DNA of 64,000 nucleotides from assembly GCF_011758745.1 (NCBI RefSeq), contig NZ_JAANOV010000001.1, forward strand, positions 434,001-498,000, given 5' to 3'. How positions within the stretch are numbered: position 1 is the first letter of the stretch; the number at the start of each line of letters is the position of its first letter. The translations under genes were made by a program, and so were the position numbers. Below the pieces are notes generated by a model that had not been told where the DNA came from, did no database searches, and was given only the letters and a program-made list of their open reading frames with translations. This document shows, piece after piece, positions 1-64,000 of the stretch. This DNA comes from Amycolatopsis granulosa. GTDB taxonomy: Bacteria; Actinomycetota; Actinomycetes; Mycobacteriales; Pseudonocardiaceae.

Positions 1-86
1 TCGGCCAGGTCGGTGAAGGAACAGCGGCCGTCGACCGCCAGCTCCCGCGCGATCGCCTGGTCCAGCTGCTCCAGCGGGCCGCTCAC
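1..86 (-). CDS. Lrp/AsnC-family transcriptional regulator, N-terminal fragment
   Basis: Only the first 28 codons are inside the window; the rest lies to the left. The GTG start overlaps the stop of the upstream M24 peptidase (GTGA), so the two are translationally coupled. The visible peptide has the pattern LDQAIARELAVDGRCSFTDL, which is the first helix of an AsnC-type winged HTH (LDxxILxxLxxDGRxSxxxLA). Lrp/AsnC proteins bind DNA in response to amino acids; a neighbour that releases amino acids from Xaa-Pro peptides fits. The family call rests on a short stretch, so it is moderate. Confidence 0.6.
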   Translation of the reverse strand, partial: MSGPLEQLDQAIARELAVDGRCSFTDLA

Positions 87-1225
87 GAGTCGAGCACGAC
101 GAGCTCGTGCGGGCGCTGGTTGAGTGCTTCGACCCCGTCCGCGGTCACCACCACGATGTCCTCGATCCGGGCGCCCCACCGTCCCGGCTGGTAGATGCCC
201 GGTTCGACGCTGAACGCCATGCCCGGCTCCAGCACCAGGTCGTTGCCCTCGACGATGTAGGGCTCCTCGTGCACGTCCAGGCCGATGCCGTGCCCGGTGC
301 GGTGGATGAAGAACTCCCCGTACCCGGCGTCGGAGATGATCTCCCGCGCCACCCCGTCGATCGACTGCGCGGTGAGCCCGGGCCGCACGGCCTCGACCGC
401 GGCCCGCTGTGCGCGCTCGAGCACCGCGTAGGTCCGCGCCACGTCGGCGTCCCGCGGCTCGCCGATCGCGTAGGTGCGCGTGGAGTCGGAGTTGTAGCCC
501 TCCGGGAGCGGCCCGCCGATGTCGACCACGACCACATCGCCCCGCTCGATGACCCGGTCGGACACGTCGTGGTGCGGGCTGGCGCCGTTCGGGCCGGAAC
601 CGACGATGACGAAGTCGGCGTGCAGGTGCCCCTCCGCCACGATGGCGTCGGCGATGTCGGCCCCCACCTCCGCTTCGGTGCGGCCCGCGCGAAGCCACTC
701 CCCGACCCGCGCGTGCACCCGGTCGATCGCGGCACCGGCGCGGCGCAGCGCGTCGATCTCGGCGGCGTCCTTGCGCATCCGCAGCTCGCGGAGCACCGGT
801 CCGGCCAGGGTCTGCTCGGCGGAGCCGAGCGCGGCGCGGAAGGCCAGCACGTGCAGCGCGATCAGCCCGTCGCTGACCGCCACCCGGCCCGGCTTGCCCA
901 GCCGGCCGGCCACCATCCGGTACGGGTCCTCCCCGTCGACCCAGGTGACCACCTCGACACCGAGCGCGTCGGTGGGCACCGCCGCGTAGCCGGGCGCCTC
1001 CAGTTTCGGCACCACGAGGGCCGGGGTGCCCTCGGCCGGCACCACGAGGGTCGTCAGCCGCTCGAAGGAACCACCGGCCGCACCGATCAGGTACCTCAGG
1101 TCCGAGCCCGGCGCGATGAGCAGCGCGTCGGTGCCGGCGGCCGCGGCGGCGGCGCGGGCGCGGTCCAGCCGTGCGCGCAGGGTGTCCGGGGCGAGGGCGG
1201 GGCTCTCGGGTGAACGGGAGGACAT
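83..1225 (-). CDS. M24-family Xaa-Pro aminopeptidase/dipeptidase
   Basis: Cytosolic dinuclear-metal peptidase of the pita-bread fold (380 aa). The N-terminal creatinase-like domain covers about residues 1-130 and the M24 catalytic domain the rest. The five metal ligands are visible in order: Asp in DIGG and in NSDSTRTY, His in HRTGHGIGLDVHEEP, Glu in FSVEPGIY and Glu in ARIEDIV. This is characteristic of prolidase/Xaa-Pro aminopeptidase, which removes or splits peptides with Pro at the second position. I chose ATG 1225, not the in-frame codon 60 nt upstream, because a TACGCT -10 box sits 7 nt before it, which suggests a leaderless mRNA. It leads a two-gene unit with the Lrp/AsnC gene. Confidence 0.88.
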   Translation of the reverse strand: MSSRSPESPALAPDTLRARLDRARAAAAAAGTDALLIAPGSDLRYLIGAAGGSFERLTTLVVPAEGTPALVVPKLEAPGYAAVPTDALGVEVVTWVDGEDPYRMVAGRLGKPGRVAVSDGLIALHVLAFRAALGSAEQTLAGPVLRELRMRKDAAEIDALRRAGAAIDRVHARVGEWLRAGRTEAEVGADIADAIVAEGHLHADFVIVGSGPNGASPHHDVSDRVIERGDVVVVDIGGPLPEGYNSDSTRTYAIGEPRDADVARTYAVLERAQRAAVEAVRPGLTAQSIDGVAREIISDAGYGEFFIHRTGHGIGLDVHEEPYIVEGNDLVLEPGMAFSVEPGIYQPGRWGARIEDIVVVTADGVEALNQRPHELVVLDS

Positions 1226-1232
1226 GGCACGC

Positions 1233-1238
1233 AGCGTA
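1233..1238 (-). promoter_or_regulatory. -10 box TACGCT of the M24 peptidase gene
   Basis: TACGCT on the minus strand ends 7 nt before ATG 1225. This TANNNT spacing is the usual arrangement for leaderless transcripts in actinobacteria. No convincing -35 is seen. Confidence 0.45.
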
Positions 1239-1278
1239 GCTGGCCCGCGCGCGGAACGCGTCTGGCAGGCTGTGCTCC

Positions 1279-2214
1279 GTGACACTTGCCCTGCTGGACT
1301 CCGCGAGCCTGTACTTCCGCTCGTTCTACGCGCTGCCCGAGTCGATGACGGCGCCGGACGGCACGCCGGTCAACGCGGTGCGCGGGTTCACCGACACGCT
1401 GGCCCGCATCGTCACCGACCGGCGCCCCGGCCGGCTCGTCGCGTGCCTGGACGCGGACTGGCGCCCGAAGTTCCGCACCGATCTGCTGCCCAGCTACAAG
1501 GCGCACCGGGTGGCCGACGCCGCGGCGAACGCCGAGGAGGTCCCGGACACCCTCACCCCGCAGGTGCCGATCATCCTGGAGCTGCTGGAGGCGTTCGGGT
1601 TCGCCACCGCGGAGGCGCCCGGGTACGAGGCCGACGACGTGATCGGCGCGCTGACCGCGCGGGAGGAGGACGACCCGGTCGAGGTGATCACCGGGGACCG
1701 GGACCTGTTCCAGCTGGTGCGCACCGAGCCGACGCCCGCATCGGTGGTCTACGTGGGCAAGGGCTGGGCGAAGGCCGAGGTCCTGGGACCGGCCGAGATC
1801 GCCGGGCGCTACGACGTGCCGGTCGCCAACGCCGGGGCGGCCTACGCCGAGATGGCGGTGCTCCGCGGCGACCCGTCGGACGGGCTGCCCGGGGTGGCCG
1901 GGATCGGCGAGAAAACCGCGGCGAAGCTGATCACCCGGTTCGGGTCGCTGGACGGCCTGCTCGCCGCCGCCGCGCAGGGCGACAAGGACGTGCCGCCGAA
2001 GACCCGGGCCAAGCTCGCCGAGGCGCGGGAGTACCTGCGGGTCGCGCCGGCCGTCGTGAAGGTGGCCGTCGACGCGCCGGTGTCGGTGTCGGGGCCGGAC
2101 GAGGTGCCCGCCGCCCCGGCCGATCCCGACCGCGTCCTGCAGCTGGCCGAGCGGTGGAACCTGGGCAGTTCGGCCACCCGCCTGGTCAAGGCGCTCACCG
2201 CCGCGGCCCGCTGA
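1279..2214 (+). CDS. 5'-3' exonuclease (PolA N-terminal-like)
   Basis: Stand-alone flap/5'-3' exonuclease (311 aa) related to the N-terminal domain of DNA polymerase I and to mycobacterial Rv2090. Acidic metal-binding residues are seen in LALLDSASLYFRSFYA (Asp near residue 6), CLDADWRPKFR, YEADDVIGAL and TGDRDLFQL. The helix-3-turn-helix DNA clamp is GDPSDGLPGVAGIGEKTAAKL. It would remove RNA primers or 5' flaps during repair. GTG start. Its TGA abuts, without a gap, the stop of the convergent GPP34 gene. The polymerase domains are absent, as is normal for this paralogue. Confidence 0.9.
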   Translation: MTLALLDSASLYFRSFYALPESMTAPDGTPVNAVRGFTDTLARIVTDRRPGRLVACLDADWRPKFRTDLLPSYKAHRVADAAANAEEVPDTLTPQVPIILELLEAFGFATAEAPGYEADDVIGALTAREEDDPVEVITGDRDLFQLVRTEPTPASVVYVGKGWAKAEVLGPAEIAGRYDVPVANAGAAYAEMAVLRGDPSDGLPGVAGIGEKTAAKLITRFGSLDGLLAAAAQGDKDVPPKTRAKLAEAREYLRVAPAVVKVAVDAPVSVSGPDEVPAAPADPDRVLQLAERWNLGSSATRLVKALTAAAR

Positions 2215-2853
2215 TCAGCCGCCCGAGGCGACGGCCGCGCGCTGCGCCTGGATGGCCTTGCGCAGCGCCGTCACCACCGGCTCCACCGGCCGGCTCAGGT
2301 CGGCCAGCCGCGCGCGGTACTGGCGCCGTTCGCTCCGGCTGAGCACCGTGCGCAGCTCGGCGGTGCCCGCCAGCGCGCACAAGGCGCCCAGCCGCGCGTC
2401 AACCCGGGACGCGGGTCCCGCGCCCCGGATGATCCGCCGGACGTCCGCCGCCAGCCGGTTGACCTCCTGCGGCCGGCGCAGCGTGATCCGGTGCGCCGGG
2501 AACAGCCCGAGCACGCGGTGCGGCTCCACCTTGATGACCTCGTCGCCGGCCAGCTGGTCGCGGACCACGGGCACCATGTGGCCGGCGTGGCGGGACACCC
2601 AGCGCCGCCACGACCGCGGCGACGTGCCGGTGATCTCCGCCAGGACGAGGTCGAGGACCGGGTCCAGCCGGGGCGCGGCCCCGGCCGGGGCCGCCTTGCC
2701 GCCGTCGTCGACGAGGTGACCGGCGAGCACCAGGTCGGCCAGTGCCGCGGCCCGCAGGGCGTAGCCCAGCTCGGACCGCGAGACCAGGCGGTTCTTGTCC
2801 GTGTCGTAGGCCAACAGGAAGAGCTGCGCGGCCAGGGAGTCAGGTCGGTGCAT
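2215..2853 (-). CDS. GOLPH3/VPS74 (GPP34) domain protein
   Basis: 212 aa, all helical in composition, beginning with the GPP34 signature region ([17 protein letters not shown]). In eukaryotes the fold binds phosphatidylinositol-4-phosphate on Golgi membranes; the actinobacterial role is not established. The ATG lies inside the last codons of the upstream ribbon-helix-helix gene (14-nt overlap), so it is the third gene of an SPFH/RHH/GPP34 operon. Peripheral membrane association is inferred from the family and from the SPFH partner. An upstream in-frame extension exists but it overlaps the RHH gene and is unlikely to be used. Confidence 0.8.
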
Positions 2854-3055
2854 CGTCGTCCTCTTTCCGGGGGCGTCCCCGCGGCCGCATCCGGCCCACC
2901 TCGCGGGGTAGCCTGCCGGCGTCCGCGAGTGCCTTGCGCAGCAGGAACTCGATTTGCGCGTTCGTACTGCGCAGCTCGTCCCCGGCCCAGCGCGCCAGCG
3001 CGTCGTGCACGGCCGGGTCGAGCCGCAGCAGGATCTTCTTCCGGTCGGCCGGCAT
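2840..3055 (-). CDS. Small ribbon-helix-helix (Arc/CopG-like) protein
   Basis: 71 aa. Residues 5-44 have the RHH pattern: a beta strand KKILLRLDP, helix [14 protein letters not shown] and helix [15 protein letters not shown]. The tail is basic and then acidic ([14 protein letters not shown]). Such dimers bind palindromic operators. Its start codon directly adjoins the SPFH stop (cat/cta at 3053-3058), so it belongs to that operon. It is a candidate autoregulator binding the 12-bp palindrome at 3995-4006, but that is inference. No toxin gene is next to it. Confidence 0.7.
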
Positions 3056-3949
3056 CTACTGGTACAGCGTCCCGGTGTTGACCACCGGCTGCGCGTCCCG
3101 GTCACCGACGAGGACGACGAGGAGGTTGCTCACCATCGTCGCCTTGCGTTCCTCGTCCAGATCGACGACGTCGTGCTCGGCCAGCCGGTCCAGCGCCATC
3201 TCCACCATCCCGACCGCGCCTTCGACGATGCGCTGCCGGGCGGCCACCACGGCTCCCGCCTGCTGGCGCCGCAGCATCGCCTGCGCGATCTCCGGGGCGT
3301 AGGCCAGGTGCGTGATCCGCGATTCGACGATCTTCACCCCGGCGGAGGCGACGCGGGCGGAGATCTCCGCGGACAGTTTCTCGGTGATCTCGTCGGCGTT
3401 GTCCCGCAACGACATCCGGTTGTCGTCCGGGGTGTCGTAGGGGTAGGCGTTGGCGATGTGACGGACCGCCGTCTCGCTCTGGATGCCGACGAACTCCACG
3501 AAGTCGTCCACTTCGAACACCGCCTGGGCGGTGTCGGCGACCTGCCACACGACCACGGCGGCGATCTCGATCGGGTTGCCGTCGGCCTCGTTGACCTTGG
3601 CGACACCCGTCTCGTGGTTGCGGATGCGGGTGGAGATCTTGCGCCGCTGGGTGAACGGGTTGACCCACTGCAGCCCGGCGGTGCGCAGGGTGCCGACGTA
3701 GCGGCCCAGCAACTGCACGACGCGCGCCTCCCCCGGCGCCACCGCGGTCAGCCCGCGGAGCACGAGCACTCCGGCGACCAGGGCGACGACGCCCCCGATC
3801 GTCATCCCCGCCGAGTCGCCACTGGCGACGAGCAGGATCACGCCCGCGGCCAGCAGGACCATCGCCAGCCCCAGCATCGCGAATCCGTTGACCGCGTTCG
3901 CCGGGCGTTCGCGCGTGCTCGGCGCCGGCATGTCCACGACAGTTTCCAC
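3056..3949 (-). CDS. SPFH/band-7 (stomatin/flotillin-like) membrane protein
   Basis: 297 aa. Two hydrophobic segments (about residues 22-43 and 49-66) anchor an SPFH domain that starts at [20 protein letters not shown] and includes the [10 protein letters not shown] and [14 protein letters not shown] motifs, followed by a helical C-terminal stretch ([22 protein letters not shown]). SPFH proteins oligomerise into membrane microdomain scaffolds. First gene of the operon with the RHH and GPP34 genes, divergent from the ABC exporter at 4033. Confidence 0.88.
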
Positions 3950-3994
3950 GTCGTTCCCCTCGATTCCCTTGTTCCGATGGCCCTAGTGTAGCAT

Positions 3995-4006
3995 TGTGAT
4001 ATCACA
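3995..4006. promoter_or_regulatory. Perfect 12-bp palindrome TGTGATATCACA
   Basis: It lies in the 83-bp intergenic region between the divergent SPFH and ABC transporter genes, in an AT-rich patch unlike the surrounding sequence. The position fits an operator shared by both promoters. The half-site TGTGAT resembles CRP or GntR half-sites, but the 2-bp spacing is not that of CRP. The binding protein is unknown; the RHH protein at 2840-3055 is one candidate. Confidence 0.45.
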
Positions 4007-4032
4007 TTTTCTACGAGTGGAGGGGGGACGAG

Positions 4033-4944
4033 GTGGCGGACAGGCAATTGGAGATCGACGGCCTGACCAAGCGGTACGGCGCGAGAACGGCGTTGTCGGA
4101 CATGACGTTCGAGGTCCGCGCGGGCGAGCTGTTCGGGTTCGTGGGCAGCAACGGCGCGGGCAAGACCACGACGATGCGGATCGTGCTGGGGGTCCTGGCG
4201 GCCGACGCGGGACAGGTGCGCTGGGACGGGGCGCCGGTGACGTTGCAGACGCGCAACCACATCGGGTACATGCCCGAGGAGCGCGGCCTCTACCCGAAGA
4301 TGAAGGTCGGCGAGCAGCTGGTCTACCTGGCCCGGCTGCACGGCATGCCGGCCACGGTGGCACGCCGGTCGGTCGAGACCTGGACCGAACGGCTCGGCGT
4401 GGCCGCCCGCCGCGACGACGAGGTGCAGAAGCTGAGCCTGGGCAACCAGCAGCGCGTGCAGCTGGCCGCCGCGCTGGTGCACGACCCGGCGATCCTGGTG
4501 CTCGACGAACCGTTCTCCGGGCTCGACCCGGTCGCGGTGGACGTGATGAGCCAGGTACTGCGGGAGAAGGCCGCCGAGGGCGTGCCGGTGGTGTTCTCCA
4601 GTCACCAGCTGGACCTGGTCGAGCGGTTGTGCGACCGGATCGGCATCGTGCGCGACGGGCACATGGTCGCCTGCGGCGCGGTCGAGGAGCTGCAGGCGGG
4701 GTCGGCGGTGCGGCTGCTGGTCGATGCGCCGGCGGCGCCGGCGGGCTGGGCGGACGGGCTCGCCGGGGTGACCGTCGTGCGGCAAGCGGGGGGCCGCACC
4801 GAACTGGAACTCGGCGAAGGCGCCGACGACCAGGCCGTGCTGCGCGCGGCGCTGACGACCGGCCCGGTGCACGAATTCGCGCGGCACCGCCCGTCACTGA
4901 CCGAGTTGTTCCGGCACGTCGTGACCGAGGAGGTGGCGGCATGA
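4033..4944 (+). CDS. ABC transporter ATP-binding protein
   Basis: 303 aa, a single nucleotide-binding domain of the DrrA/NatA type. Walker A is GSNGAGKTT, the signature is LSLGNQQRVQLA, Walker B and D-loop are ILVLDEPFSGLDP, and the H-switch is SSHQLDLVE. A roughly 80-residue C-terminal extension follows, as in Na+/drug exporters of this class. GTG start with a strong ribosome site (GGAGGGGGG) about 7 nt upstream. The TGA overlaps the permease ATG (ATGA), so the two are translationally coupled. Substrate cannot be told from sequence. Confidence 0.9.
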   Translation: MADRQLEIDGLTKRYGARTALSDMTFEVRAGELFGFVGSNGAGKTTTMRIVLGVLAADAGQVRWDGAPVTLQTRNHIGYMPEERGLYPKMKVGEQLVYLARLHGMPATVARRSVETWTERLGVAARRDDEVQKLSLGNQQRVQLAAALVHDPAILVLDEPFSGLDPVAVDVMSQVLREKAAEGVPVVFSSHQLDLVERLCDRIGIVRDGHMVACGAVEELQAGSAVRLLVDAPAAPAGWADGLAGVTVVRQAGGRTELELGEGADDQAVLRAALTTGPVHEFARHRPSLTELFRHVVTEEVAA

Positions 4945-6149
4945 CCGCACCACGCAGGGACCACAGCGGCTGGGCCGGTGTTTCGCTGATCGCCTCGCGC
5001 GAGATCGGCATCCGGTTGCGGTCCAAGGCCTACCGGCTGAGCACGCTCGCGCTGCTGATCGTGATCATCGGGTTCACGGTCGTGATGAAGCTGATCGGCG
5101 GGAACGCCGCCGACGGCACGGTCGGTGTCACCGGGGCGACCTCGGCGCTGGCGGCGCCGATGCAGGCCGCTGCCGCCGCGGTCGGCGAGACCGTCGAGGT
5201 GAAGACCGTGCCCGACGAGGCCAGCGGCGAGGCGCAGCTGCGGGACGGCGACCTGGATGTGCTGCTGGTCGGCGACGGCACCCGCGTGCAGGCCGTGGTG
5301 AAGAAGGACCTGGACGACAAGGGCCGCACGGCGCTGGAGCTGCTCGCGAGCCGTCTCGCGCTCGACCAGCAGATCGCCGGCCTGGGCGGTGACCCGGTGC
5401 AGGTCAACGCCGCGGTCGCGCACGCGGGCGTGCAGGTGCGGCCGCTGGAGCAGCCCTACCCCTACAACTCACAGCAGCTGGTGCTGGGGATCGTCGCCGG
5501 CGTGCTCATCTACCTGTCGCTGATGCTCAACGGGCAGTCGGTGGCGCAGGGCGTGGTCGAGGAGAAGACCAGCCGGGTGGTCGAGCTGCTGCTGGCCACG
5601 GTGCGGCCGTGGCAGCTGATGACCGGCAAGGTGCTGGGCATCGGCGCGGTCGGGCTGATCCAGATGCTGGTGATCGGTGTTGTCGGCATCGTCGCGGGGC
5701 TCGCGACCGGGGTGCTGACGATCTCGGTGTCGGCCGCCGCGGGCACGGTGGTGTGGCTGATCGTGTGGTACCTGCTCGGGTTCCTGATGTACTCTATCGT
5801 GTTCGCCGGGCTCGGTGCCCTGGTGTCGCGGCAGGAGGACGTCGGTGGGGCGATCACCCCGGCGCTGTTCTTCGTCATCGCCGGGTACGTCGTGGGGATC
5901 TCGGTGCTGCCGACCGACCCGGGCAGCGGGCTGGTGGCGATCCTGTCGGTGATCCCGGTGTTCGCGCCGACGCTGATGCCGATGCGGCTGGCGATGGGCG
6001 GCGTGGCGCCGTGGGAGGCGATCCTGTCCGTCGGGCTGGTCGTGGCGCTGATCCCGGCGCTGGTGTGGTTGTCGGCGCGGATCTACCGCAACGCCGTGCT
6101 GCGCACCGGGGCGAAGGTGCGGATCCGGGAAGCGCTGCGCGCGGCCTGA
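4941..6149 (+). CDS. ABC-2 type permease (NatB-like)
   Basis: 402 aa. One N-terminal membrane helix (about residues 33-50), a large non-membrane loop of some 130 residues, then five C-terminal helices starting near YNSQQLVLGIVAGVLIYLSL. The motif EEKTSRVVELLLATVRPWQLM between the first and second C-terminal helices is typical of NatB/CcmB-type exporters. ATG 4941 overlaps the ATPase stop by 4 bp. A longer in-frame reading upstream is only antiframe of the ATPase gene and was not used. Confidence 0.88.
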   Translation: MTAPRRDHSGWAGVSLIASREIGIRLRSKAYRLSTLALLIVIIGFTVVMKLIGGNAADGTVGVTGATSALAAPMQAAAAAVGETVEVKTVPDEASGEAQLRDGDLDVLLVGDGTRVQAVVKKDLDDKGRTALELLASRLALDQQIAGLGGDPVQVNAAVAHAGVQVRPLEQPYPYNSQQLVLGIVAGVLIYLSLMLNGQSVAQGVVEEKTSRVVELLLATVRPWQLMTGKVLGIGAVGLIQMLVIGVVGIVAGLATGVLTISVSAAAGTVVWLIVWYLLGFLMYSIVFAGLGALVSRQEDVGGAITPALFFVIAGYVVGISVLPTDPGSGLVAILSVIPVFAPTLMPMRLAMGGVAPWEAILSVGLVVALIPALVWLSARIYRNAVLRTGAKVRIREALRAA

Positions 6150-6187
6150 GTGCGCAAGAACGGAGAAGACCGGCGTGGCCGGGACCG

Positions 6188-6600
6188 TTAGCGTGTGAGG
6201 TCGGCCGGCCCCGCCTGGGGGCGGGGCCGGTCTTCCGGCGCGAAACCGGCCAGGGTGCTTCGGAGCGCAGCGGCGAACGCTCCGGCCTGGAACATGAAGC
6301 CTAGGTGGTTCCCGGGAAACTCGACGCAGGGGCACCCGAGGCGTTCGGCCTGGATCCCGGCGGTGCGGGCGTAGTAGGCGTCGGCGCTGTCGCGCCCGGC
6401 GGCGGTGACCACGGGGACCCGGTGCCGGCGGCGGGTGTCGAGGTCGGGGTTGTACCTGCTGATCGGGACGTATTCGCGGGCCAGGAAGAACTCGGCGTTC
6501 GGCGGCATCTCCCCCGCGGCAACCCGGGCTTGCTGCGCTGTCGTGTCGAAGCCGACGAGTTCGGCGGCGAAGAGGCGGAACGCCGCGGCGGTGCCCTGGG
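6188..6600 (-). pseudogene. Alpha/beta-hydrolase pseudogene, C-terminal part only
   Basis: On the minus strand the reading from about 6600 to 6188 is a good C-terminal part of an alpha/beta hydrolase. It includes REYVPISRYNPDL, VPVVTAAGRDSADAYYAR with the acid-turn region, and the catalytic-His region FPGNHLGFMF. The N-terminal half with the nucleophile elbow is missing. Upstream of 6600 the frame runs antisense through a different hydrolase fragment and loses all resemblance. No start codon in a sensible context. The piece faces away from the second fragment at 6601, so both lost their 5' halves at one junction. Confidence 0.7.
6205..6230 (+). terminator. GC-rich hairpin after the ABC operon
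   Basis: An 11-bp perfect stem (CCGGCCCCGCC / GGCGGGGCCGG) with a 4-nt loop, 55 nt after the permease stop and followed by TCTTCC. There is only a weak T tract. It may act as terminator for the plus-strand operon. The present stop of the hydrolase pseudogene on the other strand lies just beyond it. Confidence 0.5.
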
Positions 6601-7092
6601 GTGGTCGACCCTGATGACCGAGACCCTGGGCTACCCGAAGTACGCCGCCGGGGGATGCGACATCGGCGCGATCGTCACCAGCCAGCTCGGGCACAAGTAC
6701 GCCGACGCGCTGTACGGCATCCACATCGGCTCCGGGCTACCGCTCGACTTCTTCACCGGCCCGCGCGCCTGGGACTTCGCCCGCAACCGTCCCCTCACCG
6801 ACGACCAGCCCGCCGACGTCCGCGCCCGCATCATCGAGCTGGCCCCCCTGCCCACGACCGCACCCCGGTCGTGCAGGCCCCTGTCGGGCTCACGTTCGTC
6901 ACGTACGGGAACCCGCCTGGCATCCGCACCGCCGACGAGCGCGTCCAGGCGTTCAAGACCGGGCCGCAGGCCCAGTGGTTCAACCACGTCAACGTCAACG
7001 CCCACGACCGCGGCGGCCACTTCATCCCGTGGGAGAACCCGGACGCCTGGGTGAACGACCTGCGCCGCACCTTCCACGGCCGCCGCCCCTGA
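6601..7092 (+). pseudogene. Epoxide-hydrolase pseudogene, 5' truncated and frameshifted
   Basis: From about 6601 frame 2 gives an epoxide-hydrolase core (TETLGYPKYAAGGCDIGAIV with the nucleophile Asp, then SQLGHKYADALYGIHIGSG and PLDFFTGPRAWDF). Near 6850 the similarity jumps to frame 1, which gives the C-terminus (TPVVQAPVGLTFVTYGNPPG, VNAHDRGGHFIPWENPDAW with the catalytic His) and ends at TGA 7092. Intact family members have a long lid region between these blocks that is missing here. The gene therefore lacks its N-terminus, has an internal deletion and has a frameshift. It cannot be functional. Confidence 0.75.
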
Positions 7093-7147
7093 CCGGCCGT
7101 GCGCGGAGATCACGGCGGCGTTCGGGACCGCCGGGGAGGCTGAGGAG

Positions 7148-8347
7148 TCAGAATCCCGTGCCGCACCAGGGCGGAACCGCCGTGGCGAACAGGGCGTCGG
7201 CATGAGGCAGCGCCGCCGGGTCGGCCACGTCGATCCGCCCGATCGCGGCGAGCGTGCTGGGCCGGGCGTCGCCGAGGTAGAGCATCGCCAGTGTCTCCGG
7301 GGTGACCCGCAGGCCGGCCGCGGCCGTGGTGGTGCGCGTCCCGGGGGGTGAGAGCCGGTAGCGGCCGGTGTTGGCGGGCAGTTGCGGGTCGGTCACCTCG
7401 ATCACGACCGGCTCCCCCGGTCCCCAGCTCCGGGCGGCCAGCGCCGCGGGCACGTTGACCAACCGGAGCCAGGTGTCATCGTCCACACCGTTCACCGCGC
7501 AGGCGCGGGGGTCGGCGAGCATCGCACCCACCGGCTCGTCGAGCGGCCGCCCCGGCGCACGGACTTCGGAGACGAGGTCCACCCGCAGCAGGAACCGCCA
7601 GAGACCGGCGGCCGCGGTGGTGCTCGTGGCGTGCAGGTCCTGCACGACGAGCGCGGCGCCGCGGTTGGGGTGGTCGAACGTGCGCCGGTCCTCGGTGCGG
7701 TAGAGCACGAAACCGTCGTCGCCGCGCGGTCCGGTGTGGACGGCGACATGGTGTTCGCCGATCAGGCGCTCGCGCGCATACGACCACCACACGTCAGGCC
7801 GCTCGATCATGCCGGGCCGGTTCAGGCCCATCTCCGCATACAGCCCGGGCAGCAGTTCGCGTGCCTCCGCCGTGGTGAGCAACCGGACGGTGCCGCCCGC
7901 GGGCGCATCGCCGCGGAAGGCGGCCGGCGTGATGCGCACCGTCTTGCCGCGGGTTGCGGCGCCGTAACCGAAGCGGCCGTAGATGGTCGCCTCGCTGGCG
8001 TGCAGGGTGGCCAGCACGTCACCACGACGGGCGCAGTCCGCCAGCTGGGCGGCCATCAACGCGGTCAGGACACCGCGTCGCGTGTGATCGGCCCGCACCG
8101 CCACCCCGTCCACGGCCGCGGCGGGAAGCGCTTTCCCGCCGGGCACGGCGAGACGGGTGGCGAAGGAGCCCGCGACACCCACCACCTGCTCACCGGTGAA
8201 CGCGCCGAACCGGCGCTCGGCCGGGAAGGACGCTGCCCGGCGCCGCCACAACTCGTCGGTGACGGTGGCGTGCAGGGCACGGCCGAGCACCTCGAACGCC
8301 GCCCGCTCCTCCCCGGCCGCCAGCGCCCGGATCTCGTAGCCGTTCAC
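7148..8347 (-). CDS. Eis-type GNAT N-acetyltransferase (copy 1)
   Basis: 399 aa, the usual length of Eis proteins: tandem GNAT domains followed by an SCP2-like domain. The acetyl-CoA loop is VDGVAVRADHTRRGVLTALM (about residues 76-95). The polypeptide ends in WCGTGF; the free carboxylate of the last Phe is the catalytic base in mycobacterial Eis. Homologues acetylate aminoglycosides and other amines; the natural substrate here is unknown. GTG start overlaps the stop of the DUF4333 lipoprotein gene (GTGA). It is one half of a duplicated gene pair with 8344-8700. Confidence 0.85.
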   Translation of the reverse strand: MNGYEIRALAAGEERAAFEVLGRALHATVTDELWRRRAASFPAERRFGAFTGEQVVGVAGSFATRLAVPGGKALPAAAVDGVAVRADHTRRGVLTALMAAQLADCARRGDVLATLHASEATIYGRFGYGAATRGKTVRITPAAFRGDAPAGGTVRLLTTAEARELLPGLYAEMGLNRPGMIERPDVWWSYARERLIGEHHVAVHTGPRGDDGFVLYRTEDRRTFDHPNRGAALVVQDLHATSTTAAAGLWRFLLRVDLVSEVRAPGRPLDEPVGAMLADPRACAVNGVDDDTWLRLVNVPAALAARSWGPGEPVVIEVTDPQLPANTGRYRLSPPGTRTTTAAAGLRVTPETLAMLYLGDARPSTLAAIGRIDVADPAALPHADALFATAVPPWCGTGF

Positions 8348-8700
8348 GGCTTCGGCTGGGAGACCTCGTAGCCGCCGGCCGCGTCACGCACCGTGATCGT
8401 CACCTTCTCCTCCTTCCCGGCGATGTCCACGGTGCACTCGAAGGTGCGGCCGGCGACGACGTCCTGGTCCGCCGGGCAGGACACGTCGCCGACCTCGGTG
8501 ACGAGGTAGGACTCGGTGAGCACGCGCCGCACCCCGTCCTGCACGCGGGCCGGGTCGAACACCCGCCGAACCGGGGTCAGCGGCGGCGGGGACGACGTCA
8601 CGACCGCGGGGGCCGGAGTCGACGGTGCGGGGGCAGGCGGCGCGCTGTGGCATCCGGTCAGCGCCAGGGCGGCGCTGACGAGCATCAGCGTGATCCGCAC
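8344..8700 (-). CDS. DUF4333 lipoprotein
   Basis: 118 aa. A signal peptide ends in the lipobox LTGC (Cys about residue 17), then a Pro-rich linker (about 18-42) and a DUF4333 domain with its two conserved cysteines (VSCPADQDVV and TFECTVDI). It is predicted to be anchored to the outer face of the membrane. Function of DUF4333 is unknown. It overlaps the downstream Eis-like gene by 4 bp. The same domain occurs with a different anchor in the paralogue at 9965-10486. Confidence 0.8.
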   Translation of the reverse strand: MRITLMLVSAALALTGCHSAPPAPAPSTPAPAVVTSSPPPLTPVRRVFDPARVQDGVRRVLTESYLVTEVGDVSCPADQDVVAGRTFECTVDIAGKEEKVTITVRDAAGGYEVSQPKP

Positions 8701-8724
8701 CGACCACCCCCCGGGACAGGCTTC

Positions 8725-9924
8725 TCAGAAGTGTGTACCACACCACGCCGGGACCGGCGTGGTGAACAACCGGTCGGCCCGCTCCAGCCCGGACGCGCTC
8801 GTCGCCCGGATCCGCCCCGCCCCCGCCAGCAGGGACGGCCGCCACGTGCCGAGGTAGATCATGGCCAGCGCGTCCACACCCAGCCGCAGATCGGCCGTCT
8901 CGTCGGTGCGGTGCACACCGTCGGGTGAAACCCGGTAGCGCCCGGAGTTGGCCGCCAGCACCGGGTCGGCCACCTCCAGCACGACCGGCTCACCCGTGTA
9001 CTCGCGCGCACCCAGCGCCGCGGGCACGTCGACCAGCCGCAGCCACAGCTCGTCCCCGCCGCCGGTGTCGCGCACCGCGCGGATATCGGTGAACAGCAGC
9101 TCGACCGGCTCGTCCACCGGGCGCTCGCCGGCCCGGATGGTGTCCACGAGGTCCACACCGAGCAGGTAGCGCCACAACCCGGTGAACGCCTCGTCCGTGG
9201 CGGTCTGCAGGCTGATGACCTCCAGCGTGGCCGGCTCGGTCCAGTGCTTGCGTTCCACCGAGTAGATGAGATACCCGTCGAGGCCCTCGCTGCCGTGGTG
9301 CACGACCGTCACGACCGGGCTCGTCGCCTCGCGGGCGTGCCGTTCCCAGCCCGGCCACCAGTACGGTGGCCGGGTCATCATGGCAGGGCGGGGGTGCGGC
9401 AGCGCGTCGTACAGCGCGGGCAGCCGCTTCAGGGCGGTGTCCAGCGACCACAGTTCCACCTGGCCGCCGGCAGGCACCTCGGGGCGGAGCACCGCGCGGC
9501 GCCGGTCGATCTCGTAGCTGCGGCTGCGCGTGGCCACGCCATAGCCGAAGCGGTGGTAGATGACCCCTTCGGTCGCCCGCAGCGCGGCCAACGGCAGGCC
9601 GCGGGCCGCGATGTCGGTGAGCTGGGTGCGCATGAGTTCGGTGAGGACACCCCGCCGGGTCCGGTCCGGCCGGACCCCGACCCCGGTCACTGCCGCGAGG
9701 CCCGCGCGGGCACCACCGGGCAGGGTCATCTCCGCGTCGAAGGAGCGGGCGGTGCCGATGAGTTCGGTGTCGAACGCGCCGAGCGTGCGGCCGGGCTGGA
9801 GCATCCGTTCCGTGATCCGCCAGGAGTCGTCCGTGGTGGGGACGCCGTGGAGGGTGGCCCGGAACAGGTCGGCAGCGGCGCGGTGCTCGTCGGGTCGCAA
9901 CGTCCGCACGGTGTAGTCGCTCAC
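8725..9924 (-). CDS. Eis-type GNAT N-acetyltransferase (copy 2)
   Basis: 399 aa, same length and architecture as the copy at 7148-8347. The acetyl-CoA loop is GVGVRPDRTRRGVLTELM and the C-terminus is WCGTHF. The two copies share blocks throughout (for example IYHRFGYG vs IYGRFGYG) but have clearly diverged, so the duplication is old. GTG start. It lies between the two DUF4333 genes: 40 nt after the transmembrane DUF4333 gene and 24 nt before the lipoprotein gene. Confidence 0.85.
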   Translation of the reverse strand: MSDYTVRTLRPDEHRAAADLFRATLHGVPTTDDSWRITERMLQPGRTLGAFDTELIGTARSFDAEMTLPGGARAGLAAVTGVGVRPDRTRRGVLTELMRTQLTDIAARGLPLAALRATEGVIYHRFGYGVATRSRSYEIDRRRAVLRPEVPAGGQVELWSLDTALKRLPALYDALPHPRPAMMTRPPYWWPGWERHAREATSPVVTVVHHGSEGLDGYLIYSVERKHWTEPATLEVISLQTATDEAFTGLWRYLLGVDLVDTIRAGERPVDEPVELLFTDIRAVRDTGGGDELWLRLVDVPAALGAREYTGEPVVLEVADPVLAANSGRYRVSPDGVHRTDETADLRLGVDALAMIYLGTWRPSLLAGAGRIRATSASGLERADRLFTTPVPAWCGTHF

Positions 9925-9964
9925 CCCGCGATCGTCGCGGACCCGGCGGCGGCGCGCCAGCCAA

Positions 9965-10486
9965 TTACCGGGGGTAGGCGACCTCGTAGTCGGCGGCGGT
10001 GTTCTTGATGGTGATCTGCACGGTCTTGCCCTGGCCGTTGATCACCGCCGCGCAGGTGAACGTGGCGCCCGTGGTCACCTTCTGGCCGGCCGGGCACTGC
10101 ACGTCGCTGACACCGGTGAGCTGGTAGTTGCCGGTCAGGACCTGCTTGACGCCGTCCTGCACGGCCGTCTGGCTGAGCTCGGTGGTCTTGAGGAAACCGG
10201 GCGCGACGAACGCGGTGACGCAGAACGCGGCGACCACGACGACCAGCGCGCCGAGCCCGACGGCCAGGCCCTTACCGCGCTTCTTCGGCGGCTGCTGCGG
10301 CCGACCGTAGGCGCCCGGGTGCTGCGGCTGCCCCGGGTACTGCTGGCCGTACTGCGGCTGACCGTATCCGGGCTGCCCGCCGTACTGCGGCTGCTGCGCG
10401 TACTGGGGTGGGTGACCGGGTTGCTGCCCGTACCCGGGCTGCTGGTTCCACTGCTGGGGGTCGGTGCCGCCGTAGGGCGTGCTCAT
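9965..10486 (-). CDS. DUF4333 protein with PQ-rich N-terminus and one membrane helix
   Basis: 173 aa. Residues 1-67 are a low-complexity cytoplasmic region of Q/P/G/Y repeats (PGYGQ, PQYGQ), then KKRGK, one membrane helix at about 73-96, and an extracytoplasmic DUF4333 domain with the two conserved Cys (VQCPAGQKV, TFTCAAVI). Paralogue of the lipoprotein at 8344-8700 with a different membrane anchor. ATG start, TAA stop (rare here). It follows helY by 66 bp and precedes the second Eis-like gene. Confidence 0.82.
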   Translation of the reverse strand: MSTPYGGTDPQQWNQQPGYGQQPGHPPQYAQQPQYGGQPGYGQPQYGQQYPGQPQHPGAYGRPQQPPKKRGKGLAVGLGALVVVVAAFCVTAFVAPGFLKTTELSQTAVQDGVKQVLTGNYQLTGVSDVQCPAGQKVTTGATFTCAAVINGQGKTVQITIKNTAADYEVAYPR

Positions 10487-10551
10487 GCTCCTGGGCCTCC
10501 GCTGTTCGTCCTCGCTCAGCGCGATCCAACCACAACGCTGCGTGCGGCGCG

Positions 10552-13302
10552 CTACTCGGCACCGGCCGCCACGACCCCGCGGCGCAGCGCCTTGACCGCC
10601 TGGGCGGCGGCGTCCCCGACCGGGTCGGCCCGCCCGAGCACGGTCTTGATCTGGTCGAGCAGGTCGACCACCTGCCGCGACCAGCGCACGAAGTCCCCGG
10701 CGGACAGTTCCTGGCTGTTGGCCTCGGCCGCGGTGAGCACCTTCTCCAGTGATTCGCCGCGCGCCCACCGGTACACCGGCCAGGCGAACCCGGCGTCGGG
10801 CTCCCGGGTCCGGTCCAGGCGGTGGCGGCGCTCGTCCTCGGCGAGGTCGGTCCAGATCTTGGCGGTCTCCTGCCACGCCCGGGGCACGCCGCCGGCGGGC
10901 AGGCGCGGCTCCCCGGGCGAGTCCCGCCGCGCCTCGAACACCAGCGTCGACACGACCGCCGCCAGTTCGGGCGGTGTCAGCCCCTCCCACACACCGTGCC
11001 GGATGCACTCGGCCGCGAGCAGGTCCGACTCGCTGTAGAGGCGGGCCAGCCGCTCGCCGTGCTCGGTGACGCGGTCCTCGTGCTCGGCGAGGTACCCGCG
11101 TTCCGCCAGCAGCGCCCGGATCCGGTCGAAGGCGCGCGCCAGCGAGTGGGTGGTCGCGGCGACACGGCGTTCCAGCTGCTCGGTCTCCGCCGCGAGCCGG
11201 TGGTAGCGCTCGACCCAGCGGATGTTGGCCTCCCGCTCGGCCAGCCCGTGGCACGGGTGCGCACGCAGGGCACGGCGCAACGCGGCCAGCTCACCGTCCT
11301 CCCCGGCACCGGACCGGCGCTTCTGCCGACCGGGCAACGCGATCCCGGAATCGCGCAGGTGGGAGGCGATGTCGCGGCGCGTCTTCGGCGACCGCAGCTC
11401 GACGTGCTTGGGCAGCCTGATCCGGCCGAGCGGTTCCACCGGCGCGGAGAAGTCCGACAGCGACAGCGGGCCGGACCAGCGGTCCTCGGTCACCACCACC
11501 GGACGCGGCTCACGCACCGGGTCCAGACCCGGGTCGATCACCACCGCGAGCCCGGCGCGCCGGCCGGCGGGCACGGCGATGACGTCACCGCGGCGCAGCT
11601 TCTCCAGGGAGGCGGCGGTGTCGGCGCGGCGCGCGGCGGTGTTCTGCCGGGCCAGGGCCTTCTCCCGGTCGGAGATCTTCTTCCGCAGCTGGACGTAGTC
11701 GAGCATCGCGTCGAAGTCGCCGGTCACCGCCTCGGCGTAACCCTTGAGCGCCTCGCGGTTCTTCTCGATGCGCCGCGACAGGCCGACCACCGAGCGGTCG
11801 GCCTGGAACTGGGCGAAGGACTGCTCCAGCAGCTCGCGGGCCTGCTCGTGGCCGAGCTGGGCGACCAGGTTGATCGCCATGTTGTAGCCGGGCCGGAACG
11901 ACGACCGCAGCGGGTAGGTCCGGGTCGAGGCCAGGCCGGCGACGGCCTTGGGATCCATGCCCGGCTGCCACACCACCACCGCGTGGCCCTCGACGTCGAT
12001 TCCGCGGCGCCCCGCCCGGCCGGTCAGCTGCGTGTACTCGCCCGGGGTGAGGTCGACGTGCGCCTCGCCGTTGTACTTGACCAGCCGTTCCAGGACGACG
12101 GTGCGCGCGGGCATGTTGATGCCCAGGGCGAGGGTCTCGGTGGCGAACACGACCTTGACCAGCCCGCGCACGAACAGTTCCTCGACGGTCTCCTTGAACG
12201 CGGGCAGCAGCCCGGCGTGGTGCCCGGCGACGCCGTTCTCCAGCGCCTCGCGCCACTCCCAGTAACCGAGCACACCCAGGTCGCCCTCGGGCAGGTCCTT
12301 GGTGCGCGTGTCCACGATGCGGCGCACCTCCGCGGCCTCTTCCGGGGTGTTCAGCCGCAGCCCCGAGCGGGTCACCTGGCTCACGGCGGCGTCACAACCG
12401 GCGCGGGAGAAGATGAACACGATCGCCGGGAGCAGGCCCGCCGCATCCAGGCGGGTGATCAGGTCCACCCGCGACGGCGGGCGGAACCGCGGGCCGCGCG
12501 AGTACTGGCGGCCGCCCCGCCCGCGGCGCAGCGCGGCCGGCGCGTGCATGCGCCCGACCTCCTCGACGCGCCGGAGCAGCCCGGGGTTGATGCGCAGTTC
12601 ACCGTGCGAGCCGTCGTCGGCGAACAGGTCGAGCAGCCGGTTGCCGACCACCATGTGCTGCCACAGCGGCACCGGCCGGTGCTCGTCGACCACCACCGTG
12701 GTGTCCCCGCGCACCGTGACCAGCCATTCGCCGAACTCCTCGGCGTTGCTGACCGTCGCGGACAGGCCGACCACGCGCACGTACTCCGGCAGGTGCAGGA
12801 TGACCTCCTCCCACACCGCGCCACGGAACCGGTCGGCGAGGTAGTGGATCTCGTCCATCACCACGTAGCCGAGGTCGGTGATGGCCGAGGAGCCCGCGTA
12901 GAGCATGTTGCGCAGGACCTCGGTGGTCATCACGACGATCTGCGCGTTGCCGTTGATCGCGGTGTCACCGGTGAGCAGCCCGACCGCGTCGTTGCCGTAC
13001 CGGGCGACCAGGTCGCCGTACTTCTGGTTGGACAGCGCCTTGATCGGCGTCGTGTAGAAGCACTTGCGCCCCTCGGCGAGGGCGAGGTGGACCGCGAACT
13101 CGCCGACCACGGTCTTGCCCGCACCGGTGGGCGCGCACACGAGTACGCCGTGGCCGTCCTCCAGCGCGCGGCAGCCGCGGATCTGGAAGTCGTCGAACCC
13201 GAAGTCCGCCTCGTCGGCGAAGCGGGTCAGCTGGGGGTACTGGGCGCGGCGCTTGGCGGCCTGGTAGGCCTCGGCCGGCGACACGGAAGGGCGAGCAGCC
13301 AC
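10552..13302 (-). CDS. helY: DEAD/DEAH-box RNA helicase HelY (Ski2/Mtr4-like)
   Basis: 916 aa superfamily 2 helicase. Motif I is APTGAGKT (57-64), motif II is MDEIHYLAD (DEIH 150-153), motif III is LSATVSN, and motif VI is QLTGRAGRRGID. The C-terminal part carries the Mtr4/Ski2-like rRNA-processing arch and DSHCT domain (EGLTPPELAAVVSTLVFEAR). It probably unwinds structured RNA in turnover. The order tatA-tatC-(DAG kinase)-helY is conserved in Pseudonocardiaceae and matches Rv2092c-Rv2094c. GTG start lies within a 15-bp palindrome (CACCCTG-C-CAGGGTG, 13300-13314). Confidence 0.92.
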   Translation of the reverse strand: MAARPSVSPAEAYQAAKRRAQYPQLTRFADEADFGFDDFQIRGCRALEDGHGVLVCAPTGAGKTVVGEFAVHLALAEGRKCFYTTPIKALSNQKYGDLVARYGNDAVGLLTGDTAINGNAQIVVMTTEVLRNMLYAGSSAITDLGYVVMDEIHYLADRFRGAVWEEVILHLPEYVRVVGLSATVSNAEEFGEWLVTVRGDTTVVVDEHRPVPLWQHMVVGNRLLDLFADDGSHGELRINPGLLRRVEEVGRMHAPAALRRGRGGRQYSRGPRFRPPSRVDLITRLDAAGLLPAIVFIFSRAGCDAAVSQVTRSGLRLNTPEEAAEVRRIVDTRTKDLPEGDLGVLGYWEWREALENGVAGHHAGLLPAFKETVEELFVRGLVKVVFATETLALGINMPARTVVLERLVKYNGEAHVDLTPGEYTQLTGRAGRRGIDVEGHAVVVWQPGMDPKAVAGLASTRTYPLRSSFRPGYNMAINLVAQLGHEQARELLEQSFAQFQADRSVVGLSRRIEKNREALKGYAEAVTGDFDAMLDYVQLRKKISDREKALARQNTAARRADTAASLEKLRRGDVIAVPAGRRAGLAVVIDPGLDPVREPRPVVVTEDRWSGPLSLSDFSAPVEPLGRIRLPKHVELRSPKTRRDIASHLRDSGIALPGRQKRRSGAGEDGELAALRRALRAHPCHGLAEREANIRWVERYHRLAAETEQLERRVAATTHSLARAFDRIRALLAERGYLAEHEDRVTEHGERLARLYSESDLLAAECIRHGVWEGLTPPELAAVVSTLVFEARRDSPGEPRLPAGGVPRAWQETAKIWTDLAEDERRHRLDRTREPDAGFAWPVYRWARGESLEKVLTAAEANSQELSAGDFVRWSRQVVDLLDQIKTVLGRADPVGDAAAQAVKALRRGVVAAGAE

Positions 13303-13348
13303 CCTGCCAGGGTGTCACATGCGGTGTCCGGGCCGCAGGCGGCGGGTA

Positions 13349-13855
13349 TCAGCCCAGCACCGCCAGCGCGTCGCGCTCGCAGCGCACCGTGACCGGACCG
13401 GCGGCGAGCATCCCGCGGCCGGCGCACAACGGCCAGCCGCCGGCCTCGATCCGGGCCTCCCGCGCAAGCAGCGTCCGCACCGCCGGGTGGCGCAGGGGCT
13501 TGCCCTGCCGCAGGCCGGTGCGGGCGTTGACGGCGGCGTCGAAGCCGGTGCACCGCACAGTCGCGCACCAGGTGCCGCCCACGCGGCCCAGGTCCACGGT
13601 GCGATGCCACTGCTCCCGCACGGCGGCCGACCATCGCGTCGGCCGCCCTGACCGGACTGAGCGGACTGAGCGGAACCCCGAGACCGCGGGCCAGCTCGTT
13701 GCCGGTGCCGGCCGGAACCAGCCCCAGCGGCGTACCGGTGGCGGCGCAGAACTACACGGTGTGGTGCACCGCCCCGTCCCCGCGAGCACGACGAGCGCGT
13801 CGAGGTCCCCGGTCAGCGCCGGCCGGGGTGGACGGCCGGGGCCGCACGGACCCAT
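13349..13855 (-). pseudogene. Diacylglycerol kinase family pseudogene
   Basis: Remnant of a lipid kinase gene between tatC and helY. Readable blocks are DLDALVVLAG followed, in a shifted frame, by GDGAVHHTV, an in-frame TAG, then FCAATGTPLGLVPAGTGNEL (nucleotide-binding GDG and PAGTGN motifs). A second shift near 13620 gives HRTVDLGRVGGTWCATVRC and GFDAAVNAR. The sequence then jumps straight to HPAVRTLLAREARIEAGGWPL and the normal C-terminal end. There are at least two frameshifts, one premature stop, an internal deletion and a missing N-terminus of about 60 residues. A short GGACTGAGC direct repeat (about 13657-13677) marks one damaged spot. Confidence 0.78.
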
Positions 13856-13869
13856 CGAGCGCCGGCCGG

Positions 13870-14814
13870 CTAGGTCACATCCTCGGTCCTGGGCTTGGCC
13901 GGCGTGTCGTCATCGATGGTGGCCGGGGTGTAGTCGAACGGGGCGGGCTGGTCGTCGGGCAGGTGCGCCCACTCCGAGCTCTCCCTCTCGCGGTACTTGC
14001 GCGCGTCGTGGACGCGTGCGATCTGGATCGCGAGTTCGGCGAGCACGGTCAGCGCGCCGGCCAGGGCGATCATCGAGAACGGGTCGGAGCCGGGGGTGGC
14101 GAACGCCGCGAACACGAACACCAGGAAGATCAGCCCGCGACGCCACTTCTTCAGCTGGGCGTACTTGACCACGCCGACGAAGTTCAGCATCACCAGCACC
14201 AGCGGCAGCTCGAAGCTGACCCCGAAGATGATCAGCAGCGACAGGACGAACGAGATGTACTTGTCGCCGGTCAGGCCGGTGATGAAGAAGTCACTGCCGA
14301 AGCCCATCAGCAGCTGCAGTGCGTGCGGGATGATCAGGTAGGCCACCACCGCGCCACCGGCGAACAGCACGCTCGCGCAGCCGACGAACGTCAGCGCGTA
14401 CTTGCGTTCCTTGCTGTACAGGCCCGGCGCGATGAACGCCCAGAACTGGTACAGCCACAGCGGGGAGGTCAGCACGGCGCCCGCGGCCAGGCCGACCTTC
14501 AGCTGGATCATGAACGCTTCGAACGGCACGGTCTGCAGCAGTCGGCAGCCTTCGCCGCTGCCCAGCCGCCGGTCGGGCGGGATGGCGCAGTACGGGTCGT
14601 TGACGATGTCGCCCAGCGACGGCACCGGCCCCATCCGGGTGTTGAACCAGATGAAACCGAAGATCCCCCCGGCGACCACGGCGAGCAGTGCCCAGCCGAG
14701 CCGGCGCCGGAACTCGTAGATGTGCTCGATGAGCGTCATCGTGCCGTCGGGGTTGAGCCGGCGGCTGCGCTTGCGCCGCCGGTCCCTCCGGCTCGGGGAG
14801 GCGGAGTCCGCCAC
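13870..14814 (-). CDS. tatC: Sec-independent protein translocase TatC
   Basis: 314 aa, six membrane helices. It has the TatC hallmarks: LIEHIYEFRRRLGWALLAV at the start, the loop with the conserved Glu region (FEAFMIQLKVGLAAGAVLTSPLWLYQFWAFIAPGL YSKERKY read across a break), and FGVSFELPLVLVML. With TatA it exports folded twin-arginine proteins. A 25-residue basic N-terminus and a 50-residue acidic C-terminal tail are longer than in E. coli, as is normal in actinobacteria. GTG start 17 nt after the tatA stop. Followed only by the DAG-kinase pseudogene. Confidence 0.95.
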   Translation of the reverse strand: MADSASPSRRDRRRKRSRRLNPDGTMTLIEHIYEFRRRLGWALLAVVAGGIFGFIWFNTRMGPVPSLGDIVNDPYCAIPPDRRLGSGEGCRLLQTVPFEAFMIQLKVGLAAGAVLTSPLWLYQFWAFIAPGLYSKERKYALTFVGCASVLFAGGAVVAYLIIPHALQLLMGFGSDFFITGLTGDKYISFVLSLLIIFGVSFELPLVLVMLNFVGVVKYAQLKKWRRGLIFLVFVFAAFATPGSDPFSMIALAGALTVLAELAIQIARVHDARKYRERESSEWAHLPDDQPAPFDYTPATIDDDTPAKPRTEDVT

Positions 14815-14831
14815 GACAGGCTCCGTCCTCG

Positions 14832-15167
14832 TCAGCTGGCGTGCTTGTGCGCCTGGTCGGCCTTCTCCGCCGCCTGCTGCCGCTTCAGTTCGTCGAGCTG
14901 CCGCTGCAGCTGCGCGACCTGGTCGTCGGCCGGGCCCGCCGTGGACCCAGTGGACGCCGTGGCGGTCGTCCCCTCGGAGGTCGTGATCTGCTTCGTGTCG
15001 GGCTCGGTGGCCGTGCCGTCCTCACGGAGGTCCTTGGTCTCGGCCTTGAAGATCTTCATGGACTTGCCGATGGACCGCGCGGCGTCCGGCAGGCGCTTCG
15101 CGCCGAACAGCAGGACCACGAGGAGCACCAGAATGATCAAGTGCCACGGCTGCAACCCGTTCAGCAT
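14832..15167 (-). CDS. tatA: Sec-independent protein translocase TatA
   Basis: 111 aa. A short N-terminal membrane helix (about residues 7-21), the FGAKRLPD hinge, an amphipathic helix ([19 protein letters not shown]) and a long hydrophilic tail with a predicted coiled coil ([18 protein letters not shown]). It forms the translocation pore or patch with TatC. The ATG shares one base with the TGA of the upstream 81-aa gene (TGATG). Confidence 0.95.
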
Positions 15168-15412
15168 CAGTGGCCTCCTTCCTTGCTTGTGACCAATGCT
15201 ACTTGCTCGGGGGTGGGACGCCGCCGCTGCTCGATCGCGACGCGCAGACCGGCCGACCGGGCCTTCAGCAGCCCGGTGCGGTCGGTGATGTTCACCGTCA
15301 CCATGCTCGATGCCCGCCGGAACCGGCGCAAGACCCGGACTGTCCGGATCAGGACAACAATGAGCGCGAGCACACCCGCGGCGGCGAGCAGAACACTCGG
15401 CAGGTACGACAC
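15167..15412 (-). CDS. Small membrane protein of the paf-tat operon, unknown function
   Basis: 81 aa. One membrane helix (about residues 4-24, [20 protein letters not shown]), then a basic stretch [11 protein letters not shown] and a cytoplasmic tail of about 45 residues. I do not recognise a domain. The gene sits between pafC (9 nt) and tatA (1-nt overlap), so all are surely co-transcribed and it is likely translated together with TatA. A role in Tat assembly or membrane placement is only a guess from position. Confidence 0.7.
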
Positions 15413-15421
15413 GGCGTCACC

Positions 15422-16402
15422 CTACTGGCCCAAGGTGACCGGCAGGTGACGTGCCCTTTCCAGCGCGGCGGCGGCCCGGCTGCGCACCGCCGCCGCGAGC
15501 CCGGGCGGGCTCTCCACCCGCGCATCGCCGCCCAGACCCAGCACCAGTCGCACCATCCAGGACTCGTCGCCGTAGCGCATCCGCACCCGCAGCCGCCCTC
15601 CGTCGAGCTCGCCCAGCTCCTCGCACGGGTAGTACTCGGCCACCCACCGGGCGTCCGGTTCGAGCACCAGCTGCGCCTCCGCCTGACCGGGCCGCGCCCG
15701 GAACACCCCGTCGGAGATGTCCGTGGGCCGCGCGGCCGACGGCGGCGCGGCCCGCTCGTCGAGCACGTCGACCTCGTCGATGCGGTCCAGCCGGAACAGC
15801 CGCACCCCCTCGGCGCGCCGGCACCAGGCCTCCAGGTACCCGACCGCCTGCACGATCAACAGCCGCATCGGGTCGACCGTGCGCTCGGTGATCTGGTCCC
15901 GCGACGCCGTGTAGTAGCGGATCCGCAGCGCCCGGCCGGCCCGCAGGGCGTGCTGCACCACCCCCCGGGTGGCCGCCGTCTTCTCACCCTCCCGCAGCGC
16001 CCGGCCGACCACGACCCCGGACGGCTGCGCCTGACCCGCCGCTGCCTCGATCTTCGCGATGGCGCGGTGCACCGCGTCGGTGTCGACCACGCCGGGGGTC
16101 TCGGCCACCGCGCGCAACGCGACCAGCAGCGCGGTCGCCTCACCGCCGGTGAGCCGCAGCGGCCGGTTCATGCCCGCATCGAAGGTGACGGTGACCGTGT
16201 CACCCTCGAAGGACAGGTCGATCAGATCACCCGGACCGTACCCGGGCAGACCGCACATCCACAGCAGCTCCAGGTCGCGGCGCAACTGCCGCGCGCTCAC
16301 CCCGAAGTCGCGGGCCGCGTCCTCGATGCGGATACCCGGCCGGGCCAGCAGGTACGGCACGAGCGCGAGCAGCCGGGGCATCCGGTCGGTCGACCCGCTC
16401 AT
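15422..16402 (-). CDS. pafC: WYL-domain transcriptional activator PafC
   Basis: 326 aa. N-terminal winged HTH (IRIEDAARDFGVSARQLRRDLELLW), WYL domain (ALRIRYYTASRDQITERTVDPMRLL) and a C-terminal WCX domain. In mycobacteria PafB and PafC act as a heterodimer that activates the LexA/RecA-independent DNA-damage genes through RecA-NDp promoters. ATG overlaps the pafB stop by 4 bp, which keeps the partners at equal levels. Two matches to the target promoter lie in this window (22671-22693 and 32457-32479). Confidence 0.92.
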   Translation of the reverse strand: MSGSTDRMPRLLALVPYLLARPGIRIEDAARDFGVSARQLRRDLELLWMCGLPGYGPGDLIDLSFEGDTVTVTFDAGMNRPLRLTGGEATALLVALRAVAETPGVVDTDAVHRAIAKIEAAAGQAQPSGVVVGRALREGEKTAATRGVVQHALRAGRALRIRYYTASRDQITERTVDPMRLLIVQAVGYLEAWCRRAEGVRLFRLDRIDEVDVLDERAAPPSAARPTDISDGVFRARPGQAEAQLVLEPDARWVAEYYPCEELGELDGGRLRVRMRYGDESWMVRLVLGLGGDARVESPPGLAAAVRSRAAAALERARHLPVTLGQ

Positions 16403-17379
16403 CGCCGCACCTCGTGGTGCAGGATCGACTCCAGCCGCCCGCGGACCGCCTTGGCCAGCACGTCCGGCTCCAGCACCAGCACGTCGGGCCCGTGCCCGGC
16501 GATCCAGTCCGCCGCGCTCTCCGGGAAGTACAGGTCGATCTCGGCCAGATCGCCCGGCACCCCGTCCACCGTCATCCGGCCGGTGAGGCGCGCCCGGCGC
16601 CGCACCCCCGCCGCGCGCTGGTCGGCGATCCACAACTTCGCGGTGGTCACCGGCGACGGTTCCGGCTCGCCGGTGCCGGCGATCAGCTCCAGCAGGTTCA
16701 CGTTCTCCGGTCGCTGCACCTCACCCGGCCTGCCCACCGTGCGCACGTCACCGACGATTCGCGACAGCCGGAAACACCGCGGCGCCGCACGATCCCGGTC
16801 GTGCCCCACCACATACCACCGCGCCCGCCAGGACACCACACCCCACGGCTCCAGGGTGCGGATCAGCCGCTCCGCCGACCCCGACCGCCGGTAGGAGAAC
16901 TGCACCGCCTGATGCGCCTGCACCGCGGCGACCAGCGGGGTGAAGGCCGGCTCGGCCCGCACCCGCGACTCCACCACCGGCGGTTCGCTGTGGTCCACCT
17001 CGACCCCGGCCGCACGCAGCTTCACCAGCGCACCCTGGGCCTGCCCGGTCATCTCCGGCGAGTCCCACAGCCGCACCGCGAGCCCCACGGCCGCGGCCTC
17101 GTCGGGCGCCAGCTCGATCTCCCCCAGCTCGTAGTCGCGGCGCGCGATGCGATAACCCTCCGCCGGGTCGAACGCCGAGTTGCGGCCGGTCTCCAGCGGA
17201 ATGCCCAGTTCGCGCAGCTCGGTCTTGTCCCGCTCGAACATGCGGGAGAACGCCTCGTCACTGGCCGCGTCGGCGTACCCGGGCACGATCCCGCGGATCC
17301 GGTCAGCGGTCAGGTACTGCCGGGTCGACAGCAGAGCGAGCACCAGGTTGACCAGGCGCTCGGCGCGGGCGGTGGACAC
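16399..17379 (-). CDS. pafB: WYL-domain transcriptional activator PafB
   Basis: 326 aa. N-terminal winged HTH (RLVNLVLALLSTRQYLTADRI), WYL domain (VQFSYRRSGSAERLIRTLEPWG, WYVVGHDRDR) and WCX domain. Partner of PafC. The GTG start is preceded, 6 nt upstream, by TACTGT, so a separate leaderless promoter probably drives pafBC within the 110-bp gap after the DUF1684 gene, in addition to read-through from pafA. Confidence 0.92.
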   Translation of the reverse strand: MSTARAERLVNLVLALLSTRQYLTADRIRGIVPGYADAASDEAFSRMFERDKTELRELGIPLETGRNSAFDPAEGYRIARRDYELGEIELAPDEAAAVGLAVRLWDSPEMTGQAQGALVKLRAAGVEVDHSEPPVVESRVRAEPAFTPLVAAVQAHQAVQFSYRRSGSAERLIRTLEPWGVVSWRARWYVVGHDRDRAAPRCFRLSRIVGDVRTVGRPGEVQRPENVNLLELIAGTGEPEPSPVTTAKLWIADQRAAGVRRRARLTGRMTVDGVPGDLAEIDLYFPESAADWIAGHGPDVLVLEPDVLAKAVRGRLESILHHEVRR

Positions 17380-17385
17380 CCGACA

Positions 17386-17391
17386 ACAGTA
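17386..17391 (-). promoter_or_regulatory. -10 box TACTGT of pafB
   Basis: TACTGT on the minus strand ends 6 nt before the GTG of pafB, the spacing seen for leaderless actinobacterial mRNAs. It implies that pafBC can be expressed independently of pafA. No clear -35 is visible. Confidence 0.45.
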
Positions 17392-17489
17392 ACTCGCACT
17401 GATGATCGAGTCCGCGCGGTCCGCCCCCGGCGCGCCAGGATCTTCACGAGATACCCACCCGTGCCGCGCCGAGCCGCGAAATCATCCGC

Positions 17490-18266
17490 TCAGCGGCGTT
17501 CCCACGGGATCTGCTCGCCCGCCTCCACGGCGAACGGCAACCGGTTCTCCGCCGGCGGCAGCGGGCAGGTCGCCAGGTCGATGAACGCGCACGGCAGGTT
17601 CACCGCCCGGTTGAAGTCCAGCTCCACCCGGCCCCCCGCGTCCGGCGCCGCGACCGACAGGCTGCGGTTCGCCGCATACGTCGTCACCCCGGACGTCGCG
17701 TCGGTGAACAGCACCGAGAAAGCCGCCGCCCCCTTGCCGTTGAACGCGGTCAGCGCGAACTCCTCGCCCGCACGGGTGAACCGCAGCACCCCCGGTGACG
17801 AATACACGTGCGACAGTCCCTCCACCACCGCCCCGACCGTCACCGCACGCGGCTCGTCGAACGGCTCGAACCGCCCGGGCAGCACCCACGCCGGATCCGG
17901 TTCGTAGGCCGGCACCCCGCGGAACGCCGCCCGCACCGGGGCCGCCGGATCCCGCAATCGCACCAGGTACCCGCCGCGTCGCGCCACCTCCACGACCCGG
18001 TCACCGGCCTTGACCATCTCACCGGGACCGCTCTCGGCCAGCTCGAACCGCGCCGTGCCGGCCACCTCGAGCTCGTCGTCCGGGCCGGCCGACACCACCG
18101 CGGCGGCGCCCTCCTCGTGCCAGGTGCCGGGGATGCCCTCGAACCGCTGCGGCTCCGGCGTCAGCCAATGCCGCGCCGTGATGCTCAACCAGCCGTGCGG
18201 CTCTGCGAGCACCCGCTCCCGTTCGGCGTGCCACTCCCGCCACGCCGCCGCGAACCCGCCACTCAC
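17490..18266 (-). CDS. DUF1684 family protein
   Basis: 258 aa. It shows the DUF1684 pattern: [12 protein letters not shown] near the start, [21 protein letters not shown], then [22 protein letters not shown] and [12 protein letters not shown] at the end, with two conserved Cys. The biochemical function of the family is not known. GTG 18266 overlaps the pafA stop (GTGA); a longer in-frame reading inside pafA is less likely. Its coupling to the Pup ligase gene, which mycobacteria lack as far as I know, is notable. Confidence 0.82.
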
Positions 18267-19621
18267 AGCGAGCTGATCAGCCGGTCGACGCGCTCGTCCA
18301 CCGCGCGGAACGGGTCCTTGCACAACACGGTCCGCTGCGCCTGGTCGTTCAGCTTCAGGTGCACCCAGTCGACCGTGAAGTCACGCCCCGCGGCCTGCGC
18401 CGCCGCGATGAAATCGCCCCGCAGCTTCGCGCGCGTGGTCTGGGGCGGAGTGTCCTTGGCCAGCTCGATCTCCCCGTCGTCGGTGATCCGCCGCACCAGC
18501 CCCTTGCGCTGCAGCAGGTCGAACAGGCCGCGCCCCCGCCGGATGTCGTGGTAGGCCAGGTCCAGCTGCGCCACCCGCGGGCTGGACAGGTCCAGGTTGT
18601 GCTTGGCCCGGTACCGCTCCACCAGCCGGTGCTTGATCGCCCAGTCGATCTCGGTGTCGATCTTGCCGAAGTCCTGCTGCTCCACCGCGTCCAGCGCGCG
18701 GCCCCACAACTCGACGACCCGCCGCGCGGTCGGGCCGGAATCGTTGGCCTGCACGTGCTGGACGGCACGGCCGTAGTACTCGCGCTGGATGTCCAGAGCC
18801 GAGGCCTCCCGCCCGCCGGCCAGCCGCACCGGGCGCCGCCCGGTCAGGTCGTGGCTGATCTCCCGGATCGCCCGGATCGGGTTGTCCAGCGTGAAGTCCC
18901 GGAACTGGACACCCTGCTCGATCATCTCGAGAACCAGGTTCGCCGTCCCGATCTTCAGCAGGGTCGTCGGCTCGGCCATGTTCGAGTCACCCACGATGAC
19001 GTGCAGCCGGCGGTACCGCTCGGCATCGGCGTGCGGCTCGTCCCGGGTGTTGATGATCGGCCGCGACCGCGTGGTGGCGCTGGACACGCCCTCCCAGATG
19101 TGCTCGGCCCGCTGCGACAGGCAGTACACCGCGCCCCGCGGCGTCTGCAGCACCTTGCCCGCGCCGCAGATCAGCTGGCGGGTCACCAGGAACGGCAGCA
19201 GCACGTCCGCGATCCGGGAGAACTCGCCCGCACGCGTCACCAGGTAGTTCTCGTGGCACCCGTAGGAGTTGCCCGCCGAGTCGGTGTTGTTCTTGAACAG
19301 GAAGATGTCGCCGCCGATACCCTCGTCGGCCAGCCGCCGTTCCGCATCGACCAGCAGGTCCTCGAGGATCCGCTCACCGGCCTTGTCGTGCGTGACGAGC
19401 TGCACCAGGTCGTCACACTCAGCGGTCGCGTACTCGGGGTGCGACCCCACGTCGAGGTAGAGCCGGGAGCCGTTGGACAGGAAGACGTTGGACGAGCGCC
19501 CCCACGACACGACCCGCCGGAACAGGTAGCGCGCCACCTCATCGGGCGAGAGCCGGCGCTGCCCGTGGAACGTGCAGGTGACGCCGAACTCGGTCTCGAT
19601 GCCAAAAATCCGCCGCTGCAT
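18263..19621 (-). CDS. pafA: Pup--protein ligase PafA
   Basis: 452 aa, glutamine-synthetase-like fold. It joins the C-terminal Glu of Pup to substrate lysines using ATP. Visible are the Mg/ATP-binding GIETEFG (Glu9, Glu11), the catalytic Asp57 in [16 protein letters not shown], the [18 protein letters not shown] loop and [20 protein letters not shown]. It lacks the extra Dop loop, which separates it from Dop at 22715. A TAGCAT box lies only 4 nt before the ATG, somewhat short for a leaderless start. First gene of the pafA-DUF1684-pafBC-tat operon. Confidence 0.96.
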
Positions 19622-19802
19622 CTCTCAATGCTAGGCGCTTTTGGCCCGCCAGCGGTGCGCCGTTCGGGCGGCGACACGCCGCGTGATCGTCGCATCCCGT
19701 GCCCGATCGCCGCGGGCAACGCCGTCACCTGGGGTTTCCCACCACCTCGCCGGAACCACCCGATAGAGTCGGATGGGACTGCGACAGGGGTGATCCGAAA
19801 CC

Positions 19803-20597
19803 GTGACCGGCGACGAGCTGCGAGCCGACTGCTCCCGCTGCGTCGGCCTGTGCTGCGTCGCGCTGCCGTTCGCCGCCTCCGCCGACTTCGCCGTCGACAA
19901 GCCCGCGGGCACCCCCTGCACCAACCTGCTCGCCGACTTCCGCTGCGGCATCCACTCCCGCCTGCGCGCGGAGGGGTTCGCCGGCTGCACTGTCTTCGAC
20001 TGCTTCGGCGCCGGTCAGCGCCTCTCCCAGGACACCTTCGGCGGCCGCGACTGGCGCCAGTCGCCCGAGCTGCGGCAGCCGATGTTCGACGCCTTCCCGG
20101 TGATGCGGCAGCTGCACGAACTGCTGTACTACCTCACCGAGGCACTCCGGCTGCCCGCCGCGCGCCCCATCCACGACGCGCTGCGCGCCGCACTGGACGA
20201 GACCGACCAGCTGGCCCGCGGCGGACCGGCGGACCTGGCCGCGCTCGACGTGACCGCGCACCGCGACCGGGTGAACAGCCTGTTGCTGCAGGCGAGCGAG
20301 CTGACCAGGGGCACGCGCGGGAAGAACCACCGCGGAGCCGACCTCATCGGTGCGAAACTGCGCGGAGCCGACCTCCGGGACGCCAACCTGCGCGGCGCGT
20401 ACCTGATCGGGGCCGACCTGCGCCGCGCCGACCTGCGCCAGGCCGACCTGATCGGCGCCGACCTCCGCGGCGCGAACCTGGCAGGCGCCGACCTGACGGC
20501 CGGCCTGTTCCTCACCCAGGCCCAGGTCAACGCCGCCCGCGGCGACGTCACAACCCGCCTGCCCGAGGCGCTCACGCACCCCGCGCACTGGAGCTGA
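19803..20597 (+). CDS. Pentapeptide-repeat protein with N-terminal Cys cluster
   Basis: 264 aa. The first 70 residues hold eight cysteines (10, 13, 17, 18, 39, 48, 62, 67). CSRCVGLCC matches the CxxCxxxCC pattern of YkgJ-type metal or Fe-S binding domains. Residues 177-232 are about eleven pentapeptide units (A[DN]LRG, ADLIG), which fold into a right-handed beta helix. GTG start. Convergent with prcA and separated from it by the terminator at 20616. Combination of a metal cluster with a pentapeptide helix suggests a DNA- or protein-binding redox protein, but function is unknown. Confidence 0.75.
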
Positions 20598-20615
20598 TCG
20601 GGAGCCGGACGCGAC

Positions 20616-20647
20616 AAGGCCCCCGGAACCGCAGTCCCGAGGGCCTT
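20616..20647. terminator. Bidirectional terminator between pentapeptide gene and prcA
   Basis: AAGGCCC and GGGCCTT arms, extended by CCGG/CCGA pairing, enclose a loop of about 18 nt. It lies 18 nt after the plus-strand stop and 11 nt after the prcA stop. The A-start and T-end make it suitable in both directions. Confidence 0.65.
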
Positions 20648-20658
20648 CCCGAGCAGTG

Positions 20659-21411
20659 TCAGCTCGCCGGCGGCGTCTCGTCGTTCTCCGGCGTCTCCGG
20701 CTTCGCATCACCGGCATCCGCGGGCTGCTCGGGCAGCAGCGCGTCCAACGCCGCGCCCTGGATCCGGCGGAACTTCCGGCCCGGCCGATCCCGGTCCAGC
20801 ACCGCCACCTCCAACTTCAGCGGCGCGCTGTCCCCGTTGTTGCTCACCGCCCGCAGCGCGTCCAGCGCGACCTTCAGCGCGTCCCGCAGCTCCAGGCCGT
20901 CGGAGTAGATCTCCTTGAGCTTGTTCGCCACCGGCTCGGTCTGCCCACCGGTCACGACGTACCTCGGCTCGTCGAAGATCGACCCGTCGTAGGTCAGCCG
21001 GAACAGCTGGTCCTCCTCCGGCGTCGACCCCACCTCGGCCACGCACAGCTCCACCTCGTACGGCTTGAGCTGCTCGGTGAAGATACTGCCCAGCGTCGCC
21101 GCGTAGGCGTTCGCCAGGGCACGCGCCGTCACGTCACGGCGGTCGTACTGGTAGCCCTTCAGATCCGCGTGCCGGATACCCGCCACCCGCAGGTTCTCGT
21201 ACTCGCTGTAGCGGCCGACCGCCGCGAACCCAATCCGGTCGTAGATCTCGGAGATCTTGTGCAGCGTGGTCGACGGGTTCTCCGCCACGAAAAGCACACC
21301 GCTGCGGTACTTCAGCACGACCACACTCCGGCCGCGCGCGATGCCCTTGCGCGCGAGCTCCGAGCGCTCGCGCATCAACTGCTCGGGAGAGGCGTACAGC
21401 GGCAGCGTCAC
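20659..21411 (-). CDS. prcA: 20S proteasome alpha subunit
   Basis: 250 aa. N-terminal gating segment and H0 helix ([22 protein letters not shown]), then the Ntn fold without a catalytic Thr ([35 protein letters not shown] read in parts). The long acidic C-terminal tail ([24 protein letters not shown] in parts) is typical of actinobacterial PrcA. Seven subunits form each outer ring and dock Arc. GTG start with GGAG upstream. 56 nt after prcB. Confidence 0.96.
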
Positions 21412-21467
21412 GGTCAGGCTCCAAAGGTGTTCGAAGGAAGGGGGACTTCGGCGTCAGGCGCCCGCGG

Positions 21468-22328
21468 TCAGGTCCGGCCGCGCGTGGCCTGCTCGGCCCG
21501 GCCCTCGACGACCGCCTCCGCCACCGCGGCGGACTGCTCGTCCGGCAGCCGCACCGAGCCGCGCTCGGCGGTGATCGTCACCAGCGTCGGGAAGATCCGG
21601 CGCACCAGGTCCGGCCCGCCCGTCGCGCTGTCGTCGTCGGCCGCGTCGTACAGCGCCTCGATCGCGGTGCGCACCGCGGTCTCCTCGTCGGCGTCCGGGT
21701 CGTACAGCTTCTTCAGCGACGACTTCGCGAACAACGACCCCGACCCGATCGCGTGGTAACCCGCACGCTCCTCGTACCGGCCGCCGGTCACGTCGTAGGA
21801 CACGATCCGCCCGGCCCGCTTCGGGTCGTCGGCCTCGATGTCGTAACCGACGAACAACGGCAGCGCCGCCAGGCCCGCCATCGCCACGTCCAGGTTGCCC
21901 TTCACCATCGTGGCGAGCTTGTTCGTCTTGCCGTCCAGCGACAGCGGAACGCCCTCGATCTTCTCGTAGTGCGCCAGCTCCACCGCGTAGAGCCGCACCA
22001 GCTCCAGCGCGATACCGGCGCTGCCCGCGATGCCCACCGCGGAGTAGGCATCGGTGACGTGCACCTTGTCCATGTCGCGGGAGGCGATCAGGTTGCCCGA
22101 GGTGGCCCGGCGGTCACCGGCGATCAGCACACCACCGGCGAACGACACGGCCACGATCGTGGTGCCGTGCGGGGCATCCAGCTCGCCCGCCCCGGAGTTC
22201 GGCAGCTGCCGGCGACCCGGCAGCAGGTCAGGCGCCTGCATGCGGAGGAACTCGGCGAACGACGACGTCGTGCTCGAGAAGAAGGCAGCGGGCAGCGCGG
22301 AGCCCGTGGGGCCCGAGGTGTGTTCCAT
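21468..22328 (-). CDS. prcB: 20S proteasome beta subunit
   Basis: 286 aa precursor. A 55-residue propeptide ends at APHG; self-cleavage frees Thr56 ([11 protein letters not shown]), the N-terminal nucleophile. The Asp and Lys/Arg context GDRRATSGN follows. Mature subunits form the inner rings. ATG 22328 (MEHTSG) was preferred over an upstream in-frame codon. Second gene of pup-prcB-prcA. Substrates are pupylated proteins unfolded by Arc. Confidence 0.96.
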
Positions 22329-22449
22329 ACGTGCTCGTGGTTCCCATCGACGAAGTGTGGTGCTCCCGCGGGCCGGAAACCAGCGGGAACACGACAACCG
22401 GCACTACAAGCTACTCAGTGCGACCACCCTAATGGCCGCCGGTGAGCGG

Positions 22450-22644
22450 CTACTCGCCGCCCTTTTGCACGTAGGCGCGCACGAAGTCCTCGGCGTTCTC
22501 CTCGAGCACGTCGTCGATCTCGTCCAGGATCGTGTCGACGTCCTCACCCAGCTTCTCGCGGCGTTCCTGGCCGGCCGGGGCACCACCCTCGACCTCGTCG
22601 TCGGAGCCGCCGCCACCGTGCTTCTCGATCTTCTCCTGAGCCAT
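22450..22644 (-). CDS. pup: Prokaryotic ubiquitin-like protein Pup
   Basis: 64 aa, disordered N-terminus, a central coiled-coil-forming helix (about residues 25-55, with DVDTILDEIDDVLEENAEDF) that binds Arc, and the C-terminus YVQKGGE. The last residue is already Glu, so Dop deamidation is not needed before ligation; in M. tuberculosis Pup ends in Gln. Ribosome site GGGAGGCGAG before ATG. A RecA-NDp-like promoter ends 27 nt upstream. Cotranscribed with prcB and prcA. Confidence 0.97.
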   Translation of the reverse strand: MAQEKIEKHGGGGSDDEVEGGAPAGQERREKLGEDVDTILDEIDDVLEENAEDFVRAYVQKGGE

Positions 22645-22670
22645 CTCGCCTCCCGGTGAGTCCTGCCCCT

Positions 22671-22693
22671 AGCCTACCCAGAGACAACGACAA
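22671..22693 (-). promoter_or_regulatory. RecA-NDp-like (PafBC) promoter of pup-prcBA
   Basis: On the minus strand the sequence is TTGTCGTTG, eight bases, then TAGGCT. The mycobacterial RecA-NDp consensus is TTGTCRGTG-N8-TANNNT; 8 of 9 positions of the upstream block, the spacing and the TANNNT box all match. TAGGCT lies 26 nt before the pup ATG, leaving a leader of about 20 nt with a ribosome site. It implies DNA-damage induction of pup by PafBC, whose genes are 5 kb away. Confidence 0.7.
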
Positions 22694-22714
22694 TCGGTGG
22701 TTTTCCCGCTGCGG

Positions 22715-24217
22715 TCAGTCGGAACCGGTGAGCGCCTCGACCAGCTCCTCCGCCGTCGCCGACTCGTCCAGAAGGCGCCCGACGTGCGCCTTCGTGCCCC
22801 GCAGCGGCTCCAGCGTCGGGATGCGGACCAGGGACTCCTTGCCCACGTCGAAGATCACCGAATCCCAGGACGCGGCCGCGATCGAGGTGGCGTACTTCTC
22901 CAGCGCCCGCCCCCGGAAGTAGGCGCGGGTGTCCTCCGGCGGGTTCGTGATCGCCGCCTGCACCTCCTCCTCGGTGACCAGCCGCTTCATCGAGCCGCGG
23001 GCCACCAGCCGGTTGTACAGGCCCTTCTGCAGCCGCACGTCCGAGTACTGCAGGTCCACCAGGTGCAGCCGCGGCGCCGCCCAGCCCAGGTTGTCACGCT
23101 GCCGGTAACCCTCCAGCAGCCGCAGCTTCGCCGGCCAGTCCAGCCGGTCGGCGCACTCCGCCGGGTCCCGGGCGAGCGCGTCCAGGATCTCACCCCAGAC
23201 CCGCAGCACCTCCTTCGACACCGCGTCCCCGCCCGTGCGCTCCAGGTGCGCCGCGGCCAGCTCGTGATAGGCGAACTGCAGGTCCAGCCCGGTGAACTTG
23301 CGCCCGTTGGCCAGCGACACCTTTGTCTTCAGCGTCGGATCGTGGCTGATCTGGTGCACCGCGCGCACCGGCTCGTCCAGCTTCAGGTCGTCGAACCGCT
23401 GCCCGGCCTCGATCATGTCCAGCACCAGCGCGGTGGTGCCCAGCTTGAGGTACGTCGAGTACTCGGCCATGTTCGCGTCCCCGATGATGACGTGCAGCCG
23501 CCGGTACTTGTCGGCGTCGGCGTGCGGCTCGTCGCGGGTGTTGATGATCCCCCGTTTCAGCGTCGTCTCCAGGCCGACCTCGACCTCGATGTAGTCCGAG
23601 CGCTGCGACAGCTGGAAACCGGCCTCCTCGCCCTGCGGCCCGAGGCCCACGCGACCCGAACCGGTGACCACCTGCCGCGACACGAAGAACGGGGTCAGCC
23701 CGCCGATCACCGAGGTGAACGGGGTGGACCGGGACATCAGGTAGTTCTCGTGGGTGCCGTAGCTGGCGCCCTTGCCGTCGACGTTGTTCTTGTACAGCTG
23801 CAACGGCGGCTGCCCGGGCACGGTGGCCGCCCGCATCGCGGCCTCCTCCATCACCCGCTCCCCCGCCTTGTCCCAGATGACCCCGTCCCGCGGGTTGGTC
23901 ACCTCGGGCGCGGAGTACTCCGGGTGCGCGTGGTCGACGTAGAGCCGGGCGCCGTTGGTCAGGATGACGTTGGCCGCTCCGAGGTCCTCCACGTCCGGGT
24001 CGTGGCCCGGACCGCCCGGTCCGGCCAGGTCGAAGCCCCGGGCGTCGCGCAGCGGCGACTCGACCTCGTAGTCCCACCGCGCACGACGTGCCCTCGGGAT
24101 GTCCGCGGCCGCCGCGTAGGCCAGCACGACCTGCGTCGATGTCAGTACCGGATTGGCCGTCGCGTCGCCCGGCACGGCGATGCCGTACTCGACTTCGGTT
24201 CCCATGATCCGCCGCAT
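22715..24217 (-). CDS. dop: Depupylase/deamidase Dop
   Basis: 500 aa homologue of PafA. It cleaves the isopeptide bond between Pup and substrate. The start GTEVEYGIA carries the ATP/Mg ligands and Asp95 in [15 protein letters not shown] is the catalytic residue. An insertion at about residues 38-80 ([18 protein letters not shown] onward) is the Dop loop absent from Paf[19 protein letters not shown] and [20 protein letters not shown] are conserved. As Pup here ends in Glu, Dop probably serves only as depupylase. TAGGCT 6 nt before the ATG suggests a leaderless mRNA. Confidence 0.96.
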
Positions 24218-24223
24218 GTCCCA

Positions 24224-24229
24224 AGCCTA
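24224..24229 (-). promoter_or_regulatory. -10 box TAGGCT of dop
   Basis: TAGGCT ends 6 nt before the dop ATG. It shares the hexamer with the pup promoter but lacks the TTGTC block, so dop would be constitutive and leaderless. Confidence 0.5.
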
Positions 24230-24315
24230 CGGGTCCCGGGCCGCAACGGTGAGGTGGCTACCGGTTGCGACCAGGTGAAGCACAGTGCAGCACGGCCTCT
24301 GGGATGCTGGCCGTG

Positions 24316-24891
24316 ATGGCGCGCGACGCGGACGAACTGGTGGCCCACTACGACGCGGCGGGGACGGTGGTGGGCCGGGTGCGCCGCGCCGAGATGCGCG
24401 CGCACGGTCTCTGGCACGCCGCGACGCTGGTGCTGGTGCGCTCCGGCGACGGTTCCCGGGTCTACGTCCACCGCCGCGCACCGGACAAGGACGTGTTCCC
24501 GGGTCTGCACGACTGCTGGGCGGGCGGGGTCTTCGCCGCCGGCGAAACGCCTGAGCAGGGGGCCGAACGGGAGCTCGCGGAGGAGCTCGGGGTGCGCGGC
24601 GTTCCGCTGGCACCGCTGTTCACGTTCGAGCAGCCGCCGGTGCGGTGCCACTACTTCGCCTACGAGGTGCGCTGGGACGGCCTCATCGCGCACCAGCCGG
24701 AGGAGATCGTCTCCGGCCGCTGGATGTCCCTGGCCGGACTGCGGGCCTGGGCCGAAGACCCGGAAAGCCCTTTCGTGCCCGACGGCAGGTACGCGATCCG
24801 GGAGTGGTTCCGCCGGCGCGGACAAGGCTTTCCGGGGCAGGACCTCAGCTCTGGGGCAGCTTCCCCGCCGCACGGGGGGCCAGGGTCTTGA
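24316..24891 (+). CDS. Nudix hydrolase (IPP isomerase/YfcD-like)
   Basis: About 191 aa. The Nudix box is GGVFAAGETPEQGAERELAEELGV (GX5EX7REXXEEXG; shown in consensus). VYVHRRAPDKDVFPGLHDCW before the box is like YfcD and isopentenyl-diphosphate isomerase, but key IPP-isomerase residues cannot be judged. Start is uncertain between ATG 24304, GTG 24313 and ATG 24316. The last 47 bp overlap the 3' end of the convergent lipoprotein gene, so the two transcripts are antisense there. Confidence 0.8.
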   Translation: MARDADELVAHYDAAGTVVGRVRRAEMRAHGLWHAATLVLVRSGDGSRVYVHRRAPDKDVFPGLHDCWAGGVFAAGETPEQGAERELAEELGVRGVPLAPLFTFEQPPVRCHYFAYEVRWDGLIAHQPEEIVSGRWMSLAGLRAWAEDPESPFVPDGRYAIREWFRRRGQGFPGQDLSSGAASPPHGGPGS

Positions 24892-25462
24892 GGGCCTCCG
24901 CGGCGCGGTTCTGCGTGCTCGCGGTGATCTGCAGGCCCGACAGCACGTGCCCGCCCGCCAGCAGGAGCGTGCAGGTGGTGCCGTCGCACCAGGCACGCAC
25001 GGCTTGCGCACCCGCGGGGCGCGGCACTGTCAGGGCCTGCCCGCCGCAGGCCACGTGTGCCAGCACGTCCCCCGCGCTCCGGTCCAGATAGCCGGTGACC
25101 TGCTGGGTGAGCGTGGAACCGCTGCTGTAGAGCCAGGTCGAGCCACGGGGGTCGCCAGCGGGCACCGCGTCGAAGCAGGAACCGTCGGCGGCGCGGGCGG
25201 CCGCCTCCCGGACGCCCTCGCTCGCCAGGTCCGTCTTGGTCAGCACCGCCGCCGCCACGTCCTGGGCGATGTGGTTCACCGGGCCGTTCGCGGACGCCTG
25301 CTCGACCGGGACGCTGGACGAGGTCGCCGGGGGCACCGGGGACGAGCTGCCCGCACCCGCCGGCTTGTCGTAGTAGGTCTCGAGGTCGTTCGGGCGATCC
25401 GCGCACCCGGTAAGCCCGGTCAGCACGACCGCGGCCAGGACCACCATCCCTCCATGACGCAC
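24845..25462 (-). CDS. Lipoprotein of unknown function
   Basis: 205 aa. Signal peptide with lipobox LTGC (Cys about residue 20), a Ser/Pro/Val-rich linker (about 35-58) and an extracytoplasmic domain with four Cys (SCFDAVPAG, HVACGGQAL, AWCDGTTCTLL), likely two disulfides. The pattern resembles the sensor-like domains of some actinobacterial lipoproteins, but I cannot name it. It lies between the Nudix gene (47-bp convergent overlap) and the aldo-keto reductase gene (51 bp). Confidence 0.75.
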   Translation of the reverse strand: MRHGGMVVLAAVVLTGLTGCADRPNDLETYYDKPAGAGSSSPVPPATSSSVPVEQASANGPVNHIAQDVAAAVLTKTDLASEGVREAAARAADGSCFDAVPAGDPRGSTWLYSSGSTLTQQVTGYLDRSAGDVLAHVACGGQALTVPRPAGAQAVRAWCDGTTCTLLLAGGHVLSGLQITASTQNRAAEALKTLAPRAAGKLPQS

Positions 25463-25513
25463 GGTGACGTTCCCTTCAGTATGCGTTGTGGGCGCTGAGA
25501 TTAATGCAAGCGC

Positions 25514-26488
25514 TCACTGCCACTGCAGCGAGGACCGCCGATCCCAGTAGCGTTGCGCGGGTTCGGCCAGCCCGCGCAGCGCCGCGAGCTCACCCGGCGG
25601 CAGCACGACGGTGGATGCGGCGAGGTTCGCGGCCAGTTGCTGCGGGCTGGACGGGCCGATCAGGACGATGTCCGCCCATGGCTGCGCGAGCACGGCCGCG
25701 ACCGCCACGGCGTCGGGCCCGACGCCGAACCGTTGTGCCAGGCGGCTGATCGCGGGCGGCGGCTCCACCACGAGACGCCCATTGGCGAGGGTTTCCTTCA
25801 CCAGCACCAGGTTCCCGGCGGCGTGTGCCTCCGCCAGGGCCGGTCCGGCGGACGGCTCGAGGAGGTTCCAGGTGGACTGCACGGCCGAGAATACCGGCCG
25901 CCCGGCCACCTCCAGCTCGAACGCCCGCCGGATCGTCGCCGCCTGAGCCGGGCCGGAGGTGGAGAACCCGACCCGCACCCCGTCGTCGCTGAGGGCCGCC
26001 AGCGCCCGCTGCAGCGCCTCGTCGGTGAACAGCGGGCTGTCCACGGTGAGCGAGTGCACCTGGTAGAGGCTGATCGCGGATCCCAGCAGCGCGCGACTTT
26101 CGGTCCACTGGCGGGAAAACACGCCGGCGGAATGCTCCTTGACCTCGTGCATCGTGGCGTCCATGCGCCAGCCGCCGACGTAGGTGTAGCCCCACTTGCT
26201 GGACACCGTGAGGCCACCACGACCAGCACGTTCGCTGACGGCGCCGAGGTCTCCGACGTCCCGGTGCCCGCGCTCGGCCAGCCAGTCGGCGAGGAACTCC
26301 TCGGCGCGGCCGTAGGAGCGGGCCACGTCGATCCAGCGGACGCCGGCCGCGTAGGCCGCGTCGAGCACCGCGAAGGTTGCCTCCCGCATGCTCCGCACGT
26401 CCCGGCGGACCGGGAGCTCAGTGCTTCTGCCGAGGTTGATGTAGGCGGGCCGGCCGAGGGCCGCCAGGCCGAGTCCGATGCGCAGCAG
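25514..26488 (-). CDS. Aldo/keto reductase, probable CTG start
   Basis: 324 aa TIM-barrel NAD(P)H oxidoreductase. The catalytic Asp/Tyr lie in WIDVARSYGRAEEFLADWL and the Lys in SSKWGYTYVGG; the cofactor region is near VLIGPSSPQQLAANLAA. The first ATG or GTG in frame would cut off the first beta strand (LRIGLGLAALGRPAYINLG). The full frame reaches a CTG at 26488 preceded at 6 nt by GGAAAGGA, so a CTG start is the best reading. Upstream lies one copy of the 16-bp repeat (26549-26564), and the small HTH-like gene precedes it. Confidence 0.8.
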   Translation of the reverse strand: MLRIGLGLAALGRPAYINLGRSTELPVRRDVRSMREATFAVLDAAYAAGVRWIDVARSYGRAEEFLADWLAERGHRDVGDLGAVSERAGRGGLTVSSKWGYTYVGGWRMDATMHEVKEHSAGVFSRQWTESRALLGSAISLYQVHSLTVDSPLFTDEALQRALAALSDDGVRVGFSTSGPAQAATIRRAFELEVAGRPVFSAVQSTWNLLEPSAGPALAEAHAAGNLVLVKETLANGRLVVEPPPAISRLAQRFGVGPDAVAVAAVLAQPWADIVLIGPSSPQQLAANLAASTVVLPPGELAALRGLAEPAQRYWDRRSSLQWQ

Positions 26489-26548
26489 ACTGTCCTTTCC
26501 GTGCGGGTTTTTCGCGGCGGCGCGTTCGTCGCGCTAGCAGGCCGCGAC

Positions 26549-26564
26549 GTATAGAACGTTATAC
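26549..26564 (-). promoter_or_regulatory. 16-bp element copy a (GTATAACG-TT-CTATAC on minus strand)
   Basis: One of four copies in the window of GTATAG-NN-CGTTATAC (plus-strand reading), an imperfect palindrome. This copy overlaps the TAA of the small HTH-like gene and lies 60 bp before the aldo-keto reductase start. Its CTATAC arm could provide the -10 box of that gene. Confidence 0.6.
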
Positions 26565-26900
26565 ACCTGACGATCGCTGGCGAAGGATCTCCAGCCACTG
26601 GTCCGAGTTCAACGCCTGCCGGTGCAGTTTCTCCAGTCGCGCCGCCGGCGCCCGCACATAACCCTTGCCGAAGACCGGCGCGATCTGCCGCAGGCTCGCC
26701 CCCTCCTCGCGCGCGGCCAGCAGCACCCAGTCCGAGGCGTCCGCACAGGCCGCCGACGCGCGCCGCAACTCCCCCAGCAGCCGGATGAGCTCCGCCGCGG
26801 GGATCTCGTGGGCCCGGACCGCTTCTGCGGTCTCCTCCAGCCAGGTCAGGACATCGGCTTCGGTGATCGGGGCGCGAGGCTCGGCCGTGGGCTCGGTCAT
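26559..26900 (-). CDS. Small HTH-like protein, possible regulator
   Basis: 113 aa, all-helical. The C-terminal third reads LLAAREEGASLRQIAPVFGKGYVRAPAARL in parts, with the spacing of a helix-turn-helix (REEGASLRQIAPVFG). No ligand domain. It is framed by two copies of the 16-bp element: copy b covers its -10 box (TATACT, 7 nt before ATG, so leaderless) and copy a lies at its stop and before the aldo-keto reductase gene. The layout is that of an autoregulated repressor controlling its neighbour, but binding is not shown. Confidence 0.65.
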   Translation of the reverse strand: MTEPTAEPRAPITEADVLTWLEETAEAVRAHEIPAAELIRLLGELRRASAACADASDWVLLAAREEGASLRQIAPVFGKGYVRAPAARLEKLHRQALNSDQWLEILRQRSSGV

Positions 26901-26907
26901 GGGCAGC

Positions 26908-26924
26908 AGTATAGGCCGTTATAC
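26908..26924 (-). promoter_or_regulatory. 16-bp element copy b overlapping the -10 box TATACT
   Basis: GTATAACG-GC-CTATAC on the minus strand (26909-26924). The promoter hexamer TATACT (26913 to 26908) is formed by the end of the element plus one base and stands 7 nt before the ATG of the small HTH-like gene. A protein bound here would block transcription. Confidence 0.6.
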
Positions 26925-26986
26925 GGCCGCCGGGCCCATCGAACACGCCGGCGCCGTCGGGCCGCAACCGATGCCGAAAACAAGGA

Positions 26987-27016
26987 GAGGCCGCCGACCG
27001 TGTGGTCGGCGGCCTC
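26987..27016 (-). terminator. Rho-independent terminator of arc
   Basis: A perfect 13-bp stem (GAGGCCGCCGACC / GGTCGGCGGCCTC) with a 4-nt loop, 14 nt after the arc stop. On the minus strand it is followed by TCCTTGTTTT. The strongest terminator in the window. Confidence 0.85.
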
Positions 27017-27030
27017 CCGGACCTGCCTGG

Positions 27031-28839
27031 TTACAGGTACTGGCCGGTGTTGGTGGCCGTGTCGATGACGCGGCCGGACTCCTGGTTCTTGCCGGTGACG
27101 AGCGTGCGGATGTAGACGATCCGCTCGCCCTTCTTGCCGGAGATCCGGGCCCAGTCGTCCGGGTTGGTGGTGTTGGGCAGGTCCTCGTTCTCCGCGAACT
27201 CGTCGACGATCGCGTCGAGCAGGTGCTGCACCCGCAGCCCGGGCTGCTTGGTCTCCAGGACCGACTTGATCGCCGCCTTCTTCGCCCGGTCCACGATGTT
27301 CTGGATCATCGCGCCCGAGTTGAAGTCCCGGAAGTACAGGACCTCCTTGTCACCGTTGGCGTAGGTGACCTCGAGGAACCGGTTCTCGTCGGTCTCCTCG
27401 TACATGCGCTCGACGGTGTTCTGGATCATCGCGTCGACCGTGGCCTGCTCGTCCCCGCCGAATTCGGCGAGGTCGTCGGCATGGATCGGCAGTCCCGGCC
27501 GCAGGTACTTGGAGAAGATGTCCTTCGCGCCCTCGGCGTCCGGCCGCTCGATCTTGATCTTCACGTCCAGCCGGCCGGGCCGCAGGATCGCCGGGTCGAT
27601 CATGTCCTCCCGGTTGGAGGCGCCGATGACGATGACGTTCTCCAGCCCCTCGACACCGTCGATCTCGGCCAGCAGCTGCGGCACGATCGTGGTCTCCACG
27701 TCCGAGGAGACACCACTGCCGCGCGTGCGGAAGATCGACTCCATCTCGTCGAAGAACACGATGACGGGCGTGCCGTCGGACGCCTTCTCGCGAGCCCGCT
27801 GGAAGATCAGGCGGATACTCCGCTCGGTCTCGCCGACGAACTTGTTGAGCAGCTCCGGGCCCTTGATGTTGAGGAAGTACGACTTCGCCTCGCTGGAGTT
27901 GCCGTCGCCGCGCGCCTCGGCCACCTTCTTGGCCAGGGAGTTGGCGACCGCCTTCGCGATCAACGTCTTACCGCAGCCGGGCGGGCCGTAGAGCAGAACA
28001 CCCTTGGGCGGCCGCAGCTCGTACTCCCGGTAGAGGTCGGCGTGCAGGAACGGCAGCTCGACCGCGTCGCGGATCTGCTCGATCTGCCGCCCGAGGCCAC
28101 CGATGTCCTCGTACCGGACGTCCGGGACCTCCTCCAGCACCAGGTCCTCGACCTCGGCCTTGGGCACCCGCTCGTAGGCGTAACCCGCCTTCGAATCCAC
28201 CAGCAGCGAGTCGCCCGGCTTGAGCGTCTGCGCGGCGAGCGGATCGGACAGCCAGACCACCCGCTCCTCGTCGGCGTGCCCGACGACCAGGGCGCGGGCA
28301 CTGCCGCTGTCCGTGGCCGGCGACAGGACCTCACGCAGCGAGCAGACCTCGCCGGTGAGCTCGAAATCGCCCGCCTCGACCACGGTCAGGGCCTCGTTGA
28401 GCCGGAGGGCCTGACCGCGCTGGAGGGACTCCACCTCCACCGCCGGGGACACGGACACCCGCATCTTGCGGCCGGCCGTGAACACGTCGACGGTGTTGTC
28501 CTCGTACGCGGTGACGAACACGCCGTACCCGCTCGGGGGCTGGGCGAGCCGGTCGACCTCCTCACGCAGCGCGAGGAGCTGTCCCCGTGCCTCGCGGAGG
28601 GTCTCCACCAGCTTGTTGTTCCGCTCCGTGAGCTGGGCGACCCGCTCCGACGCCTCGGCGAGACGCTGCTCCAGCACCCGGTTCTGACGGGGTGATTCGG
28701 TTAGTTTGCGCCGCAGCAGCGCCACTTCCTCTTCCAGGAAGCGGACCTGCCGCGCCTGCTCGTCCGCCGTCGTTCCAGCTCCACTGATCTCAGAAGGGTC
28801 GGCGTCCTCGTGCCGACCTCCGGGAAGGTCGTGTTGCAT
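27031..28839 (-). CDS. arc: Proteasome-associated AAA ATPase Arc (Mpa)
   Basis: 602 aa. A coiled coil (about 25-98) binds Pup, two OB domains follow (about 100-240), then the AAA domain with Walker A GPPGCGKT (285-292), Walker [11 protein letters not shown] (359-368) and Arg-finger region. The C-terminus GQYL is the conserved motif that docks into the alpha ring. Hexamers unfold pupylated proteins into the 20S core. Ribosome site GAGGAGGTG stands about 6 nt before ATG. Followed by the strong terminator at 26987. Confidence 0.97.
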
Positions 28840-29562
28840 GTCGGCACCTCCTCGGAGTGCTTTTAACCCACGGTACCGGCGATCACCGACATGAAAAGCC
28901 CTATCCGCATCACAGGATCGGCGCGTCGCATCACGAATGCGGACAGAACCGTTACACCGGCGTCCCGCCCGGCGGTCGGCGAACCGCTCGAAAAACCACG
29001 GAAAGTGACCACCCGGCGGCCACCAGCGGCCATCCGGGCGGTGAGCGATTCACTCATGTGACGACCACCCAACCAAGGCTTTACCGGACGTTCACAGAGC
29101 GTCTTCCCCCTCGCCTCATGCTTCAAACCCCAGCGCTTTCCGCGCCACCACACCGGATCCGCGCCGCCAGGTCGCACCGCCGAGATCGGGTCCTCCCCCG
29201 CCCGGGCCACCACCGGCCCCGCTCCCGATCGGGACGAAACCGGAAGCCGTCCCGGCGCGTCCAAGGCGGGCGGACACCCACCGTGCACGAGGAGACGTCC
29301 GTGACCCGTCCGCCGCACGGCCCAGGCGGCCGGCCCGTGGACCCCGGGGATGCGCCGGCCGTCGCCCCGCGCCGATCTGGGGATCGGTCCACTCCCGGGG
29401 GCCACTCCGGGCGAAGTACCCAGCCTGCGGCCGGAGTGGGCGCCGGCCGAGCTGCGCGGCACCGGTGACCGCCGAGATGCGAAGATTCCGGTGAAACGGC
29501 AGGGTTCGCACTGGTGCGTCGACGGATCCTGAGCCAACCCATCCACGAAGGGCGACCCGATC
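28840..29562. other. 723-bp gap between arc and the Pro-rich membrane protein gene
   Basis: No reading frame on either strand gives a recognisable protein of normal composition. The arc-proximal part has the arc ribosome site and presumably its promoter. The right half contains the possible gene relic at 29350-29532. Several frames are open for over 150 codons but are rich in Arg/Pro/Gly, as expected for random GC-rich sequence. Confidence 0.5.
29350..29532 (+). pseudogene. Possible relic of a membrane/lipoprotein gene C-terminus
   Basis: Frame 1 ends in LRGTGDRRDAKIPVKRQGSHWCVDGS in pieces (DAKIPVKRQGSHWCVDGS then TGA). This looks like a normal final beta strand of a secreted domain and resembles the end of the adjacent gene (VWCYLGDRLGS). 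Nothing upstream continues it, since a TGA interrupts the frame at about 29302. It may be what is left of a duplicated neighbour. Weak evidence. Confidence 0.3.
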
Positions 29563-30342
29563 ATGACCTACCCGCCGCAACCGCCCGGGCCCCACGGCTC
29601 GCCCGGCCCCTACGGCCCGCAGGGCCGCCCGGGTCCCTGGGGGCAGCAGCCGGGCGGCGGCCACCCCCAGGGCGGGCCGCAGCAGCCGGGATACCCCCAG
29701 GGCGGGCAACCCGGTTATCCGCAGGGCGGGCAGCCGGGCTACCCGCAGACCCCGGCGCCCGCGTTCCCCGGCGCCACGCAGCCCTTCGGCCAGGACCCGT
29801 ACGCCACCCCGCAGTTCGCGGGCGGCCCGGGCGGTGAGCCGCCGAAGAAGAAGACCGGGCTGATCGTGGGCATCGCGATCGCCGCGGTGGTCGTCGTCGC
29901 CGGCGCGGTCACCGCGATCCTGCTGCTCAGCAACGGCGGCGACACCGGCAGCACCGCCGCTCCGGCCACCGGCGCCGCCCCTGCCCCGGCGTCCAGCTCC
30001 GGTCCGGCCAGCAGCTCGCGCACCTCGGCCTCCACGCCGAAGGGCACCGCGGTGCCCGGTGCGAAGCCGAGCCCGGAGGAGGCCGCGCAGGCGATCGCCA
30101 CCGCCTACAACACCGGGGACAAGGCGACGCTGCAGGACATGGTGTGCGCGAGCAAACCGCAGCAGGTGCCGCCGATCCCGTCCGGCATCACCGTGACGGT
30201 CACCGGCAGCCCCGACGTGGCGGGCGACACCGCCTACGTGCCGGTCCACGCGGTCGGCCCCGGCGGCACCAACGACTTCGACCTCGGCCTCGCCAACGAG
30301 GGCGGCGTCTGGTGCTACCTCGGCGACCGGCTCGGCAGCTGA
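29563..30342 (+). CDS. Pro/Gly-rich single-pass membrane protein
   Basis: 259 aa. Residues 1-93 are Pro/Gly/Gln-rich with three near-perfect GYPQGGQP units, then KKK and a membrane helix at about 99-123, an Ala/Ser/Pro linker and a folded extracytoplasmic domain of about 90 residues with two Cys (DMVCASK and VWCYLG). It resembles mycobacterial proteins with a Pro-rich cytoplasmic head and an extracellular DUF4878-like domain. Position between arc and trmI matches LppK in M. tuberculosis, but homology is not clear. Convergent with trmI, 9 bp apart. Confidence 0.72.
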   Translation: MTYPPQPPGPHGSPGPYGPQGRPGPWGQQPGGGHPQGGPQQPGYPQGGQPGYPQGGQPGYPQTPAPAFPGATQPFGQDPYATPQFAGGPGGEPPKKKTGLIVGIAIAAVVVVAGAVTAILLLSNGGDTGSTAAPATGAAPAPASSSGPASSSRTSASTPKGTAVPGAKPSPEEAAQAIATAYNTGDKATLQDMVCASKPQQVPPIPSGITVTVTGSPDVAGDTAYVPVHAVGPGGTNDFDLGLANEGGVWCYLGDRLGS

Positions 30343-30351
30343 CGCTCGACC

Positions 30352-32415
<2,064 letters not shown>

Positions 32416-32456
32416 TCAGGCAACGGTGACCCGCGGGTGCGCGCGGCATCACGATC

Positions 32457-32479
32457 TTGTCGTACCCCTGCTCTAGGGT
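32457..32479 (+). promoter_or_regulatory. RecA-NDp-like (PafBC) promoter of the RecB-like nuclease
   Basis: TTGTCGTAC, eight bases, TAGGGT. It matches the first six of nine positions of TTGTCRGTG, the exact N8 spacing and the TANNNT box of the RecA-NDp consensus. The box ends 7 nt before ATG 32487, so transcription would start at or next to the A of the ATG (leaderless). A weaker match than the one at pup, but the gene encodes a repair-type nuclease. Confidence 0.6.
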
Positions 32480-32486
32480 GCGGGGT

Positions 32487-33362
32487 ATGGCTCAGACGGC
32501 GACCACGGAACCCCAGCTCGGCGTGCGCCGCCCCGCGCTGTCCCCCTCCCGGGCCAGCGACTTCAAGCAGTGCCCCCTGCTGTACCGCTTCCGCGCGGTG
32601 GACCGCCTGCCGGAGGTGCCGACCAGGGCGCAGCTGCGCGGCACGCTGGTGCACTCGGTCCTGGAGCGGCTGTTCGCGCTGCCCAGGTCCGAGCGTGACC
32701 CCGACCGCGCCCGCGGGCTGCTCTCGCCCACCTGGAGCGAGCTGGCGGCGGACAACCCCGGGTGGGCCGAGCTGTTCGGCGGTGCCGACGGTGCGGAGAT
32801 CGACGGCTGGCTCGAGTCCGCCACCCAGCTGCTGGACAGCTACTTCCAGCTGGAGGACCCGCGCCGGTTCGATCCCGAGGCGTGCGAGCTGCACGTCGAG
32901 CTCGAACTGGAGTCGGGGGTCCGGCTGCGCGGGTACGTCGACCGGCTGGACGTCGCGCCGACCGGCGAGATCCGCGTGGTGGACTACAAGACCGGGGCCG
33001 CGCCGCGGGAGATCGGCGAGGCCAAGGCGATGTTCCAGATGAAGTTCTACGCCGTGGTGCTGTGGCGGCTGCGTGGCGTGGTGCCGCGTCAGCTCAAGCT
33101 GATGTACCTGACCGACGGCCAGTCCCTGGCCTACACACCGGACGAGGCGGAGCTGCGCCGGTTCGAGCGCACGCTGGAGGCGATCTGGCAGGCGATCCTC
33201 AAGGCCGGCCGCACCGGCGACTTCCGGCCCAGTCCGAGCCGGCTGTGCGACTGGTGCGCGCACCAGTCGTTGTGCCCGTCGTTCGGCGGTACCCCGCCGG
33301 AGTACCCGGGCTGGCCGGAGCCGGACCCTGGCGTGGAGACGGCACTGGACCGGGCGGACTGA
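32487..33362 (+). CDS. RecB-family PD-(D/E)XK nuclease
   Basis: 291 aa. The nuclease motif order is visible: ALSPSRASDFKQCPLLYRFR at the start, RGTLVHSVLERLF (motif I His), GYVDRLDV (Asp), VVDYKTG (the D/E-X-K core) and MKFYAVVLWRL. Four cysteines (KQCPL near the start and CDWCAHQSLC at the end) can hold a 4Fe-4S cluster, as in AddB/Cas4-type nucleases. Probably DNA repair. Counterpart of Rv2119. Start fixed by the leaderless promoter. Confidence 0.9.
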   Translation: MAQTATTEPQLGVRRPALSPSRASDFKQCPLLYRFRAVDRLPEVPTRAQLRGTLVHSVLERLFALPRSERDPDRARGLLSPTWSELAADNPGWAELFGGADGAEIDGWLESATQLLDSYFQLEDPRRFDPEACELHVELELESGVRLRGYVDRLDVAPTGEIRVVDYKTGAAPREIGEAKAMFQMKFYAVVLWRLRGVVPRQLKLMYLTDGQSLAYTPDEAELRRFERTLEAIWQAILKAGRTGDFRPSPSRLCDWCAHQSLCPSFGGTPPEYPGWPEPDPGVETALDRAD

Positions 33363-33384
33363 GATGACGGACGCGAGGGACGGA

Positions 33385-33429
33385 ACAGGGATGACCGGGG
33401 AAGGGATGACCGGGACAGGGATGACGGAG
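33385..33429 (+). repeat. Three 15-bp in-frame repeats with tandem ATG codons
   Basis: Units ACAGGGATGACCGGG, GAAGGGATGACCGGG and ACAGGGATGACGGAG. Each carries a GGG and an ATG, and all three ATGs (33391, 33406, 33421) plus ATG 33364 are in frame with the thioesterase gene. It looks like slippage of a start region and leaves the true start undecided. Confidence 0.8.
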
Positions 33430-34200
33430 AGCGCTTTCTACCTGCCGCTGGGCGGCGACCGGTACCAGCCGACCGAGCACACCGCCGGCCCCTGGACACC
33501 GGACGCACAGCACTTCGGGCCGCCCTCGGCCCTGCTCGCCCGCGCGCTGGAAGGACTGGTGACCGACCGGCCTGGGCTGCTGGCGCGGGTCACCGTCGAG
33601 ATCCTCGGTCCCGCACCGCTGACCGAGCTGTCCGTGCGGGCGGGGATCGAGCGGCCGGGGCGGTCGGTCCAGCTGCTCGGCGCCGAACTGCACGACGGCA
33701 CGCGGGCCGTGGCGCGTGCTTCGGCGTGGTGGATCACCGAATCCGACAGCACGGCGGTGGCGACCGAGGAGCAGGCCCCACCGTCTCCTGAGGACTGCGC
33801 ACCGGCGTCGTGGCCGGACAGCTGGCGCCCGGGCGGTTACCTCGGCGCGATGGAGTGGCGGGGCATCGCCGGGTCGCCGGCCGAGCCCGGGCCGGCGTGG
33901 GTGTGGGGCCGGCAGCGGGTCGAGCTGGTGGCCGGTGAGAAGCCGACGCCGCTGCAGCGGCTGTTCGCGGTCGCCGACACCGGCAACGGCGCGTCGAACT
34001 TCCTCGACCCGGCGCGCTGGTGGTTCATCAACAGCGAGCTGACCGTGCACCTGCGCCGCGCGCCGGTCGGCGAGTGGATGGCCCTGGACGCCCGCACCGC
34101 GATCGGCCCGGCCGGGGTCGGCACGGCCACCAGCACGCTGTCCGACGTGCGCGGACCGGTGGGTCAGGGCGCGCAGGCACTCATGGTGCGGACACGCTGA
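33421..34200 (+). CDS. Acyl-CoA thioesterase family protein (double hotdog)
   Basis: 259 aa from ATG 33421 (278 aa if ATG 33364 is used). Homology to the TesB-like family begins at ESAFYLPLGGDRYQPTEHTAGPW, so the last of four in-frame ATGs is preferred. Two hotdog halves: the first around HFGPPSALLARALE, the second around NFLDPARWWFINSELTVHL and MALDARTAIGPAGVG. It would hydrolyse acyl-CoA in the cytosol. It follows the nuclease gene closely and could be read from the same promoter. Confidence 0.8.
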   Translation: MTESAFYLPLGGDRYQPTEHTAGPWTPDAQHFGPPSALLARALEGLVTDRPGLLARVTVEILGPAPLTELSVRAGIERPGRSVQLLGAELHDGTRAVARASAWWITESDSTAVATEEQAPPSPEDCAPASWPDSWRPGGYLGAMEWRGIAGSPAEPGPAWVWGRQRVELVAGEKPTPLQRLFAVADTGNGASNFLDPARWWFINSELTVHLRRAPVGEWMALDARTAIGPAGVGTATSTLSDVRGPVGQGAQALMVRTR

Positions 34201-34277
34201 CGGCCATGACCGTCCCCCGCGGGTCACGGGAGATCGATTACGCTGCGGCGAGGATCGATCGACCTGGGAGCGCTCGA

Positions 34278-35204
34278 GTGCAGATCACCTCGGTGGTCAA
34301 CCAGAAGGGCGGCGTGGGCAAGACGGCGCTGAGCGTCGGGGCGGCCGCGGCGCTGGCCGAACGCGGCCGGCGGGTGCTGCTGATCGACCTCGACCCGCAG
34401 GGTCACGCGACCACGGAGATGCTCGGCCTGGATGAGGTGCCGGCGCACGCGCCGAGCCTGGCCAAGGCGCTGACCAAAACCTGGAAGGGCCCGGTCGAGG
34501 AGCTGATCGTGCCGCACCGGCGCAGCAACATCGGTCCGGGCGGCGCATTCGACGTGATCCCCACCTCGCCCGGCATGTTCGACCTCGTGCGCAGGCTCGA
34601 CCAGTTCCGGGTGCCGGGCTGGCAGCTGGCACGCGTCGTGCAGTTCGCCAACTACGACCACGTCATCATCGACTGCCCGCCGGCGCTGGACGTGCTGACG
34701 AACAACGCGCTGGCGGCGACGCACGGCATCCTGGTGCCGGTGCAGCCGGACCGGACGAGCATCCGGGCGCTGCGGCTGCTCAACGACCAGCTCCACTTCG
34801 TGCAGCAGGCGCTCAACCGGCCACCCATTCCCTACTTCGGCGTGGTGCCGGGCCTGTACCGGCGGCCGATGTCGGGGTACGCAGTGGCGGCCTTGGAGCA
34901 GCTGCGGCAGTTCGGCTATCCGCTGCTGGCCCATGTACCGCTGGGCGTGGTGATGAACGAGGCCGCCGCGCACGGCATGCCGGTCACCACCTTCGCTCCG
35001 GAGACCACGCAGGCGGTGGCGTTCCGGGAGATCGCCGCGGTGCTGGACGGGCATCTGGCCCGGCAGGGCCCGTCAGCCCCGGTTCCCGAGGACGATTTCG
35101 TGTTCGAGGACTTCATCACCCAGGTCGCGCACGCCCGCAACCAGAACGACAACGGGGCGCGCAAGAAGTTGTACGACCTGATGCCCAAGCGCCCGCGCGG
35201 CTAG
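34278..35204 (+). CDS. ParA/Soj-family ATPase
   Basis: 308 aa. Deviant Walker A NQKGGVGKTALS at residues 7-18, Walker A' LLIDLDPQGHAT and Walker B HVIIDCPPALDVL. GTG 34278 is chosen because GGGAG lies 7 nt upstream and the protein then begins MQITSVVNQKGG like other ParA proteins; an ATG at 34206 is also in frame. No parB or parS site next to it, so it is probably an orphan MinD/ParA-like positioning protein rather than the chromosome segregation ATPase. A C-terminal tail of about 50 residues is specific to this subgroup. Confidence 0.88.
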   Translation: MQITSVVNQKGGVGKTALSVGAAAALAERGRRVLLIDLDPQGHATTEMLGLDEVPAHAPSLAKALTKTWKGPVEELIVPHRRSNIGPGGAFDVIPTSPGMFDLVRRLDQFRVPGWQLARVVQFANYDHVIIDCPPALDVLTNNALAATHGILVPVQPDRTSIRALRLLNDQLHFVQQALNRPPIPYFGVVPGLYRRPMSGYAVAALEQLRQFGYPLLAHVPLGVVMNEAAAHGMPVTTFAPETTQAVAFREIAAVLDGHLARQGPSAPVPEDDFVFEDFITQVAHARNQNDNGARKKLYDLMPKRPRG

Positions 35205-35298
35205 CCCGGCGCGGAAAACGCCTTCACCTCTGATCCTGCGCGGGGTCCCGCGTGCTCTCGTGCGGACCAGACCACGCTGGTTCGTACCAGGCAATGCC

Positions 35299-35314
35299 GT
35301 ATAGGGCGTTATAC
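35299..35314 (-). promoter_or_regulatory. 16-bp element copy c
   Basis: GTATAG-GG-CGTTATAC on the plus strand, same orientation as the other copies. The TAA stop of the ECF42 gene lies inside it. No gene start follows on either side, so a promoter role is unlikely for this copy. A small hairpin (CTGGT-TCGT-ACCAG, 35277-35290) lies close by. Confidence 0.55.
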
Positions 35315-36520
35315 ATCGCGCGGGCCGCAGGCCCGGGCCCGTTCCTCCAGGTACCGCCGCTCCGGCACACTCGACGTCCGCCGCGCCGCGGCCCGGTACG
35401 CCGCCTGGGCCGCCGGCCGGTTCCCGGCCCGCTCCAGCAGGTGCCCGCGGACCGCGTCGACCCGGTGATGCCCCGCCAGCGCCGGATCCGCCTCCGCCAC
35501 GGCCAGTTCCCGCAATCCGGCGTCCGGACCGTCCACCTCGGACACCGCGACGACCCGGTTCAGCGTCACCATCGGGCCGGGCGCCACCACGGCGAGCAGT
35601 TCGTAGAGCCCGGCGATCTCCCGCCAGTCCGTGTCCGCCGCCCGCTCCGCCTGGGCGTGCACCCCGGCGATCGCGGCCTGCAGCTGGTAGGGCCCGATGG
35701 GCGCGGTGCGCAACGCCCGCCCGAGGAGTTCGAGGCCCTCGGCGATCATCGCCCGGTCCCAGCGCGCCCGATCCTGCTCGGCGAGCGGGACCAGGGCGCC
35801 GCCCGCATCCGTGCGCGCGGGTCGCCGCGCGTCGGTCAGCAGCATCAGCGCGAGCAGGCCGGACACCTCGCCCTCGTCCGGCAGACGCGCGTGCAGGTGC
35901 CGCGTCAGCCGGAGCGCCTCACCGGTCAGGTCCGCGCGGTGCAGCTCCTCCCCCGCGCTCGCGGTGTGCCCCTCGGTGAAGATCAGGTACAGCACGTTGA
36001 GCACCGCCGCCAGCCGCGCCGGGTACTCCTCCGGCGTGGGCGGCCGGAACCGCGCCCCACCCGCCCTGATGCGGTGCTTGGCGCGGCTGATGCGCTGCGC
36101 CACCGTGGCTTCCGGCACCAGGAAGGCCCGCGCGATCTCCGCCGTGGTCAGCCCACCCACCGCGCGCAGTGCCAGGGCCACCTGCGACGCCGGCGTCAGC
36201 GACGGATGACAGCACAGCATCAGCAGGGTGAGCGTGTCGTCCACCGCCGCCACCGGCTCCGGATCCGGCGGCGTCAGCAGCGCGGCGTTCTCCTCGCGGC
36301 GCCGGCGGGCGGTGTCGGCGCGCCACAGCTCGATCCGCCGCCGGGACGCGGTGGTGATCAGCCATCCCTTCGGGTTGGCCGGCATCCCCTGGGCCGGCCA
36401 CTGCGTCGCGGCGGCGAGCAGCGCCTCCTGCACCGCGTCCTCGCAGGTGCCGAAGTCGCCGTAGCGGCGGACCAGCGCGGCGAGGACCTGCGGCGCCAGC
36501 TCCCGCAGCAGGTCGCTCAC
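35309..36520 (-). CDS. ECF42-type RNA polymerase sigma factor
   Basis: 403 aa, about twice a normal ECF sigma. Region 2 (DFGTCEDAVQEALLAAATQWP, GWLITTASRRRIELWR), region 4 (LRAVGGLTTAEIARAFLVPE, RISRAKHRIR), then a TPR-like C-terminal extension of over 200 residues (VLYLIFTEGHTAS, EIAGLYELLAVVAPGPMVTLNRVVAV). This is the ECF42 architecture; there is no anti-sigma gene, and the extension is thought to control activity. GTG overlaps the stop of the DGPF gene (GTGA). The TAA is inside the 16-bp element copy c. Confidence 0.9.
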   Translation of the reverse strand: MSDLLRELAPQVLAALVRRYGDFGTCEDAVQEALLAAATQWPAQGMPANPKGWLITTASRRRIELWRADTARRRREENAALLTPPDPEPVAAVDDTLTLLMLCCHPSLTPASQVALALRAVGGLTTAEIARAFLVPEATVAQRISRAKHRIRAGGARFRPPTPEEYPARLAAVLNVLYLIFTEGHTASAGEELHRADLTGEALRLTRHLHARLPDEGEVSGLLALMLLTDARRPARTDAGGALVPLAEQDRARWDRAMIAEGLELLGRALRTAPIGPYQLQAAIAGVHAQAERAADTDWREIAGLYELLAVVAPGPMVTLNRVVAVSEVDGPDAGLRELAVAEADPALAGHHRVDAVRGHLLERAGNRPAAQAAYRAAARRTSSVPERRYLEERARACGPRDV

Positions 36521-36888
36521 GGCAGGAACACGCTCAGGTCCTGCGTCGGCCGCACCTCGACCAGCCCCAGCGCCGCCTCCGGGATCCGCGCCGCGCACCC
36601 CACCGCCCGGTCGAGGCTGTCGCAGTCCAGCACGTAGAACCCGGCCAGCTGCTCCTTGACCTCGGCGAAGGGACCGTCACCCGCGACGATCTGCCCGTCG
36701 CGCACCAGCACCCGCTTGCCGGTCTCCGGCGGCGCCAGCGACGACGACGCCACCAGCTCCCCGGAGGAGGCGAGGTCGCGGCCGAGCGCCTCGTACGCCT
36801 TCAGGCCTTCGCGCTTCTCCTCGTCGGTCAGGCGTTCCCACACCTCCTGGGACGCCGCGTTGTGGTAGATCAGCACCAGGAACCTCAT
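36517..36888 (-). CDS. DGPF-domain (YCII-related) protein
   Basis: 123 aa, dimeric alpha/beta-barrel fold. The name-giving motif is GDGPFAEVKEQLAGFYVLD; the start is MRFLVLIYHNAA. DGPF genes are the standard partners and targets of ECF42 sigma factors. ATG 36888 has GGGGGAGGG upstream. Translationally coupled to the sigma gene. Biochemical role unknown. Confidence 0.88.
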   Translation of the reverse strand: MRFLVLIYHNAASQEVWERLTDEEKREGLKAYEALGRDLASSGELVASSSLAPPETGKRVLVRDGQIVAGDGPFAEVKEQLAGFYVLDCDSLDRAVGCAARIPEAALGLVEVRPTQDLSVFLP

Positions 36889-37008
36889 GGGCCCTCCCCC
36901 GGTCCGCCGGGACACTCCGCACGGGACACCGTGCACCCGGGATGTCGAGACCGCCGCGGCGGCTTCGACGTCCCCGGTGAACTCACCACCCTAGCGACAG
37001 GAGCAGCC

Positions 37009-37455
37009 ATGACGAGCACCATCGACGAGCAGGACGAGATCCGCGCCGTCATCGAGGAGCAGGCCGCCGCGATGCGGGCCGGGGACGCCGACGCGGTGGT
37101 CGCGCGGTACGCCCCGGACATCGTCGCCTTCACGCTCGCGCCCCCGCTGGCCCACGGCCCGGACGAACTGCGCGACCCGGCCACGCTGCGGGGCTGGTTC
37201 GCCGGGTTCGCCGGCCCGGTCGACTACGAGGTACGGGACCCGCGGATCACCGTGCGCGGCGACCTCGCCTTCTGCGCGAGCCTGAACCGGATGTCCGCGG
37301 TTCCGGCGGGCGCGGCCGGGCCGTTCACGCTGTGGTTCCGGTCGACCGTGTGCCTGCGCCGGGAGCGCGGCCGCTGGCTGATCGCGCACCAGCACCAGTC
37401 CACGCCCTTCCACATGGACGGCTCGTTCGCCGCGGCGCTGGACCTGGAGCCCTAG
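37009..37455 (+). CDS. SnoaL/SgcJ-like (NTF2-fold) protein
   Basis: 148 aa. The NTF2-like pattern starts at DEIRAVIEEQAAAMRAGDADAVVARYAPD and ends with RERGRWLIAHQHQSTPFHMD in parts, as in DUF4440/SgcJ proteins. It could bind a small hydrophobic ligand. ATG with GACAGGAG 6 nt upstream. Divergent from the DGPF-ECF42 pair with only 120 bp between, so it is a likely target of that sigma. Its stop overlaps that of the AEC transporter gene. Confidence 0.8.
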   Translation: MTSTIDEQDEIRAVIEEQAAAMRAGDADAVVARYAPDIVAFTLAPPLAHGPDELRDPATLRGWFAGFAGPVDYEVRDPRITVRGDLAFCASLNRMSAVPAGAAGPFTLWFRSTVCLRRERGRWLIAHQHQSTPFHMDGSFAAALDLEP

Positions 37456-38393
37456 CCGATCCCCGCGACCAGCCAGGCGAGCAGGGACAACGAGCCCATC
37501 GCCAGCAGGGTCGACACCAGCACGCAGTCCCGCACGAACCTGCTGTCCAGCGCGTACTGGCTGGTCGCGATGAACACGTTCTGCGCGGTGGGCAGGCCGG
37601 CGCACACCACCGCGACCGCCAGCGCCGGGTGCGGCACCCCGAGCAGCAGCCCGGCACCAAGGGTGATCGCGGGCTGGGCGACGAGCTTGAGCGCGACCAC
37701 GGTCGCGAGCTCGGTCCGCCGGGTCCCGCCGCCGAGGGGGGCGCGGCCGCCGGAGGTGAGCGACATCCCCAGGACCACCAGCGCGGTGCCGACGCCGGCG
37801 CCGGCGATCAGGTGCAGCGGCTGGGCCGCCAGGGCCGGCAGGTGCAGCCCGCTCGCCCGGAACAGCACGCCGAGCAGCGACGCGGCGATCACCGGGGTGC
37901 GCACCGGCAACGCCACCAGTGCCCGCCACCGCGACCGGCCGGGCGTGTGCGCGTCGCTTTCCAGCAGCGCGAGCAGCGACGGCATCAGCACCAGCGTCTG
38001 CAACAGGATCAGCACCACGGTGAACGCGGAGCTGCCGAACAGCTGCATCGTCACCGGGATGCCCAGGTTCGCCGCGTTGGTGTAGCAGGAAGCCATGCCG
38101 GTGACCGCCCACTCCGCCGGCTTGCGCCGGAACACCCACCGCCCGAGCGTGAACCCGATGCCACCCACCACGACGGTGCCGGCGAGGAACGCGATCGCAC
38201 CCGGGTTGGCCAGTGCGGTCAGCGGCGTGTCCAGCATCGTGCTGAACAGCACCGCCGGCATGGCTACCGCGAAGACGTACCTGGTCAGCACCTCCTCGGC
38301 CCGCTCGCCGAGCACCCGGAAGCGGCCGAGGAGGTACCCCAGTCCGGTCAGTGCCCAGATCGGCGCGAACGCCGGCAGGACACCGCCGGTCAA
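37452..38393 (-). CDS. AEC-family (auxin efflux carrier-like) permease
   Basis: 313 aa, about ten membrane helices. ILxxxGYLLGR-like start ([16 protein letters not shown]), [20 protein letters not shown] (the conserved NxxNxGIP crossover motif) and [15 protein letters not shown] near the end. Such carriers move organic acids or malonate/malate. TTG start overlaps the hisG stop (TTGA), so it is read with the his genes. Confidence 0.87.
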
Positions 38394-39235
38394 AGCCGGC
38401 AGGACCGGATGTCGGAGGCGAGCACCGCCTTCGCGCCGACCTCGGCGAGCTCGTCCATGATCTGGTTGACCTTCTTGCGCGGGACCATCGCCCGCACGGC
38501 GACCCAGTCCGCGTCGGCCAGCGGCGCGACCGTCGGCGACTCGAGACCCGGGGTGATCGCGACGGCCCGCTCCAGCAGGGAACGCGGGCAGTCGTAGTCG
38601 AGCATCATGTACTGCTGGGCGAACACGACACCCTGCAGCCGTGCGGTCAGCTGCGACTTGGCCTTGACTGCGTCGCTCCCGGCCCGCTGCACGAGCACCG
38701 CCTCGGACACGCAGATCGGGTCACCGAACGCGACCAGGTTGTGCTGGCGCAGCGTGCGGCCCGAGCCGACCACGTCGGCGATCGCGTCGGCGACCCCGAG
38801 CTGGATCGAGATCTCCACCGCGCCGTCGAGCCGGATCACCTCGGCCTCGACGCCGTGCCTCGCCAGGTCGTCACGCACCAGCTTCGGGTACGACGTCGCC
38901 AGCCGCTTGCCGTGCAGGTCGGCCGGTTTCCAGTCCTGCCCGGCCGGTGCCGCGTAGCGGAACGTGGAGCCGCCGAAGCCGAGGGCGAGCACCTCCTCGA
39001 CCGGCGCGCCGGAGTCCAGCGCCAGATCACGGCCGGTGATCCCCAGGTCCAGTTCACCCGAGCCGACGTAGATCGGGATGTCCTTGGGGCGCAGGAAGAA
39101 GAACTCGACCTCGTTGGTCGGGTCGAGGACGGTCAGGTCACGCTGCTCATGCCGCTGGCGGTATCCGGCCTCGCCGAGCATCTCCGACGCCGGCCCGGCC
39201 AGCGCTCCCTTGTTCGGCACCGCAACCCGCAGCAT
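38390..39235 (-). CDS. hisG: ATP phosphoribosyltransferase (long form)
   Basis: 281 aa, first step of histidine synthesis (ATP + PRPP). Catalytic domains 1-2 begin [19 protein letters not shown], the substrate region is [14 protein letters not shown] and the PRPP loop is [15 protein letters not shown]. The C-terminal ACT-like domain ([23 protein letters not shown] in parts, [19 protein letters not shown]) gives histidine feedback. 31 nt after hisE. Confidence 0.95.
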
Positions 39236-39266
39236 GCCCTCACTCCTCGTTCGTTCCTCGCGCCCG

Positions 39267-39530
39267 CTACAGGTAGCGGTACACGTCCTCGGTGGTCAGC
39301 CCGCGACCGAGCATCAGCACCTGCACCCGGTACAGCAGCTGGGAGATCTCCTCGGCCAGCCGCTCGTCGGACTCGTGCTCGGCGGCGATCCAGACCTCAC
39401 CGGCCTCTTCGAGCACCTTCTTGCCCTGGGCGTGCACGCCGGCGTCCAGCGCCACCACGGTGCCGGACCCGGCGGGCCGGGTGCGGGCCCGCTCGGTGAG
39501 CTCGGCGAACAGCTCGTCGAAGGTCTTCAC
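39267..39530 (-). CDS. hisE: Phosphoribosyl-ATP pyrophosphatase
   Basis: 87 aa all-alpha NTP pyrophosphatase, second step of histidine synthesis. The metal-binding pattern is [18 protein letters not shown] and [20 protein letters not shown] 39530 ([15 protein letters not shown]) was preferred over an upstream extension. Together with hisG only; the rest of the pathway is elsewhere. Confidence 0.94.
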
Positions 39531-39596
39531 GGTCTGTAGATCCTTCCATCCGTGTCCCGGCCGCAACGACCCGGCCCGCCGCTGCCGGCGGACAGG

Positions 39597-40268
39597 TCAC
39601 ACCCCGGCGTGGATCGCGGCGAGGGTGTCCGCGTCCACCCCGGCCAGCGAGGTGCGGAACACCCGCCGCGGCCCGGGTGCCACGGAGACGTCGTTGGGCA
39701 CCACGAGGACGACGCAGCCCGCTGCCGCCGCCGACGCGGCGCCCGGCGGGGAATCCTCGACGGCCACGCAACGCGCCGGATCCACGCCGAGCAGCCGCGC
39801 CGCGCGCAGGTAGGGCTCCGGGTCCGGCTTGTTGCGGCCGCCGACCTCGTCACCGCAGACGGTGGCGTCGAAGAAGTCCCGGCCGATCGTGTTCAGCGCC
39901 AGCTCGGTCAGCGCCCGTTCGGTGGAGGTGACCAGCGCCGACGCCAGCCCCGCCCGCCGCACCGACGCCAGCGCCTCGCGCGCGCCGGGCCGCCAGGGCA
40001 GCTCGTCGGCGAACAGGTTCGCGGTGCGGTCGCGGATCCATGCGCCGGTGCGGGCGACCGCGGCGGGCGCCGGTTCGTGCCCGGTCACGGTCAGCAGGTA
40101 GGACGCGGTGGCGTCCATGTTGGACCCCACGAGGGTCAGCCGCTGCTCGGTGCTCAGCGTGCCGCCCAGCCACTCCGCGCACTCGTACAGCGCCACATCC
40201 CACAGCTTCTCCGAGTCCACGAGCGTGCCGTCCATGTCCCAGAGCACGGCAGCCAGGCCGTCCGTCAA
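39597..40268 (-). CDS. HAD-family phosphatase
   Basis: 223 aa. Motif I WDMDGTLVDSE, motif II VTST, motif III KPDPEPY and motif IV VEDSPPGAASAAAAG, with a helical cap after motif I, place it with beta-phosphoglucomutase-like phosphatases (subfamily IA). Substrate unknown. TTG start with AGGGAGA upstream. It sits between metH (16 nt) and hisE in one minus-strand unit. Confidence 0.88.
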   Translation of the reverse strand: MTDGLAAVLWDMDGTLVDSEKLWDVALYECAEWLGGTLSTEQRLTLVGSNMDATASYLLTVTGHEPAPAAVARTGAWIRDRTANLFADELPWRPGAREALASVRRAGLASALVTSTERALTELALNTIGRDFFDATVCGDEVGGRNKPDPEPYLRAARLLGVDPARCVAVEDSPPGAASAAAAGCVVLVVPNDVSVAPGPRRVFRTSLAGVDADTLAAIHAGV

Positions 40269-40284
40269 GTGGTTCTCCCTCTGC

Positions 40285-43200
40285 TCAGGTGTTGAAGTAC
40301 TTGGCCTCGGGGTGGTGGGCCACGATTGCGTCGGTGGACTGCTCGGGATGCAGCTGGAACTCCTCGGACAGCTTGACGCCGATGCGCTCGGCGCCGAGCA
40401 GCTCCACAATGGTGGCGCGGTCCTCCAGGTTCGGGCAGGCGCCGTAGCCGAGGGAGAACCGGGCGCCGCGGTAACCCAGCTTGAAGAACTCCTCGACCTC
40501 GCGCGGGTCCTCGTCGGCGACCGCGCGGCCGCTGGCGAAGTGCAGCTCCTGCCGGACACGGCGGTGCCAGTACTCGGCCAGCGCCTCGGTCAGCTGCACG
40601 CCAAGGCCGTGCACCTCCAGGTAGTCGCGGTAGGCGTCGGCGGCGAACAGCTCGTTGGCGTAGTCGGCGATCGGCTGGCCCATGGTCACCAGGGTCAGCG
40701 GCAGCACGTCCACCTCGCCGGTCTCGCGCGGCCGGTAGAAGTCGGCCAGGCACAGGTACCGGTCGCGCGTCTGCCGCGGGAAGGTGAACCGGGCCCGCTC
40801 GGGGGCATCGGCGTGCGCCTCGGACAGCACCACCAGGTCGTTGCCCTCGGCAACGGCCGGGAAGTACCCGTAGACGACGGCCGCGTGCTGCAGGACCCCG
40901 TCGGTGGCCAGCCGGTCCAGCCAGTACCGCAGCCGTGGGCGGCCTTCGGTCTCCACCAGCTGCTCGTAGCTGGGGCCGTGTCCACCGCGGGCGCCGCGCA
41001 GGCCCCACTGGCCGAGGAAGGTGGCCCGCTCGTCGAGCAGGGTGGCGTATTCGGCGACCGGGATGCCCTTCACCACGCGGGTGCCCCAGAAGGGCGGCAC
41101 GGGCACGGGCACGTCGGTCGCGACATCGGATCGGGCGGGAATCGGGGCCTCCGGCTCTCGGGCGGACTTGCGGGCTTCGGCAATGCGCAGGGACCGCTCG
41201 CGGCGGGCCTTGCGCTCCGCTCTCTTCGCGGCCTCCTCGGCGCTGATCTCCGGTGCCCGGCCCTGCTTGGCGGCCATGATGGTGTCCATCAGCCGCAGGC
41301 CCTCGAACGCGTCCCGCGCGTAGCGGACGTCGCCGTGGTAGAGCTCGGCGAGATCGTTCTCGACGTAGGTGCGGGTCAGGGCCGCACCGCCGAGCAGGAC
41401 CGGCCAGCGGCCCGCGACCTCCCGCGAGTTCATCTCCTCCAGGTTCTCCTTCATGATCACCGTGGATTTCACCAGCAGCCCGGACATGCCGATCGCGTCC
41501 GCCGCGTGCTCCTGCGCGGCATCCAGGATCGCGCTGATCGGCTGCTTGATACCCAAGTTGATCACGTCGTACCCGTTGTTGGACAGGATGATGTCGACCA
41601 GGTTCTTGCCGATGTCGTGCACGTCGCCCTTGACCGTGGCCAGCACGATCTTGCCCTTGGTCTGCACGTCGCCGTGACTCTGCTCCTGGATGTGCGGCTC
41701 GAGGTGGGCCACGGCGGCCTTCATCACCTCGGCCGACTGCAGCACGAACGGCAGCTGCATCTGACCGGACCCGAACAGCTCACCGACCGTCTTCATGCCG
41801 GACAGCAGGGTCTCGTTGACGATGTCCAGTGCCGGCTTCTCGGCCAGCGCCGCGTCCAGATCGGCCTCCAGGCCGGTGCGCTCACCGTCTACGATCCGCC
41901 GCTCCAGCCGCTCGAACAACGGCAGCGCGGCCAGCTCCTCGGCGCGGGAGGCGCGGCTGGAGGCCGCCGAAACGCCCTCGAACAGCGACATCAGCTCCTG
42001 CAGCGGGTCGTAGCCCTCCCGCCGCCGGTCGTAGACCAGGTCGAGCGCCACCTGGCGCTGCTCGTCGGGGATGCGGGCCATCGGCAGGATCTTCGACGCG
42101 TGCACGATCGCCGTGGTCAGCCCGGCCTGCACGCATTCGTGCAGGAACACCGAGTTCAGCACCTGGCGCGCGGCGGCGTTGAGCCCGAACGAGACGTTGG
42201 AGATGCCCAGCGTCGTCTGCACCGCCGGGTAGCGGCGCTTGAGCTCCCGGATCGCCTCGATCGTCTCCAGGGCGTCCCGGCGGGTCTCCTCCTGGCCGGT
42301 GGTGATCGGGAACGTCAGGCAGTCGACGATGATGTCCTCGGCGCGCATTCCCCAGTTGGCCACCAGGTCCTCGATCGTGCGACTCGCGACCCGCACCTTC
42401 CACTCGGCGGTGCGGGCCTGGCCCTCCTCGTCGATGCACATCACCACGACCGCGGCGCCGTGCTCGGACACCAGCCGCATGATCCGCTGGAACCGGGAGT
42501 CCGGGCCGTCACCGTCCTCGTAGTTGACGCTGTTGACCACGCAGCGGCCGCCGAGCCGCTCCAGCCCCGCCTGCAGCACCGCCGGTTCGGTGGAGTCCAG
42601 CATGATCGGCAGCGTGGACGCGGTGGCCAGCCGCCCCGCCAGCTCGGCCATGTCCGCCGCGCCGTCGCGGCCCACGTAGTCCACACACAGGTCGAGCAGG
42701 TGGGCACCGTCGCGGGTCTGCTCGCGCGCGATCTCCACGCAGTCCTCGTAGCGGCCCTCGAGCATCGCCTCGCGGAACTTCTTGGAACCGTTGGCGTTGG
42801 TGCGCTCGCCCACCATCAGCACCGAGGCGTCCTGCTCGAACGGCACCGCCTGGTACAGCGACGACACCCCCGGCTCGGACCGCGGGCGGCGCTCCGCCCG
42901 CTCCACCTCGCGCACCGCCTCCGCCAGCCGCCGGATGTGCTCGCCGGTGGTGCCGCAGCAGCCGCCCACCAGGCCCACGCCGAACTCGCGCACGAACCCG
43001 GACAGCGCCTCGGCGAGCCCGTCCGGCGACAGCGGGTACACCGCGCCGTCCGGGCCCAGCTCGGGCAGGCCCGCGTTCGGCATCACCGACAGCGGAACCC
43101 GGGCGGATCTGGACAGCGTGCGCAGGTGCTCGCTCATCTCGGCCGGGCCGGTGGCGCAGTTCAGGCCGATCAGGTCGATGCCGAGGGGTTCCAGCGCGGC

Positions 43201-43836
43201 CAGCGCGGCCCCCACCTCGGTGCCGAGCAGCATCGTGCCGGTCGTCTCCACCGTGATCGAGGCGATCACCGGCACCTCCTGCCCGGCCGCGTGCATCGCC
43301 CGCCGCGCCCCCAGGATCGCCGCCTTGGTCTGCAACAGGTCCTGGGAGGTCTCGACCAGCACCGCGTCGACGCCACCGTGCAGCAGGCCGGTGACCTGCT
43401 CGGCGTAGGCGTCGCGCAGCTGCGCGTACGGCGCGTGCCCCAGGGTGGGCAGCTTGGTGCCCGGCCCCACCGAACCCAGCACGAACCGGGGCCGCCGCGG
43501 CGTCGCGTACTCGTCGGCGGTCTCCCGCGCCAGCCGCGCGCCGGCCTCGGCCAGCTCGGCGATCCGGTCGGCGATCCCGTACTCGCCCAGGTTCGCCAGG
43601 TTCGCGCCGAAGGTGTTGGTCTCCACCGCGTCCGCGCCGGCCTCGAGGTAGCCGCGGTGGATGCCGCGCACCACGTCCGGCCGGGTCACGTTCAGGATCT
43701 CGTTGCAGCCCTCGAGCCCCGCGAAGTCGTCCAGCGAGAGGTCGTGCGCCTGCAGCGCCGTGCCCATCGCGCCGTCCGCCACGACCACACGGGCGGCGAG
43801 GGCGTCCAGCAGCGGTGACGAAGAGCGATCCGACAT
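40285..43836 (-). CDS. metH: Cobalamin-dependent methionine synthase
   Basis: 1183 aa. Homocysteine domain with Zn ligands (GGCCGTTGEHI), folate domain (VGERTNANGSKKFREAM), B12 cap and B12 domains with the axial His in KGDVHDIGKNLV, and the C-terminal activation domain (RYLCLADFYR, GARFSLGYGACPNLEDR). It moves the methyl group of methyl-tetrahydrofolate to homocysteine. No B12 riboswitch is visible: only 51 bp separate it from the divergent PAC2 gene. TAGCCT lies 7 nt before the ATG, with GGAGG between. Confidence 0.96.
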   Translation of the reverse strand: MSDRSSSPLLDALAARVVVADGAMGTALQAHDLSLDDFAGLEGCNEILNVTRPDVVRGIHRGYLEAGADAVETNTFGANLANLGEYGIADRIAELAEAGARLARETADEYATPRRPRFVLGSVGPGTKLPTLGHAPYAQLRDAYAEQVTGLLHGGVDAVLVETSQDLLQTKAAILGARRAMHAAGQEVPVIASITVETTGTMLLGTEVGAALAALEPLGIDLIGLNCATGPAEMSEHLRTLSRSARVPLSVMPNAGLPELGPDGAVYPLSPDGLAEALSGFVREFGVGLVGGCCGTTGEHIRRLAEAVREVERAERRPRSEPGVSSLYQAVPFEQDASVLMVGERTNANGSKKFREAMLEGRYEDCVEIAREQTRDGAHLLDLCVDYVGRDGAADMAELAGRLATASTLPIMLDSTEPAVLQAGLERLGGRCVVNSVNYEDGDGPDSRFQRIMRLVSEHGAAVVVMCIDEEGQARTAEWKVRVASRTIEDLVANWGMRAEDIIVDCLTFPITTGQEETRRDALETIEAIRELKRRYPAVQTTLGISNVSFGLNAAARQVLNSVFLHECVQAGLTTAIVHASKILPMARIPDEQRQVALDLVYDRRREGYDPLQELMSLFEGVSAASSRASRAEELAALPLFERLERRIVDGERTGLEADLDAALAEKPALDIVNETLLSGMKTVGELFGSGQMQLPFVLQSAEVMKAAVAHLEPHIQEQSHGDVQTKGKIVLATVKGDVHDIGKNLVDIILSNNGYDVINLGIKQPISAILDAAQEHAADAIGMSGLLVKSTVIMKENLEEMNSREVAGRWPVLLGGAALTRTYVENDLAELYHGDVRYARDAFEGLRLMDTIMAAKQGRAPEISAEEAAKRAERKARRERSLRIAEARKSAREPEAPIPARSDVATDVPVPVPPFWGTRVVKGIPVAEYATLLDERATFLGQWGLRGARGGHGPSYEQLVETEGRPRLRYWLDRLATDGVLQHAAVVYGYFPAVAEGNDLVVLSEAHADAPERARFTFPRQTRDRYLCLADFYRPRETGEVDVLPLTLVTMGQPIADYANELFAADAYRDYLEVHGLGVQLTEALAEYWHRRVRQELHFASGRAVADEDPREVEEFFKLGYRGARFSLGYGACPNLEDRATIVELLGAERIGVKLSEEFQLHPEQSTDAIVAHHPEAKYFNT

Positions 43837-43843
43837 GACCTCC

Positions 43844-43849
43844 AGGCTA
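43844..43849 (-). promoter_or_regulatory. -10 box TAGCCT of metH
   Basis: TAGCCT ends 7 nt before the metH ATG. The intervening GGAGGTC could be a ribosome site if transcription starts further upstream, so leaderless or not is undecided. Confidence 0.4.
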
Positions 43850-43875
43850 CGGTCTCGTCCGTGCCCGGGGGGTCG

Positions 43876-43881
43876 TAGGCT
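43876..43881 (+). promoter_or_regulatory. -10 box TAGGCT of the PAC2 gene
   Basis: TAGGCT followed by 6 nt and GTG 43888. This is a typical leaderless promoter and fixes the start codon. Confidence 0.5.
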
Positions 43882-43887
43882 GGGTGG

Positions 43888-44802
43888 GTGAGTGACCCAG
43901 CCGACGCGACCCCGCAGCCCGAGCAGTCCGTCCCCGGGGACGACGCGTCCCGGGAACGCGTCATGATTCTGGCCTTCGAAGGCTGGAACGACGCAGGTGA
44001 CGCGGCCAGCACCGCCGTGGAGCACCTCCAGCTCAGCTGGGACGCCAAACCGCTCGCCGAGCTGGAACCGGACGACTACTACGACTTCCAGGTCAGCCGC
44101 CCCACCGTCCGCCTGGTGGACGGTGTCACCCGGAGAGTGGAATGGCCGACCACCCGCCTGGCGATCTGCCACCCGCCCGGCTACGACCAGGACATCGTGC
44201 TGGTGACCGGCCCCGAGCCGAACATGCGGTGGCGCGCGTTCTGCCGTGAGCTGCTCGACCACATCGAGGACCTGGGGGTGACCACGGTCGTCACGCTCGG
44301 CGCCCTGCTCGCCGACACCGCCCACACCCGGCCGGTCCCGGTCACCGGCACCGCCTACGACCCGGAGGCGGCGGCCCGGTTCGGGCTGGAACGCAGCCGC
44401 TACCAGGGCCCGACCGGCATCGTCGGCATCCTCCAGGACGCGTGCGTGCAGGCCGGCATCCCGGCCATCTCCATCTGGGCCGCGGTGCCGCACTACGTGT
44501 CCCACCCGCCGTCCCCCAAGGCGACGCTGGCGCTGCTGCACAAGCTCGAGGACGTCCTCGACGTCGAGGTCCCGCTGGGTGCGCTGCCCGAGCAGGCCGA
44601 GGAGTGGCAGCAGACGGTCACCGAGATGGCCGAGGAGGACGAGGAGATCGCCGAGTACGTGCGCACGCTGGAAGAGCGCGGCGACGCCGAGACGGCGATC
44701 ACCCTGGAGGAGTCGAGCGGCGAGAAGATCGCCGCCGAGTTCGAGCGCTACCTGCGGCGGCGCCGTCCGGGCGCGGAGGGGCCGGGCCCGGCCGGCCGGT
44801 GA
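43888..44802 (+). CDS. PAC2 (proteasome assembly chaperone) family protein
   Basis: 304 aa. PAC2 fold from VMILAFEGWNDAGDAAS onward, with VTLGALLADTAHTRPVPV and GPTGIVGILQDACV; C-terminal helical and acidic tail (EMAEEDEEIAEYVRTLEERGD in parts). Same place as Rv2125. In eukaryotes and archaea PAC2 proteins help build proteasomes; the actinobacterial proteins have no proven role, although this genome has a proteasome. GTG overlaps nothing upstream; its TGA overlaps the MFS GTG. Confidence 0.88.
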   Translation: MSDPADATPQPEQSVPGDDASRERVMILAFEGWNDAGDAASTAVEHLQLSWDAKPLAELEPDDYYDFQVSRPTVRLVDGVTRRVEWPTTRLAICHPPGYDQDIVLVTGPEPNMRWRAFCRELLDHIEDLGVTTVVTLGALLADTAHTRPVPVTGTAYDPEAAARFGLERSRYQGPTGIVGILQDACVQAGIPAISIWAAVPHYVSHPPSPKATLALLHKLEDVLDVEVPLGALPEQAEEWQQTVTEMAEEDEEIAEYVRTLEERGDAETAITLEESSGEKIAAEFERYLRRRRPGAEGPGPAGR

Positions 44803-45926
44803 GCGGGCGGCCCGCCCGCGCCGCGCTGTACGTCGGAGGGCTGCTCGGCCCGTTCGGGGGCGGGGTGGTGTCGTCGATGCTGCCCGAGCTGTCGGGCAGT
44901 TTCGGCGTGTCGCAAGCCGCCGCGGCGTCCGCGCTGACCGCCTACCTGCTGCCGTTCGCGCTGGTCATGCTCGTGTCCGGGACGTTCGGCGCGCGCTGGG
45001 GACCGGGGCGGACGATCCGGATCGCGTATGCCGGTTACGTCGTGGCAGCGGCGCTGTCGGCCCTCGCGCCGTGGTTCTGGCTGTTCCAGATCAGCCGTGG
45101 CCTGCAGGGCGTGGCGAACGCGTTCACCACACCCCTGTTGCTGACCAAGCTCGCCGCCAGCACCCCGCCCAGCCGGCTCGGCCGGGCGCTCGGCGCGTAC
45201 GGTGCCGCGCAGGCGCTGGGGCAGACGTCGGCTCCGCTGGTGGGCGGGCTGGCCGCGGAGACCGACTGGCGGTGGGCGTTCGCCGGCATCGCGCTGGTCG
45301 CGCTGGTCCTCACGGCCAGTCCGCTGCCGCCGGACGAGCCGGCCGGGGCGGCGGGGACGCAGCTGCGCGACGCGTGGCGGCCGATCGTGCTGTGGGCCGG
45401 CGCGGTGGTGTTCCTGGCCTGGGCGTGCCTGGCCGGGCTGCCGTTCCTGGTCGCCTTCCGGGTGGACGACCTGTTCGGACTGGCACCGGACGTGCGTGGT
45501 CTGGTGCTGACCGCCTACGGCATCGCCGGCTTCGTGGCCGCCCGGCTGGCCGGGACGGCGTCGGACCGGTTCGGGCCGCGGGCCGCGCTGGCTGCCGGGC
45601 TGCTGATGGGCGCGGCGGCGATCGCCTCGATCGGGCTGTTCCCGTCGCTGCCCGCGGTGACGATCGCGTGGGCCGTGGGCGGGGTGTGCGGGCAGTTGAT
45701 CCTGGTCGCGGTCAACGCGACCGTGCTCGGGGGCGCCGGTCCGGGGCGCAGTGGTGCGATCTCGGTGGTGACCTCGCTGCGGTTCCTCGGCATGTCCGCC
45801 TCGCCCGCCGTGTTCACCGGCCTGTACCGGCAAAGCCCGGTGCTGGGTTTCCTCGTGGCAGCCGGGGTGCTCGCGGCGGCGGTTCCGCTGGTGGCGCTGC
45901 GGCCGCGGTCAGAGGATGCGGCGTAG
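44799..45926 (+). CDS. Major facilitator superfamily transporter
   Basis: 375 aa, about 12 membrane helices. Motif A-like loop GARWGPGRTIRIAYAGY between helices 2 and 3 and SDRFGPRAALAAGLLM in the second half. It resembles sugar-efflux/drug MFS of the DHA family. GTG overlaps the PAC2 stop by 4 bp; its 3' end overlaps the convergent phosphoesterase gene by 18 bp. Confidence 0.85.
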   Translation: MSGRPARAALYVGGLLGPFGGGVVSSMLPELSGSFGVSQAAAASALTAYLLPFALVMLVSGTFGARWGPGRTIRIAYAGYVVAAALSALAPWFWLFQISRGLQGVANAFTTPLLLTKLAASTPPSRLGRALGAYGAAQALGQTSAPLVGGLAAETDWRWAFAGIALVALVLTASPLPPDEPAGAAGTQLRDAWRPIVLWAGAVVFLAWACLAGLPFLVAFRVDDLFGLAPDVRGLVLTAYGIAGFVAARLAGTASDRFGPRAALAAGLLMGAAAIASIGLFPSLPAVTIAWAVGGVCGQLILVAVNATVLGGAGPGRSGAISVVTSLRFLGMSASPAVFTGLYRQSPVLGFLVAAGVLAAAVPLVALRPRSEDAA

Positions 45927-46733
45927 CGGGACCGGCCCCCGTGCCCGCTTGCGCCACTCGCGCGGGTAGCCCAGGGACACCTCCTCGAAGCGGACGCCGT
46001 CGGCCCACGTCGTGCGCGGAATGTGCAGGTGCCCGAACACCGCGGCCTCGGCCCGGTAGCGCAGGTGCCAGTCCTCGGTGCGGGTGGTGCCGCACCACAG
46101 CGCGAACTCGGGATGACGCAGCGGCGCCGTCGGGTGGCGATGGAGCGGCCAGTGCGACAGGAGGATGGTGCCGTGGTCGGCGGGGATGGCGTCCAGCCGC
46201 TGTTCGCTGATCTTGAGCCGGTGGTCGCACCAGTCCGGCCGGCTGGGGAACGGGTCCGGGTCGAGGTAGAACTCGTCGGTGCACACCACGTTCGCCGCGC
46301 GGGCCTGCGCGAGCGCCTCGGCCGTCGACGCGTTCTCGGCCTGGGGTGTGCGCCAGCTGTAGTCGTAGAGCAGGAACAGCGCCGCGATGGTGAGCGGGCG
46401 GCCGGCGTGCGGCCAGACCAGGTAGTCGTCCTCGGGGGTCCGGACGCCCAGGTCGCGGCAGCGCTGCACGAGGTGCCGGTAGCGGGTCTCGCCGCGCAGT
46501 TCGCCGCCGTCGCGCGGGACGGTCCACAGTTCGTGGTTGCCGGGCACCCACACCACCTCGGCGAAGCGGGACTTGAGCGTGGCGAGGGTGCCGATGACGG
46601 CGTCGGCCCGCTCGGCGACGTCCCCCGCGACGAGCAGCCAGTCCTGCGGGGAGTCCGGCTGGATTTCGTCGATCAGCGGCGCGTTGCCGGTGTGGGTGAC
46701 GTGGAGGTCGCTGGTGGCGTAGAGGCAGGGCAC
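45909..46733 (-). CDS. Calcineurin-like metallophosphoesterase
   Basis: 274 aa. Metal-binding motifs in order: ATSDLHVTHTG, AGDVAERAD, VPGNHELW, LSHWPLH and FGHLHIPR. GTG 46733 gives a start (MPCLYATSDLHV) that is normal for the family. Substrate unknown. The 150-bp leader towards mshC contains the mshC terminator and element copy d. Confidence 0.88.
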   Translation of the reverse strand: MPCLYATSDLHVTHTGNAPLIDEIQPDSPQDWLLVAGDVAERADAVIGTLATLKSRFAEVVWVPGNHELWTVPRDGGELRGETRYRHLVQRCRDLGVRTPEDDYLVWPHAGRPLTIAALFLLYDYSWRTPQAENASTAEALAQARAANVVCTDEFYLDPDPFPSRPDWCDHRLKISEQRLDAIPADHGTILLSHWPLHRHPTAPLRHPEFALWCGTTRTEDWHLRYRAEAAVFGHLHIPRTTWADGVRFEEVSLGYPREWRKRARGPVPLRRIL

Positions 46734-46813
46734 GGCTCCACCGTAGAGCGGCCCGCCCACGACCAGCACGTCGGTGGCGCGGCGGTCCGTGCGCTCAGCG
46801 GCGGAAAGAGGCC

Positions 46814-46862
46814 GGCGCGGCCCTGAGGCTCGCTCAGGGCGAGGCCTGCCCAGGGCCGCGCC
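46814..46862 (-). terminator. Long-arm hairpin after mshC
   Basis: Arms GGCGCGGCCCTG and CAGGGCCGCGCC (12 bp, perfect) with a 25-nt loop that itself can pair in part (GAGGCTCGC / GGGCGAGGCC). It lies 22 nt after the mshC stop and directly abuts the 16-bp element copy d. On the minus strand the hairpin comes after the element. Confidence 0.65.
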
Positions 46863-46878
46863 GTATAGGTCGTTATAC
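46863..46878 (-). promoter_or_regulatory. 16-bp element copy d
   Basis: GTATAG-GT-CGTTATAC on the plus strand, 5 bp after the mshC stop and immediately next to the terminator hairpin. Same orientation as copies a-c. Confidence 0.55.
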
Positions 46879-46883
46879 GCCGG

Positions 46884-48122
46884 TCAGAGCTCGACGCCGA
46901 GCAGCGCGTCGACGGCGACCCGGATGAGCCCGGGCGCACCGGTGTCGCGCCCGCCCTGGCGGATCGCCTCGTCCGCCCACGCGTCGATCGCCCGCAGGGC
47001 GTTGACCGTGTCCAGGTCGTCGGCCAGGTGGTCGCGCAGGCGGGCAATGGTGTCGTCGGCCTCCGGCCCGGACGGCAGCGCCACCGCCTCGCGCCAGCGC
47101 GCGAGCCGCTCCTGCGCGGTGGTGAGCAGGTCGTCGGTCCACGAGCGGTCGCTGCGGTAGTGGCCGGCGAACAGCGCGAGCCGGATCGCGTTCGGATCGA
47201 CCCCGTCGGCCCGCAACCGCGACACGAACACCAGGTTGCCCCGGGACTTCGACATCTTCTCGCCGTTGAGGCCGATCATGCCGCCGTGCACGTAGTGCCG
47301 GGCGAACGGGTGCTCACCCGAGAGCGCCTCGGCGTGCGCGGCGCTGTACTCGTGGTGCGGGAAGATCAGGTCCGAACCGCCGCCCTGCACGTCGAAGCCC
47401 ATGCCGAGCCGGTTCACCGCGATGGCGCTGCACTCGATGTGCCAGCCGGGCCGGCCGGGACCGAGCTCCGACTCCCAGGACGGCTCGCCGGGGCGGGCGC
47501 AGCGCCACAGCAACGCGTCCAGCGGGTCCCGCTTGCCCCGGCGGTCCGGGTCGCCCCCACGCTCGGCGAAGAACCTCGCCATGGTCTGCGTGTCGTAGTG
47601 GGACTCGTAGCCGAACCGGCCGGTGGCGGACCGGTCGAAGTAGATGTCCGGGTACTCCGGGTCGTCGGCCCGGTAGGCGGCGCCGTCGGCCAGGAGCTTC
47701 GAGATGGCCTCGACGATCTCCGGGATGCTCTCCACCGCGCCGACGAACTGCTTCGGCGGCAGCACCCGCAGCGCCTCCATGTCCTCGCGGAACAACGCGG
47801 TCTCGCGCAGGCCGAGGACCACCCAGTCGTCGGAGTCCCGTTCGGCGCGCTCCAGCAGCGGGTCGTCGACGTCGGTCACGTTCTGCACGTAGTGGACCGT
47901 GTGGCCGCTGTCCCGCCATACCCGGTTGACCAGGTCGAACGCGAGATAGGTCGCCGCGTGCCCGAGGTGGGTGGCGTCGTACGGGGTGATGCCGCAGACG
48001 TACATCCGCGCCGTCTTGCCGGGCGTGGTGGGACGCACCTGCCCGGTGGCCGTGTCGTACAACCGGAGAGCGCGCGGAGTGCCCGGCACGTACGGCAGGG
48101 GCACCGAGGACCAAGTCTTCAT
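46884..48122 (-). CDS. mshC: Cysteine--1-D-myo-inosityl 2-amino-2-deoxy-alpha-D-glucopyranoside ligase MshC
   Basis: 412 aa, third enzyme of mycothiol synthesis, a cysteinyl-tRNA-synthetase paralogue. [18 protein letters not shown] (Zn ligand Cys43, HLGH signature), further Zn ligands Cys231 and His256, and KMSKS at 289-293. It lacks the tRNA-binding C-terminal domain, and [12 protein letters not shown] is diagnostic for MshC against CysS (CGPTVY). TAGGGT 6 nt before ATG suggests a leaderless mRNA. Same place as Rv2130c. Confidence 0.95.
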
Positions 48123-48128
48123 ACCCCA

Positions 48129-48134
48129 ACCCTA
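48129..48134 (-). promoter_or_regulatory. -10 box TAGGGT of mshC
   Basis: TAGGGT ends 6 nt before the mshC ATG; leaderless arrangement. Confidence 0.5.
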
Positions 48135-48188
48135 GGTGGCGCCTGGGTTCCGCGTCCCGCCCGGTGGGAACGGCGCCGTCCCGGCCGG

Positions 48189-48848
48189 CTAGTCCTCGAC
48201 GACCAGGCCGGTCTGGGTCGCCAGGCTGACCGCGATGGCGACGGCCTGCTCGGTGCTGATCTTCGCACCGGTCAGGGTGCGCAGTCCGCGCACCGCCCGG
48301 AGGTTCGAGGAGCGCAGGTCGCAGTCCGCGGCACGGCGAACGGCGAACTCGGCGCCCTCCAGGTCGCACTCCACGAACGCGACCGTGGACAGGTCGCCCA
48401 GGAACATCGCTTCCCGGAACGAGCAGCCCTGGAAGACCACCGCCTGCTTCACCCGCTCCAGCTCGATCGTGGCGTAGTCGAAGCGGCATCCCTCGGCGAG
48501 GAAATCGCTCGCCTGCCGGAACACCAGGTGCACCCCGATGCCCCGGCTCGCCTCGACGTGGACGCGGCGCGCCGTCGTCGCCGGCAGGGTGGCGTTGGAC
48601 AGCTCGGTGTCGACCAGGTGCACGTTGGACAGTTCCAGGGGCGCGAGCCGGCTCCGCGACAGGTCGACGTTGGACAGGACCGACTCCGCGATCGACCCCT
48701 CGCCGGTCACCTCGGCACAGTTACCGCCGGTGATGGCCACCCGCGTCAGGTCGAACTCGCCGCGCAGTCCCGGGGCGCCCGCCGCCAGTTCGTCACGGTC
48801 GAGGGACGGAAGCCGGATCTTGCGGCCGGCCACCTCGCGGAACTCCAT
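48189..48848 (-). CDS. Pentapeptide-repeat-like protein
   Basis: 219 aa. Degenerate pentapeptide units run from about residue 30 to 190 (ESVLSNVDLSRSRLAPLELSN, FLAEGCRFDYATIEL, DLEGAEFAVRRAADCDL in parts), predicting a right-handed quadrilateral beta helix. The C-terminus is helical (KISTEQAVAIAVSLATQTGL). Such proteins can mimic DNA and protect gyrase, but nothing here shows it. ATG fixed by TATCGT 6 nt upstream. It has no cysteine cluster, unlike the protein at 19803. Confidence 0.75.
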   Translation of the reverse strand: MEFREVAGRKIRLPSLDRDELAAGAPGLRGEFDLTRVAITGGNCAEVTGEGSIAESVLSNVDLSRSRLAPLELSNVHLVDTELSNATLPATTARRVHVEASRGIGVHLVFRQASDFLAEGCRFDYATIELERVKQAVVFQGCSFREAMFLGDLSTVAFVECDLEGAEFAVRRAADCDLRSSNLRAVRGLRTLTGAKISTEQAVAIAVSLATQTGLVVED

Positions 48849-48854
48849 CCGGCG

Positions 48855-48860
48855 ACGATA
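48855..48860 (-). promoter_or_regulatory. -10 box TATCGT of the pentapeptide gene
   Basis: TATCGT ends 6 nt before ATG 48848; leaderless arrangement. Confidence 0.4.
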
Positions 48861-48909
48861 CCGCCGCCACCCGGACGACCGTCCGCTGTGGACAGGAGGG
48901 GGACCGCAC

Positions 48910-49623
48910 TCAGGAGGCGGTGAGCGATCGCAGTTCCGCGAGGGTGCCGAAGAACGTGTCCTGGTTGCCGGGCAGCGGGCCGGTGACCGCGGACTGCCAG
49001 AACTTCGCCGTCCAGCCGCCGGGCGCCGCGCCCATCGAGGTGTTGTACCGGGCCAGCCAGAGGACGTGGTCGGCGGCGAAGGCATGGCTGTCGCCGGTGC
49101 ACGCCTGCCACCAGCTCGTCGTGGTGTAGATGATCGGCGTGTGCCCGGTGCGCCGCGTCAGTTCGGTGCTGAAGTCGCGGATCCAGGCGACCATGTCGGC
49201 GGGCGCCATCGCGTAGCACGGCGGCGTGTTCGGGGTGTCCTCCAGGTCCAGCGCGGGCGGCAGGGTCATCCCGTCGGCGAACCACTTGCCGTCGTGCGTG
49301 TGCAGGTACGCGGCCTGCTGGGCGCCGCTGCTCTTGTCCGGCCGCGCGTAGTGGTACGCCGAACGGTACAGCCCCGCGGCCTTGGCGCCGCGGAACTGCG
49401 CGAGGTAGTTCGGGTTGGCGTACCCGACGCCGGCGGTGTCCTTGACGAACACGAACCCCGCCCCGGCGGCTTTGGCCGCGCCGAAGTCCGGCACACCCTG
49501 TGAGGCGCTGATGTCGAACCCGGCGACCGTCCCCGCGGGTTGCGCGGACGCGGCCGCGGGCACGAGCACGCCCGCGAGCGCGGCCAGTACCGCCACCATC
49601 CGGAAGATCACTTTCGTTGCCAC
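48910..49623 (-). CDS. Secreted GH25-type lysozyme/DUF1906-like glycoside hydrolase
   Basis: 237 aa. Signal peptide (IFRMVAVLAALAGVLVPAAASA), then a TIM-barrel domain starting AGFDISASQGVPDFGAAKAAG. The catalytic DxE is in PALDLEDTPN; YHYARPDKSS and PIIYTTTSWW are typical of GH25 muramidases. It would cut peptidoglycan outside the cell. GTG 49623 is chosen over ATG 49653 because TACGGT lies 6 nt before it and the signal peptide then has normal length. Confidence 0.87.
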   Translation of the reverse strand: MATKVIFRMVAVLAALAGVLVPAAASAQPAGTVAGFDISASQGVPDFGAAKAAGAGFVFVKDTAGVGYANPNYLAQFRGAKAAGLYRSAYHYARPDKSSGAQQAAYLHTHDGKWFADGMTLPPALDLEDTPNTPPCYAMAPADMVAWIRDFSTELTRRTGHTPIIYTTTSWWQACTGDSHAFAADHVLWLARYNTSMGAAPGGWTAKFWQSAVTGPLPGNQDTFFGTLAELRSLTAS

Positions 49624-49629
49624 GACCGG

Positions 49630-49635
49630 ACCGTA
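49630..49635 (-). promoter_or_regulatory. -10 box TACGGT of the GH25 gene
   Basis: TACGGT ends 6 nt before GTG 49623; leaderless arrangement that decides the start codon. Confidence 0.45.
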
Positions 49636-49726
49636 AGTCGGCTTTCCGATCATCGCGCGCGGAGCGACCGCATCGGGTGAACCCGTCCGGAAGGGGGCGG
49701 TGACCCGGTTCGCAGCTGGAGCGCGG

Positions 49727-50149
49727 TCAGCCCGCGGCGGCCAGCAACAGCCCCGCCAGCGTGAGCAGGGCCAGCACCTTGACGACCTCCAGCACGATGT
49801 AGGCCACGTGCGCGCGGGAACGGGGAACGTCCTCGCCCGCCAGCACCCGCTCGGAGCGCCGGTTCAGCGGCGGCCGCACCACGGCCAGCTGCACGATCAG
49901 CACGAGCGCGGTGATCCCGCCGCACAGGTAGACCGGCCAACGCACGTCCGCCACCGCGATCGCCGCCGCCACGAGGACGGCGAGCACCACCTCCGCGCCG
50001 TTGAGCGCGCGGAAAACCAGCCGCCCGATGCCCAGTCCGATCGGCACGGTCACCCCGGGGGCGCGGAACTTCAGCGGCGCCTCCAGGAACGAGATCGCGA
50101 GCACCATGCCCAGCCACAGACAGGTCAGTCCACCGGCGAAGTCACTCAC
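49727..50149 (-). CDS. Four-helix membrane protein, unknown function
   Basis: 140 aa with four membrane helices (FAGGLTCLWLGMVLAISFL, VLAVLVAAAIAVADV, VYLCGGITALVLIVQLAVV, IVLEVVKVLALLTLAGLLL). A hydrophilic loop with RPPLNRRSERVLAGEDVPRSRAH lies before the last one. The layout is loosely that of TMEM205/DUF4149 proteins, not confirmed. GTG overlaps the regulator gene by 8 bp, so the regulator and this protein form one unit. Confidence 0.7.
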   Translation of the reverse strand: MSDFAGGLTCLWLGMVLAISFLEAPLKFRAPGVTVPIGLGIGRLVFRALNGAEVVLAVLVAAAIAVADVRWPVYLCGGITALVLIVQLAVVRPPLNRRSERVLAGEDVPRSRAHVAYIVLEVVKVLALLTLAGLLLAAAG

Positions 50150-50732
50150 GCGTTTCCTCCAGCTCCACGACGCAGGCGTCCGGTTCGGCGAACGGCAGCA
50201 GCTGCCTCGCCCGCAGCGGGCCACCCTCCAGTGCGCCGCTGAGCATGCCGAGGTGCACCGCGCACACCGCGTCGCGGTGGCGGCCGGCGAGCTCGTGGAA
50301 CGGGCAGTGCCGCAGCCGCACGCGGTGCGGGTCGCCGCCGGGCTCGGGCGCAAAACCCAGGCCGTCGAGCAGCCGCACCACCTGTGCGGGCGTGCCGGGG
50401 CGCTCCGGGAGGCGGCGCCCCCACGCCGCGCCCGCCGCCTCCGGGCCGTCCGGGCCGCCGGTGAGCAGGATCTCCGCCAGCACCTCGTAGCGGCGGTCCC
50501 GGCCCCGGGCGGTCACCGGGGGCACGCGGTACTCCGCCGCCGGGCGGCCCGGGCCCCGGGCCGCTCCGGGGACCCGTTCGACCAGTTCGTCGGCGACCAG
50601 CTGGTCCAGGTGGAACCGGACGCTGTTGGGGTGCAGCGCGAGCCGCCGGGCCAGCTCCGCGACGCCCACCGGCCCCGCCTCGCGGATCGCGTGCAGCACC
50701 TGCGCACGCCGTCCGGACACCTGGTGCGTCAT
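50142..50732 (-). CDS. Winged-HTH regulator with C-terminal Cys/His site
   Basis: 196 aa. N-terminal ArsR/MarR-like wHTH (VGVAELARRLALHPNSVRFHLDQLV), then a domain with RHCPFHELA, AVCAVHLGMLSGAL and DACVVEL. The CPFH-C-H pattern is that of COG2345 regulators, which include SufR-like Fe-S sensors; spacing here is C-X13-C-X29-C. It may sense metal or redox state. Divergent from the cupin gene across a 74-bp AT-rich region and coupled to the membrane protein gene. Confidence 0.8.
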   Translation of the reverse strand: MTHQVSGRRAQVLHAIREAGPVGVAELARRLALHPNSVRFHLDQLVADELVERVPGAARGPGRPAAEYRVPPVTARGRDRRYEVLAEILLTGGPDGPEAAGAAWGRRLPERPGTPAQVVRLLDGLGFAPEPGGDPHRVRLRHCPFHELAGRHRDAVCAVHLGMLSGALEGGPLRARQLLPFAEPDACVVELEETRE

Positions 50733-50806
50733 CTGGGGCCTCCCGTGCGGGTTATGCTGACCCCGAATTTATCCAACTATTTCTCGTACTAACAAGGCGG
50801 GTCCCG
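50733..50806. promoter_or_regulatory. AT-rich divergent promoter/operator region
   Basis: The stretch 50763-50795 is unusually AT-rich for this window (AATTTATCCAACTATTTC, then TCGTACTAAC). On the minus strand TTGTTA, 17 nt, ATAAAT gives a plausible promoter for the regulator. TACTAA on the plus strand could serve the cupin gene. The regulator probably binds here. Confidence 0.5.
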
Positions 50807-51169
50807 TTGCGCGAACACACCCCGAGCGAAGCCGTCCCCGCGAACCTGCGGGAGATCGCCGCCACCGGCGCGGCCGGCATCCTGTGGCGGCTGCGCGAGG
50901 AGGGCCGCCAGCTCGACGCGAACCTCGTGCGCCTGGCCGCCGGCGAGCGGATCGACCAGCACGCCGAGCCGGATCTGGACGTGCTGCTCGTCGTCGTGTC
51001 CGGCGCCGGGACCCTGACCACCGGCGACGGCGCGGTGAGCCTCACCCCCGGTGCCCTGGCCTGGCTGGCGCACGGCCAGGCCAGGGCCGTCGAGGCCGGC
51101 CCGGAGGGCCTGTCCTACCTGACCGTGCACCGGCGCCGGCCGGGCCTGCGGATCGGCTTCCGCAGCTAG
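50807..51169 (+). CDS. Small cupin-domain protein
   Basis: 120 aa, a single cupin barrel: LVRLAAGERIDQHAEPDLDVLLVVVSG in parts (motif 1, one His) and TLTTGDGAVSLTPGALAWLAHGQ in parts (motif 2, one His). Metal ligands are reduced compared with enzymes, so it may be a small-molecule binder. TTG start with AAGGCGGG upstream. Divergent from the Cys-containing regulator, its likely controller. Confidence 0.78.
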   Translation: MREHTPSEAVPANLREIAATGAAGILWRLREEGRQLDANLVRLAAGERIDQHAEPDLDVLLVVVSGAGTLTTGDGAVSLTPGALAWLAHGQARAVEAGPEGLSYLTVHRRRPGLRIGFRS

Positions 51170-51173
51170 CGGA

Positions 51174-53132
51174 TCAGCGGCGCCGCGTGCGCAGGTAGTC
51201 GCTGATCACCGCGGCGCCCAGACCGTCCACATCGGGCGCCACCACCCGCCCGCCGGAGCGCCGCGCGATGAGGTCCACGAACGCCGCCAGCCGCGGCTCG
51301 TCACCCAGCCGGAACACCGACACCGACGCGCCCATCTTCGCCAGCCGGTCCACTTCGGACAGAGTCTTGACCAGCGTGCGCGGCTGCGGCGGGTAGTCGA
51401 ATTCCGCCGTGCCGTCCGGTTCCAGGTGCGCGGTGGGCTCGCCGTCGGTGACCATCAGCACCACCGGCTGTGCGTCCGGGTGCCGCCGCAGGTGCCGCCC
51501 GGCCAGCAGCAGCGCGTGATGGGCGTTGGTGCCCTGCTCCCACGCGCCCTCCAGACCGACCAGCTCCGGCAGCTCCACCGAGGCGGCGTACCGGCCGAAG
51601 GTGATCAGCTGCAGCGCGTCGTTGCGGAACCGGGTGGAGATCAGCTGGTGCAGCGCCAGGGCGGTGCGCTTCATCGGCAGCCAGCGTCCTTCGGACACCA
51701 TCGACCACGACGTGTCCACGCACAGCGCGACCGCGGCGCGGGACCGCAGCTCGGTCTCCACCACCTCCACATCGGACACGTCCAGGCGCACCCGGCCACC
51801 GCCGGTGGTGGCCGTCCGGAGCACCGCGTTGCGGACCGTGCGCGAGACCTCCCACGGCTCCCGGTCGCCGAACTGCCACCGCCGGCTCGCCCCGGTCGGC
51901 TCGCCCGCCGCACCGGCGGACTCGGTCTGCCGCTCGCCGGTCCTGCCGCGCAGCGAGTGCACGATGTCCGACAGCGCCGTCTCCCCCAGCCGCCGCAACG
52001 CCTTCGGGGTGAGCCGGAGCGAACCGTCCGGCGCGCGTTCGAACAGGCCCTGCGACCGCAGTTCCCGCTCCAGTTCGGACAGTCGCCGCGCGTCCACGCC
52101 CGCGTCCGGCCCGAGCTGGCGTTCCAGTGCCTCCAGGTCGATGTCCTCCAGCCGGGCGCCGGGGTAGGACTGGGCCAGCTGCTCGGCGAGCGCGTCCAGC
52201 TCGGCCAGGTCCGCCATCGCCTGGGCACCCTCGCCCAGCCCCAGCGGGTCCTGTCCGCGGAAGCGGGCCGAGGACGTCCAGTCCTCCCCCGGCCGCAGCG
52301 CCTGCAGCCGGGCGTCCAGGCCGGCCAGCTGCTGCCCGATGCGCGGGTCACCGAACGCCTGCTGGGCCAGCTCGGCCAGCTCCGCGCGCTGCTCGGCCGA
52401 CATCGAGTTGAGCATCCGCTGGGCCGCGGCCGCCCGGGCGGCCAGCGCGTCGATCAGCTCGTCCACGTTGCGCGGGTTCTCCGGGAAGAACTCGCCGTGC
52501 CGGCGCATGAACTCGGCGAACCGCTCGTCGAGATCGTCCACGTCACGGGCGTGCGCGTCGAGCAGGGCGTTGAGGTCGGCCAGCATCTGGTGGACGCGTT
52601 CGACGTCCTCCGGGCTGGTGCTCTGCAGCGCCTCCTTCATGCCTTCGAAGCGGGCGTCGAGCATCTCGCGGCCGAGCAGGTCGCGGATCTGGTCGTACTT
52701 CTCGCGGGCGTCGGCCGACCGCCACGGGTATTCGGACAGCTCGCGCACCGCGGCTGCGGTGCCCGGCGGCAAGGCGTCCAGCTGGGCCTCGGCGAAGCGA
52801 GCGTCGTCCGAGGGGTCGGGGAACAGCGCCCGCCGCTCGGCGTCGAGCGCCTCGTCGAGCAGGCGCCGCACCTCCTGCAGGGTGCCGTCGAGCCGGTGCC
52901 GCCGCTGGATCTCGGCGCGGCGCTGCCACAGGCGCCGCGTCATCTCGTCCAGCCCGCGGGTGTTCGGTGTGCCGCGGCGCAGCAGCTCCTCCAGCGCCGA
53001 GCGCGGCGAGGCGCCGTCCATGACTTCGCGGCCGATCTCGTCCAGCGCCTCACGCAGGTCGACCGGGGGCGCCAGGGGGTCCGGCCCCTCGTGCCACGGC
53101 CCGTAGGACCAGCTGCCGGGTGCGGTGGTCAC
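51174..53132 (-). CDS. VWA-domain protein (CoxE/ChlD-like)
   Basis: 652 aa. A long helical N-terminal part (about 1-430) rich in Glu/Arg/Leu, then a von Willebrand A domain with MIDAS motif DTSWSMVSEG and distal VMVTDGEPTAH. The partner AAA+ gene overlaps by 4 bp (GTGA). Such MoxR/ChlI-VWA pairs work as metal-dependent chaperones or cofactor inserters. The client is unknown; no cobalt/magnesium chelatase large subunit is nearby. Confidence 0.85.
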   Translation of the reverse strand: MTTAPGSWSYGPWHEGPDPLAPPVDLREALDEIGREVMDGASPRSALEELLRRGTPNTRGLDEMTRRLWQRRAEIQRRHRLDGTLQEVRRLLDEALDAERRALFPDPSDDARFAEAQLDALPPGTAAAVRELSEYPWRSADAREKYDQIRDLLGREMLDARFEGMKEALQSTSPEDVERVHQMLADLNALLDAHARDVDDLDERFAEFMRRHGEFFPENPRNVDELIDALAARAAAAQRMLNSMSAEQRAELAELAQQAFGDPRIGQQLAGLDARLQALRPGEDWTSSARFRGQDPLGLGEGAQAMADLAELDALAEQLAQSYPGARLEDIDLEALERQLGPDAGVDARRLSELERELRSQGLFERAPDGSLRLTPKALRRLGETALSDIVHSLRGRTGERQTESAGAAGEPTGASRRWQFGDREPWEVSRTVRNAVLRTATTGGGRVRLDVSDVEVVETELRSRAAVALCVDTSWSMVSEGRWLPMKRTALALHQLISTRFRNDALQLITFGRYAASVELPELVGLEGAWEQGTNAHHALLLAGRHLRRHPDAQPVVLMVTDGEPTAHLEPDGTAEFDYPPQPRTLVKTLSEVDRLAKMGASVSVFRLGDEPRLAAFVDLIARRSGGRVVAPDVDGLGAAVISDYLRTRRR

Positions 53133-54526
53133 GGCCCGTACACCGTGGTCGCGTCGTCGGAGTCCTTGGCCAGCTGCCTGGCCAGGTACAGCGACTCCAG
53201 GGCCAGCTCGACGGCCGCCGCGATCCGTCCGGGCTCGTCGGTGGCCGACACCCCGACCCGCGCGGCGACCTCGTGCAGCACCGGCAACTCGGGCAGCGCG
53301 GCGAGCACATCGGCGCCCGGCACGCGTTCGCCGGTGGCCACCAGGTGCCCGTCCGCCACCGCCTCGACCAGCGGGCGCAGGTTGAGGCCGCCGAACCGCT
53401 CGCGGGCGGTCTCGGCGACCGCGCGGCGCAGCAGGTGCACCAGGTGCTCGGTCTCGCGGCCCTCCTCGCCCGGCTCGAACTCGATCTTGCCGCGCAGCAC
53501 CGCGGGCACGGCCTCCAGGTCGACCGGGCGGGCAACCGCGGGGTGCTCGCCGGTGAGGGCGGCGCGGCGCAACGCGGCCGCCGCCACGGTCTCCGCCGCG
53601 GCCACGGCGAACCGGGCCGACACGCCGGAGCGCTGGTCCACGACGGTGGACTCACGCAGGTTGCGCACGAACCGGGCCAGCACCTCCAGCAACGGTTCGC
53701 CGACCTCGGCGACCAGGTCCGCCTCCTGGCGCACCACGTCCACCTCGGCGGCCACGGTCAGCGGGTAGTGCGTGCGGATCTCGGCGCCGAAGCGGTCCTT
53801 GAGCGGGGTGATGATCCGGCCGCGGTTCGTGTAGTCCTCGGGGTTCGCGGTGGCCACGAGCAGCACGTCCAGCGGCAACCGCAGCGTGTAACCGCGGATC
53901 TGGATGTCGCGCTCCTCCATCACGTTGAGCAGCGCCACCTGGATGCGCTCGGCGAGATCGGGCAGCTCGTTGATGGCCACGATGCCGCGGTGCGCGCGCG
54001 GCACGAGTCCGAAATGGATGGTCTCCGGGTCGCCCAGGCTGCGGCCTTCCGCGACCTTCACCGGGTCGACGTCGCCGATCAGGTCACCCACCGAGGTGTC
54101 CGGCGTGGCCAGCTTTTCGGTGTAGCGGTCGTCGCGGTGCAGCCAGGCCACGGGCAGGTCGTCGCCGAGCTCGGCGGCGCGGCGCCGGGAGACCGGCGTG
54201 ATCGGCTCCAGCGGGTGCTCGGCCAGCTCGGAGCCCTCGATCACCGGCGTCCACTCGTCGAGCAGCCCGGCCAGCGTGCGCAGCAACCGGGTCTTGCCCT
54301 GCCCGCGCTCGCCGAGCAGCACCACGTCGTGGCCGGCCAGCAGGGCGCGTTCGAACTGGGGCAGCACGGTCCGGTCGAACCCGACGATGCCCGGCCACGG
54401 ATTCCGGCCCGCGCGCAGGGCGGCGAGCAGGTTGTCGTGGATCTCGGTCTTGATGCCGCGCGGCTGGTACCCGGCGGCGCGCAGCTCCCCCGCGGTACGC
54501 GGAAGGTTCTCGGGTGCGGGTGTCAC
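53129..54526 (-). CDS. AAA+ ATPase, ChlI/MoxR-like
   Basis: 465 aa. Walker A LLGERGQGKTRLL, Walker B GIVAINELPDL, sensor 1 VLLVATANPEDYTNRG. The insert before Walker B (DTSVGDLIGDVDPVKVAEGR) matches magnesium-chelatase I subunits. It should work with the VWA protein. GTG 54526 is chosen; longer in-frame readings upstream are not supported. 79 bp separate it from the divergent gene at 54606. Confidence 0.87.
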   Translation of the reverse strand: MTPAPENLPRTAGELRAAGYQPRGIKTEIHDNLLAALRAGRNPWPGIVGFDRTVLPQFERALLAGHDVVLLGERGQGKTRLLRTLAGLLDEWTPVIEGSELAEHPLEPITPVSRRRAAELGDDLPVAWLHRDDRYTEKLATPDTSVGDLIGDVDPVKVAEGRSLGDPETIHFGLVPRAHRGIVAINELPDLAERIQVALLNVMEERDIQIRGYTLRLPLDVLLVATANPEDYTNRGRIITPLKDRFGAEIRTHYPLTVAAEVDVVRQEADLVAEVGEPLLEVLARFVRNLRESTVVDQRSGVSARFAVAAAETVAAAALRRAALTGEHPAVARPVDLEAVPAVLRGKIEFEPGEEGRETEHLVHLLRRAVAETARERFGGLNLRPLVEAVADGHLVATGERVPGADVLAALPELPVLHEVAARVGVSATDEPGRIAAAVELALESLYLARQLAKDSDDATTVYGP

Positions 54527-54605
54527 CTCTACGACGCTACGCACCTCCGGCGGTGCCGTCGACGTGGAGCAACTCCAGCGTCCGGGTGCCGTATTCTGGG
54601 TCGCC

Positions 54606-55403
54606 GTGTGCTGTCCCAGTGCGACCCTCACCGTGTGGGCCTCGGCGTGGCTGTCCGGTGCCGCCGCGTCCGACGACGTGCTCGACGCCCTGCTCGCCTG
54701 GGGCGAGGCGCACGAGGTGGTCGCGGCCGACGCCGAAACGGCGGTGACCCTCGACCTCCCGCTCACCGGCGACTTCCCCGGCACGGCCGTCCAGCTGCTC
54801 GCCGCGCTGCGCGCGCACGGCGCCTCCTCGGCCCGGCTGGTGCTGCCCGCCCCGGGCGACGCGCGGGGACTCGGCGGCGGTGGCCCGTTCACCGAGGCGG
54901 CGATGCGGGCGGGTGAGGCGGTGCTGCTGCCGGATCTGGGGTTCGGTCTGGTGCCGGTGCCCATCGCCGAGGGTCTCCTGCGGTGGTCCGTGCACAAGGT
55001 CGCGGTGCCGCCGGCGCCGGACTACGTCGGGCTGGCCGAGGCCGAGCACGGCCTGACCGACGCGATCCGCGACTCGGCCGGCGCGCTGCAGGCGCTGGAC
55101 GTGGCGCGGGAGCGACCCGGGGTGCGGGCCGAGCTGGCCGCGAAGCTGCGCGCGCGGCCCCACCTCGACTGGCCGGCCGGGACGCCGGGCCGGGCGCTGC
55201 GGGTGCTGCAACGCGCCGACGAGGTGGGCGCGATCCTGGCCATCGCCGAGATCGACGAGCCGGGCGGCGCGCTGTCCTCCTCGGCCGCGGTGCGCCGTGC
55301 CGATGCGCTGCGGCCGCTGAACACCGCCGTCCGCACGGCCCGCCTCGCGGCGATCGGCGAGGCGGTGCGGCAACTCACCGGTCAGGCCGACCGGCAGCCC
55401 TGA
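54606..55403 (+). CDS. Conserved hypothetical protein
   Basis: 265 aa, soluble, rich in Ala/Leu/Asp, with no motif I can name. The coding quality is good through to the TGA. Possible start GTG 54606, 8 nt after TATTCT (54592-54597), a leaderless-like layout; GTG 54564 is an alternative. It is divergent from the AAA/VWA pair and convergent with hemH, 18 bp apart. Sequence features: WRSV-like LLRWSVHKVAVPPAPDYVGL in parts and a helical C-terminal half. Confidence 0.7.
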   Translation: MCCPSATLTVWASAWLSGAAASDDVLDALLAWGEAHEVVAADAETAVTLDLPLTGDFPGTAVQLLAALRAHGASSARLVLPAPGDARGLGGGGPFTEAAMRAGEAVLLPDLGFGLVPVPIAEGLLRWSVHKVAVPPAPDYVGLAEAEHGLTDAIRDSAGALQALDVARERPGVRAELAAKLRARPHLDWPAGTPGRALRVLQRADEVGAILAIAEIDEPGGALSSSAAVRRADALRPLNTAVRTARLAAIGEAVRQLTGQADRQP

Positions 55404-55421
55404 CCGGTCGTGTCTCCGGGT

Positions 55422-56459
55422 TCAGGTGCGGTCCGGGCGGCGCACCGGCTCGCAGCACCCCATCGCGCACGGCGCGCCGTTCACCGTGCAGCCGGCGAGC
55501 GGGAAGTCCGACAGCTTCCGCACCGGCGCGCCGGTCAGGTGCTCGCGCACCAGCTCCACCACCAGCTCCGCGAATCGCGGGTCACCGTTGGGCGTGGCGG
55601 CGCGGGCGAATCCCATGCCGTGCTCCGCGGCGCGCTGGGCGGCCTCGTTGTCCAGGTCCCAGACCACTTCGAGGTGGTCGGACACGAACCCGACCGGGCA
55701 CACCACGACCCCGGTGACGCCCCGGGAATGCAGGGTGTCGAGGTGGTCGACGATGTCCGGCTCCAGCCACGGCACCTGCGGTGGCCCGGACCGGGACTGC
55801 CACACCACGTCGTACTCGGCCACCCCGGCCTGCGCGGCCACCAGGCGCGCGGCCTCGTGGATCTGCCGCGAGTAGCGCCGGCCGCCCTCCGACGGCGGCC
55901 CGGCGGCCCGGTCCGCGCTGTCGGGCACCGAGTGCGCGGTGAACACGACCCGGGCGCCGGGCACCCGCGCCAGCCCGGCCCGCACGGCGTCGGCGAAGGC
56001 GCCGACGAACAGCGGGTGGTCGAAGAACTGCCGCAGCTTCACCAGCTCCGGCGCGCCCTCGCCGACGGCGGCGCGGGCTCGTTCGATGTCCTCGTCGTAC
56101 TGCCGGCACGCCGAGTAGCCGCCGTAGGCGCTGGTGGGGAACACCAGCGCGCGGCGCACCCCGTCGGCCCGCATCCGCGCGAGGGTGTCCTCGACCATCG
56201 GTGCCCAGTTGCGGTTGCCGAAGTACACCGGCAGGTCGACGCCCTGCGCCGCGAGTTCCTTCTCCACCGCGGCGATCGCCTCGCGGTTGAGCCGGTTGAT
56301 CGGCGACACGCCACCGAAGTGCTGGTAGTGCTCGGCGACCTCGAGGAGCCGTTCCCGCGGCACCCCCCGCCCCCGGGTCACGTTCTCCAGGAACGGCATG
56401 ACGTCGTCCGGTCCTTCCGGACCGCCGAAGGACAGCCACAGCAGCGCGTCATAACCCAC
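55422..56459 (-). CDS. hemH: Ferrochelatase (coproporphyrin-type)
   Basis: 345 aa. Inserts iron into the porphyrin; in actinobacteria the substrate is coproporphyrin [25 protein letters not shown] start, FGGVSPIN, catalytic His in [10 protein letters not shown] and Glu in [14 protein letters not shown]. The C-terminus [15 protein letters not shown] holds the Cys cluster that binds a 2Fe-2S centre in actinobacterial enzymes. GTG 56459 gives the usual length; GTG 56492 is possible. It follows inhA, as in mycobacteria. Confidence 0.93.
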
Positions 56460-56505
56460 GGCAGGAGATTCTGCCGCTGTGGCCGCCCCCACGCCCCCTC
56501 AGGGG

Positions 56506-57273
56506 TCACTGTCCCAGCGCGTGCACCCCGCCGTCGACCATGATCATCGAACCGGTGGTGGCGGGCAGCCAGTCCGACAGGACGGCGCAGATCGTCTTCG
56601 CCACCGGTGTCGGGTCCTCGGCGTCCCAGCCCAGCGGGGCGCGGTCGCCCCAGCCGCTCTCCAGCTCGCCGAAGCCCGGGATGGACTTCGCGGCCATGGT
56701 CTTGACCGGGCCGGCCGCGACCAGGTTCACCCGGATGCCCCGCGGCCCCAGGTCGCGCGCCAGGTAGCGGTTGACCGACTCCAGCGCCGCCTTCGCCACG
56801 CCCATCCAGTTGTAGGCCGGCCACGCCACCCGCGCGTCGAAGTCCATGCCCACCACCGAGGAGCCGCGCGACAGCAGCGGCAGCAGCGCCCTGGTCAGCG
56901 ACATGAACGAATACGCCGAGACCTCGACGGCAACCGAGACGTCCTGCCTCGGGGCGTCCAGGAACGGCGCGCCCAGGCACGACTGCGGCGCGAAGCCGAT
57001 CGAGTGCAGCACCCCGTCCAGCCCGTCGGTGTGCTCGCGCACGCGCTCGGCCAGCGTGTCCAGGTGCTCGGTGTTCTGCACGTCCAGCTCGATCACCGGC
57101 GCCTCCTGCGGCAGGCGCTTGGCGATGCGCTCCACCAGCGAGAGCCGGCCGAAACCGGTGAGCACGACCTGCGCGCCCTGCTCCTGCGCGGCTTTCGCCG
57201 CGTGGAACGCGATCGAGCCGTCGGTGATCACGCCGGTGATCAGCAGCCGCTTGCCTTCGAGAAGTCCGGCCAC
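56506..57273 (-). CDS. inhA: Enoyl-ACP reductase (InhA/FabI)
   Basis: 255 aa short-chain dehydrogenase fold. NADH-binding [17 protein letters not shown] and catalytic Tyr/Lys in [16 protein letters not shown] (YxxxMxxxK), as in InhA. It performs the last reduction of fatty-acid elongation. GTG 57273 with GAAAGGA 5 nt upstream; longer in-frame sequence runs into fabG and is not used. 32 nt after fabG. Confidence 0.94.
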
Positions 57274-57305
57274 GCCAGTCCTTTCGTGTGTGTTCGCAGA
57301 AGGTG

Positions 57306-58091
<786 letters not shown>

Positions 58092-58163
58092 CTACGCCGG
58101 AGTAACCCGGTGAGCCCGGTCACGAGCGCCGCGGCTTAAGGGACTGTTAGGTGTGCGGGCACG

Positions 58164-58219
58164 CCCTTGTCGCCGACCGCTCCCGGCACCGAACGTGGTC
58201 GGCGGTCATGAGACAAGGG
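58164..58219 (+). promoter_or_regulatory. Leader hairpin covering the ribosome site of the MHS transporter gene
   Basis: 5' arm CCCTTGTC-GCCGACC (58164-58178), 18-nt loop, 3' arm GGTCGGC (58197-58203), 8-nt bulge, then GACAAGGG (58212-58219). All 15 pairs are Watson-Crick. The 3' arm contains the AAGGG of the ribosome site (AAGGGA 58215-58220; ATG 58228). If transcribed, it would hide the site. It could alternatively be a DNA inverted-repeat operator. Confidence 0.55.
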
Positions 58220-58227
58220 AGTTTTCG

Positions 58228-59538
58228 ATGACGACACGGATCTCCACCGGCGGGGACGAGCGCGCCGGGCGCCGCGTGGTGAGCAACATCCTCCGCGGCT
58301 CGGTGGGCAACCTGATCGAGTGGTACGACTGGTACGCCTACACGGCGTTCAGCGTGTACTTCGCCGGCACGTTCTTCCCGAAGGGCGACTCGACCGCGCA
58401 GCTGCTCAACACCGCGGGCGTGTTCGCGGTGGGCTTCCTCATGCGGCCGCTCGGCGGGTGGCTGCTCGGGCGCTACGCCGACCGCTTCGGGCGGCGCGCC
58501 GCACTGACCCTCTCGGTGAGCATGATGGCGGCCGGTTCGCTGCTCATCGCGCTCACCCCGGGTTACACCACGATCGGTCTCGCCGCGCCGTTGCTGCTGG
58601 TGCTGGCCCGGCTGCTGCAGGGCATCTCCGTGGGCGGCGAGTACTCGACCTCGGCGACGTACATGTCGGAGGTCGCCACCCGCGGCCGGCGCGGCTACTA
58701 CTCCAGCTACCAGTACGTCACGCTGATCGCCGGCCAGCTGGTCGCGCTCGCGGTGCAGATCCTGCTGCAGCAGGTGCTCACCACCGGGCAGCTGCACAGC
58801 TGGGGCTGGCGCGTCGCGTTCGGGATCGGCGCGATCGGCGCGCTGATCGTGTTCTGGCTGCGCCGCGGCATGGACGAGTCGGCCGACTTCGAGGAGTCGA
58901 AGGCCGAGCGCGGTCCCGCCGGGCACGGCACGCTCAAGGCGCTGGCGAAGCACCCGCGGGAAGTCGCACTGGTGGTCGGCCTCACCATGGGCGGCACGCT
59001 GTTCTTCTACACCTACACGACGTACCTGCAGAAGTTCATGGTCAACACCAGCGGTATCAGCAAGCCGACCGCGGCGTGGATCAACTTCCTCGCGCTGGTG
59101 GTGTTCGTGGTGCTGCAGCCGCTCTACGGGGCGGTGTCGGACCGGGTGGGGCGCCGCCCGCTGCTGATCGGGTTCGGCGTGCTGGGCACGCTGGTGACGG
59201 TGCCGTCGCTGACGCTGCTCGCGCACACCCGCAACCCGGTGTTCGCGTTCGTGCTGATGACCGTGCCGCTGGCGATCAGCGCGATGTACACCTCGATCAG
59301 CGCGGTGGTGAAGGCGGAGCTGTTCCCGACCAACATCCGCGCGCTCGGGGTCGGGCTGCCGTACTCGGTGGCGGTCGCGGTGTTCGGCGGCACCGCCGAG
59401 TACATCGCCCTGTGGTGCAAGCAGGCCGGGCACGAATCGCTGTTCTTCTGGTACGTCACGGTGGTCGTGTTCCTGTCGCTGATCATCTACGTGCGGATGC
59501 GCGACACCGGCAAGAACTCGGCGATCGACGCCTCCTAG
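58228..59538 (+). CDS. MFS transporter, metabolite:H+ symporter (MHS/KgtP-like)
   Basis: 436 aa, 12 membrane helices. NLIEWYDWYAYTAFSVYF at helix 1, RPLGGWLLGRYADRFGRRAAL (motif A), LLQGISVGGEYSTSATYMSE, and the second motif A SDRVGRRPLLIGFG. These fit the MHS family that takes up alpha-ketoglutarate, citrate, proline-betaine and other acids. ATG 58228 has AAGGGA at 7 nt; this site is inside the leader hairpin. Heads a cluster with a two-component system and a TAXI-type binding protein. Confidence 0.88.
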   Translation: MTTRISTGGDERAGRRVVSNILRGSVGNLIEWYDWYAYTAFSVYFAGTFFPKGDSTAQLLNTAGVFAVGFLMRPLGGWLLGRYADRFGRRAALTLSVSMMAAGSLLIALTPGYTTIGLAAPLLLVLARLLQGISVGGEYSTSATYMSEVATRGRRGYYSSYQYVTLIAGQLVALAVQILLQQVLTTGQLHSWGWRVAFGIGAIGALIVFWLRRGMDESADFEESKAERGPAGHGTLKALAKHPREVALVVGLTMGGTLFFYTYTTYLQKFMVNTSGISKPTAAWINFLALVVFVVLQPLYGAVSDRVGRRPLLIGFGVLGTLVTVPSLTLLAHTRNPVFAFVLMTVPLAISAMYTSISAVVKAELFPTNIRALGVGLPYSVAVAVFGGTAEYIALWCKQAGHESLFFWYVTVVVFLSLIIYVRMRDTGKNSAIDAS

Positions 59539-59539
59539 G

Positions 59540-60205
59540 GTGAGGGCCGTGCGCGTGCTGCTGGTGGAGGACGACGACGGGGTGGCCGGCGCCCTCACCG
59601 ACTCCCTCGGCGCGCACGGCCACCGGCTCACGCGGGTGCGGCGCGGTGCGGACGCCCTGCTCGCCCACCGCGACGCCGACCTGGCGCTGCTCGACCTGGG
59701 CCTGCCCGATCTGGACGGCCTCGAAGTGCTCCGCAAGCTGCGGGCGGTGAGCGCGCTGCCGGTCATCGTGCTCACCGCACGGGGCGACGAACGCTCCGTG
59801 GTGCGCGGCCTGCGGCTCGGCGCGGACGACTACCTGGTCAAACCGGTGCGGCTGAGCGAGCTGCTCGCCCGGATCGAGGCCGTCACCCGGCGGGCGGCCG
59901 CCGCCCGGCCGCAACCGCGCGTGGTGGCCGTCGGCGACATCGAGGTGGACCTGGACGCGCGGCGGGTCCAGGTGGGCGGCGCGGAGATCGACCTGACCGC
60001 GAAGGAGTTCGCCGTGCTGGCGGCGCTGGCGCGCCGCGCGGGCACGGCGGTGAGCCGGCAGCAGCTGATGGACGAGGTGTGGGGCGACGCCTTCGTGGCG
60101 GTGTCCCGGTCGCTGGACGTGCACCTCACCCAGCTGCGGGCGAAGCTGCGGCGGCCGGAGCTGCTCACCACGATCCGCGGCTTCGGCTACCGGCTGGGCG
60201 GGTAG
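59540..60205 (+). CDS. Two-component response regulator (OmpR family)
   Basis: 221 aa. Receiver domain with acidic pair EDDD near residues 10-13, phosphorylation Asp52 (ALLDLGLPDLDG), Thr in LTARGD and Lys in YLVKPV; then an OmpR-type winged helix (IDLTAKEFAVLAALA, SRSLDVHLTQLRAKL). GTG 59540 is used; GTG 59549 with GGGTGAGGG before it is equally possible. Starts 1 nt after the transporter stop and abuts the kinase gene. Confidence 0.92.
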   Translation: MRAVRVLLVEDDDGVAGALTDSLGAHGHRLTRVRRGADALLAHRDADLALLDLGLPDLDGLEVLRKLRAVSALPVIVLTARGDERSVVRGLRLGADDYLVKPVRLSELLARIEAVTRRAAAARPQPRVVAVGDIEVDLDARRVQVGGAEIDLTAKEFAVLAALARRAGTAVSRQQLMDEVWGDAFVAVSRSLDVHLTQLRAKLRRPELLTTIRGFGYRLGG

Positions 60206-61588
60206 GTGCGCACCCGGGTCCTGGCCGTGCTGCTGGCGTTCGTCGTGCTCGCGACCGCGGGGTTCGCGTTGCCGCTGCTGAGTGTGACCGCCACCGAGCG
60301 CACCCAGCAGCTGCTGCTCGCGCGCACCGCGGACCTGGACCGGTTCGCCGTGCTCGCCGACGCGGGTGACCGCGCCACACTCCGGGCGGAGGTGACCCGC
60401 TACACGGAGCTGTACGGGGAGGGGATCGTCGTCGTCACGGCGCAGCGCGTACCGCTGGCCGAGACGGGCGGGCTGAGCGCGGCGGACCCTGCGGTGGCCC
60501 GGCTGATCGACGCGGCGCTGCGCAACCAGCCGGCCCAGCCGGCGGGGACGGTGCGGCCGTGGTCGCGCACGCCGGTGCTGCTGGCGCGCCCCGCCGGAAC
60601 CGGGACGAAGGTGTCCGGGGCGGTGGTGCTGCGCGCGTCGGTGGCCGCTGCCGCCGACGACGTGCGGCGCAGCTGGTTCGCCGTGCTGGCCGGTGCGGTG
60701 CTGGTGACCCTGGCCGGGGCGGGACTCGCGCTGGGCGCGGCGCGCTGGGTGCTGGGCCCGCTGCGGCGCCTGGACCGCGCCGTCGGGACCCTGACCGCCG
60801 GGCTGCGGCCGGTGCACGCCGACCTGGCCGGACCACCCGAACTGCGGCAGCTCGCGGCGGGGTTCAACCGGATGTCGGACACCGTGACGGCGGCGCTGGA
60901 CCAGCAGCGGCGGCTGGTCGCGGACACCTCGCACCAGATGCGCAACCCGATGACGGCGCTGCGGTTGCGGGTGGACGCGCTGGAACCGTCGCTGCCCGAG
61001 TCGGCTTCGGCCACCTACGCGGGGGCGGTCGGGGAACTGGACCGGCTGGAGGCCCTGCTGGACGACCTGCTGACCCTCGCGGCCGCCGAGCACCGGGCGG
61101 GTGAGCTGGCCGTGTCCGGGGAGGCCGCCTGCTGTGACGCGGCCGCGGTGGCGCGGGCGCAGACGCACCTGTGGCAGCCGCTCGCGGAGCGGGCCGGGGT
61201 GACCTTGCGCTTCGGCCCGGCGCCGGCCGGGCCGGTGCGGGCGGCCGCGACGGAGGCGGAGCTCGCGCAGGTGCTGGACGTGCTGGTGGACAACGCCCTG
61301 AAGTACGCGCCGGGCGCGGAGGTCACGGTCTCCTGCGTCCTCGAGGGACCGTGGGCGGTGGTGTCGGTGCGCGACTCCGGGCCCGGGCTGGCCCCGGACG
61401 AGCTGGCGCGGGCGCAGTCCCGGTTCTGGCGCGCCGACCGGCACCGTGGCCTGCCCGGGACCGGCCTCGGGCTGGCCATCGCCGAACGGCTGGCCGCCGG
61501 CCGCGGCGGGCGCGTCGAACTGCGGGCCGCGCACCCGCGCGGGCTCGTGGTGCGTGTCCTGCTGCCCACTGCACGGGAGGCGCGATGA
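60206..61588 (+). CDS. Two-component sensor histidine kinase
   Basis: 460 aa. Membrane helix about 4-26, extracytoplasmic domain about 27-155, second helix about 157-178, HAMP, then DHp with His243 (ADTSHQMRNPMTALRL) and HATPase domain with DNALKYAP, DSGPGLAP and GTGLGLAIAERL. GTG follows the regulator stop directly; TGA overlaps the ATG of the TAXI protein. The sensor domain is small, so the binding protein encoded next may deliver the signal. Confidence 0.92.
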   Translation: MRTRVLAVLLAFVVLATAGFALPLLSVTATERTQQLLLARTADLDRFAVLADAGDRATLRAEVTRYTELYGEGIVVVTAQRVPLAETGGLSAADPAVARLIDAALRNQPAQPAGTVRPWSRTPVLLARPAGTGTKVSGAVVLRASVAAAADDVRRSWFAVLAGAVLVTLAGAGLALGAARWVLGPLRRLDRAVGTLTAGLRPVHADLAGPPELRQLAAGFNRMSDTVTAALDQQRRLVADTSHQMRNPMTALRLRVDALEPSLPESASATYAGAVGELDRLEALLDDLLTLAAAEHRAGELAVSGEAACCDAAAVARAQTHLWQPLAERAGVTLRFGPAPAGPVRAAATEAELAQVLDVLVDNALKYAPGAEVTVSCVLEGPWAVVSVRDSGPGLAPDELARAQSRFWRADRHRGLPGTGLGLAIAERLAAGRGGRVELRAAHPRGLVVRVLLPTAREAR

Positions 61589-62574
61589 CCGCCACCCCGC
61601 ACCGGCTGTTCCCCGGCGCGGACCGTCCCGGCGCCAGCCGCCGGAGTGTGCTGCGGGCCGGGGTGGCGCTCGCCGTCACCGGCGGTGTCCTCACCGCCGC
61701 GCAACCGCCCCGCAGCGAGGGACCGGCCGGGCCGCTGCGCATCGCGACCGGGGAGGAGTCCGGGTTCTACCGCGCGTTCGGCCAGCTGCTCGCCGCCGAG
61801 CTGCGGGCCGCCTACCCGCGCCTGGACGCCGTCGCCCTGGTCACCGAGGCCAGCGTCGCCAACCTGGAGATGATCGAGGCCGGCACCGCCGATCTCGCCC
61901 TGGTCCTCGCCGACATCGCCGGCACCGCGCTGGGCGGCACCGCCCCGTTCGGCCACCGCATCGAGCTGCGCGCGCTGGGCCGGGTCTACGAGAACTACCT
62001 GCAGCTCGCCGTGCGCGCCGACTCCCCCGTCACCACCGTCGCGGACCTGGCCGGGCGCACCGTCTCGCTCGGCGCGGCCCGCTCCGGCGGGGCGGTGCTC
62101 GGTGACCGGGTCCTGGCCGCCGCCGGGGTGACCGCGACGATCCGCCACCTGTCCATGGCCGCGGCCCGCGACGCGCTGAAGGCGGGGGCGATCGACGCCA
62201 TGCTCGTCTCCGGCGGCGTGCCGCTGCCCGTGCTGTCCACACTGGACAGTGAGGTGGGCATCCGGCTGGTGCCACTCGCGCCCTACCTGCCCGCCCTGCA
62301 CGGCTTCGGCTACGAGGCCGTCCGGGTGCCCGCCGGCGCCTACCGCTCCCCCGAGGTCGACACGATCGGCGTGGCGAGCCTGCTCGTCTGCCGCCCGGAC
62401 CTGCCCGCCCCGACCGCCGCGGCCGTCACCCGCGTGCTCGTGCAGCAGGCGAGCCGGCTGGTTCCGGCGCAGACGGTGGCGATCCAGTTTCTCGATGTCC
62501 GGTCGCTCATCGGAACCGGTAGCGTGCCCCTGCACCCCGGAGCCGTGGCGACCTACCGCGCGCTGCACGGCTGA
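61585..62574 (+). CDS. TAXI-family TRAP solute-binding protein
   Basis: 329 aa. N-terminal twin-arginine type signal (ASRRSVLRAGVALAVTGGV), then the TAXI start LRIATGEESGFYRAFGQLLA and LVTEASVANLEMIEAGTADLALV; second lobe VADLAGRTVSLGAARSGG. TAXI proteins bind glutamate, ketoglutarate or other acids. No TRAP membrane subunits (DctM/DctQ) are in the window, so it may serve as sensor partner of the kinase or feed the MHS transporter. Overlaps the kinase stop by 4 bp. Confidence 0.87.
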   Translation: MTATPHRLFPGADRPGASRRSVLRAGVALAVTGGVLTAAQPPRSEGPAGPLRIATGEESGFYRAFGQLLAAELRAAYPRLDAVALVTEASVANLEMIEAGTADLALVLADIAGTALGGTAPFGHRIELRALGRVYENYLQLAVRADSPVTTVADLAGRTVSLGAARSGGAVLGDRVLAAAGVTATIRHLSMAAARDALKAGAIDAMLVSGGVPLPVLSTLDSEVGIRLVPLAPYLPALHGFGYEAVRVPAGAYRSPEVDTIGVASLLVCRPDLPAPTAAAVTRVLVQQASRLVPAQTVAIQFLDVRSLIGTGSVPLHPGAVATYRALHG

Positions 62575-62591
62575 ACGAGGAAGGAACACCC

Positions 62592-63008
62592 GTGACCCAG
62601 TCCCGTCCGCCGGTCGTGGCGATGCCGCTGCGCGTCCGCTTCCACGAGTGCGACCCGCAGGGGATCGTGTTCAACGCCCACTACCTGGCCTACTTCGACA
62701 TGGCGTCGTTCGAGTTCTTCAAGGCGGTCTTCGGCTCCTACGACGCCCTGCGCGAGTACGGCGTGGACGTCGTGGTGGCCGAGTCGAACCTGCGCTACCA
62801 CGCGCCGAGCCGCTTCGACGACGAGCTGGTCGTCGAGGTCGTGATCGACCACCTCGGCACCACCTCGATGATCCTCGGGTTCACCGTGCGCCGCGGCGAC
62901 GACCTGATCGCCACCGGCACCAACCGGTACGTGTTCGTGGACGCCACGGCGCTCACCAAGGCCGCGCCACCGGAGGACGTGCGCGCGAAGCTCGCGGCGC
63001 ACACGTGA
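62592..63008 (+). CDS. Acyl-CoA thioesterase (4HBT/YbgC-like)
   Basis: 138 aa single hotdog. The active-site signature FHECDPQGIVFNAHYLAYFD contains the Asp that attacks thioesters in 4-hydroxybenzoyl-CoA thioesterases. Also DLIATGTNRYVFVD. GTG start with GAGGAAGGA about 7 nt upstream. 17 nt after the TAXI gene, so it may end that operon. Acyl substrate unknown. Confidence 0.88.
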   Translation: MTQSRPPVVAMPLRVRFHECDPQGIVFNAHYLAYFDMASFEFFKAVFGSYDALREYGVDVVVAESNLRYHAPSRFDDELVVEVVIDHLGTTSMILGFTVRRGDDLIATGTNRYVFVDATALTKAAPPEDVRAKLAAHT

Positions 63009-63166
63009 CCGATCTCGTGCGCGAGACCTGCGGGACCTGCGGGGTTCGGGGTGGACGCGTCGGGCATCGCCGTCGCGGTGACACGGTTCGGGCCCGCGCC
63101 CGCCCTGTGATGGGATGGGCCCACCAGCACGGGCGAACCACGGGTGACAGGACACGATCAATTCCG

Positions 63167-63631
63167 ATGTTTCGGATTCTCTTCTACCAGCCGGAGATCC
63201 CGCCCAACACGGGCAACGCCATCCGGCTCGCCGCCAACACCGGCTGCCAGCTGCACCTCGTCGAACCGCTGGGGTTCGCGTTCGAGGACAAGCACCTGCG
63301 CCGGGCCGGACTGGACTACCACGACCTGGCCGACGTGCACGTGCACCCGGACCTGGACAGCGCGTGGCGGGCGCTGCTGCCGGCGAAGGTCTACGCGTTC
63401 AGCGCGGGCGCCACCCGGTGGTACACCGACGTGGCCTACCAGCCGGGTGACGTGCTGCTGTTCGGACCGGAATCCACCGGCCTGCCGCCCGCCGTGCAGG
63501 ACGCGCCACAGATCACCGACCGCGTCCGCGTGCCGATGCGGCCGGGGGTGCGTTCGCTCAACCTCGCGAACACCGCGGCCATCGCCGTCTTCGAGGCGTG
63601 GCGCCAGCACGGGTTCACCGGCGGCCGCTAA
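63167..63631 (+). CDS. trmL: tRNA (cytidine34-2'-O)-methyltransferase TrmL
   Basis: 154 aa SPOUT methyltransferase. Motif 1 PPNTGNAIRLAANTG, motif 2 LLFGPESTGLPP, motif 3 RSLNLANTAAIAVFEA (trefoil knot). It methylates the wobble ribose of tRNA-Leu isoacceptors. ATG 63167. The 158-bp gap before it shows no gene. The TAA overlaps the stop of the convergent DUF2267 gene. Confidence 0.92.
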   Translation: MFRILFYQPEIPPNTGNAIRLAANTGCQLHLVEPLGFAFEDKHLRRAGLDYHDLADVHVHPDLDSAWRALLPAKVYAFSAGATRWYTDVAYQPGDVLLFGPESTGLPPAVQDAPQITDRVRVPMRPGVRSLNLANTAAIAVFEAWRQHGFTGGR

Positions 63632-64000
63632 CGGTGCTGGTCCACCGGGGCGGTGGAGAGCAGGTCCTGCCGGTAGTCGGCGGGCAGCTGCCGTTCGAGG
63701 TGGTCGAACTCGCCCTGGCTCACGCCGGCCTTGAGCGCGGCGATCACCGCCCGGGCGTGCTCGCGGGCGCCGTCCTGCGTGCAGCCGTGACCTTCGGCGT
63801 CCATGACGCGCCGGTAGAACTCCTCCACGCCGAACGAGGCGCCTTCGCCGGTCTCCGGCAGCGCTTCCCTGATCCCGGCGGGCAGCTGCCCGGCCAGGTC
63901 ACCGGGCTCACCGCCGGCGAGCCGCTGCCCCAGCACGGTCAGCGTGGCCCGGGTGGCCGCCTCGGCGTGCCCGGCGTCGGCCAGCCCCGCGGTGCGGCGC
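63628..64000 (-). CDS. DUF2267 protein, partial
   Basis: The frame runs from the right edge to TAG 63628 (about 124 residues visible, start outside). RATLTVLGQRLAGGEPGDLAGQLPAGIRE at the edge is the typical first helix pair of DUF2267; FYRRVMDAEGHG and EHARAVIAALKAGVSQGEFDHLERQL follow in parts. The family is found in stress-related operons; function unknown. Confidence 0.8.
   Translation of the reverse strand, partial: RRTAGLADAGHAEAATRATLTVLGQRLAGGEPGDLAGQLPAGIREALPETGEGASFGVEEFYRRVMDAEGHGCTQDGAREHARAVIAALKAGVSQGEFDHLERQLPADYRQDLLSTAPVDQHR

Follow-up and report, generated by a model that had tools for sequence, protein, structure and literature searches.

The closest described system is the PafBC regulon of mycobacteria, whose promoters form the RecA-NDp class. 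According to PMC11804915, PafBC with single-stranded DNA joins the RNA polymerase-sigma A holoenzyme at promoters with a -26 motif, which is read by PafB; PafBC sits there between the promoter and sigma domain 4, the usual -35 contact. The motif was given for M. tuberculosis in the form TGTCGG-N10-TANNNT (PMC8151990). In M. smegmatis, pafA, pafB and pafC were described as a single operon, and in 2017 it was still described as elusive why pafBC should lie in the proteasome locus (PMC5656591). The association was later explained via the degradation of PafBC targets; in M. smegmatis, the proteasome was described to remove RecA following damage (PMC8223512).

The window analysed here is a stretch of 64,000 nucleotides of Amycolatopsis granulosa, and the features of its proteasome locus are listed in Table 1. 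The sequence-only reading had placed genes for PafB and PafC about 5 kb from the pup promoter; domain and PDB matches confirmed both, at a distance of about 5.3 kb. Both regulators matched PDB entry 7p5x, which we take to be the M. smegmatis PafBC complex with RNA polymerase, and PafB contains, towards its N-terminus, a segment (SDEAFSRMFERDK) that was identical to the 7p5x chain in the alignment. A DUF1684 gene separates pafA from pafB in the window. Neither the strict nor the loose pattern scan of the window matched a PafBC-type motif 5' of pafA.

Table 1. Genes and promoter elements of the proteasome locus (positions within the window).
Feature	Position	Strand	Basis
pafC, regulator	15422..16402	-	PDB 7p5x chain AX (named PafC), 1.6e-84
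pafB, regulator	16399..17379	-	WYL and WCX domains; PDB 7p5x chain AY, 2e-82
DUF1684 gene	17490..18323	-	domain match
pafA, Pup ligase	18263..19621	-	TIGR03686, 8.3e-234
prcA, proteasome alpha	20659..21411	-	TIGR03691, 6.3e-108
prcB, proteasome beta; start codon uncertain (mechanical ORF)	21468..22397	-	TIGR03690, 5e-106
pup, 64 aa	22450..22644	-	PF05639, 2e-21; TIGR03687, 4.2e-20
-10 element TAGGCT of pup; extended -10 CTGGG directly 5'	22671..22676	-	sequence
8-nt spacer TCTCTGGG of the pup promoter	22684..22677	-	sequence
PafBC-type -26 element TTGTCGTTG of pup	22685..22693	-	sequence; position conserved
dop, depupylase, neighbour upstream of pup	22715..24217	-	TIGR03688, 2.7e-231
arc/mpa, proteasomal ATPase	27031..28839	-	TIGR03689, 8.5e-257
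-10 element TACCGT of arc/mpa; CGG directly 5'	28870..28875	-	sequence
-26 element ATGTCGGTG of arc/mpa	28884..28892	-	motif scan; conserved in family

Upstream of pup, the minus strand of the window reads TTGTCGTTG-TCTCTGGG-TAGGCT (22693..22671). A RecA-NDp (PafBC) motif with a short leader and a ribosome site had been claimed here, and both parts were found to be correct. Compared with TTGTCRGTG-N8-TANNNT, the element has the exact spacing, the -10 box as described and a single mismatch (position 7, G to T); TAGGCT is followed by 26 nt, containing a GGGAGG ribosome site, before the pup ATG (22644). The pattern scan of 22300-22900 around pup returned no sigma70-type -35/-10 pair. The -26 block, the 8-nt spacing to TANNNT and the absence of a -35 hexamer are features that the pup promoter shares with the RecA-NDp class.

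The same motif class was then counted in the whole genome (5.62 Mb). The pattern TTGTCRNNG-N8-TANNNT occurs 13 times, against one occurrence of the pattern written backwards, and position 7 is a G in 11 of these 13 sites; whereas pup has a T. The exact pattern TGTCGGTG-N8-TANNNT occurs 23 times, and its reversed form does not occur. The motif sites of the genome include an exact one at 2101639 and a one-mismatch one at 4734273. When the downstream gene was assigned mechanically, eight of the 23 sites preceded genes that match replication or repair models, namely polA, uvrA, uvrB, gyrB/parE, a PD-(D/E)XK nuclease, dnaX, radA and an SCO1167-type helicase. One further site precedes arc/mpa (28892..28870 of the window), and another a MATE transporter whose match to the DinF model is below the cut-off. 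Of the remaining 13 downstream genes, some belong to no family and the others are mixed; the site set is thus enriched for repair but is not purely a repair set. Located separately, the recA gene has the PafBC-type promoter TTGTCGGAC-CCCGCCCG-TAGTCT, and also a perfect LexA-type CGAAC-N4-GTTCG box (CGAACACGTGTTCG). Dual control of recA has been described in mycobacteria (PMC8223512). At the level of the genome, the RecA-NDp assignment agrees with the presence of both PafB and PafC and with the position of the motif class in front of repair genes. The same exact pattern was counted in 19 genomes, 17 of which showed at least a six-fold excess over the reversed control, including three genomes of family f20 (24 vs 2, 13 vs 2, and 15 vs 1); the exceptions were G038 (2 vs 1) and G124 (0 vs 0).

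The site ahead of arc/mpa is the second PafBC-type site of the window and was absent from the sequence-only reading. Its -26 block ATGTCGGTG differs from TTGTCRGTG by one mismatch and keeps the 8-nt spacing to TANNNT. Within the window, TTGTCRNTG-N8-TANNNT with at most one mismatch was found twice, at pup and at arc, against 0.15 expected (1 of 100 shuffles reached two). The arc upstreams were compared in 30 of the 60 arc-bearing genomes of the family Pseudonocardiaceae: the block is TTGTCGGTG in 13 of the 30, is matched with at most one mismatch in 26 and with at most three in 28; whereas none of 300 permuted motifs was matched within two mismatches. Outside the family, 69 of the 126 class genomes above the arc cut-off, the own genome apart, were searched over 350 and 450 nt ahead of the profile match. 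Among these 69 genomes of 19 other families, none had the block within two mismatches and one had it within three, in a search that a leader much over about 250 nt would escape. These counts argue against an ancient origin of the arc element, which was probably gained at arc within the family or on the way to it, as judged from its distribution. When all upstream DNA at arc was considered outside the family, there was a single match, in G174, 1,134 nt away and too distant for an arc promoter. Some non-family genomes share the arc -10 region (for example, CGCCGGTAGCGT in f2) without the -26 block. G013 has kept the block at arc although its genus (g14) lacks it at pup. Two side observations concern the arc promoter itself. 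The spacer ATCGCCGG is also nearly invariant in the arc upstreams (L309-L338), in contrast to the pup spacer; and CGGTGATCGCCG is near-palindromic and may additionally bind something else.

The two sites of the window might not be equivalent. The pup block is TGTCGT in all four genomes of the genus of the window; whereas both genus members examined at arc have TGTCGGTG there, and pup may be a weaker site than arc. It is therefore possible, though rather unlikely, that PafBC binds the pup site with little effect and that arc is the functional target in this genus. However, TTGTCG is constant at pup in the four genus members while the flanks vary. Less likely still is a purely constitutive role, in which the pup block would belong to a housekeeping promoter, for instance as the point at -26 that sigma A or some other factor touches, with no role of PafBC or damage. 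This would fit the extended -10, which persists at pup in the genera that lack the block. It would also fit the unstressed proteasome levels in M. smegmatis, where Dop, Mpa, PrcA and PrcB were reported as unchanged without pafBC (PMC5656591). These protein data, the one direct observation encountered on this question, are no test of damage, and none of L038, L076 and L082, the named Mycolicibacterium records, has the block at pup. Moreover, the same element stands at the same spacing ahead of uvrA, uvrB, polA, radA, dnaX and recA in this genome, and it was probably acquired separately at arc; both speak against a housekeeping part.

Other damage or stress regulators were considered for the same promoters. 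ClgR recognises palindromes of the type TTCGC-N5-GCGAA, and none with up to two mismatches is present at 22089-23260. That ClgR rather than PafBC acts at the pup promoter is thus very improbable, even though published statements credit ClgR with recognition of the RecA-independent motif and with higher prcB and prcA in M. tuberculosis (PMC5656591); later work assigns this motif to PafBC (PMC8223512). An SOS promoter was also rejected. The LexA box has the consensus CGAAC-N4-GTTCG, which was not found within one mismatch near pup or arc; at this threshold the window contains only two such boxes, at 8206 and 24564. The latter (24564-24577, one mismatch) lies near an exact TTCGC-N5-GCGAA palindrome at 24532-24546, 315 nt 5' of the dop ATG, and the pair is situated about 315-360 nt 5' of dop.

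A lack of the TTGTC block in related genomes had been set beforehand as an outcome that would refute the sequence-only reading. The reading survived this check, since the block is conserved in the family at exact spacing and in some other families as well. A Pup match was missing from one (G048) of 100 sampled Pseudonocardiaceae genomes, and the pup upstreams of the other 99 were all read. The GGTAnnnT closest to pup served as the anchor in 98 of the 99 genomes (G004 has no such anchor and was dropped). TGTCGG with at most one mismatch, starting 16 nt before the -10, is present in 61 genomes and 33 of 46 genera, leaving 13 genera without the block; other offsets gave at most 11 genomes or seven genera, and 36 permuted cores at most one genus each. 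The exact form TGTCGG-N10-TANNNT precedes pup in 36 of the 99 genomes; whereas each of 12 other spacers gave 0/99. Pairwise identity among the 46 genus representatives is also higher in the core (0.61) than in the spacer (0.39) or the flank (0.36). When one mismatch is allowed in TGTCGG-N10-TANNNT, this looser pattern shows no enrichment within the window (4 sites vs 3.73 expected). The single-window statistic is therefore modest, and the case is carried by conservation and the genome-wide counts. A chance match in G+C-rich DNA, which that lack of enrichment might suggest, can practically be discounted, because the motif holds the same offset in so many genera while other offsets and permuted cores do not.

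Some further features were noted at pup in the family. A weaker conserved block (CCGAGTGGC-like) lies 5' of the -26 element, at about -35 to -26 relative to the -10, where CGAGTGG with at most one mismatch is found in nine genera at one offset. Genera without the pup block often carry TGTGGGCGAA there (six genera, one offset), which is perhaps the site of another regulator. Second or third Pup-like genes are located elsewhere in some genomes (L243-L247 from G012, G056, G091 and G072; G025:C11). Five of these extra copies (G012, G056, G091 twice, and G072) were kept out of the counts, and the sixth, in G025, is also outside them.

Outside the family, 90 of the 162 pup-bearing class genomes, the own genome apart, were examined. 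TGTC[AG]G-N10-TANNNT precedes pup in 21 of these 90 genomes from 31 other families, against at most one at other spacers. The positive families are f20 (10/10), f19 (6/9), f2 (2/11), f28 (1/10), f30 (1/4) and f41 (1/1); none of the genomes from the other 25 families has this pattern before pup, including f18 (0/10) and f21 (0/5). In three f18 genomes (G115, G186 and G240), pup is preceded by TTGTCGGTC, but GAAGAT takes the place of TANNNT at the usual spacing; this may be the same element in a form whose -10 has changed. TGTCR was also found at the pup spacing in 30 of 80 named records, including 9 of 12 Nocardia, a set in which L087 offers just 18 nt of upstream sequence and L070 has a doubtful -10. 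These results bear on a published remark from a LexA study of Streptomyces venezuelae, in which an initial search suggested a lack of conservation of the PafBC motif in that species (PMC9380542). The f20 counts would run opposite to that remark, provided that f20 is Streptomycetaceae, a family name that is tentative.

The reading of pup as a PafBC-type promoter is supported at the sequence level by its conservation, by the repair-gene motif set and by the recA promoter. It is quite probable that pup-prcB-prcA and arc/mpa are both PafBC (RecA-NDp) targets, with a split between basal and induced transcription and with the repair response under delayed negative feedback; from the motifs we infer that the proteasome would be induced by damage. 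Points against this reading are the unchanged proteasome levels of unstressed M. smegmatis without pafBC, the T at position 7 of the pup site, the 13 of 46 family genera with no block at pup, and the 69 of 90 pup upstreams of other families in which TGTC[AG]G-N10-TANNNT is missing. The extended -10 (TNGG-TAnnnT at pup, CCGG-TACCGT at arc) would allow basal transcription by the housekeeping holoenzyme. DNA damage would yield single-stranded DNA, which PafBC is expected to bind; the loaded PafBC would then join RNA polymerase-sigma A, and PafB would read the -26 block TTGTCG. As a result, Pup, the 20S proteasome and the ATPase might increase alongside the repair genes. The proteasome would then remove repair proteins such as RecA, and the damage signal would in effect order its own later shut-off. 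Delayed negative feedback is the likely purpose, because the proteasome clears RecA after damage in M. smegmatis. The PafBC signature on the proteasome genes, kept in many relatives, suggests that the machine is probably made to order upon damage. A broader view has about an even chance of being right: that the wiring of PafBC to pup is widespread and possibly old, with the proteasome as a delayed off-switch; that it explains the position of pafBC in the locus and was doubled in Pseudonocardiaceae via arc; and that it was missed since the rapid-growing mycobacterial models have lost the pup block.

The PafBC promoter class is already known; whereas no report of pup, prcBA or mpa as PafBC targets was found in the open-licence literature searched, and these candidate targets might be new to the class. 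If both proteasome units are indeed served by a conserved PafBC-type promoter, transcription would be the level at which the loop is closed. The finding is of real value, because the association of pafBC with the proteasome becomes directly testable. Compared with the LexA SOS regulon, which is likewise damage-responsive, recA combines a PafBC-type promoter with a LexA box in this genome; whereas pup and arc have no LexA box within one mismatch nearby. Control of a Pup-pathway gene by PafB has been proposed before, since PafB was reported to control pafA transcription (Korman et al. 2018, as cited in PMC6466877). That gene is pafA, not pup or arc, and other studies, as summarised in PMC6466877, found pafA mRNA unaffected by pafBC and no PafBC binding at the pafA promoter. 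The mycobacterial RecA-NDp promoters share the TTGTCR block, the fixed spacing to TANNNT and the missing -35 with those described here, which are also found at recA and repair genes. The differences are the Pup-proteasome targets, the GG kept before TA at pup and arc, and the T at position 7 of pup in the genus. The damage response is tied to the proteasome in M. smegmatis as well, where 26 proteins of the PafBC regulon were reported to be pupylated (PMC8223512). However, the link in M. smegmatis is the degradation of regulon proteins; whereas the motifs of this locus point to the transcription of the proteasome genes themselves.
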